Source: Phycisphaerae bacterium (GTDB lineage: Bacteria > Planctomycetota > Phycisphaerae > Sedimentisphaerales > Anaerohalosphaeraceae). Taken from it: a DNA stretch of 33,889 nt. The stretch lies in NCBI GenBank assembly GCA_029858345.1, contig JAOUFG010000017.1, positions 1-33,889 on the forward strand, given 5' to 3'. Positions 1 to 33,889 of this stretch are shown here, in pieces. The position numbers were made by a program, and so were the translations under genes. The notes under the pieces are model-generated. The model saw nothing but the letters and a program-made list of their open reading frames with translations, was not told the DNA's origin and did no database searches. Numbering within the stretch: position 1 is the first letter of the stretch; every line of letters starts with the position of its first letter.

Positions 1-1
1 G

Positions 2-157
2 TTGCAAAAACACATCAATACCGCAATGGCATCCCCGGCGGACTGGATGCCCTGGAACTACAACGACCGGTTGCAAAGCATTGGCACCTCAAAATATTTT
101 TTTTCAGCATTGCCGAAAACTCACCGTGGTTCGTGGTTCGTGGTTCGTGGTTCGTAG
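2..157 (+). CDS. Possible 3' end of an upstream gene (partial)
   Basis: Frame 2 is open from the window edge to a TAG at 155-157 and reads as plausible protein (tryptophan-rich, with a WMPWNYNDRL stretch). I do not recognise the family. Its last residues, from about 127 on, are encoded by the TGGTTCG heptamer array, so the natural end may have been overrun by the repeat. Frame 1 is also open here, so the frame choice rests on protein-like composition only. Low confidence. Confidence 0.3.
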   Translation: MQKHINTAMASPADWMPWNYNDRLQSIGTSKYFFSALPKTHRGSWFVVRGS

Positions 158-175
158 TTAGTAGCTCGTGGTTCC
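127..175. repeat. Tandem heptamer array (TGGTTCG type)
   Basis: Seven 7-bp units lie head to tail. Units 127-133, 134-140, 141-147 and 148-154 are identical (TGGTTCG), followed by diverged TAGTTAG, TAGCTCG and TGGTTCC. A looser version (TTCGTAG type) precedes the related 53-bp repeat near 4525-4545, so array and 53-bp repeat behave as one compound repeat. Confidence 0.8.
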
Positions 176-223
176 TGCCGCGACGGGCGCGTGCACGGCG
201 GGAAGGATTTGCCCTTTCGGGCG
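171..223 (+). repeat. 53-bp direct repeat, copy 1 (left of cys module)
   Basis: This copy is 51/53 identical to 4546-4598, in the same orientation. It begins GTTCCTGCCGCGACGG, contains a central GTGCAC palindrome and ends in a GCCC-TTTC-GGGC hairpin. The two copies bracket the sulfate-activation operon at 243-4477. This copy lies just past the cysQ stop, so the hairpin could help end transcription, although no T-run follows. Confidence 0.85.
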
Positions 224-242
224 CAGCTATTTTCCAGAACGG

Positions 243-1019
243 TTATTCACTCAAACCCATATCCAACAGTTTTTCCAGAATGTCCGTATTCGCTGCAAAC
301 AGGCCCGGCAAAAGAGGATTTTGCTGGTTGAAGACTCGCGGGTTTGCATTTTTGTCCAGCACTTTACCGCCGGCGGCCTCGACCAAGAGCCACCCCGCCG
401 CGACGTCCCATTCATTCTTAGGCACCAGCGTAAAGGTGATGTCATTGAGCCCCGCCGCAATCCGCGCCATTTTATAGGCCACTGAGCCCATCGGGATCAT
501 CTCGAACGGCGCGTTTTCAAACCGCTTCCACTCGCCCCGCTTGACCTCGCTGCGGCTGGCCAGGACCGTCGCGCCGAGCAGATCGCGTTTATCGGTGACC
601 GTAACGGGTTTGCCGTTGAGCATTACGCCGGCGGCACGGGTGCCAAGAAAGGTCTGCTGTGCCGACGGCGAGCAGATGCCCGCCGCTTCCGGCCGGCCGT
701 TGACGACATAGGCGATGGAGATGCACCATTCGGGAATGCCCTGGATAAATTCGCGCGTGCCGTCCAGCGGGTCCACAATCCAGACACGCTCTTTGTTTAG
801 GCGGGAAAGATCGTCTTTGGTTTCCTCCGACAGCCAGCCCTCCCCTTGGCGCAGCAGTTCTGCTTTCAAAATTTTATCCAGCAGGACATCGGCTTCGGTG
901 ACCGGATCGCCGCCGGTTTTCAACGCAGATTGAATTTTGCCCGGCGTGAATTCTTCGAGTGCTTCTGTTGCCGCGGCGAGCGCCGTTTCGATCCGTTTCA
1001 ATACGTCTGCATAATCCAT
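243..1019 (-). CDS. cysQ: CysQ-type 3'(2'),5'-bisphosphate nucleotidase
   Basis: This is an inositol-monophosphatase-fold phosphatase of 258 aa. CysQ members hydrolyse PAP (3'-phosphoadenosine 5'-phosphate) to AMP and recycle the by-product of PAPS-dependent sulfation or reduction. Visible metal-site signatures are the LSEET segment near residues 63-67, WIVDPLDGTREF at 80-91 with D83 and D86, and WDVAAG at 204-209 with D205. It is the last gene of the minus-strand cys operon, 20 bp after cysN, which supports the CysQ reading over generic inositol phosphatase. The ATG at 1019 is the only reasonable start; the ribosome site is weak. Confidence 0.9.
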   Translation of the reverse strand: MDYADVLKRIETALAAATEALEEFTPGKIQSALKTGGDPVTEADVLLDKILKAELLRQGEGWLSEETKDDLSRLNKERVWIVDPLDGTREFIQGIPEWCISIAYVVNGRPEAAGICSPSAQQTFLGTRAAGVMLNGKPVTVTDKRDLLGATVLASRSEVKRGEWKRFENAPFEMIPMGSVAYKMARIAAGLNDITFTLVPKNEWDVAAGWLLVEAAGGKVLDKNANPRVFNQQNPLLPGLFAANTDILEKLLDMGLSE

Positions 1020-1039
1020 GAAGCCGGCGTCTTTCTTTT

Positions 1040-2842
1040 TTATGGCTTAAAGATAATTCCCTTGTTTTGCAGGAGGGTTTTGATGCTGCCCAGCGTTTCA
1101 TCCAGATCTGCCAGGTCGGGGATTTTCATCGCGAAATCAATATCGGTTGGTTCTTCACCCAGCCAGATCGGTTCAATCAGGTCGCTGTCCACCACATTTT
1201 GAATGATTTCCAGCTCTTTCTTCGTCAGACCGATGGCCGTAACCACCAAAATCACGCCGGCATCCAACAGAATGTTGGACACTTCGGCCAATCGCCGCAG
1301 ATGCTCTGGGCGATGTGTTTGGTCGGGACCAGGCTTTTTGATGTCCGCATCCACGCCGTACAGCACATTGGCGATGCCCATAAAGTAAACCGTTTTACCA
1401 TCGGCGAACAGCTGCTGCTCAATGGCACGGGCCAGTGTTTTCTTCCCGGTGTTTCGTTTACCGGTAATGAGGATCAGGGCAGCCTTCTGGTTATAGCGTT
1501 CCCACCGCTGTTCCCGGCCAATGCTGCTACCGGTCCATTTCAGGTTACGCTGCATGACCTGCTGACGCATCTGCTGCTGGTCATCGGCCAGCGCTTCGCG
1601 AATGATGCCGCCGCCGCGAATCTCATACTCATCCACGATGACAAACCGTCCCGTCGCGGAAATGTCGTCAATTGCATCAAACGCGACGGCATGCTGGCAG
1701 CACAAAATGCATTCGGCAACGTCGTGATAGTCGATGCTGTCTTTTTGGCGTGCGGAACTTAGATCCGAGGCGTCCATGACACTGGTAATCTCTTCGATAC
1801 GCACCGGTTCTTTCACCGTTCCGACTTTCAGGATATAATCTTTACCCTTTTCCATCGGTTTTTTGCCCATCCAGAACAGATTGACGCGAAGTCGTTTGCT
1901 GACCTGAGGCGCGGGTTGGTCGGCTCGTGCGGCCATCTGGCCGCGTGCAATATAAATCTGCTGCTGGAGTGTAAAGCTGGCTGCGTTTCCGGCAGAAAAC
2001 TCTTTGGGAGACGGGGCGTTAAATCGCTCCAATGATTTTACAATGCTTCGTTTGCCTGACGGGTAGAAAACAACTTCGTCACCGACTGAAACCGTCCCGG
2101 TATCGACCGTTCCGGCGACCAGCCGCCGCTTGTCCCCGGCTTTGGTGAACTTATACACATCCTGTACCGGCATGCGGAAGGGCTTATCGACCGGCAGGGC
2201 TTCTTTTTGAAAGCTATCCAGCGACTCCAATACCGTTTGGCCGGTGTACCAAGGCATTTTATCGCTCAATGCCGCAATCGTATCGCCCTGCATACCACTG
2301 ACCGGCAGGAACGCTTTGGCCGTCAGGCCGATTCCATCTAAAAATGCCGTATATTCCCGAACAATCGAATCAAAAACCTGCTGGTCGTAGTTGACCAGAT
2401 CCATTTTGTTGACCAGTACCACCATCTGGCGGATGCCCAGCATGGAGATCATGTAGCCGTGCCGGCGGGAGTTTTCCCGGACACCTTCTTCGGCATCAAT
2501 CACCAGCAAGGCCGCTTCGGCATGCGAGGCGCCCGTGACCATATTTTTCAAAAACTCGATATGCCCGGGTGCGTCAATGATGATGTAATGCCGCTTGGGC
2601 GTCTTAAAAAAGACGCGGGCCGCATCAATGGTAATCCCTTGCGACTGCTCATCCTTGAGGGCATCCAGCAGAAACGCGTATTCAAACGGCTTGCTGTTTC
2701 GCCGACAGGTTTCTTTGACCTGCGCCAGTTTGCCCTTCGGCAGCGAATCGGTATCGGCCAGCAGTCGCCCAATGACAGTGCTTTTGCCGTGATCTACATG
2801 TCCGGCAATAACGATATTCATTTGCTCATTTTTATTTGTCAT
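1040..2842 (-). CDS. cysN: Sulfate adenylyltransferase GTPase subunit CysN with fused CysC-like domain
   Basis: Large subunit of ATP sulfurylase, 600 aa from ATG 2842. It uses GTP to drive APS formation by CysD. The N-terminal GTPase shows the P-loop GHVDHGKS (14-21), DAPGH (90-94) and NKMD (145-148), followed by EF-Tu-like beta-barrel domains. From about residue 445 there is an APS-kinase-like domain with a P-loop-like GKRNTGKKT (about 461-469) and a recognisable [14 protein letters not shown] helix. The DGD motif of APS kinase is replaced by an MGIAN segment, so this part looks catalytically degenerate; a separate intact cysC exists at 3941. An upstream in-frame start (2899) would overlap DUF2061 much further. 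ATG 2842 overlaps its stop by 11 nt. Confidence 0.9.
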
Positions 2843-3056
2843 ACGGTACCAATCCCCAAGAAATTCGTGCCCATGCCCGTTCATGACTGTAATAGACAAT
2901 CATCTTGATAAAAAACTCCGCACCTCCGATAGCCAGCGCGGTATTGACTTGTCCGGTGCCGATCCAGACCAGTATCATGGTCGTTAAGGTCGCCAAAATA
3001 CGCCAACTGAACGATTTGGCAATCGATCGGGACGGTCTTGCATGTTGTTTCATCAT
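2832..3056 (-). CDS. DUF2061 small membrane protein
   Basis: A 74-aa protein of the DUF2061 family, recognised by the [17 protein letters not shown] start, a hydrophobic segment (about residues 22-45), and the [12 protein letters not shown] end. Two membrane-spanning stretches are likely. The function is unknown; family members recur beside sulfate-activation genes. The start overlaps the cysD stop by one base (TAATG), and the end overlaps cysN, so translation is probably coupled. The location inside the cys operon is direct observation; a role in sulfate metabolism is inference. Confidence 0.8.
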
Positions 3057-3937
3057 TACATATATCCTTCACGTCTGAGTGTTTCCAGACCGCCTCCGTC
3101 TTCGGCATCCTGTGCCCGGCCGGAGCGTTCGGCGATGTTCGACAAGTGGCCGCTGCGAAGTTCTTCGACAATGTCTTTCGGATTTTTTGCCTGCGACTCA
3201 ATCGGGAACGTGCAGGGATAGCACCCCAGAGAACGAAACCGTTTTCCGTCACCCTGATCATAGTACAGCGAAACCGTTGGGATCTTTTCCCGGTCGATAT
3301 ATTCCCAGATATTCAACTCGGTCCAGTCCAGCAGCGGATGGACCCGTACATGTGTGCCTGGGGCAAAGTCGGTCTTGAACTGGTTCCAGAATTCCGGCGG
3401 CTGGTCGGCAATATCCCATTCATTCTGCCGGTCGCGCGGTGAAAAATAGCGTTCCTTGGATCGTGACCCTTCCTCATCCGCCCGCAGACCGACAATCACA
3501 CCGGTAAACGGCTCGGTGTTGGCATCGACTTCATACCGACCCAGTGCATGATTGAACCGGTATCGGGGCCACTGTCCGCTGAGCGTATGTTTCAGCGCCT
3601 CGGTCTTGAGCAGCTTGCAGCAGGTCAGCCGGTCGGCGTTACCATCGGGAAAGGTCTTCCTGGTGTCCAGCGCTTCGCGGTTTTCGCCATAAACCATATC
3701 CAGATGCCACTCTTTCGTCAGTCGATCCCGGTACTCAATCATCTCCGGGATTTTGTAATGCGTATCGATATGCACCAGCGGAAACGGTACATGCCCGCCA
3801 AAGGCCTTCCGCGCCAGCCACAAGAGAACGGTGCTGTCCTTGCCGATAGACCAGAGCATACACAAGCTCTTGAAGTTGGCATACGCTTCCCGCAGAATAT
3901 GAACGCCCAAACTTTCCAGATGATCCAAATGATCCAC
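3056..3937 (-). CDS. cysD: Sulfate adenylyltransferase small subunit CysD
   Basis: ATP sulfurylase catalytic subunit of the PAPS-reductase-like fold, 293 aa, close to the usual length. It adenylylates sulfate to APS together with CysN. The PP-loop SIGKDST lies at residues 30-36. Other family landmarks are [31 protein letters not shown], the [10 protein letters not shown] segment and the [10 protein letters not shown] cysteine-containing stretch. The start codon is GTG at 3937, with AGGA seven bases upstream inside the end of cysC. It is separated from cysC by 3 bp and overlaps DUF2061 by one base. Confidence 0.95.
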
Positions 3938-3940
3938 GTG

Positions 3941-4477
3941 CTAATCCTGTAAATAAGGTTTCAAATAATCCATAATTTGTGTCATCGACTGCTCAACTGT
4001 CTGATGTTCCGTATCCACTGTAATTTCCGGCTGATTCGGTTCTTCATACGGGTCATCAATGCCGGTAAATTCTTTGATTTCCCCGGCCAGCGCCTTTTTA
4101 TACAGACCCTTCACGTCACGCCGTTGGCACTCGTCCAGCGAGCTCTTGACATACACTTCGATAAAATGACCGCACAGGTTTCGGACAAAATCCCGTGCCG
4201 CCCGATACGGTGAAATAAACGATGCAATGACAATTACGCCGTGATGTTCCAACCGCGAGGCCATAAAGCCGACCCGCCTGATATGCTCGTCGCGGGCTTC
4301 TTTGGAAAAACCGGTATTCGGAAAAACTCCCCGCAGAATGTCTCCGTCCAGGCGTTCGACTTTTTTGCCCAACCGCTCTAAATGCTCGTGAAGCTGTTCG
4401 GCAAGCGTACTTTTGCCGGAGCCGGACAGCCCCGTCAGCCACAGTACGAATCCTTCTTGTTTTTTGTTCTGACTCAA
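3941..4477 (-). CDS. cysC: Adenylylsulfate kinase (APS kinase) CysC
   Basis: Phosphorylates APS to PAPS, 178 aa, full family length. The Walker A motif GLSGSGKST is at 16-24, the DGD motif at 44-46, and the FSKEARDEHIRRVGFMA and FISPYRAARD segments are intact, so this copy looks active, unlike the CysC-like tail of CysN. The start codon is TTG at 4477 with AGAGG eight bases upstream. It is the first gene of the operon. Because CysC and CysQ are both present, the module can feed PAPS-dependent sulfotransferases, but no sulfotransferase is seen in this window. Confidence 0.93.
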   Translation of the reverse strand: MSQNKKQEGFVLWLTGLSGSGKSTLAEQLHEHLERLGKKVERLDGDILRGVFPNTGFSKEARDEHIRRVGFMASRLEHHGVIVIASFISPYRAARDFVRNLCGHFIEVYVKSSLDECQRRDVKGLYKKALAGEIKEFTGIDDPYEEPNQPEITVDTEHQTVEQSMTQIMDYLKPYLQD

Positions 4478-4545
4478 AAATAAAACCTCTTGTTAACTCA
4501 AACTGACCGGTGATCGGTTTGAGAGTTCGTAGTTTTTAGTTCGTA

Positions 4546-4598
4546 GTTCCTGCCGCGACGGGCGCGTGCACGGCGGGAAAGATTCGCCCTTTCGGGCG
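4546..4598 (+). repeat. 53-bp direct repeat, copy 2 (right of cys module)
   Basis: Two differences from 171-223. Here the terminal hairpin is perfect: TCGCCC, loop TTTC, GGGCGA. It is preceded by a degenerate TTCGTAG array, as copy 1 is by the TGGTTCG array. The identity ends sharply on the right side of both copies, which marks the repeat boundary. Confidence 0.85.
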
Positions 4599-4749
4599 AG
4601 GCCTATATCGCCGCAACCCAACGGGAATTTTCAATCGGGACTACTATATCTATCTCGCGTCGAAATTGCAAGATAAAACTGCCGTCATTTTAGAGTGTTA
4701 ACTCCTACAACTTTGTTCCATTATTCGGTCAGCCCTTGGGATTCAATGC

Positions 4750-4777
4750 TTGTAATCCGGACGTTTTCTGTTATAGT
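4750..4777 (+). promoter_or_regulatory. Candidate sigma-70 promoter for the waa operon
   Basis: The -35 element is TTGTAA (4750-4755) and the -10 element is TATAGT (4772-4777), with a 16-bp spacer. It lies about 250 bp upstream of the waaG start, so the transcript would carry a long leader with the palindromic element 4869-4962. Sequence match only. Confidence 0.35.
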
Positions 4778-4868
4778 AAGTCCGCTTTGAGCCATGAGCT
4801 TTCAGCTATCAGCATTCAATTTTCAGAAGTCAGGGCGACCTGAAGGTGTGAATATAGGAATGTAAGGA

Positions 4869-4962
4869 GGGCCTCAGAGGCCCAGCGAGCAAAACTGCCG
4901 ATAGCGCTATGCTGTCGACAGTTTGAAAAAAACTTAGAGGTGCCTCAGGGGCACGAAAGCCA
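4869..4962 (+). repeat. Palindromic leader element A
   Basis: GGGCCTC and GAGGCCC face each other around A4876. Then comes CAGCGA, then a stem AAACTG (4892-4897) / CAGTTT (4919-4924) enclosing ATAGCGCTAT, then GTGCC/GGCAC arms near 4940-4953. The CTCAGAG..CCCAGCGA core recurs at 7320-7336 upstream of the double-kinase gene. It may be a mobile palindromic repeat or a leader RNA structure. Confidence 0.5.
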
Positions 4963-5030
4963 GATGTACAAGAGCGGCGATGCCTGTTGTCCATCTCAAA
5001 AGCAAGCACGAAAGAAAAGTTAAGAAAGCA

Positions 5031-6218
5031 ATGACAAAATATAAACTGGCGTTTGTAATTGAACGGTATTTTGAGTTTGGCGGCCTGCAGCGTGACATGC
5101 GGCGGTTTGCTCTTGTGTGCGCACAGGCGGGCCATGCGGTCACGGTCTTTACCGGCCGATGGGACGGTCCCGATGAGCCAACACTTAAGGTTCAAATCAT
5201 CGATTTCAGGACGTCGTCGAATCATGGGACAATGCAAAAGCTGGATTGCTTTGTCCGAAATCTCAGAAAGCAACGAGACTTTGACTGCATTGTCGGGTTT
5301 AATCGAGTCGGAGGCCTGGACGTCTACTTTGGAGGTGATCTTTGTCTCAAAGGGAAACTGCAACACCAGCATCGCATGTGGTTACGTTTTCTGCCGCGAT
5401 ATCGTGCCTATCTCCAGTTGGAAGCAAGTGCCTTTGGCCCGACCAGCAACACAGAATTGATGCTGATTTGCCCATCCGAAGCAGAGTCGATTCGCCGAAT
5501 TTATAGTATCGCAACGAATCGCATCCACTTATTGCCGCCGGGAATTGACCGCAACAGGCTTATCGCAAACCCATTGACCGCCGAAGAAAGAAATGAATTT
5601 CGCAAGACATTCGGCGTTTCGGAAGATGAACTCATGATTCTGACCGTGGGTTCGAGTTTTCATACCAAGGGCATCGACCGGGGCATTTATGCCATCGCCG
5701 CTCTGTCGGATAATCTCAAAAAATGCTGCCGGTATGTTGTGGTCGGTCAAGGTAATAACAAAAAGTTTCATGCCATTGCCCGAAAGGCAGGTATCGGCAA
5801 CCGGGTCCAATTCACAGGTGGCCGTAAGGATGTCCCGAATTTTTACTATGCCGCCGATCTGCTGATCCACCCTGCACGAACAGAAACGACCGGCAGCGTC
5901 CTGCTGGAAGCATTGGTGGCTGGATTACCTGTCATAGCAACCGGGAACTGCGGGTACGCGCATTATATCCAGAAAGCGGGTGGCGGGATCGTTTGCACAG
6001 AACCATTTGACCATACGCGGTTCAATTACTTGCTCGGGGATATCCTGACCAACGATAAACGACGAGCGGAGTATGGTAAAAACGGCAGTGAATACTGCCA
6101 AAACGCCGATATTTACAGTATGGTCGAAAAAGGCGTTGAAATCATCGTCAACCGTGCAAAGAAGAATCGAGAAAAAATAGGAACCACGAAAAACACAAAT
6201 GGCCACGAATATTGTTAA
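5031..6218 (+). CDS. waaG: WaaG-like LPS core glycosyltransferase (GT4)
   Basis: GT-B glycosyltransferase of family GT4, 395 aa from ATG 5031. It strongly resembles enterobacterial WaaG (RfaG), the UDP-glucose:(heptosyl)LPS alpha-1,3-glucosyltransferase acting on the inner face of the membrane. Landmarks are the N-terminal FEFGGLQRDMRR segment, VGFNRVGGLDVYF, LPPGIDRNR, and the donor-site stretch TETTGSVLLEALVAGLPVI followed by NCGYAHYI. An in-frame ATG at 4980 exists, but family alignment favours 5031; its AAGAAAG ribosome site is weak. The last dozen residues are encoded by a dispersed ACCACGAA-type repeat. First gene of the rightward LPS-core operon, next to waaP as in enterobacteria. The exact acceptor sugar is unproven. 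Confidence 0.9.
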   Translation: MTKYKLAFVIERYFEFGGLQRDMRRFALVCAQAGHAVTVFTGRWDGPDEPTLKVQIIDFRTSSNHGTMQKLDCFVRNLRKQRDFDCIVGFNRVGGLDVYFGGDLCLKGKLQHQHRMWLRFLPRYRAYLQLEASAFGPTSNTELMLICPSEAESIRRIYSIATNRIHLLPPGIDRNRLIANPLTAEERNEFRKTFGVSEDELMILTVGSSFHTKGIDRGIYAIAALSDNLKKCCRYVVVGQGNNKKFHAIARKAGIGNRVQFTGGRKDVPNFYYAADLLIHPARTETTGSVLLEALVAGLPVIATGNCGYAHYIQKAGGGIVCTEPFDHTRFNYLLGDILTNDKRRAEYGKNGSEYCQNADIYSMVEKGVEIIVNRAKKNREKIGTTKNTNGHEYC

Positions 6219-6250
6219 CCACAGATTACACAGATTGACACAGATTCTAA
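6181..6250 (+). repeat. Dispersed ACCACGAA / CCACAGATTACACAG repeat
   Basis: The stretch contains GAACCACGAAAAACACAAAT followed by TTAACCACAGATTACACAG. Similar low-complexity blocks are scattered through many environmental bacterial genomes. A partner lies at 7206-7235. The repeat supplies the tail and stop codon of the preceding waaG-like gene. Confidence 0.7.
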
Positions 6251-6359
6251 GCCGCTTGTCGGATTGGCGTCCTTGCTGTCCAAAACGAAAGGAATCCTTC
6301 GAAGAGAACTTCTGCTTTTCCCTTACGATTTTGTTCAGTGGCTTAACAACCCAAGCGGT

Positions 6360-6388
6360 CAGATATCAGAAGTCAGTAGTCAGAAGCC
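6360..6388 (+). repeat. Dispersed AGTCAGTAGTCAGAAG-type repeat
   Basis: The run of TCAGAAGTCAG and AGTAGTCAGAAG is shared with about 4819-4830 and 9945-9956. Each copy sits just upstream of a gene start in the waa operon, which makes automatic start calls in this region run too long. Confidence 0.6.
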
Positions 6389-6398
6389 GAGGAAATGG

Positions 6399-7241
6399 AT
6401 GATTGAGATATACCCGGATTATAAAGAGATTTTTAAGTCGTTCAAAAGCGTCGATGATTTCCTGAAGATCGATATTGATATCGTTCGGGATTTTAAGAAC
6501 CGCAAGACGGGTCGATTTTTCATCGACGGCAAAGGATTTTATATTAAAAAGCATTTTGAGTGTGGGATCGGTGCGATACTAGATGAACTTTTCCACCTGA
6601 GAAAACCGCACATCGGAGCCGGTCATGAGCGGGCCCTTCTGGACAGACTTCGCACTATCGGTATTGATACAATGGCGGTTGCCGCATTCGGTCAGGATGG
6701 CAAGATACTTTCCACCCAACGCTCTTTTTTGGTTACAGAAGAATTGACAAATGTTGCCAGTCTCGAAGATATCTGTGCTCGATGGCGAACAAAACCGCCA
6801 ACCACGGTAATTAAAAAAGCGTTGCTGCAAAAAGTTGCCGAAATTGCAAAAACACTGCATAACAGCGGGATCAATCACCGGGATTTTTACCTGTGCCATT
6901 TTCTGATGGATACGGGCAATCTGCAGGCAGCTGAGATGGGGAAACAGCCGCCGACACTTTATCTAATGGATTTGCATCGTGCTCAGCAGCGAAACGAAGT
7001 ACCCTTTCGCTGGCGGGTCAAGGATATCGGCGGGTTGTATTTTTCAGCCATGGATATCGAATTGAATCGAACCGATCTGTTTCGGTTTATGACGCTGTAC
7101 ACCGGAAAATCGCTGCGGCAGACTTTACACGAGGACCGGGGTTTCTGGAAAGCCGTCCGGCGGCGAGCGGTTTGGACCTATCGGCGAGATTTCGGTAAAA
7201 ACCCTGAACCACGAATAGCACGAATGGACACGAAAAAATAA
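6399..7241 (+). CDS. waaP: WaaP (RfaP)-like LPS core heptose kinase
   Basis: Kinase-fold enzyme of 280 aa that in enterobacteria phosphorylates heptose I of the LPS inner core using ATP. It matches WaaP along its length: KTGRFFIDGKGFYIKKHF with K50 and K51 for ATP binding, a helix-C glutamate near E77, catalytic NHRDFYLCHFL at 159-169 with D162, metal-binding DLHRAQ with D181, and RWRVKDIGGLYFSAMD. ATG 6399 is chosen because GAGGA lies five bases upstream and WaaP proteins start here; the longer in-frame start at 6264 would add 45 residues partly encoded by the AGTCAGTAG repeat. The C-terminal tail from about residue 269 is also repeat-encoded. It follows waaG, a classic core-biosynthesis pairing. 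Confidence 0.9.
   Translation: MIEIYPDYKEIFKSFKSVDDFLKIDIDIVRDFKNRKTGRFFIDGKGFYIKKHFECGIGAILDELFHLRKPHIGAGHERALLDRLRTIGIDTMAVAAFGQDGKILSTQRSFLVTEELTNVASLEDICARWRTKPPTTVIKKALLQKVAEIAKTLHNSGINHRDFYLCHFLMDTGNLQAAEMGKQPPTLYLMDLHRAQQRNEVPFRWRVKDIGGLYFSAMDIELNRTDLFRFMTLYTGKSLRQTLHEDRGFWKAVRRRAVWTYRRDFGKNPEPRIARMDTKK
7206..7235 (+). repeat. Dispersed ACCACGAA repeat, second copy
   Basis: GAACCACGAATAGCACGAAT and the following bases align with 6181-6210. It is read in a different frame from the first copy and forms the end of the waaP coding region. Confidence 0.7.
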
Positions 7242-7318
7242 GTGTTCGGCTTTATTGATTTGGCTCAAAGGCTTTGCCTCAGGGTGGTTTACAGCACTAA
7301 CGGCTATCATGAAAAAGA

Positions 7319-7383
7319 GGCTCAGAGCCCCAGCGAATGAAACTCAAAAGAGCGTCCCGATGAATCGGGACTGTTTTGAGTTT
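7319..7383 (+). repeat. Palindromic leader element B with two-tier hairpin
   Basis: GGCTC and GAGCC face each other around A7324, followed by CAGCGA. Then comes a perfect 10-bp stem AAACTCAAAA (7340-7349) / TTTTGAGTTT (7374-7383), enclosing a second stem GTCCCG (7354-7359) / CGGGAC (7366-7371) with a six-base loop. It ends 17 bp before the double-kinase start at 7401. It resembles element A at 4869. It could attenuate, protect an mRNA end, or be a mobile palindrome. Confidence 0.6.
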
Positions 7384-7400
7384 TAACAAAAGCAATTTGA

Positions 7401-8924
7401 ATGACGAATAATAAGAACAAGTTGAAGGATTATGTGAGGATCCGTGAGGGCGGATGGAGCGGTTGTGTCCATGTCAACTTTCAGGATATGCCCTTATCCT
7501 GCCTGGTGGATCCGGACTGTTTGGATGAGCGTCGAAGCCCTTTTGAAAAGGTCCGGTCCTCGGATACCGCGGAGGTTTATCGCTATTCGATTACAATGCA
7601 GAACCGGGAGGAATCGCTGTATTTGAAAAAATTTCCTCACCGTTCTCTGGCAGATGCGATCAGGCACCTGTTTCGTCCCAGCCGTGCCAAAAGGGCTTTT
7701 CGAGCCGCACTGACACTTGAACAGAATGGTCTCTCTACGCCGCGGATCATCGCATTATTGCAAAAAAAAGGCGGCATTTTGAATACAGAGGACATTCTAG
7801 TCACACAAGGCATGACGAATTCAACTGCCCTTTCAGAGGTTCTGGCCTTTGCCCGGGCCAGCGGTGAACCAGCATCGCTCAAAAACCGACGACCCATGAT
7901 CACAGCATTTGGGCAAACGATTGCCCGAATGCATACGGCGGGAATCTGCCACGGCGATTTGCGATGGGGAAATATATTCGTTTCCGAGCAGAATTCTGAA
8001 TGGAAATTCTACCTCATCGATAATGAACGAACCCGGAAATATCCCATGCTGCCGTTCTGGCTGCGTCGAAAAAACCTCATCCAGCTCAATATTGGCACCG
8101 GCTGTCTGACACAAACTGACCGAAAACGATTCTGGAAGGCTTATATCCAAGCCGCCAATATTAGTTCCGCCCGTTCCAGGCGAATCGCGGCTTCTGTTTT
8201 CAAAAAAATGGACCGCCGCCTGAGAAAACGATCCCGAACGCATACGGGTATCACAAACAGCGCCTCCGGAACGCATTGGAAAGTTCAAAGTGCTCAGGCC
8301 GGCAACCTGAAAGGTTATTTATTAACTTCATTCTGCAGGGGTGATAAGGCCGCGGCTTTCCTGAAGCAGATCGAAACCCTGACCGAAACAGGAAATGTCC
8401 TGAAAAACGACACCGCCACACGGGTTGTTCGCTGCAGCTATAACAACCGGGATATTGTCATCAAACGATATAATCATCAGGGCCTGTGGCATTCACTGCG
8501 GCATACGATCAAGGGGAGCCGAGCGATGAAGTGCTGGCGGTTTGGACATGAATTGACCGCGTTAAACATTCCTTGTGCGGAGCCGATCGGGGTTGTTGAA
8601 GAGCGCAAATACGGGCTCATCTGGCAGTCTTATATTCTCAATGCCTTTGTCGACGGGCCGGATATCAGTCGCTATTTGCATCGGGAAGACCTGCCCGAAA
8701 ACAATAAGCAGCTGATGTTGGAAAAAACACGGGACTTGGCACTGAAACTGGCACAAAACAAGCTTATCCATAACGATCTTAAACCGTGCAACCTTTTGGT
8801 CCATGGTGAAACACCGGTTCTGATCGACCTGGACTCGATGCAAAAGCACCACAACCGGTGGGTACTGTCCCTGTATAAACGGAAAATGGATAATAAGATC
8901 AGGGAACGGATCTTAACCCTTTAG
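7401..8924 (+). CDS. Tandem LPS-kinase protein (two fused InaA/WaaP-like domains)
   Basis: A 507-aa protein with two kinase-fold domains of the LPS kinase (Kdo/WaaP/InaA) type joined in one chain. Domain 1 (about 55-270) has K76/K77, helix-C E107, catalytic HGDLRWGN at 184-191 and DNE at 207-209. Domain 2 (about 335-500) has K355, E384, HNDLKPCN at 457-464 and DLD at 476-478. Both therefore keep the lysine, catalytic aspartate, asparagine and metal aspartate, so both could be active. The joining segment is basic (KKMDRRLRKRSRT). The usual size for one such kinase is about 230-280 aa, so this is a fusion. No signal peptide or membrane segment; probably acts on the cytoplasmic face. Substrates are unknown; the operon suggests LPS core sugars. 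Confidence 0.8.
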   Translation: MTNNKNKLKDYVRIREGGWSGCVHVNFQDMPLSCLVDPDCLDERRSPFEKVRSSDTAEVYRYSITMQNREESLYLKKFPHRSLADAIRHLFRPSRAKRAFRAALTLEQNGLSTPRIIALLQKKGGILNTEDILVTQGMTNSTALSEVLAFARASGEPASLKNRRPMITAFGQTIARMHTAGICHGDLRWGNIFVSEQNSEWKFYLIDNERTRKYPMLPFWLRRKNLIQLNIGTGCLTQTDRKRFWKAYIQAANISSARSRRIAASVFKKMDRRLRKRSRTHTGITNSASGTHWKVQSAQAGNLKGYLLTSFCRGDKAAAFLKQIETLTETGNVLKNDTATRVVRCSYNNRDIVIKRYNHQGLWHSLRHTIKGSRAMKCWRFGHELTALNIPCAEPIGVVEERKYGLIWQSYILNAFVDGPDISRYLHREDLPENNKQLMLEKTRDLALKLAQNKLIHNDLKPCNLLVHGETPVLIDLDSMQKHHNRWVLSLYKRKMDNKIRERILTL

Positions 8925-8981
8925 GGCTGTATCCCTATACATCGAGACCCTCGGGTGCGGTATAACTTTAGGTCGCAGGTG

Positions 8982-9002
8982 ATCCCGGATCAAGTCCGGG
9001 AT
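8982..9002. repeat. Dispersed hairpin repeat (ATCCCGGA/TCCGGGAT)
   Basis: A perfect 8-bp stem, ATCCCGGA (8982-8989) and TCCGGGAT (8995-9002), with loop TCAAG, in the spacer between two kinase genes. Repeats of the form CCCGGATCAAGTCCGGG are common intergenic elements in many bacteria. No T-run follows, so it is not a classic terminator. Confidence 0.7.
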
Positions 9003-9047
9003 AAACTCCGCCGCGAAGAAATATAATATTAAAATCGAGATCAACTA

Positions 9048-9863
9048 ATGCAAGATAAAATCGTTTTTGAAACCGGTTGGGAGTCTTTTTTTGCATCGCA
9101 TCAATTGCATTGCTTTGACGGTTTTTTCAACTACGGCGAGGGGCGGACGATCAACGAGAATACCAAGCGGAACGTGGTTGTTCTCGAACTTGACGACAAC
9201 GGTCAACATCGCACATTTTATATGAAACGGTTTTCCCAGCCCCATTTTAAGGATATGCTGGCGGGTTTTATGTACCATGGCGCACTGTGCTCACAGGCAG
9301 AAGTGGAATGGCGGAACGCCAAAATACTGCTTGAACACGGCATCGAAACCTATCATCCGGTCTGCTATGGGGTCCAATCTCTCGCTGGAATCGAGCGGCG
9401 GTCCTTTTTTATTACTGAACAGATCGAGGGCCCCTGCCTGACGGACTACCTGGCAGAATCCTGGGCTTCTCTCGAAGAATCCCAGAGAAACGATCTGGTC
9501 ATCCGCCTGGGAAAACTCTTCCGGAAAATCCATTCCGCCCGAATCCGCCTGCCGGACTCCTATATCTGGCATGTCTATCGAGTCATGTCCGACACTGCCC
9601 CCGGCGGGTTTGAACTGGGCATGATCGATTTGCATCGGATGAAACTCCGACAAAGCGGAAATCGATCCGCGGCCAAGGATCTTGGCGCCTTTCTGTTCAG
9701 TCTGCCGGACGGCTTTATGGACGAAGCCCTCCGATCGGTGTTTATGGACAGTTATCTTGAGAACGGATCTATCCAAAATCAAAATGCTTTCAGCAGAAGA
9801 GTTAAGCAATGGGAAGAGAAAATATCAAACCGCCGGACGCGAGAACTGTCCAGTATTGTATGA
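9048..9863 (+). CDS. LPS kinase-like protein (Kdo kinase/InaA family)
   Basis: A 271-aa kinase-fold protein of the lipopolysaccharide kinase family, which phosphorylates Kdo or heptose in LPS cores. Visible elements are FYMK with K60, a helix-C EVEWRN segment with E87, FITEQIEGPCLTDYL in the hinge region, LPDSYIWHVYRV with catalytic-position D170 (the usual histidine is leucine here), and MIDLHRM with D194. The MIDLHR string links it to WaaP. It is the third kinase gene of the rightward operon. Start ATG 9048 has only a weak GAGAT ribosome site. Substrate unknown. Confidence 0.8.
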   Translation: MQDKIVFETGWESFFASHQLHCFDGFFNYGEGRTINENTKRNVVVLELDDNGQHRTFYMKRFSQPHFKDMLAGFMYHGALCSQAEVEWRNAKILLEHGIETYHPVCYGVQSLAGIERRSFFITEQIEGPCLTDYLAESWASLEESQRNDLVIRLGKLFRKIHSARIRLPDSYIWHVYRVMSDTAPGGFELGMIDLHRMKLRQSGNRSAAKDLGAFLFSLPDGFMDEALRSVFMDSYLENGSIQNQNAFSRRVKQWEEKISNRRTRELSSIV

Positions 9864-9935
9864 ATTTCGGCAAGATCGTCCCAATACACAAAAAACTTTT
9901 ATATGGATAAACAATTTAGAGCGAAGGTCAAATTC

Positions 9936-10952
9936 ATGGAAACTAGTAGTCAGAAGTCTAAACGTACAGTTAAATCTATGGCTGTGGTGCGTTTAACTGT
10001 ATTAGCAGTGGTATTTACAGCAATAGGCATATATCTCTATTTGAACTGGGAGAATTTTCTTGATGGTTTTGCAAGTCTTTCTGCGACAAAAATCACACTT
10101 GTATTTTTGGTAGATTTTTTATATTATATAGTCTCCGCTGTGATTATGATGAGCGTTCTTTTGCCGTATTCAATTCAGCTTGGCAAAATAGAATCGTTTG
10201 AAATAAGTATGGCTACTCGTTTCGGCAACCTGCTTATACCAATGCGCGGCGGAGCGGTTGCAAGAGCTGTATATCTCAATAAACGATATCAATTCTCTCC
10301 GGGGATGTTTATTGCGAGTTTGTCAGGTATGTTGCTGACTTCGATTTTTACAGGTTTGCTTTGGGTTTGTGCAGGATTGGTTCTCATAGGGATTCGTGAT
10401 GGCCTATGGTTTTCAAAACCGCTTTTACTGGTAACTTTTGGAATCATTGGATTGCTGGTTCTTGCAATGATTCGTGTCAGAATAAAAACATCTCACAACA
10501 AAATACTGGCATTTGTCGGGAATCTCGCTGAAGGATGGGTGAGATTCGCAAGTCACAAATCGTGTTTAATTAGACTTATTTTATGTTACAGCGCACTGAT
10601 CATTCTGCAAAGCTGTATTTATGGAATCATACTCAATACAGACGGCGTATCGGTTCCTTTGAACTATATAGTTGTCTTGGTCGCATTAGGCAATGTTTCA
10701 TTAGCATTTCAGATTACCCCGGGCAATGCCGGAGTATATGAAGGGTTATTGGCCGGGATATCCTCATTGATGGGCTTGGATTACCAAGCGGTATTGGCTG
10801 CAGGATTAACCTGGCGTGTAATTGACGCGGTATTTGTGTTTATCGTCGGAGGGCTTGCCAGCCGGCAATTAACCAGACGTTGCGACTCTTTCCTACAGTC
10901 CGAAAACGAATGCGACGATATAAAAGAGACCGCAGCAGAAACTCAATCGTAA
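9936..10952 (+). CDS. Flippase-like integral membrane protein (LPG synthase TM / UPF0104 family)
   Basis: A 338-aa polytopic protein with about seven to eight hydrophobic segments, starting with AVVRLTVLAVVFTAIGIYLYL. Landmarks of the lysylphosphatidylglycerol-synthase transmembrane (AglD-like) family are RFGNLLIPMRGGAVARAVYL, the ITPGNAGVYEGLLAG segment and the final WRVIDAVFVFIVGGLAS helix. Members are implicated in lipid-linked glycan handling, but the activity is not defined for this branch. ATG 9936 is preferred over 9903 because GAAGG lies eight bases upstream; the first codons are repeat-encoded (ACTAGTAGTCAGAAG). The AT-rich composition resembles the next block more than the kinase genes. 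It ends only 5 bp from the convergent GT39 gene. Confidence 0.8.
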   Translation: METSSQKSKRTVKSMAVVRLTVLAVVFTAIGIYLYLNWENFLDGFASLSATKITLVFLVDFLYYIVSAVIMMSVLLPYSIQLGKIESFEISMATRFGNLLIPMRGGAVARAVYLNKRYQFSPGMFIASLSGMLLTSIFTGLLWVCAGLVLIGIRDGLWFSKPLLLVTFGIIGLLVLAMIRVRIKTSHNKILAFVGNLAEGWVRFASHKSCLIRLILCYSALIILQSCIYGIILNTDGVSVPLNYIVVLVALGNVSLAFQITPGNAGVYEGLLAGISSLMGLDYQAVLAAGLTWRVIDAVFVFIVGGLASRQLTRRCDSFLQSENECDDIKETAAETQS

Positions 10953-10957
10953 CGGAT

Positions 10958-12649
10958 CTATTTGTCTATAAGTTTTTCCGAGTAGATTTGAAAGATATAT
11001 ACTCGTTCCGGCTTTTTTGACTTTGGATGTGTTTGGCAGGTTTCAAGATGTTTGGCCCATTTCGAAAGTACAGGAAAATCCGGAAATATGGACTTGCGGG
11101 ATCTTTCCGTAATTACAAGGAATTTCGTCGCTTGATGCTCAATTAAAATGTCTTCAATTTCTTGTGCGGTATACGCTTTCTTTTCATGAAGTAATACCAT
11201 CGGCATGCCAGTGATATATTTAAGGCGTGATGACTCCCCAACATTAGTTAATATTATCTTCGATTGATCACTGGGGTTATTCTTAATTATCTCAGCAAAT
11301 ACTTTACCCGTCGCGATAATTTCAGTTCCATCATATGGATTCCGTGTTGCAACCCGTGCGGCAGTTGGACCAATGACTCCCAGAATGAAAAATATAATAA
11401 CAAGACGGATTGATGACTTTTCCAGTTGTTTATCACTGAATTCTGCGGGTTTATTCTGTAATAATTTAGCAGATAAAATAATGATCCCTGTTGCGATTGG
11501 AGCAGCAATTATCGGAAGTACACCGATTAAAAATCTGCTGTGGGCTTCTATGGGGGAAAGGACGACAAGCGTCCAGACAAAACTTAATAGTGTTATTGAT
11601 TCTGGCGAAAACTGAAATGACTTTTTCCCGCAGGCAATAAGCCCAATTATCAAAAATAATGCCGGCACATAGCCGACTGCCGTGGGAATTTTATCAGTTA
11701 TATAGTCAGATGAATTTACCGCAACTGTAACAATCATTCTATATACAGCGGTCGATAGTTGCCGGAGCTTAGATGTGTCATCATTCGCTTTTGTTGAAAC
11801 AGATTCAGCAACAGTCGGGAGATTTATTTGTGCTTTGTTAATGCTTTCCGCAATTAGATTTCCTGCATTTCGTCTTAGCAGAAATCTTCCTTCGTATCGG
11901 CAAAGCAATGTTACCTGCGGGGCAAGAACAATGACAGCAATGGTTGGGTACAGCAGTGACTTGGCGGCGGTTTTCCAGGCAATTCTATTTCTGATTGCTC
12001 CCCAGACTGCAAATATTGTGACCAATGGCAGATATATTATTGCTTCGCTGCGTGTTAAAAATGCAATGCCCAAAAGGACACCTCCAATGATAAATCCTTT
12101 TGTTTTTTGGTCAAGCAGTCCTTTGTATAAAGCAAAATAAAGGCTGTACATTAAAACAACTGCGTATGTAATATCCGAAGTCATTCTCGTAGAAATTTCT
12201 ACGACTATCAGACAAAACGCAGTTACTGCCAGCGCCAGCACTCGTGCTGGCCCTTTAGTTAGTCGCCCGAGGATCAGCCAGGCGGGATGCAGAAAGACAA
12301 TGCTCATAAAGATGCTTATGCATTTCGAAAATACCATTTCATTTAAGCCTGATTTGATCCCGCCCGCGAGCAAAAAGCTGTAAACAGGCGGTTTGGTATT
12401 AATATAAAACCATCTGTCCCAATGTCCATTTACAAGATCGTGTGCTTGAGTAAGAAATGAAAACGTATCCGGTCTGCAACCGTAACCATTAGTGAAAACC
12501 AGCCAAATACGAATAGCCAATGCACCAAGGATTATCGTTAGCAGCCAGAATGTTTGATTGCTGACTGGTAACGAGTTGTTCCACCATTTTGTAATAGTTT
12601 CAAAATGCTTGATTTTGATCTGTTCTTGAACAGCCATGTTCTTTCCCAT
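10958..12649 (-). CDS. GT39-like (ArnT/PMT fold) membrane glycosyltransferase
   Basis: A 563-aa multi-spanning protein with about ten to twelve hydrophobic segments. The first loop (WLVFTNGYGCRPDTFSF) carries an acidic residue at the place expected in GT-C enzymes, followed by INTKPPVYSFLLAG. This architecture fits family GT39 (ArnT-like) transferases that move a sugar from a polyprenyl-phosphate donor to lipid A, LPS or protein on the periplasmic side. The soluble C-terminal part is short. It starts 2 bp after the GT2 gene, suggesting that GT2 makes its lipid-linked donor, as in ArnC/ArnT or GtrB/GtrC pairs. Acceptor and sugar are unknown. Confidence 0.75.
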   Translation of the reverse strand: MGKNMAVQEQIKIKHFETITKWWNNSLPVSNQTFWLLTIILGALAIRIWLVFTNGYGCRPDTFSFLTQAHDLVNGHWDRWFYINTKPPVYSFLLAGGIKSGLNEMVFSKCISIFMSIVFLHPAWLILGRLTKGPARVLALAVTAFCLIVVEISTRMTSDITYAVVLMYSLYFALYKGLLDQKTKGFIIGGVLLGIAFLTRSEAIIYLPLVTIFAVWGAIRNRIAWKTAAKSLLYPTIAVIVLAPQVTLLCRYEGRFLLRRNAGNLIAESINKAQINLPTVAESVSTKANDDTSKLRQLSTAVYRMIVTVAVNSSDYITDKIPTAVGYVPALFLIIGLIACGKKSFQFSPESITLLSFVWTLVVLSPIEAHSRFLIGVLPIIAAPIATGIIILSAKLLQNKPAEFSDKQLEKSSIRLVIIFFILGVIGPTAARVATRNPYDGTEIIATGKVFAEIIKNNPSDQSKIILTNVGESSRLKYITGMPMVLLHEKKAYTAQEIEDILIEHQATKFLVITERSRKSIFPDFPVLSKWAKHLETCQTHPKSKKPERVYIFQIYSEKLIDK

Positions 12650-12651
12650 AT

Positions 12652-13671
12652 TTATTCATCCGTGTTGCGAGTTTCTTCCGATTTCTGTTTTAATAAGCGA
12701 ATCGCTTGACGTACTTTCAATATTTCACGCTTGGTTTCTCGATTTTGATATGAAAGAAAGTAGAGTAAAAACGAAAAAAATCCTCCTAGCATAAAAATAA
12801 GACAAGTCAAATTTGTGCCGACTAAAACTCCGCTGGTCCTGCTGGCAAAAAGATACTGACAGATCAAATATCCCCCTGTTATCAGTCCGACAGAAAATAG
12901 AAATATCCCGAAAGTACCAAAAAGCAAAAATGGAGCTTCGCTGAAGCCAAAAAGTAAATGGCTGAAGATGTGTTTAACAGTTTTAATTCCCAATTTACTC
13001 GCTTTTTGGATTCGTTCTTCGGAGAATCTCCAGGCAAGCGTTGCTGGTATCTCATCAAATTTATATCCAAGTACACTGCCTTTTGAGACAATCTCCAGGT
13101 GGATCTCTTTGCCGTCTTCTTCAAGTGGGATTGAGCGAATTGCATCACCGCGATAGCCGCGTGTCATACCGCTTACAGTGCTGATCGGGGGCGAAACAGC
13201 ACGTTTTAATAGCCAATTTGCTCCACGGCTAAGAGTTGCACGGGCAAATGGTACATTTTCCAGCTTGCCTCCGGGCATATATGGCGAAGCGATTAAAATA
13301 TCTACTTGTTTTTTTATCAATTCGTGATAGAGCCGGCCTATGATCTCTTCTCCATAGCTCATATCTGCTTCGGTGGTTATAACATATTTCCCCGTTGATG
13401 CATTTATTCCTGTACGCAGGGCATACCCCCGTCCTCGATTGGTATCGTAGCCGGCATAATGAACTCTGTCGTTGTCAGCTTTGATTTTTTCAAGCTGTTC
13501 TTTTGTGTCATCGGTAGAACCGTCATTGACAGGGATCAATTCCCAGTTTATATCGAGTTTTTCCAGAACTTCTGCAAATCTTTTTACGTTTTGGCTGACA
13601 GATTCTCCTTCATTGTACATCGGTACAACGACAGACAATTCAACGGATTTAGATGTATTTACTGTGTTCAT
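12652..13671 (-). CDS. GT2 polyprenyl-phosphate glycosyltransferase (GtrB/DPM-like)
   Basis: A 339-aa enzyme. The GT2 domain (about 10-230) begins with ELSVVVPMYNEGESV, has VNDGSTDDT for nucleotide binding and a TTEADMS acidic motif for the metal. Two hydrophobic helices follow near 250-300 (PFLLFGTFGIFLFSVGLITGG and a second one), as in GtrB/ArnC-type enzymes that load a sugar on undecaprenyl phosphate. ATG 13671 is chosen; an upstream in-frame TTG (13707) adds 12 unconserved residues. Directly followed by the GT39 gene. Confidence 0.85.
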   Translation of the reverse strand: MNTVNTSKSVELSVVVPMYNEGESVSQNVKRFAEVLEKLDINWELIPVNDGSTDDTKEQLEKIKADNDRVHYAGYDTNRGRGYALRTGINASTGKYVITTEADMSYGEEIIGRLYHELIKKQVDILIASPYMPGGKLENVPFARATLSRGANWLLKRAVSPPISTVSGMTRGYRGDAIRSIPLEEDGKEIHLEIVSKGSVLGYKFDEIPATLAWRFSEERIQKASKLGIKTVKHIFSHLLFGFSEAPFLLFGTFGIFLFSVGLITGGYLICQYLFASRTSGVLVGTNLTCLIFMLGGFFSFLLYFLSYQNRETKREILKVRQAIRLLKQKSEETRNTDE

Positions 13672-13866
13672 AGGGGAGAATATACTCTTTATTAAATATC
13701 CGCACAAGCTTTTTTGTTAGACGAATTTGAGCGTGCCGGCAAAAACTGGACAGTGGTTTAAGGCGGAGTTTTCGGCGATAGCAGGTGAAACAAGGGGCCA
13801 TAAACACTGTCGTTCCTTCCTGGATAAAAGCATCTACAAAAGATTGTCTCGGTAAAGCATCTTGAT
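13672..13866. other. Spacer between WbpD-like and GT2 genes
   Basis: This 195-bp gap inside the leftward operon is longer than its neighbours' gaps. It has an open minus-strand frame (ATG 13801 to stop 13649, 50 codons) rich in arginine and lysine but without a ribosome site. I see no recognisable domain. It may be leftover sequence from an insertion or a deletion junction. Confidence 0.4.
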
Positions 13867-14526
13867 TTACTTGAAGTCACGATATCGCTTTCGGCCAACA
13901 GCCTTCTCTTCAGGCAATGGAGCATCCTCATCCAAGTCTAAACATATGAGCAGACCTTTCTCTGTCTCCCGATAGCGATATCCGCTTTCCGGGCAAACCA
14001 ATAGCTCTTCCTGGTCAGGATTTTGTAAGATATGACCGTGACGGCTCATCCATCCTTTTCGTCTGGCCGGAACGCCTATCATAAAACCATAATCAGGCAC
14101 ATCTGTTGACACGACGGCACCGGCAGCTACAAAAGCATATCGACCAAGTGTTCTTCCACAGACAATCGTAGCATTAGCCCCAACCGTTGCTCCCCGACGA
14201 ATATGGGTTTTTTCGTAGATCCCACGGCGAACAACCTGCGAACGGGGATTTGAGATATTGGTCAGAACACAACTGGGTCCCAAAAACACATCATCCTCCA
14301 AAACCACTCCCTCATAGACTGAAACGTTATTTTGAATCTTAACATTATTCCCGATTACAGCTCCACTGGCAATGTATATATTCTGCCCGATATTGCAGTT
14401 TTGGCCAATGATTGCTCCTTTGCAGATATGTGAAAAATGCCAGATCTTCGTCCCATCCCCAATTTGACAGGGTTGGTCTACACAAGCAGATTCATGCACA
14501 AAATAGAGGGGTTCTGTTTTAGCCAT
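13867..14526 (-). CDS. WbpD/WlbB-like UDP-sugar N-acetyltransferase (left-handed beta helix)
   Basis: A 219-aa acyltransferase with many hexapeptide repeats (IGDGTKIWHFSHI, AIIGQNCNIGQNIYI, VIGNNVKIQNNVSVYEGV). The DVFLGPSCVLTNISNPRSQ stretch is typical of the WbpD/WlbB group, which acetylates the 3-amino group of UDP-GlcNAc(3N)A. The C-terminal 45 residues form a small extra tail with CPESGYRYRETEKG. It overlaps the oxidoreductase gene by 8 nt (ATGGCTAA) and sits with a WbpI-like epimerase, which supports a diacetylated uronic acid pathway. The matching aminotransferase (WbpE) and UDP-GlcNAc 6-dehydrogenase are not in this window. Confidence 0.8.
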   Translation of the reverse strand: MAKTEPLYFVHESACVDQPCQIGDGTKIWHFSHICKGAIIGQNCNIGQNIYIASGAVIGNNVKIQNNVSVYEGVVLEDDVFLGPSCVLTNISNPRSQVVRRGIYEKTHIRRGATVGANATIVCGRTLGRYAFVAAGAVVSTDVPDYGFMIGVPARRKGWMSRHGHILQNPDQEELLVCPESGYRYRETEKGLLICLDLDEDAPLPEEKAVGRKRYRDFK

Positions 14527-15472
14527 CTTCCTTCAACCTAATTAAATTGGGGTGATAGTCTCCTTTGCAGCCGGTCGGTGTCGCATGACGGATTACATGA
14601 GCAATTTCCAGCGAAGGCATTACATCTCGCCAGCGAAATCCCTCGCCGGCTATGATTTTTTTATAACTTTCAGTGTGCAAATCAGTAAACCCCCCGGAAA
14701 ACTCCAGCTCTTTCCCGTTGATCCGAACAGACCGATATGTCATTGGCGTCTCTGTTTTTGAAAGTACTGGAAGATCCTTCCGATTAAGAGAAAGGAACCA
14801 GCGTACCCGGGCCCGCTCTAGTTCCAAATACCCGGCTGCACTATCGGCCTTATGCAAATGCACCACATTCTCCTGGGCCCGACCGAAAATCCAAGTCAGC
14901 ATGTCAAAAAAGTGAATGCCGATATTCGTGGTAATCCCGCCGGACTTACTTTCGTCCCCTTTCCAGGAAACTTCGTACCATCGTCCACGAGAGGTAATAT
15001 ACGTCAAGTCCACATCAAACTTAGTATCTCCGGGAGAGTTGTCAATCTGTTGCTTAAGTTGCTGAATTGCCGGGTGCAGTCTAAGCTGTAGAATCGTATT
15101 AATCCGGCGTCCGGTTTCTGCTTCAATCTCCCCCAGTGCCGCGGCATTCCATGGATTGATCACCAGAGGTTTTTCACAAATAGCCTCGGCACCAATTCGC
15201 AGAGCAAAACGTACATGGGCATCATGCAGGTAATTTGGCGAGCAGATCGATACATAATCCACCGACTCCCCTTTATGCCTCAGTTTTTCGAGATAACGGT
15301 CAAAACGTTCAAACTCTGTAAAAAAGCGGGCATCCGGAAAATACGAATCAAGAATTCCTGCTGAATCACTCCGATCTAGCGCAACGACGAGAGCATTGCC
15401 CGTATCCTTGATGGCCCGTAAATGTCGTGGAGCGATATAACCACATGCTCCGATTAAGGCAAATGTTTTCAA
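14519..15472 (-). CDS. Gfo/Idh/MocA oxidoreductase, WbpB/WlbA-like
   Basis: A 317-aa NAD-dependent sugar dehydrogenase. The N-terminal Rossmann segment is FALIGACGYIAPRHLRAI (4-21), the EKP motif is at 100-102, and the GGITTNIGIHFFDMLTWIFG stretch carries the catalytic histidine region. WbpB/WlbA oxidise C3 of UDP-GlcNAc uronic acid before transamination. The start is TTG at 15472 with AAGGA seven bases upstream. It lies between the epimerase and the acetyltransferase, the same company as in wbp/wlb loci. General Gfo/Idh members cannot be told apart with certainty by eye. Confidence 0.8.
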   Translation of the reverse strand: MKTFALIGACGYIAPRHLRAIKDTGNALVVALDRSDSAGILDSYFPDARFFTEFERFDRYLEKLRHKGESVDYVSICSPNYLHDAHVRFALRIGAEAICEKPLVINPWNAAALGEIEAETGRRINTILQLRLHPAIQQLKQQIDNSPGDTKFDVDLTYITSRGRWYEVSWKGDESKSGGITTNIGIHFFDMLTWIFGRAQENVVHLHKADSAAGYLELERARVRWFLSLNRKDLPVLSKTETPMTYRSVRINGKELEFSGGFTDLHTESYKKIIAGEGFRWRDVMPSLEIAHVIRHATPTGCKGDYHPNLIRLKEDG

Positions 15473-15494
15473 TGAATATTCCTTTGTAAATTTT

Positions 15495-16610
15495 TCAAGA
15501 AACGCTGATTTGTCCCATCTTTCCCAAGATCGCTGCTATTTTTTCTGAACTACAACCATCACCGTATAAATCGGAAGTATATGATGGAAATCCGTGTTCG
15601 ACAATTGCTTCCGCTTTCAGGAGAGCTTCAAGTATTGCAGAAGTATCAGCGCCAACGATTTGATTGCAGCCTGCATGAACCAGTTCTATCCATTCCGTTT
15701 CATCTCGTAATGTTATGCAGGGGACGCCAAGCCAAAACGCTTCCTTTTGTACGCCCCCCGAGTCAGTAAATATGATTCTCGCGTGTTTCTCCAATGCCAG
15801 CATATCAAGATAAGAAACGGGATCGATTATTCTTACCTCATTATTGAATTTGCCCAGCTTTGTTCCCAGGGCTTTCTTTGTTCGTGGATGTAATGGTAAT
15901 ACTATCGGAACATCTATACTGTTAAATGCATCCAAAATACCCTCTAATCTTGCTTTATTATCTGTGTTTTCAGCACGATGAATTGTTGCAAGATAAAAAG
16001 ATTTATTTTTTAGAGATAGCCGCTTGAGGATATTGCTGGATGTCCCCGACAAATCAGAATTAAAAAGAACAGAATCGTACATTACGTCACCTACCTGATG
16101 AACATCTTTAGTAATTCCCTCTTTAGCAAGATTCTGTACAGCTACATCTGTTGGGCAAAATAATATTGTTGAGAGATGATCTGTAACAACACGGTTGATC
16201 TCTTCCGGCATCCGACGATTAAAGCTTCGCAATCCAGCTTCGACGTGAGCAACAGGGATATGAAGTTTCGATGCTGCAAGAGATGCTGCAAGCGTTGAAT
16301 TCGTGTCTCCGTAAACCAGCACTAATTCTGGCTTGAACTCTATGAGTATTCTTTCGATCCGTTCAAGCATAACGCCACTTTGGTGGCCATGGGAACCTGA
16401 GCCAACCTCGAGATTTACTGAAGGAGATTGAATCTGTAATTCTTCAAAGAATACTTTAGACATATTGTCATCATAATGCTGACCTGTATGCACTATTCTC
16501 TCTTCAAAATAAATGTTGTTGTTCCGTTTATTAAATGCAGTTAGCGCTCTACTTACTGCTGCTGCCTTCACAAACTGCGGACGAGCTCCAACAACTGTAA
16601 TGATTTTCAT
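15495..16610 (-). CDS. Non-hydrolysing UDP-GlcNAc-type 2-epimerase (WecB/WbpI family)
   Basis: A 371-aa enzyme of full family length that inverts C2 of UDP-GlcNAc or UDP-GlcNAc(3NAc)A. Motifs are VVGARPQFVKAA (5-16), HTGQHYDDNMS, LVYGDTNSTLAASLAA, HVEAGLRSFNRRMPEE and TDSGGVQKEAFWLG. The neighbouring WbpB- and WbpD-like genes favour the WbpI role (making a mannuronate-type diacetamido sugar) over plain WecB. ATG 16610 has AAGG seven bases upstream. It is the first gene after a strong promoter at 16712-16740. Confidence 0.88.
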   Translation of the reverse strand: MKIITVVGARPQFVKAAAVSRALTAFNKRNNNIYFEERIVHTGQHYDDNMSKVFFEELQIQSPSVNLEVGSGSHGHQSGVMLERIERILIEFKPELVLVYGDTNSTLAASLAASKLHIPVAHVEAGLRSFNRRMPEEINRVVTDHLSTILFCPTDVAVQNLAKEGITKDVHQVGDVMYDSVLFNSDLSGTSSNILKRLSLKNKSFYLATIHRAENTDNKARLEGILDAFNSIDVPIVLPLHPRTKKALGTKLGKFNNEVRIIDPVSYLDMLALEKHARIIFTDSGGVQKEAFWLGVPCITLRDETEWIELVHAGCNQIVGADTSAILEALLKAEAIVEHGFPSYTSDLYGDGCSSEKIAAILGKMGQISVS

Positions 16611-16711
16611 GCCGCTACCTTATATTGATGATACTTATTGGATTCTTCAATCATACTGCTTCCAATTGAAAAACCCGTTTTTTAACCAGAAAACAACTGT
16701 ATTTGATAAAT

Positions 16712-16740
16712 ATTTTATCTGAGAGATTACACATTGTCAA
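16712..16740 (-). promoter_or_regulatory. Near-consensus sigma-70 promoter for the epimerase operon
   Basis: On the minus strand the -35 is TTGACA (16740-16735), the spacer is 17 bp and the -10 is TAAAAT (16717-16712). A dyad GATAAA-TAT-TTTATC overlaps the -10 and could be an operator. The inferred start near 16705 gives a leader of about 95 nt ahead of the ATG at 16610. This is the best promoter match I see in the window. Confidence 0.65.
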
Positions 16741-16868
16741 GCTTGACTTTTTTGCCATCCCAAGCATTCGCTTACGAAGTCATATCCCCACACATAATCG
16801 TAATACCTCGGCTGCTTTCTAACACAATCCGTCGTCTAATTGATCGCACGGCAGGTGTTTCGTTATAC

Positions 16869-17612
16869 CTACCTGCCCGCTGAAGACATGCTGCATGTGC
16901 TACTGGAAAAACAATCACTGTAGGATTGCATCACGATATTAATGTGATCCTCATTGAAATCGGACAAATCCCGCCGGATGCGTCGAAAGGACCGATTCAG
17001 TGCTTGTCGTGCTTTAATCGTCGACCGGAAGCGAGGATACGGGTGCCGGGTTTCGCGATCGATCATCACCAGTGAGCCCTGATTGATGTCGGTAACGATA
17101 ATATCCTTCAGACGCAGCGAGCCATAGAACCCATGCCGATGCAACCTGGCCAGCAGTGCCCCGTAAGACCGCAAAAGCCGCAGTTCATGGTCCTGTACGT
17201 CTGCCAGGTTCAAGGCCTGGTCTAGACGGGTGCCCTTGACTTCATCAACCAGAATAAAGCCAAGCTGTGGAAATCCCAATTTCCGCTGCTCTCCGGCGGC
17301 GATGTAATTCATTGCCGGAAGCTGAAATTGGTGCAGCGAGCAGATGTGAAGATACTCCGTAAAAGGAGCTGTATGAGCACGTCGGCCCGACAGACACGAC
17401 TCAATCGATTTTGCGACTGAACTGGTCAGCCGTCGCTTCAAATAGGCCGTTCGGCCGTGCCCTTCAATCCGGCGGATGTCGGCTTTTTGGTTTTTTTCCA
17501 TTACACAACCCACATCCCCAAACATTAACCGCTCAAAAGACACCAGCCCCATTTGTGTCAACCACGAATGGTATCCATCATTTAGAATGAATTTAATATT
17601 TCCTTTGATCAT
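16869..17612 (-). CDS. LPS-kinase-like protein with degraded catalytic motif
   Basis: A 247-aa kinase-fold protein of the lipopolysaccharide kinase family. It keeps an ATP-lysine candidate (YLKRRL, K59), helix-C E86, a hinge-like FILVDEVKG, and the metal motif DRE at 175-177. The catalytic HGDLxxxN loop reads YGSLRLKD (153-160): histidine, the catalytic aspartate and the asparagine are all replaced. It may be a pseudokinase, or use another residue. A longer TTG start at 17648 has no ribosome site and lies next to a TATAAT that would start transcription inside it, so ATG 17612 is preferred. It stands alone between two promoter-like regions and is not part of the waa operon. Confidence 0.65.
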   Translation of the reverse strand: MIKGNIKFILNDGYHSWLTQMGLVSFERLMFGDVGCVMEKNQKADIRRIEGHGRTAYLKRRLTSSVAKSIESCLSGRRAHTAPFTEYLHICSLHQFQLPAMNYIAAGEQRKLGFPQLGFILVDEVKGTRLDQALNLADVQDHELRLLRSYGALLARLHRHGFYGSLRLKDIIVTDINQGSLVMIDRETRHPYPRFRSTIKARQALNRSFRRIRRDLSDFNEDHINIVMQSYSDCFSSSTCSMSSAGR

Positions 17613-17650
17613 TCCAAGTGTTTCGTGAATTAGGGTTCTTCTACTCAATC

Positions 17651-17680
17651 ATTATAAAAGGGGAACCTGACTTTAGGCAA
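17651..17680 (-). promoter_or_regulatory. Candidate promoter partly made by an inverted-repeat element
   Basis: The -10 is TATAAT (17656-17651), the spacer is 18 bp, and the -35 is TTGCCT (17680-17675). The -35 lies in the terminal inverted repeat of the element at 17675-17775, so insertion of that element may have created this promoter for the kinase-like gene. Confidence 0.35.
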
Positions 17681-17775
17681 CCTCTAAAAATGTGGAAAAC
17701 AAAAGCCCGGAACGACAGTGACGGGATAAAAACACGGCATTGGCATTGTGGAATTTGAATTTTTAGAGGTGCCCT
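17675..17775. mobile_element. 101-bp MITE-like element with 17-bp terminal inverted repeats
   Basis: The left end AGGCAACCTCTAAAAAT (17675-17691) and the reverse complement of the right end, AGGGCACCTCTAAAAAT (17775-17759), match at 15 of 17 positions. The interior contains a CCCG...CGGG dyad at about 17706-17724. No coding capacity. A TTAGAGGTGCC string, like its right end, also appears at 4935-4945. No target duplication is clear by eye. Confidence 0.55.
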
Positions 17776-17860
17776 TTAGTTTAATCGCTTCCGTCTCGCC
17801 AATGACTTCTTTGAAATATTTAAGTGCCAAACCATCTCCAGACCTTATTGGCAGGATCTT
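17776..17860 (-). pseudogene. Apparent truncated gene fragment after the methylase gene
   Basis: Directly after the methylase stop (17861-17863) the same frame stays open and reads as normal protein (starting KILPIRSGDGLALKYF, then KEVIGETEAIKLK). The protein-like stretch stops at the edge of the inverted-repeat element. The other two frames have stops. This looks like about 28 codons of a former gene cut by the element. Family not recognised. Confidence 0.35.
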
Positions 17861-18484
17861 TTAAATCTTTTCCATCAAAAACCAAGTGATATCGTCTTGA
17901 GCAAAATTTTTATCTCGTCGATAAACAAAGCCATAATCAATAAGTTTTAGATTCGAGAATTTATCAAGCATCTCGCCTGCGAAATCTCTCTTAAACAGCC
18001 TGTCTTCATGTCCCCTGTACGAAATGGTCATAGGTGATGGATTATAGAACTCAGCAACACATATATACTTTGAAGATGCTTCATAAAGTTTCTGGTAAAC
18101 ACTGTTGAGCTCATTTGGATTAATATGAATCAAAACGCCTTTTGTAAACACAAAATCATACTGTTCTTTTGGACAATAATCTAAAATTGAGCAATTATAC
18201 AGGTTTCCATTGATATGACTTTTCAACTGTTCACAGGCTTTTTTGTTTATTTCAACAGCTGAAAGTTTCACATTTATTAGAATTTCATTAATCGCCCTCA
18301 TATTCATTCCAATATTAGCGCCAAATTCCATAATCGAACCAATATTACTTGTTCGCTTAAAGATATCGGTAAAGAAGGCTATATTGGATGCCAGGAGTTT
18401 CTGCGATTTATTTCTGTCAATATATTCATCTCCAAAGCTTTCTGCCCAGAAAGCTTCCTGTTCTGTTTTAAATGTTTCAGTCAT
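17861..18484 (-). CDS. Pseudaminic acid biosynthesis-associated methylase-like methyltransferase
   Basis: A 207-aa SAM-dependent methyltransferase resembling the small methylases found in pseudaminic/legionaminic acid loci. The start TETFKTEQEAFWAESFGDEY is characteristic of that group. The SAM-binding motif is EFGANIGMN (53-61), followed by AVEINKKACEQL and a DFVFTKGVLIHI segment. ATG 18484 is supported by AAGAGGA upstream; the longer start at 18514 adds ten lysine-rich residues. It follows the NeuB-family gene in the nonulosonic-acid operon and probably methylates the sugar or a precursor. Confidence 0.8.
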   Translation of the reverse strand: MTETFKTEQEAFWAESFGDEYIDRNKSQKLLASNIAFFTDIFKRTSNIGSIMEFGANIGMNMRAINEILINVKLSAVEINKKACEQLKSHINGNLYNCSILDYCPKEQYDFVFTKGVLIHINPNELNSVYQKLYEASSKYICVAEFYNPSPMTISYRGHEDRLFKRDFAGEMLDKFSNLKLIDYGFVYRRDKNFAQDDITWFLMEKI

Positions 18485-18598
18485 TTTTTTCCTCTTGATT
18501 TTGAAATAACACACACATTATTATGGTTTTTTTCTATACCCGACTTGTATCGGTGATAAATAAATACCATTGACGACAAACAGCGACCGTAGATAAAA

Positions 18599-19651
18599 TC
18601 AGACCATCTCCCAGGTAAAAGGGGAACCCTTTTTCATATCTGCTTTCAGTACCCTGCCTATGACAATAGGTTTATATTTGGGATACATGGCTTCTTTGGG
18701 AGCAGGCCTTAACGCCTCAACCATCTCTTCTGTTATTATCGTTCCCTTAGCCAGATCTTTTGAAGCACGTAAGCATCTGCGCTGGAGGACGACAGTATTC
18801 TCTTCTTCTTTATATAAGCTCTTTACGCAAGACCCCAGCGCTTTTTCCAAAGCCCTGATACCGTCAACCATTTCCTTGAAATCTTTGGGATTCATCGAAA
18901 ATACATGATCTGGCCCTTTGCGGTTTCTATCATCAGTGAAATGCTTTTCGATCATACACGCACCCAATGCGACTGCCCCTAATGGAACGACACTGCCCGG
19001 GGTATGATCGGAATAACCTACCGGTAAACCAAAGACTTTTTGAAGCGTTTGCATTGCCCTAATGTTCGCATGTTCAAAGTGAGATGGATAATTTGTAACA
19101 CATTGAAGCAGTATGATCTCATCGTTGCCTGCATTGCGAATTGTCTCGACAGCCTCTTCAATCTCGGCAATAGTGCTGGCACCCGTTCCAAGGATGATTG
19201 GTAATTTTTTTTCGGCCATGTAAGTCAATATCTCAAGCCACGTCAGATCGCCTGACCCAACTTTCAAGGCGGGGCTCCCTAATTCGGCCACGATGTCAAT
19301 TGCTTCTTTATCATAGGGTGAAGAAAGGAAATCAACACCTTTATTATTGGCATAATCGAAAAGCTCCTGGTGCCATTGACGTGGAAATTCAGCATCTTGA
19401 TACATCTGGTACACAGTCTTATCCCATTTTGACTGGAAGCCGGATTTCAACCCTTCAAAACCCTCTTTGGAAACGATCTTGTCCGCCTTAAAACATTGAA
19501 ACTTAACCGCATCCGCGCCACAATCAACCGCAAGATCAATAAGCAGTTTAGCACGTTCTTTGCTGCCATCAAAACTTGAGGCGATTTCGGCAATGATATA
19601 CACAGGTTCGCCATCACCCACCCAACGATCGCCTATTTTTATCCTTTTCAT
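18599..19651 (-). CDS. NeuB/PseI-family nonulosonic acid synthase
   Basis: A 350-aa PEP-dependent condensing enzyme that joins PEP to a six-carbon amino sugar to form a nine-carbon acid (sialic, pseudaminic or legionaminic type). The TIM-barrel domain has YIIAEIASSFDGS, ADAVKFQCFKADKI, FLSSPYDKEA, LKVGSGDLTWLEIL, LLQCVTNYPS and GYSDHTPGSVVPLGAVALGA followed by EKHFTDDRNRKGPDH. A C-terminal SAF (antifreeze-like) domain starts near RRCLRASKDLAKG. ATG 19651 is preferred (AGAAGGA nine bases upstream) over 19687, which would overlap the preceding methyltransferase. The exact product cannot be read from sequence alone. Confidence 0.88.
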   Translation of the reverse strand: MKRIKIGDRWVGDGEPVYIIAEIASSFDGSKERAKLLIDLAVDCGADAVKFQCFKADKIVSKEGFEGLKSGFQSKWDKTVYQMYQDAEFPRQWHQELFDYANNKGVDFLSSPYDKEAIDIVAELGSPALKVGSGDLTWLEILTYMAEKKLPIILGTGASTIAEIEEAVETIRNAGNDEIILLQCVTNYPSHFEHANIRAMQTLQKVFGLPVGYSDHTPGSVVPLGAVALGACMIEKHFTDDRNRKGPDHVFSMNPKDFKEMVDGIRALEKALGSCVKSLYKEEENTVVLQRRCLRASKDLAKGTIITEEMVEALRPAPKEAMYPKYKPIVIGRVLKADMKKGSPFTWEMV

Positions 19652-19673
19652 CGAACGTATTCCTTCTACAAAG

Positions 19674-20606
19674 TCATTTCGTAACATAAATATCTACTAT
19701 ATTACCATAGAAAGCCGGCGAAACAACATCCGGATTTCGTAAAATTCCAAGTCCGGCGGTATCTAAAAATATCTTAAAAACGTCTTTCCAACTTGCGTAG
19801 GGAGTATCAAAATAATGATAAGAAACCTTACATACCTTAAAGCCTGCTTTTTTGAGCATACAAGAAAGAGTTTGTGTAGAAAAATAGTAAATATGATGAG
19901 TGGGACAGACCAACCGAAATTTTTCCCTGTATAATTTTCCACATAAACTTCCAATATTGGGCGTATTAATTGTCAACATTCCGCCTTTGCGCAGAATCCG
20001 GTGGATTTGACGGAGTTCGCTTAAAGGATCTGAAAGATGTTCGATAACGCCGCGCATCTTTACGACATCAAATGTTTCGGCGGGAAAATTCGCATCTTCA
20101 AGCGTCCCTTGAAAAACGTTGATCCCAAATTTAGCTTTTCCCGATTCAGCGGCTACCGGATTAAGCTCGGAACCATACTTTTCCCAGGAATCATCCAAAC
20201 TATTTAGAAAAAAACCACCCCCGCACCCTACATCTAATATTTTTTTACCTAACCCAAACTTCTCAGTAATCTTTTCAAGCTCAGCAACCTCCACCTTAAA
20301 AGTTTTTTCTCTCCTCTTACTTTCTTCAGAGGCATCATCAGAGTAGAAGGAATAATATTCCTGCCGGTATAAATCAGATAATTTATCGTCAGGCAAACGC
20401 GGGTTGACGTAGATCAATCCGCATTGCTTACACTTTACCAAATTGAACTTATGCTCGGCTAATTCCTTATGCTTCACTATTGGATCGTCTTCGGCCATCA
20501 ATTCCGGCCGTCGCCTTAAATAATCCATATAGCTGACTTTTGCGTAAAGCTTTGTATCAGAACCACCACATAAGTTACAATTAATATGTTCTAAATCTAA
20601 GTCCAT
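19674..20606 (-). CDS. Class I SAM methyltransferase with N-terminal zinc-ribbon motif
   Basis: A 310-aa protein. Cysteines C10, C13, C59 and C62 (CNLC and CKQC) form a likely zinc site, as in many sugar and antibiotic methyltransferases. The SAM motif I is KKILDVGCGGGFF (121-133), with later motifs FDVVKMRGVIEHLSDP and ILRKGGMLTINTPN. The C-terminal third is specific to the subfamily. ATG 20606 has AGGA five bases upstream. It sits within the nonulosonic-acid operon, so a sugar substrate is probable, but it is not defined. Confidence 0.8.
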   Translation of the reverse strand: MDLDLEHINCNLCGGSDTKLYAKVSYMDYLRRRPELMAEDDPIVKHKELAEHKFNLVKCKQCGLIYVNPRLPDDKLSDLYRQEYYSFYSDDASEESKRREKTFKVEVAELEKITEKFGLGKKILDVGCGGGFFLNSLDDSWEKYGSELNPVAAESGKAKFGINVFQGTLEDANFPAETFDVVKMRGVIEHLSDPLSELRQIHRILRKGGMLTINTPNIGSLCGKLYREKFRLVCPTHHIYYFSTQTLSCMLKKAGFKVCKVSYHYFDTPYASWKDVFKIFLDTAGLGILRNPDVVSPAFYGNIVDIYVTK

Positions 20607-20653
20607 CTATTTCCTCATGTTATTTTTTCGATCATTAATTTATGCCTTTTGGC

Positions 20654-21304
20654 CTAACCGGCAACAAGTATTTTCAGGATTGCTTTAAATATTTTCCAGT
20701 TGGCGATTAACCTTGTGCCAAATCTGGGCTCATCATGACGACTGTTCAGCGTGATATCTCTTTGTGTTATGCGATACCCCCTCTTACTAGCCTCGAACAT
20801 AAGCTGGGTGCCAATTGACTTCATCGTATCAAAATGCCCCACATCATTATAAACCTTGATAGAATAGGCCTTTAGCCCGCAAAGAGGGTCGTCAATGTTC
20901 GCTTTGAGTTTGCCCACTAAAGCAAAAAGATTTTCTGCTATTCTGGCATGGCATGGTCTTTTGCCCACAACGACATCGGCTAAACCCGCTCTGATCGGCT
21001 CAAGTATCATGGGTATGTCCTCCGGATGATGTTGCCCGTCCGCATCAAAAGTTATCAGGATTGTTGCTCCCATTTGAGCCCCCAGATTAAAACCGTCATC
21101 GATGCTCTTGTCATATCCATGGTTTTCATCATGCGACAAGACCACCCCGCCTTGCTGCTGAGCGTAGCAAACTGTTTTATCGGTACAACCGTCATCAACG
21201 ACGATGACAACATCAACATATTTTTTAATATTCGCAATAACCGATGCGATTGTTTTTTCTTCATTCAGTGCGGGTATAACCATCACTACTTTATGTTCAT
21301 CCAT
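20654..21304 (-). CDS. GT2 family glycosyltransferase (DPM1-like, soluble)
   Basis: A 216-aa family 2 glycosyltransferase. It has VVMVIPALNEEKTI, VVDDGCTDKT and the metal motif TFDADGQHHPED (DAD), then DPLCGLKAYS. Unlike the GT2 at 12652 it has no C-terminal membrane helices, so it resembles dolichol-phosphate-mannose-synthase-type enzymes of about 210-240 aa. ATG 21304 overlaps the upstream SDR stop by 8 nt (ATGGATGA), indicating coupled translation. Substrate unknown. Confidence 0.85.
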   Translation of the reverse strand: MDEHKVVMVIPALNEEKTIASVIANIKKYVDVVIVVDDGCTDKTVCYAQQQGGVVLSHDENHGYDKSIDDGFNLGAQMGATILITFDADGQHHPEDIPMILEPIRAGLADVVVGKRPCHARIAENLFALVGKLKANIDDPLCGLKAYSIKVYNDVGHFDTMKSIGTQLMFEASKRGYRITQRDITLNSRHDEPRFGTRLIANWKIFKAILKILVAG

Positions 21305-22205
21305 GTTTAAGCGCCTCGACATAGCCTCTTTCGCGGAGACATCTCATCTCCACAAGCCCCTCTCTTACATTTGGCAAAGGGGTATTTAATAATTCCTTTG
21401 CACGCGAAACATTAAGACTTATGTTTTTTCCTCTCGGCGCTTTCAAATTCAAATCATCAATGCTGGTTTCTTTTATTCGGCTTTTGTCTAAAGCGAACAC
21501 ATCTGCCAATACATTCGCAAAATCTAACTTGCTGCAGAACTCACCTCCAGCCAAATGTATCGTTCCCAAGAACCTTTTTTCATAAAGCGCAAATAAATGA
21601 ACGATAAGGTCATTGACAAGAATTGGACTGTAAACAATATCCTTAAACGCCGGCAGTTCATCATTACTTTCCAACTTATTTAACATCCACTCAGCAAGGC
21701 TGAATTTGTCTCTTTTGTTCCATCCGTAGATGTTCGTTCTGACAACACATGAAGATGAATGAATGGATAATACTTCATGCTCTGCATGGAGTTTTGTTCT
21801 GCCGTAAACACTGACAGGATTCGGCTCATCCGCTTCACTGTAATTACCCCGTTCCCCGTCGAAAACGGCGTCTGTTGAGATATGAATAAGATAAGCTCCG
21901 GTTTGATTAGCCAACCAGGCGATGTTTTTGCTTGTGAGTACATTTTGCCTATATGCTTCGTCAGGGTCATCTTCACAAATATCAATATTGGTAAGAGCCG
22001 CGCAATTTATGATAAGATTGGGATTGAGTTTCTCTATCTGTTTGAGTTGCGATTTGTCGGCGAGATCCATTTGCAAGAATTGGACACCACTCATCTCAAC
22101 TTTGTTTTTATTATACGAAGCGTAGACTTCAAAGCGGGGTTTTGCAGCCATAACAAGATTGCTGCCCATTAAACCGCTGCCACCTGTCACAAATATCTTT
22201 TCCAT
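21297..22205 (-). CDS. RmlD-like SDR sugar-nucleotide reductase
   Basis: A 302-aa extended short-chain dehydrogenase with GGSGLMG for NAD(P) binding (8-14), NCAALTNID, HISTDAVFDG and the catalytic Y134xxxK138 in VYGRTKL. It resembles RmlD (4-keto reductase) but is distinct from the rmlD at 28789 and belongs to another operon. It may reduce the keto sugar produced by the PseB-like dehydratase, which would replace the usual transamination step; that is inference. About 100 bp separate it from the cytidylyltransferase gene. Confidence 0.8.
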   Translation of the reverse strand: MEKIFVTGGSGLMGSNLVMAAKPRFEVYASYNKNKVEMSGVQFLQMDLADKSQLKQIEKLNPNLIINCAALTNIDICEDDPDEAYRQNVLTSKNIAWLANQTGAYLIHISTDAVFDGERGNYSEADEPNPVSVYGRTKLHAEHEVLSIHSSSCVVRTNIYGWNKRDKFSLAEWMLNKLESNDELPAFKDIVYSPILVNDLIVHLFALYEKRFLGTIHLAGGEFCSKLDFANVLADVFALDKSRIKETSIDDLNLKAPRGKNISLNVSRAKELLNTPLPNVREGLVEMRCLRERGYVEALKHG

Positions 22206-22306
22206 TTAAACTTAACCCTAGCGTCAAGTTGCCATTTCTGTTAACAAAATCTCTCAGTAATAAAGGTCTTTGGGGTTTGAATTCTTTGCGATTTTTTCAA
22301 GCTCAT
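22206..22306. other. Short spacer with residual open frame
   Basis: The minus-strand reading after the SpsF stop includes a short protein-like string (SVDELEKIAKNSNPKDLYY, then a stop) in another frame. It is too short to call a gene. It may be a leftover of a longer reading frame at this junction. Confidence 0.25.
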
Positions 22307-23038
22307 CTACACTTCTTTCTGACGAATATGATTATTGATCTCCAGCCACTCCGGATGCTGCTCCAACGCTCCCAGGACCTGCTGGAAAGAAAATTGGTCA
22401 TGTCCGAAATGTTCATAGATACGTCTGACAAATTCTAAATCCTCCTTCGTATCGACTGTCCACCGCATATACGAACAATCAACATCATTGTCCAATTTAG
22501 ATATATTGAATATTTCCGGATGTCTATAGATATACAAAGTAACATGCTCTCGCTCGGATGGCTCCTTTGCTTCAGTCCATGTTCGCTTAAGGGCCTCAAA
22601 ACTTACCAGCTCAGTATCAAGTCCGTAAGGGTAAGTAAGAGGTGCCAGCCTGCTATTGGTAACATAATCGATTTCTGTTTGATTTGCTCTGAATTTTTCA
22701 ACAACGCGGTCTACAATCGCCGGTTCAATCAGAGGGCAATCAGATGTGATGCGAACGATACCATCAACCTTGTAGACAACCGCCGCTTTGTAATACCGGT
22801 CGAGGACATCGTCCTGGCTGCCGCGAAAGCAGGGCCAGCCTCGAGCAGCACAAAACTCCGCGATTTGATCGTCTGCAGGCTCAACTGTTGTGGCCACTAT
22901 GACTGAGTTCAGTGAAGCGGCGCGTTCAACACGATTGATAACCCGTACCAACATCGGTTCTCCCTCCAGGTCCATAAAAACCTTGCCCGGTAATCGTGTA
23001 CTACCACATCGTGCCTGAATGATAGCAGCAATTTTCAT
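22307..23038 (-). CDS. SpsF-like cytidylyltransferase (CMP-nonulosonate synthetase type)
   Basis: A 243-aa nucleotidyltransferase of the SpsF/CMP-KDO-synthetase superfamily. The signature is AIIQARCGSTRLPGKVF near the N-terminus, followed by VATTVEPADDQIAEFC, FRGSQDDVLDRYY and RITSDCPLIEP. In SpsF/PseF pathways this enzyme activates the nine-carbon acid with CTP. It is located with NeuB-family and PseB-like genes, which fits. The ATG overlaps the stop of an upstream residual frame (ATGA). Confidence 0.82.
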   Translation of the reverse strand: MKIAAIIQARCGSTRLPGKVFMDLEGEPMLVRVINRVERAASLNSVIVATTVEPADDQIAEFCAARGWPCFRGSQDDVLDRYYKAAVVYKVDGIVRITSDCPLIEPAIVDRVVEKFRANQTEIDYVTNSRLAPLTYPYGLDTELVSFEALKRTWTEAKEPSEREHVTLYIYRHPEIFNISKLDNDVDCSYMRWTVDTKEDLEFVRRIYEHFGHDQFSFQQVLGALEQHPEWLEINNHIRQKEV

Positions 23039-23211
23039 TGGTTATGTGCTCCGATGACTTTTCTTACAGCCCGGACAGTGTCCTCTTATATTTCCCGTTC
23101 AAGGAGGGATTTTCAATACACCATTATATACCTTAACCCAGCTACACCGCCGAGCATCTCTTCCAGATAGAATATCAAACCAATCTCAAAAATCAAGGTT
23201 TCCAGCGACAT
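23039..23211 (-). pseudogene. Possible remnant of a gene formerly upstream of the SpsF-like gene
   Basis: In this minus-strand frame a protein-like tail (EDTVRAVRKVIGAHNQ) ends in a TGA that overlaps the SpsF ATG as ATGA, the arrangement of coupled operon genes. Upstream, in the same frame, are two stops (TAA and TGA) and then an open stretch beginning at 23211. The tail resembles the last helix of an aminotransferase-type protein, but that is weak. Probably a decayed gene; an unannotated short gene is less likely. Confidence 0.3.
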
Positions 23212-23320
23212 TTTGAAAATATTTCGGCTACAATGACTACAAAAACACAAATATGGCCATTGATTATCATTTCTTTAAAATGCCTCTTATACTTTGTTTA
23301 CCATAACCATAGTTCATAAT
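23212..23320. other. AT-rich spacer
   Basis: I see no gene or clear hairpin. With the adjacent residual frame this makes about 280 bp without an intact gene inside an otherwise compact operon, which fits loss of a gene at this position. Confidence 0.4.
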
Positions 23321-24253
23321 TTAGACCTGTTTATTAAATGAAAGATTGTAAAACATTCTCTGGAAGAATTTCCTGGGCTGGCGAAACGGGAACCGAATCG
23401 CATCTTCCACACGCTGCCTCCGGTAATTATCCATGAGCAAACGGTAGAGTTCATCTCGGCTAATCGCATCGTCGACTCCAACTTCCCGCTCGACCGCAAC
23501 TCTCTGCTCCTCGGTTATTGCAACTTCCGGATAAGTCGAAAAAAGTTTTTGAATATATGCACCGAATTCGCCCTCTTTTACAATTCTTTCTGAAGGGTTC
23601 TTCTTGCCAATATACCTGATGCTTGCCCGGGGACCATAGATAAAAAACGGGACCCTCATTTCGACCGCATAGAACAGATAAGAACCAAAAGCATTGGAGG
23701 TTGCGTATTTGCAATGACGCAGTATGTCGTAAAATTTATCCACAAAATCCGGCTTTTCTCTGACCCCCGCTGTCACGATCTCAAAGCCCTGTTCTCTGTA
23801 TATGTTGTCAAAACCATGCAAAAAATCATGCTCATGGACACAGACCTTGATGGGGTGGAATTCATCAGACAATTCCTTCAATTTTTTACTATACTCTCGC
23901 CGATCAAACACCCCTTCTTCTTTCGGGGTGGAATGCATTGGAAAAGCAACTGTTCCGTCTGCATCTTTAGCCGGGTTAATGTTTCTAAGTCTTCGATACT
24001 GAACAAACGGCGAACCAATAATGTAGGCCGGCTTCTTTGAATATCGCTGCCATGTATCAAATCTGCGTTTGTTATAAACCAACATCAATCTTTTTTTACT
24101 CCTCAGATCATTTGTCGGTTTGTCATCGAAAGGAGTATGCCCATGCTCATAGCGACACGGTAAAGGTCTGTCCTCAGGGAACCCGGACATCAGCCGTATA
24201 ATTCGATTTAAGCTGTATTTTCGGTCTTCATCAAATATCGCTGTTTGATCCAT
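23321..24253 (-). CDS. Uncharacterised protein, possible glycosyltransferase
   Basis: A 310-aa protein with no family I can name securely. Visible features are a PLPCRYEHGHTPFDD segment near the N-terminus, hydrophobic strands such as AYIIGSPFVQY and KVCVHEHDFLHGF, a KYATSNAFGSYLFYAVEMRVPFFIYGP stretch that looks like the acceptor/donor face of a GT-B fold, and a basic C-terminal end (RFPFRQPRKFFQRMF). No signal peptide. Its location between pseB and spsF suggests a transferase for the nonulosonic acid. ATG 24253 is preferred over 24283, which lacks a ribosome site. Confidence 0.6.
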   Translation of the reverse strand: MDQTAIFDEDRKYSLNRIIRLMSGFPEDRPLPCRYEHGHTPFDDKPTNDLRSKKRLMLVYNKRRFDTWQRYSKKPAYIIGSPFVQYRRLRNINPAKDADGTVAFPMHSTPKEEGVFDRREYSKKLKELSDEFHPIKVCVHEHDFLHGFDNIYREQGFEIVTAGVREKPDFVDKFYDILRHCKYATSNAFGSYLFYAVEMRVPFFIYGPRASIRYIGKKNPSERIVKEGEFGAYIQKLFSTYPEVAITEEQRVAVEREVGVDDAISRDELYRLLMDNYRRQRVEDAIRFPFRQPRKFFQRMFYNLSFNKQV

Positions 24254-24306
24254 TTGACACTTTCTCGTAGGACATTTACTCAAACATCAAAATATTATTC
24301 AACCTT

Positions 24307-25296
24307 CTATAACTTTGAAATCAGCTCTGTCATCTGATCAATGGTCAGCCAGTCTGAGTTATTACCGCTATGATACTCAAAACCTTCCGGCACAGGTTGC
24401 CCCTCTAACCGGTATTGGGCTGTTTTCCACCATGTTATGCTTGGCCCAATGATATAGTAATTTCCAAAATCACGGGTATTCATCGAGTCTTCTCGTGAGA
24501 TCATGACCTCATGAATTTTCTCGCCGGGACGAATCCCCACCTCTTTAATTGGAAGATCAGGAGCCATGGTCTTTGCCAGATCCGTAAGTTTCATAGAAGG
24601 TATTTTCCTGACAAACAGTTCGCCGCCATGCATCACCTCTAATGCGTGAAGGACCATCTCTACCGCCTCTTCAAGTACGAGCCAGAAACGCGTCATACGT
24701 ACATCGGTTATTGGAAGCGATTTAGCTTTTCCAGCAATCAGCTTCTTGAAATAGGGGATTACGGACCCTCTTGATCCTGCAACATTTCCATATCTTACAA
24801 CACAAAAGCGAGTCTCTTTTGAACCCACATAGGCATTTCCGGCGATGAATAATTTGTCAGAACACAACTTTGTGGCACCATAGAGGTTGATGGGGGAGCA
24901 GGCCTTATCTGTGCTCAAAGCTACCACTTTTTTGACACTCTTATCGATAGCGGTATTGATAACATTTTCTGCACCAATCACATTTGTTTTGACCGCTTCA
25001 AATGGGTTGTACTCACATGCGGGCACCTGTTTAAGGGCAGCTGCGTGCACAACTATATCCACGCCGTCAAAAGCACGGCAAAGACGTTGCTCATCACGCA
25101 CATCTCCGATAAAATACCGCAGTTTCTCATTGCCGACAAACTGAGGCATATTACTCATTTGGAACTGTTTAAACTCATCCCTCGAGTATATAACGATTCT
25201 TTGAATTTCAGGATAGTCTCGCAAGATCGTCTCTGCAAATTTTTTGCCAAAAGACCCTGTGCCACCTGTAATTAAAATTGATTTGCCGTTTAGCAT
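24307..25296 (-). CDS. pseB: PseB-like UDP-GlcNAc 4,6-dehydratase
   Basis: A 329-aa extended SDR of the inverting UDP-GlcNAc 4,6-dehydratase (PseB/FlaA1) family, which makes UDP-2-acetamido-2,6-dideoxy-L-arabino-4-hexulose, the first step of pseudaminic acid synthesis. Motifs: GGTGSFG (11-17), YSRDEFKQ, HAAALKQVPACEYNPFEA, STDKACSPINLYGATK with Y139 and K143, and RYGNVAGSRGSVIP. It is the first gene of the leftward operon. PseC (aminotransferase), PseH and PseG were not found in the window. Confidence 0.9.
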   Translation of the reverse strand: MLNGKSILITGGTGSFGKKFAETILRDYPEIQRIVIYSRDEFKQFQMSNMPQFVGNEKLRYFIGDVRDEQRLCRAFDGVDIVVHAAALKQVPACEYNPFEAVKTNVIGAENVINTAIDKSVKKVVALSTDKACSPINLYGATKLCSDKLFIAGNAYVGSKETRFCVVRYGNVAGSRGSVIPYFKKLIAGKAKSLPITDVRMTRFWLVLEEAVEMVLHALEVMHGGELFVRKIPSMKLTDLAKTMAPDLPIKEVGIRPGEKIHEVMISREDSMNTRDFGNYYIIGPSITWWKTAQYRLEGQPVPEGFEYHSGNNSDWLTIDQMTELISKL

Positions 25297-25331
25297 ATGA
25301 ATTTCCGCTTAAGGTTAATTTGACATTCCTG

Positions 25332-25350
25332 ATTTACAGGATTAAGAACA
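25332..25350. repeat. Short dispersed hairpin repeat (TCCTGATTTACAGGA)
   Basis: TCCTG and CAGGA face each other around ATTTA, just upstream of pseB. Strings like this (CCTGTAAATCAGG) are common small intergenic repeats. The upstream region of the operon has no clear promoter match. Confidence 0.45.
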
Positions 25351-25373
25351 AGCTATTGTCCACATTGTATTAT

Positions 25374-27506
25374 TTAAGTTCCTAGCAACTGCGTTTCATA
25401 CAAACGCTGATAGACATCCGAGGAGGTCATCAATTCGTCATGTGTGCCCTGGGCGACGATGCGACCGTCATCGATGACCACGATCCGGTCGGCGGAAATG
25501 ACCGTGCTGAACCGGTGGGCGATGAGAAAACACGTCCGCCCTTTCATGATATCTTCAAGAGCCGCATGAATCTTGGCCTCACTGTCGGCATCGATCTGGC
25601 TCATCGCCTCGTCAAAGATCAGAATCTTCGGGTTTTTCAGAATCGCCCGTGCAATAATCATCCGCTGGAGCTGGCCGCCGCTGAAACCGGAACTGTTCTC
25701 ACCAATCACCGTATTGTACCCCTCCGGCAACGGTTCGATAAATTCATGCGCGTATGCCTGTTTGGCGGCCTGAATAATCTCGTCGGCCGTTGCTTCGGGC
25801 TTTCCATAGGCGATATTATGAGCGATCGTATCATTAAACGTAACCGTGTTCTGGGTTACCATGCTGATCTGATCGCGCAAACTGGCCAAGGTGGCCTGGT
25901 GAATATCCTGACCGTCAATCAGAATCTGGCCGCTGTCGGGATCATAGAACCGCGGCAGAAGATTGATCAGGGTCGACTTGCCCGAGCCGTTGGGCCCCAC
26001 CACCGCCACCGTCTGTCCGGCAGGGACCTCCAGATCAATCCCTTTCAGAGCGGGTTGGGCAGCATCCGGATACGTAAAAACAATGCCTTTGAATTCAATC
26101 CGGTCTTTTAATGGCTCTAAATCAAAGGCATCGGCCACCTCCGGTTCGCGCGGCTCATCGATCACCGCAAAGACGCGCTCGGCAGCAGCGTTGGCCTGCT
26201 GGACATGGTTCCAGACATCGCTGACCTTACGGACGGATTCAGCGGCAACACCCAACAAGGCGATCAGGACAAAAAATTCGGGGGCCTGAATCCCGGAATA
26301 TCTATTACTGACCCAGGCGGCACCCACCAGAATTGCCCCCGACATCGCAAACATCCCCATGACATCCAGCAGCGGGTTTGTGCCAGCTTCAATTTTGGCA
26401 ATTTTGAGATTCTGTTTGAGCAGTGCCCGGTTGGCTATCTGGTAGTGATCAATCTCATGGGATTGCCGATTATAAACCTTGACCACGCGCAGAGCATTCA
26501 TTGCCCCCTGAATCCGACCTAAGATACGTGCTGTCACCACCAGTGATTTCCGTGTGGCTTTTTTGATCTTTTTACCAAGAACAGCAAATAACCCAATCAC
26601 AAATGGAGCCGACAGCAGGAAAATAAGCGTTAACTGCCAACTGATCGTAAATGCAACCGCCAGCGCCGCGATCGCATTAAACGGTTCCCGAATGGCCTTG
26701 CCAAGAAGGATTTTGATACCCTTGCAGCTCACGCTCACATCACCGAGGATGCGGCTGGTGGTATCGCTGGTGCCGCGGGCCGAGAAAAACCCGATCGACA
26801 TATACATCACATGACGGAACACATCCTCACGAATACGGGTAATCGTAATCTGAACGATCTTTTCCGCCAGAAAGGCTTGATAGAAACGGGCCAGACACCG
26901 AAAAATCGTGATCATCGTAAGAATGATCACGATGATGAAAATGGCGCGTAATCTCATTTCGTCGGTCTCTTGGCCACGCGGCATGAAACTGACCGGCCAC
27001 TGCGCCCAGTCAACATAAAACGGCTTGGGGGGAGCATTCCGATCAATAACCGTCACCTGCCCGTCAACATGTTGTACCGAAATTTCAACGGGTTGTTCAC
27101 CGGCTTGTGTGGCCAACAATTCCAGCATTTTCGCCGACGAAACCGTTGGCTCTGAAATATCGGGAGCGGTCACACCAATGATCTTATCCTGAACTTGCAG
27201 GTCGTTTTCAAAAGCCCACCCCTTATTGTCCACATTCACAACCAGAAGCTGTCGGCTCATCTCCTCCGAATTGCTGACGTAAAAATCCATGCCGTACCGG
27301 TGAGCGCATATCTTGCGATCCACATAACCATGCAGACCTTCCTGGCCCATCATCACCTTTAAAACGGGAATGAGTGTCACCATACTGACCGACAGCATGG
27401 CAGCCATCAGCATCGACCAGAAAACCACGCCGACAATACGCGGCCACTGGCACCATACATAGGTCCAAACACGCTTAAAAGCAGATAAATCCGTTGTTTT
27501 TTCCAT
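25374..27506 (-). CDS. MsbA-type ABC exporter with PDZ-like periplasmic insertion
   Basis: A 710-aa half-transporter (about 580-600 is usual). The first helix spans about 24-48. Residues about 52-185 form a large periplasmic insertion whose segment 86-154 (LLVVNVDNKGWAFENDLQVQ, then KIIGV, then LLATQAGEQPVEISVQHVDG) follows the pattern of a PDZ domain. The remaining helices lie at about 187-207, 275-310 and 385-420. The nucleotide-binding domain has Walker A GPNGSGKS (504-511), Q552, signature FSGGQ (608-612), Walker B ILIFDEA (628-634), D-loop SQID and H664. The family exports lipid A-core or similar lipids. ATG 27506 has GAGG upstream. The neighbouring rml and LPS genes support an LPS-related cargo. 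Confidence 0.85.
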   Translation of the reverse strand: MEKTTDLSAFKRVWTYVWCQWPRIVGVVFWSMLMAAMLSVSMVTLIPVLKVMMGQEGLHGYVDRKICAHRYGMDFYVSNSEEMSRQLLVVNVDNKGWAFENDLQVQDKIIGVTAPDISEPTVSSAKMLELLATQAGEQPVEISVQHVDGQVTVIDRNAPPKPFYVDWAQWPVSFMPRGQETDEMRLRAIFIIVIILTMITIFRCLARFYQAFLAEKIVQITITRIREDVFRHVMYMSIGFFSARGTSDTTSRILGDVSVSCKGIKILLGKAIREPFNAIAALAVAFTISWQLTLIFLLSAPFVIGLFAVLGKKIKKATRKSLVVTARILGRIQGAMNALRVVKVYNRQSHEIDHYQIANRALLKQNLKIAKIEAGTNPLLDVMGMFAMSGAILVGAAWVSNRYSGIQAPEFFVLIALLGVAAESVRKVSDVWNHVQQANAAAERVFAVIDEPREPEVADAFDLEPLKDRIEFKGIVFTYPDAAQPALKGIDLEVPAGQTVAVVGPNGSGKSTLINLLPRFYDPDSGQILIDGQDIHQATLASLRDQISMVTQNTVTFNDTIAHNIAYGKPEATADEIIQAAKQAYAHEFIEPLPEGYNTVIGENSSGFSGGQLQRMIIARAILKNPKILIFDEAMSQIDADSEAKIHAALEDIMKGRTCFLIAHRFSTVISADRIVVIDDGRIVAQGTHDELMTSSDVYQRLYETQLLGT

Positions 27507-27531
27507 AAAACCTCATTTTATTCCATCTTTG

Positions 27532-27711
27532 TTAAAGTTAGCTTTCGCACTTTTGAAAAGTACAAAATCGGCTTTTACGGCACCAAAAAGGGGGTTTTGA
27601 ATTAATGCCACTTTCGGAAAAAGCCCCGAAAGTGCTAAAAAATCATAAAAGTAACCTATAGGCCAGTTTGCCTATCTTTACATTTTAAAAAAGTGCGAAA
27701 CTTAACTTAAA
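27532..27711. mobile_element. 180-bp MITE-like element with 23-bp terminal inverted repeats
   Basis: The left end (27532-27554, ending TTTCGCACTTTT) and the reverse complement of the right end (27711-27689) match at 20 of 23 positions. Inside is a second perfect inverted repeat, CACTTTCGG (27609-27617) and CCGAAAGTG, so the whole can fold into a nested cruciform. It lies between rmlB and the exporter gene. No T-run suited to termination and no coding frame. It is unlike the element at 17675 in sequence. Confidence 0.55.
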
Positions 27712-27778
27712 GGCAGGAAGTTAACCGATTGGTGCAATCCGGTCAAGGGTAAAGTCGTTCATCTTTACCGCACGTACT
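27712..27778. other. rmlB downstream spacer with two small dyads
   Basis: On the minus strand GGTAAAG and CTTTACC (loop ATGAACGA) follow the rmlB stop, and then ACCGGATTG-type and CAATCGGT arms. Neither is followed by a T-run. They may act as weak terminators or RNA-end stabilisers. Confidence 0.3.
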
Positions 27779-28792
27779 TCAGCGATTGGTGTACATGCTT
27801 TCGTAATATTGCTGATACTGGCCCGAAACGACGTGGTTGAGCCAATCCGTATTGGACAGGTACCAGTCAATCGTCCTGTGAACCCCCTCTTTAAATGTCA
27901 CGGTGGGTTTCCAGCCAAGTCCATTCATGATCTTCGACGAATCGATCGCGTATCGCCGGTCGTGGCCGGGCCGGTCCTTAACATGCGTAATCAGCGATTC
28001 GGGCTTGCCCAACCGCTCCAGAATCAGCCCCACCACCTCCAGATTAGTCTTTTCGTTATTGCCGCCAATATTATACACCGTACCCGGATCGGCCTCGGTC
28101 AGGACTTTCCAAATTGCCGTGCAATGGTCATACACATACAGCCAGTCCCGCACATACAGGCCATCCCCATAGACCGGCAGTTCCTTATCATTCAGCGCAT
28201 TATGGATCATCAGCGGAAGCATCTTTTCCGGAAACTGATACGGGCCATAATTATTCGAACACCGGGTAATATTATACGGCAGGCCCCAACTGTGCCCGAA
28301 CGCCGCCACCAGCATATCCGCCGACGCCTTGCTGGCTGAATACGGCGAATTCGGCGACAGCGGCGTGGTCTCCGTAAACAGCCCCTCCGGGCCCAGTGAC
28401 CCGTATACCTCATCCGTCGAGACCTGCAAAAACCGCTGAATCTTTTTCTCCAGCGCGATTTTCAGCAGCACCAGCGTTCCCTGAACATTGGTCTCAATAA
28501 AGACCCCCGGTTCCACCAGCGACCGGTCCACATGGCTTTCCGCCGCAAAATTGACAATCCCGTCAATCTGATGTTCATCAATCACTTTTGAAACAAGCGG
28601 CCCGTCACAAATATCCCCTTTGACAAAAACATGGTTCGGATTGTCCGTATAACCCTTGAGATTTTCAAGGTTGCCCGCATAGGTCAGTTTATCCAGGTTA
28701 ATCACACGAACAGCGGGATGTTCATCCAGCACCATCCGCACAAAATTGGCCCCGATAAACCCCGCGCCGCCTGTTACAAGGATCGTTTTCAT
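27779..28792 (-). CDS. rmlB: dTDP-glucose 4,6-dehydratase RmlB
   Basis: Second enzyme of dTDP-L-rhamnose synthesis, 337 aa. NAD-binding GGAGFIG (8-14), TDE (126-128), and Y151xxxK155 in YSASKAS, plus NFAAESHVDRS and YGPYQFPEKMLP. An in-frame longer start (28870) lies inside rmlD. ATG 28792 overlaps the rmlD stop as ATGA and has GGAG six bases upstream, so it is the true start. Last gene of the rmlACDB operon. Confidence 0.97.
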   Translation of the reverse strand: MKTILVTGGAGFIGANFVRMVLDEHPAVRVINLDKLTYAGNLENLKGYTDNPNHVFVKGDICDGPLVSKVIDEHQIDGIVNFAAESHVDRSLVEPGVFIETNVQGTLVLLKIALEKKIQRFLQVSTDEVYGSLGPEGLFTETTPLSPNSPYSASKASADMLVAAFGHSWGLPYNITRCSNNYGPYQFPEKMLPLMIHNALNDKELPVYGDGLYVRDWLYVYDHCTAIWKVLTEADPGTVYNIGGNNEKTNLEVVGLILERLGKPESLITHVKDRPGHDRRYAIDSSKIMNGLGWKPTVTFKEGVHRTIDWYLSNTDWLNHVVSGQYQQYYESMYTNR

Positions 28793-29637
28793 AGTGTCTC
28801 CAAATAGTTTTTCAACATGTCTTGCCAAGAAAGCATTGCCCGTCCAAGCAATGTCTGCAGCTTTGTACAATCGAACCGGCTGTTCAGTGGACGCCGTGCG
28901 GCAGTTTTAAAATCAGACGTCTTGCACGGTTGGACTTTTGTCGCAATTCCCAGCTGCTCAAACAAATACCGCGTCATTTCATATCGGCTCGCATAACCGC
29001 TTGCCGCACAATGGTAAATTCCGGCCGGAAACGAACCCATTTCCAATAGGTCTATGACGACCTTAGCAATTTCGGCCGTGTGTGTTGGCGACCCAACCTG
29101 GTCATCCACCACTGTCAGGACATCACGCGTCTTCGCCGCTTCAGTGATCTTGGAAATAAAGTGGGTCCCGTGCCTGCCGTAAGTCCATTGAATACGTACA
29201 ATGCAATGGTCACAACCCGATTCGACCAGCAGCGTCTCACCCAGCAATTTCGAACCGCCGTACACACTGAGAGGATTCGTGGCGTCTGTTTCACGATACG
29301 GCGCATGTGTTGCACCGTCAAAAACAAAATCGGTACTGATATGCACCACCGGTACGTTTAATCCGCTGGCAATCAGCCCCAACCGGCCCACCGCGTACCC
29401 GTTAACCTGATTGGCCAGTTCCACGTGGCTTTCGGCCTTTTCCACATTGGTATAAGCCGCACAGTTGATAACGACCTCGCTCTGGGAAACAACCTCTTCG
29501 ACCTGCGCCTCATCGGTCACATCAAACTCCGGCAGATCATACACCCGCACGCTCAAGCCGCGACCGGCCGCAACAGCCGCCAGATCGCTGCCCAGCATCC
29601 CCCGCCCGCCCAAAATGGTGATTGCAGTGAAACTCAT
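28789..29637 (-). CDS. rmlD: dTDP-4-dehydrorhamnose reductase RmlD
   Basis: Fourth enzyme of the dTDP-rhamnose pathway, 282 aa. NAD(P) motif GGRGMLG (10-16), STDFVFDG, and catalytic Y126xxxK130 in VYGGSK. It overlaps both rmlC (ATGA) and rmlB (ATGA). It is clearly distinct from the other RmlD-like reductase at 21297. Confidence 0.95.
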   Translation of the reverse strand: MSFTAITILGGRGMLGSDLAAVAAGRGLSVRVYDLPEFDVTDEAQVEEVVSQSEVVINCAAYTNVEKAESHVELANQVNGYAVGRLGLIASGLNVPVVHISTDFVFDGATHAPYRETDATNPLSVYGGSKLLGETLLVESGCDHCIVRIQWTYGRHGTHFISKITEAAKTRDVLTVVDDQVGSPTHTAEIAKVVIDLLEMGSFPAGIYHCAASGYASRYEMTRYLFEQLGIATKVQPCKTSDFKTAARRPLNSRFDCTKLQTLLGRAMLSWQDMLKNYLETL

Positions 29638-30200
29638 TTACATGCCCCCGCATACACCGGCAGGCGATCTTTCGGAATATCTTTCAGACGAGCCAATTTG
29701 GTGTCTTTTTCGGAAAGGATTGGCTCCGCAATCGGCCAGTCGATTCCAATCTCCGGGTCGTTCCAGAGCACGCCGCCGTCACATTCAGGGCAATAAAAAT
29801 CCGTACACTTATAGGAAAACAGCGCCGTCTCGCTCAGCACACAAAATCCGTGCGCGAACCCTTGGGGCACATAAAACTGCCGATGGTTCTCTTCCGAAAG
29901 GATGCATGTGACCGCCCTGCCGAATGTCGGCGACCCAACACGAATATCGACCGCCACATCCAGCACTTCGCCCTGCAACACCTGCACCAGTTTGCCCTGC
30001 GGCCGCGGACACTGATAATGCAGGCCCCGCAGCACGCCTTTCGAGGACGATGACACATTGTCCTGCACGAAAGCTGCATCCACCCCCGCTTTGCGATAGC
30101 GATCCCGGCTCCACGTCTCCATAAAAAACCCGCGCGCATCGGCAAACACTTTCGGCTCGAAAATCAACACCCCCTCGATACTCGTTTCAATAATATTCAT
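29634..30200 (-). CDS. rmlC: dTDP-4-dehydrorhamnose 3,5-epimerase RmlC
   Basis: Third enzyme of the pathway, a 188-aa cupin of usual length. Signature segments are [17 protein letters not shown] with catalytic H61, [20 protein letters not shown] and [16 protein letters not shown]. Its ATG overlaps the rmlA stop as ATGA. Confidence 0.96.
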
Positions 30201-31078
30201 CCGCGCTGTTCCTTCAAAAGATGTATCAGATATTCGCCGTAGTGATTTTTCTTCAGTGGTTCCGCCAGACGGAGCACATCGTCTTCGCTGATCCAGCCAA
30301 GGCGATAAGCGATTTCTTCGGGACAGGAGATCATCAACCCCTGCCGCTGCTGAACGGTCTGTACGAAATTGCCCGCCTGCAGCATCGAGTCATGCGTGCC
30401 CGTATCCAGCCAGGCCGTGCCGCGACCCAGCAGTTGAACCTTTAGCTTGCCCATTTCAAGATAGGCCTTATTCACATCGGTAATTTCCAGCTCGCCCCGG
30501 AGCGATGGCTTGATACTCGCCGCGACATCCGGGATTTGTGAATCGTAAAAATACAGTCCCACCGCCGCGTAATTGGATTTGGGCTGTTGGGGTTTTTCTT
30601 CGATGCTGAGAACACGGCCGTCTTTGTCGAACTCGATCACGCCGTACCGCTGCGGGTCACGCACATAGTACCCGAAAATGGTCGCACCATCTTCATTCGC
30701 AACGGCCGATTGCAGCGCCGACATCAACCCGTGGCCATAAAAGATGTTGTCGCCGAGAATCAGGCACGCGGGCGAGCCGTTCAGAAACTCCCTGCCGATG
30801 ATAAACGCCTGGGCAAGCCCTTCCGGACGCGGCTGCTCGGCATAGTCAAACGACAGCCCCCACTGCGAACCGTCGCCGAGCAAATTCCGAAACTGCGGCA
30901 GATCCTGCGGCGTGGAAATAATCAGAATCTCACGGATTCCCGACAGCATTAGTACACTTAGCGGATAGTAGATCATCGGCTTGTCATACACCGGCAGAAG
31001 CTGCTTACTGACCGCCTGCGTCACCGGATACAGCCGCGTCCCGCTGCCGCCGGCCAAAATAATCCCTTTTCGAGCCAT
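30197..31078 (-). CDS. rmlA: Glucose-1-phosphate thymidylyltransferase RmlA
   Basis: First enzyme of dTDP-rhamnose synthesis, 293 aa. It joins glucose-1-phosphate and dTTP. N-terminal [11 protein letters not shown], then [30 protein letters not shown], and [20 protein letters not shown], all typical of the RmlA family. ATG 31078 has GGAAGG six bases upstream. It heads the rmlACDB operon behind the promoter at 31117-31144. Confidence 0.97.
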
Positions 31079-31116
31079 AAATCGCCTTCCTTAATCAGAT
31101 TACAATTAAGCTAACG

Positions 31117-31144
31117 ATTGTACAGAAAATCCCAAAAAGGTCAA
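31117..31144 (-). promoter_or_regulatory. Sigma-70 type promoter of the rmlACDB operon
   Basis: On the minus strand the -35 is TTGACC (31144-31139), the spacer is 16 bp and the -10 is TACAAT (31122-31117). The inferred start near 31110 gives a leader of about 30 nt before the rmlA ATG with its strong ribosome site. Confidence 0.55.
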
Positions 31145-31150
31145 ATACAA

Positions 31151-31335
31151 TAGTGTGGGCGACCTGTCCGGCATAGCTTTAGCGAAGCGGGAAGCATCCT
31201 GCTTCGGAATTTAAAGTAGCTCAAGCGTCCCTGCTTGAGAATAAAGTGGCCGAAGCATCGACTCGACTGAGCTCGCCGAAATCCTGCTTCGGTTCTCAAG
31301 CTGGAAGCTTGAGCTACAATAAACAAGCTTCCGCC
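31151..31335. repeat. Cluster of REP-like nested palindromes
   Basis: GAAGC(N5)GCTTC at 31191-31205; CTCAAGC and GCTTGAG at 31220-31239 and again at 31295-31313; CCGAAGC (31250-31256) against GCTTCGG (31286-31292). The outer arms GTAGCTCAAGC (31216-31226) and GCTTGAGCTAC (31307-31317) are perfect 11-mers, so the units form one larger cruciform-capable block. The left part (ATAGCTTTAGCGAAG) resembles a common dispersed repeat. Confidence 0.7.
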
Positions 31336-31651
31336 GTCGCTCAGTTAGTTCAGTGGAAGCAGGGATTTTTTTCATTTTCCCTGTCATACCGGAGGGGGCT
31401 TGTCCCGAAGTTGATCCGGGAATCCGGCATCCATAAATCCAAGCATCCACATCTCTAAGGAAAGTTCGTTTCACGCCCCCCTGTAAAAACCTACCAGAAG
31501 AGTCGTGTATGATATGGAAAATTTTAATAAAGTTGATTATATTCTTGTTGACTTTAAATGAAGAGTCGATAGCATTGATAGTGTAAAGTTCATCGATGCG
31601 GCACACAGGAATAAACTAACAGCAATCGCGTTTTTATTTCAGAGGTCTGAG

Positions 31652-31795
31652 ATGGGAGAGAACGCACGCGATTTCAAAAGAAGTGCCCCGCTTAGTGATA
31701 GAAACATCTCCTCACTGATGTATCATCTGTATCAACTGAATGCCATTTTTCTGCAGAAAGTCAATTTCCTCAAAACGCTACAGCATACGTTATGA
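31652..31795 (+). CDS. Small uncharacterised protein, 47 aa
   Basis: ATG 31652 is preceded by AGAGG at a spacing of six bases, a good ribosome site. The product begins MGENARDFKRSAPLS and ends in a predicted amphipathic helix with QLNAIFLQKVNFLKTL. No recognised family and no membrane segment. It precedes the DUF1540 gene by 64 bp on the same strand. Support comes from the ribosome site and protein-like composition only. Confidence 0.45.
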   Translation: MGENARDFKRSAPLSDRNISSLMYHLYQLNAIFLQKVNFLKTLQHTL

Positions 31796-31824
31796 TTTCA
31801 AATATTGTTTATTCGAAATATAAA
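31796..31824 (+). promoter_or_regulatory. Candidate promoter with operator-like dyad for the DUF1540 gene
   Basis: The -10 is TATAAA (31819-31824) and the -35 is TTCAAA (31797-31802), with a 16-bp spacer. TTTCAAATA and TATTCGAAA (31796-31804 and 31810-31818) form a dyad covering the spacer, a likely position for a repressor. The -35 match is poor. Confidence 0.25.
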
Positions 31825-31859
31825 TGACACCCTAAGAATCAGAAAAGAGAGGTGAGATC

Positions 31860-32144
31860 ATGAACATGGCAAGGGTTAGAGAATGCGGAGCCATCGGGTG
31901 TTCCTATAACACAGATAATAAATGCCATGCTTTTGCAATCACGATCGGCGACACGGTTCATCCAACATGTGACACGCTTTGTCAGTCTATCCTGAAAGGT
32001 GGAGACAGCGAGGTTACGGCCCATGTTGGAGCGTGTAAAGTTGCTTCCTGCGTACACAACAGTTCCCTTGAGTGCGAATGTTCAGAAATCGAAGTTGGCT
32101 ATCAGGGAAGCGAGGTTGATTGTCTAAGTTTCGAACCTGAGTAA
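31860..32144 (+). CDS. Cysteine-rich protein with two DUF1540 motifs
   Basis: A 94-aa protein with two similar cysteine-rich halves, VRECGAIGCSYNTDNKCHA...CDTLC and VGACKVASCVHNSSLECEC...DCLSFE. This spacing matches DUF1540, a small probable metal-binding module of unknown function. Here it is duplicated in one chain. AGGTGA lies four bases upstream of ATG 31860. No signal peptide. It is not obviously part of LPS synthesis and marks the end of that locus. Confidence 0.8.
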   Translation: MNMARVRECGAIGCSYNTDNKCHAFAITIGDTVHPTCDTLCQSILKGGDSEVTAHVGACKVASCVHNSSLECECSEIEVGYQGSEVDCLSFEPE

Positions 32145-32235
32145 AACATCTATCGGCTGTCGAACATTGTCAATGAACGATGAAGATCAGGCATATGCTT
32201 AATCTTCGCTGAAGTTTCAGGAAGGGCGCGATACG

Positions 32236-33492
32236 ATGAAAGTGTTTATGCTGGGATGGGAGTTTCCACCCTTTATCAGTGGCGGACTGGGCACCGCCTG
32301 TTATGGGTTAAGCAAGGCCATGAGCCAAATGGGCACACAAATAACATTTGTGCTCCCCAGGACAAGCAGCGGAGGTTCTTGTTGTCCGGTCAAGATACTC
32401 AGCACTGAAGGATGTATTCAGGCCAATGAATTTGAGAATGTCAGTTTTAGGCCGATTGCCTCATCGCTGGCACCCTATGCTACCTGTGGCACATCCGAAG
32501 GGTGCCGGCCACAGAAAAACAACTTTTCTGTTTTCTCGTGGCAGTGCGCTTCTTCAAAATGCTCGGGGAATTACGGCGGGGATATATACGAACAAGTTTA
32601 TCGGTATGCCTCAAAGGCCGTCGAGATAGCCGATCTGGAAGATTTTGATCTGATTCATGCGCATGACTGGATGACCTATCCGGCCGCAATCGCCGTGGCC
32701 GAGTCAAGGCGGAAGCCGCTCATCGTCCATGTTCATTCAACCGAATTTGATCGTAGCGGCGAGAACGTAAACCAGACAATCTATAATGTGGAGCGAGCCG
32801 GTATGCACATTGCCAATAAGGTGGTCGCCGTTAGTCAATACACAAAGAATATCATTATGCGCCACTATGGCGTGTCATCCGGCAAAATCGAAACGGTTTA
32901 CAATGGCGTTGAATGTAACGGCAGCAGTCATGGCCAGGTAGTTAAGGACTTCTCTGACAAAATCGTTTTATTCCTCGGACGCCTCACCCTGCAGAAAGGT
33001 CCGGAGTATTTCATTGCGGCGGCCAAAAAAGTCCTGGAGGTCGAGGAGAATGTTAAATTCATTATGGCCGGTGATGGCGACATGACGCATCGGATGATCG
33101 AATACGCCGCATCACTCGGCATAGGCCATAAAGTGTTCTTTACAGGTTTTTTGCGGGGGGCGGATGTTGATCGGGCGTATGAAATGGCGGATCTATATGT
33201 CATGCCTTCCGTTTCCGAACCGTTTGGCATTGCTCCGCTTGAAGCCCTCAAGCACGAAGTCCCCGTTCTGATCAGCAAGCAAAGCGGTGTTTCCGAAGTC
33301 CTGCAACACGCATTAAAGGCCGACTTTTGGGACATCGATGAGTTGGCCAATAAGATCGTGTCGGTCTTAAGATACCCGCCCCTGAGAACAACGCTTCGCG
33401 AAAACGGTCACACCGAGGTCGAAACGATTCGATGGGAGGATTCAGCGGCCAAGGTAACCGCCATCTACAAGCAGCTGTTGGCGTGTGCATAA
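32236..33492 (+). CDS. GT4/GT5-like glycosyltransferase (starch/glycogen synthase-like fold)
   Basis: A 418-aa GT-B glycosyltransferase. The N-terminus (MKVFMLGWEFPPFISGGLGT) resembles the starch-synthase catalytic domain, and the C-terminal half is a GT4 domain: LFLGRLTLQKGPEYFIAAAK, AGDGDM, and SVSEPFGIAPLEALKHEVPV with the E-x7-E donor motif. HVHSTEFDRSG lies between. Such proteins occur near glycogen or alpha-glucan genes, but the substrate is not defined. GGAAGGG lies nine bases upstream. The middle of the N-domain has an unusual cysteine-rich stretch (about residues 50-105). Confidence 0.82.
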   Translation: MKVFMLGWEFPPFISGGLGTACYGLSKAMSQMGTQITFVLPRTSSGGSCCPVKILSTEGCIQANEFENVSFRPIASSLAPYATCGTSEGCRPQKNNFSVFSWQCASSKCSGNYGGDIYEQVYRYASKAVEIADLEDFDLIHAHDWMTYPAAIAVAESRRKPLIVHVHSTEFDRSGENVNQTIYNVERAGMHIANKVVAVSQYTKNIIMRHYGVSSGKIETVYNGVECNGSSHGQVVKDFSDKIVLFLGRLTLQKGPEYFIAAAKKVLEVEENVKFIMAGDGDMTHRMIEYAASLGIGHKVFFTGFLRGADVDRAYEMADLYVMPSVSEPFGIAPLEALKHEVPVLISKQSGVSEVLQHALKADFWDIDELANKIVSVLRYPPLRTTLRENGHTEVETIRWEDSAAKVTAIYKQLLACA

Positions 33493-33508
33493 TTGATTCA
33501 ACTTTTAT

Positions 33509-33523
33509 TGGAACGATGTTCCA
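33509..33523 (+). promoter_or_regulatory. Small hairpin next to a ribosome binding site
   Basis: TGGAAC (33509-33514) and GTTCCA (33518-33523) with loop GAT lie directly before the GGGAAGGG ribosome site of the next small gene. It may shape translation. Weak by itself. Confidence 0.3.
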
Positions 33524-33539
33524 GGGAAGGGCATGTAAA

Positions 33540-33794
33540 ATGGAGAAAGCGATATTGCAAACGGTTGCCGATTATGTGGTCACACTCGAAGCACGGCTCA
33601 GCTTTGAAAGCGGCAATACATACAGTTGGGATCGTGAATTGCCAAAGGTGCGGTTGACAATTGAAGAGTTAAAGAATGCGTCTTTTAAAAGCCGGGATCG
33701 CTGTGAAAGGGCATTTCTGCAATCCCTTCAAGACAAGGTACAGAAATGTCAAAGATTCATACTTTTACTGTCCAACATAATTAAAGTTTTGTAA
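33540..33794 (+). CDS. Small uncharacterised helical protein
   Basis: 84 aa from ATG 33540, which has GGGAAGGG nine bases upstream. A longer frame start at 33432 lies inside the glycosyltransferase gene. The product is predicted to be helical and charged (VVTLEARLSFESGNTY, KVRLTIEELKNASFKSRDRC) with a hydrophobic end (FILLLSNIIKVL). No known family. Probably cotranscribed with the glycosyltransferase. Confidence 0.55.
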   Translation: MEKAILQTVADYVVTLEARLSFESGNTYSWDRELPKVRLTIEELKNASFKSRDRCERAFLQSLQDKVQKCQRFILLLSNIIKVL

Positions 33795-33811
33795 GTCATT
33801 TATACGAATAA

Positions 33812-33840
33812 CTTTCCAGGGGAATAGTCCCCATGGAAAG
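33812..33840 (+). promoter_or_regulatory. Hairpin covering the ribosome site of the last gene
   Basis: CTTTCCAGGGG (33812-33822) and CCCCATGGAAAG (33829-33840) pair over 11 bp with one bulged A and a six-base loop. The 3' arm includes part of the GGAAAGGA ribosome site before ATG 33849, so folding could hide the site. Confidence 0.45.
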
Positions 33841-33848
33841 GAAAAGTC

Positions 33849-33889
33849 ATGGAGCGACGATTTGAAATACGAAAACAAGAAATTCTCGA
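33849..33889 (+). CDS. Start of a further gene (partial)
   Basis: ATG 33849 is preceded by AAAGGA at six bases. The 13 codons visible (MERRFEIRKQEIL) are open to the window edge. The family cannot be judged from so little sequence. Confidence 0.5.
   Translation, partial: MERRFEIRKQEIL

Follow-up and report, generated by a model that had tools for sequence, protein, structure and literature searches.

In Pseudomonas aeruginosa, the genes waaF-waaC-wapG-waaP-wapP-wapQ-PA5006 lie in one operon, PA5006-PA5012 (PMC8707732, PMC8005017), and the core, in this organism with the same gene layout as the locus described here, is phosphorylated at HepI O2/O4 and HepII O6 (PMC8005017). For P. aeruginosa WaaP, alanine at K51, H161, D163, Y165, H168, or R191, as well as the change D188N, abolishes growth support, and R162A is tolerated (PMC6147952). 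Halopseudomonas (L143) has the gene order GT4, WaaP, WapP, WapQ, a 473-aa double kinase, and a carbamoyltransferase-like gene, which gives five PF06293 domains in four genes. The order GT4-WaaP-double kinase recurs in Methylophaga, Accumulibacter, and other Gammaproteobacteria.

The presence of LPS in Planctomycetota was disputed for a long time. It is now supported by the essentiality of lpx genes (PMC10632474); little was found in the literature on the LPS core of this phylum.

Layout of the cluster and assignment of its kinase domains

The window, a stretch of 33,889 nucleotides, comes from a 3.0-Mb genome, 99% complete, of the Sedimentisphaerales (Phycisphaerae, Planctomycetota). Positions 5031 to 9863 (+ strand) carry a GT4 glycosyltransferase gene followed by waaP, the gene of a two-domain kinase, and a kinase gene with a fourth domain; a fifth, PF06293-related domain lies 7.0 kb away on the other strand, within a NeuB/WecB sugar cluster (Table 1). 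An earlier note on this DNA had described four such domains in three adjacent genes and a fifth 7 kb off, and had given a catalytic-loop string for each. These genes and strings are present as it described them, and all five domains score above the Pfam gathering cut-off of PF06293, the LPS-kinase family (21.3 bits), with WaaP highest at 135 bits.

Table 1. Features of the kinase cluster and its surroundings (window coordinates)
Feature	Position	Strand	Evidence
GT4 glycosyltransferase, WaaG/WapG type, WaaP partner	5031..6218 (longest ORF from 4980)	+	PF00534, 120.6 bits
WaaP, predicted LPS core heptose(I) kinase	6399..7241	+	RfaP equivalog, PDB 6dfl, catalytic residues, clade
Terminator-like hairpin, gap between WaaP and double kinase	7340..7383	.	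7-bp GC stem in 13-nt inverted arms, T run; pattern match only
N-half of double kinase, PF06293, HGDLRWGN...DNERT	7401..8270	+	85 bits
C-half of double kinase, PF06293, IKRYN...HNDLKPCN...DLDSM, PA5006 C-terminal type	8271..8924	+	41.1 bits
WaaP-derived kinase, LPD/MPD subfamily	9048..9863	+	PF06293, 74.6 bits; PDB 6dfl, E=1.1e-9; own clade, 100/100
Flippase-like membrane protein adjoining the kinases, role uncertain	9903..10952	+	PF03706, 88.2 bits
PF06293-related domain without catalytic Asp (YGSLRLKD), predicted pseudokinase	16869..17648	-	23.5 bits

The note had held that an assignment of the domains to non-LPS kinases would count against it. When the profiles were run, PF06293 was the top Pfam family for each of the five domains, and the APH, RIO1, and protein-kinase models scored lower on every one, so that an identity as aminoglycoside or protein kinases was rejected. 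Furthermore, when the double kinase was modeled over its full length with AF2 (pLDDT 85), the best match among solved structures was WaaP (6dfl). A genome-wide PF06293 search returned four strong places, all inside 6459-9704, and two more elsewhere, far under the cut-off; consequently, the clustering is not a matter of chance. The same search missed the marginal domain at 16869, and thus further marginal domains could be missed too.

Pairwise identity among the five domains is 23-33% (over local stretches), and in the domain tree, which is unrooted and weakly resolved in its deep part, they fall into separate subfamilies. They are therefore diverged, as had been claimed, and recent duplication is rejected. 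An assembly mix-up is unlikely, because relatives of the double kinase, the LPD-type kinase, and the ABC transporter occur in the same order of bacteria. Nearly all relatives come from metagenome assemblies, E-values refer to single genomes, and gene names in relatives were assigned by similarity and gene order. The hairpin downstream of waaP may divide the cluster into two transcripts; given this element and the 180 bases between the GT4 gene and waaP, a single operon is not assured.

WaaP and its glycosyltransferase partner

WaaP is the only one of the cluster's kinase domains to reach an equivalog cut-off, scoring 289 bits against NCBIfam RfaP (cut-off 170). It matches PDB 6dfl with E=9.3e-51, and its catalytic residues are complete (YIKK, HRDFYLCH, MDLHR), with all of those required in P. 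aeruginosa WaaP (K51, H161, D163, Y165, H168, D188, and R191) in place. Unlike the solved WaaP, it has a planctomycete as its host. As its start codon, the ATG at 6399, at which the relatives begin, is more likely than the TTG at 6264. The protein most likely transfers phosphate to HepI, the first core heptose, at the cytoplasmic face of the inner membrane, beside its GT4 partner.

In an unrooted tree, the window WaaP lies inside the proteobacterial WaaP clade (support 99/96). The GT4 likewise falls among proteobacterial WaaG/WapG proteins, beside an Acidiferrobacteraceae row and apart from the GT4 that is resident in the order (see below). By its place in these trees, the GT4-WaaP pair is of a proteobacterial type, and WaaP is evidently an import.

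Probable replacement of a resident kinase and glycosyltransferase

The organism encodes WaaA, three GT9 heptosyltransferases, and an HldE-GmhB-heptosyltransferase locus, in which the HldE-like protein, at 317, stays below its cut-off of 345. In most of the genomes examined from this order, the resident locus comprises, consecutively, HldE, GmhB, the heptosyltransferase, a diverged WaaP-like kinase (~25-38% identity to the window WaaP), a GT4, and PlsY. A close WaaP is present in 7 of 59 genomes and the resident kinase in 39; by search, none of the 59 has both (Fisher p=2.3e-4, kinship ignored). Since the two are mutually exclusive, and the resident kinase is encoded within the ADP-heptose/heptosyltransferase locus, both are most likely inner-core heptose kinases, with heptose as the target suggested by the exchange of the genes and the known reaction of WaaP.

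The genomes that bear the waaG-waaP pair carry deletion scars in the resident locus. In two of them (G005 and G021), HepT is followed directly by PlsY, and in a third (G004), the 222 bases between these genes contain, of the resident pair, only the final 66 codons of its GT4. Within family f5, the resident kinase of G047 is cut after the N-lobe, before the catalytic loop, and in G043, a kinase remnant of 30 residues is fused to half a GT4; in two further members of that family (G038 and G051), the resident kinase and GT4 are both intact. The arrival of the waaG-waaP pair thus coincides with the loss of the resident kinase and glycosyltransferase, an observation that is new and supports a functional replacement; the differing scars from lineage to lineage further support it, and with it heptose phosphorylation by WaaP. 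In the window genome itself, the resident locus stops at a contig end, 243 bp past the heptosyltransferase, so that deletion of the resident pair is seen only in relatives and is presumed for the window genome. Those 243 bases hold no convincing likeness to the resident kinase, and no other strong PF06293 gene was found genome-wide. A weak PlsY match beyond HepT was set aside, as it lies on the wrong strand.

Alternatively, both pairs could be ancestral and differentially lost, without any replacement. The WaaP tree is unrooted, and five members of the order form one clade across three families, as such a history would allow. However, the window WaaP groups with the proteobacterial proteins rather than with the resident kinases, which form a clade of their own (100/99), and the GT4 behaves likewise; G047 nests with the genus of the window despite belonging to another family; and the scars differ and stand beside intact loci in sister genomes. 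Differential loss is accordingly considered very unlikely. The nesting of G047 means that the GT4-WaaP pair has also moved within the order, and G021 seems to have acquired its pair separately.

The double kinase and the LPD/MPD kinase

In a catalytic table of all collected domains, both halves of the double kinase are complete by kinase rules (HGDLRWGN/DNER and HNDLKPCN/DLDS). In the domain tree, the N-half sits in a clade that comprises 13 N-type rows (SH-aLRT 100). As a KdkA Kdo kinase it was rejected, with 46.3 bits against the NCBIfam cut-off of 142. The C-half clusters with the PA5006-type C-domains of Halopseudomonas, Methylophaga, and Accumulibacter. Like PA5006, then, the protein has two PF06293 domains, of which the second carries the IKRYN...DLD[AS]M pattern of that type; however, its first, with HGDLRxGN...DNERT, lies in another clade and differs from the QxDLHxGNFL domain of PA5006. 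The PA5006 pairing (QxDLHxGNFL plus C-type) is present in other Sedimentisphaerales.

The next gene encodes a kinase whose loop reads LPDSYIWH/DLHR. Here HRD has become LPD, with His and Arg substituted and Asp, Tyr, His, and DLHR retained, and the LPD or MPD wording is kept in homologues. When set against the residues required in P. aeruginosa WaaP, this family departs at H161 alone. As a WaaP/RfaP proper it falls short, with 79.4 bits against the RfaP cut-off of 170 and LPD instead of HRD.

Because its layout and content match wapG-waaP-wapP-wapQ-PA5006 of Pseudomonas, the system in the window is known in kind: a GT4 is followed by WaaP and then by more PF06293 kinases, including one two-domain protein. 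It differs from PA5006-PA5012 in that the cluster has no heptosyltransferases, no carbamoyltransferase, and no orthologue of WapP or WapQ, whereas it has another N-half in its double kinase and an LPD-type paralogue of WaaP. Since the core of Pseudomonas, with the same layout, is phosphorylated at several sites, multi-site phosphorylation is a fair inference. By family and neighborhood, and in analogy to what has been proposed for WapP, WapQ, and PA5006, the double kinase and the LPD kinase would probably add the extra phosphates, most likely on inner-core sugars. The earlier suggestion of a core phosphorylated at several positions is thus plausible as far as WaaP and the double and LPD kinases are concerned; for the fifth domain, which has no catalytic Asp, it finds no support.

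Another explanation is that WaaP alone acts on the LPS core and that the double and LPD kinases modify other envelope glycans, such as the downstream nonulosonate-containing polymer. The fifth domain does sit in the NeuB/WecB cluster, relatives of the LPD kinase in other genera are scattered singletons away from core genes, and the double-kinase halves, the LPD kinase, and the fifth domain all stay below equivalog cut-offs. However, relatives of the N-half occur elsewhere as a lone gene downstream of lpxD-lpxI, a lipid A context (in the window genome, no kinase was found at that place), or as a separate neighbor of a C-type gene (G054, L145, and L136). Furthermore, C-type domains are found beside WaaP in Pseudomonas-type operons or fused to WaaP itself (in three Gammaproteobacteria: L134, L139, and L147), and the LPD kinase lies immediately 3' of WaaP in G047 and of a double kinase in G001. 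A role on other glycans is therefore judged rather unlikely, and additional core phosphates remain the preferred role of these kinases.

The fifth domain

Although the domain at 16869 exceeds the PF06293 gathering cut-off (its homologue reaches 39.5 bits), its loop, YGSLRLKD/IDRE, has Ser in place of the catalytic Asp of the HxD motif. Its neighbors encode WecB, NeuB, a cytidylyltransferase, and a hexapeptide transferase, which are nonulosonate/O-antigen genes. The only close homologue, from another family of the order (L196:3730-4452, 53% identical), reads YASLRFKD. The predicted structure has a pLDDT of 54, and its fold matches, generic protein kinases, were consequently set aside as evidence.

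Given the Ser at the catalytic position in both proteins, the domain is most likely a pseudokinase with a binding or scaffold role rather than a fifth phosphotransferase. It might instead be an active atypical kinase in which another residue does the job of the catalytic Asp. The beta-3 Lys and the metal-binding Asp are retained, and E. coli InaA (HGC) and Halopseudomonas WapQ (HNC), both filed as LPS kinases, likewise have no Asp at this position. However, the domain does not group with these proteins in the domain tree, where InaA and WapQ pair (98) and the 16869 domain is placed elsewhere with weak support; a distant homologue in G079 also has no Asp, and in P. aeruginosa WaaP, the change D163A gives no growth support (PMC6147952). 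Activity is thus judged unlikely. The claim that this gene adds a kinase-fold domain is correct as to the fold, but "kinase" is doubtful.

Implications

From family membership, catalytic residues, clades, synteny, and the deletion scars of relatives, all of which are observed, we consider it quite probable that the window holds an LPS-core kinase cluster of Pseudomonas-like layout, in which a proteobacterial-type pair has replaced a resident one and the fifth domain is a pseudokinase. The substrates, the order of phosphorylation, and the direction of transfer are what we infer from these observations.

The heptose locus, a WaaP that satisfies a strict profile, and the loss of the resident kinase on its arrival together lead to the concrete prediction of a phosphorylated heptose core. 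The resident kinase-GT4 pair of planctomycetes gains a suggested function as well, since in natural replacements it was exchanged for a characterized one. More tentatively, and with a smaller chance of being right, the heptose kinase and GT4 of planctomycetes may form an exchangeable module in which the resident pair has been displaced several times by a waaG-waaP pair of proteobacterial type, and the order may have evolved its own LPD/MPD and Asp-less subfamilies, with atypical or pseudo-kinases taking part in LPS assembly.

Features neighbouring the kinase genes

The sulfate activation genes of the window (see table) encode a CysN-type GTPase that carries an APS kinase domain, as well as a protein with a PAPS reductase domain; a second APS kinase is encoded separately. 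For the 320-aa protein of the sugar cluster (23321-24283), no Pfam match was found at E<=0.1. The two inverted repeats are perhaps the relic of a small mobile element.

Coordinates of features in the window
Feature	Position	Remarks
Inositol-monophosphatase-family gene	243-1019	accompanies the sulfate activation genes
Sulfate activation genes	1040-4477	
Long hairpin	7340-7383	between WaaP and the double kinase; flanked by A/T runs; terminator-like on both strands
Flippase-like membrane protein	9903-10952	PF03706; starts 39 bases past the LPD kinase
Two imperfect inverted repeats	27532-27711	both in the same intergenic region; arm lengths 35 and 23 nt

Kinase motifs and fusions

Cys replaces the catalytic Asp in two proteins filed as LPS kinases, Halopseudomonas WapQ (HNC; collected locus L143:7009-7785) and E. 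coli InaA (HGC; L195:2823-3473). The 16869 domain has a distant homologue, L164:1363-2109 (genome G079), which likewise lacks this residue (FQVVRLKD). In PF06293-like proteins of other Phycisphaerae (L160-L163, L165-L169), WPDxxxKH is found where HRDxYxCH would be expected, and this motif is a further non-HRD variant among such proteins.

In Gammaproteobacteria, WaaP and a kinase domain of the PA5006-C type are joined in one protein (L134:7704-9086, L139:7623-9122, L147:4019-5563), and these fusion proteins tie both functions together. In several genomes of the window's order (G038, G041, G048, G051, G053, G056; L228), a single long open frame of about 620-670 aa apparently spans the heptosyltransferase and the resident kinase, the diverged WaaP-like kinase of the heptose locus; this frame is possibly a fusion of consecutive pathway steps.
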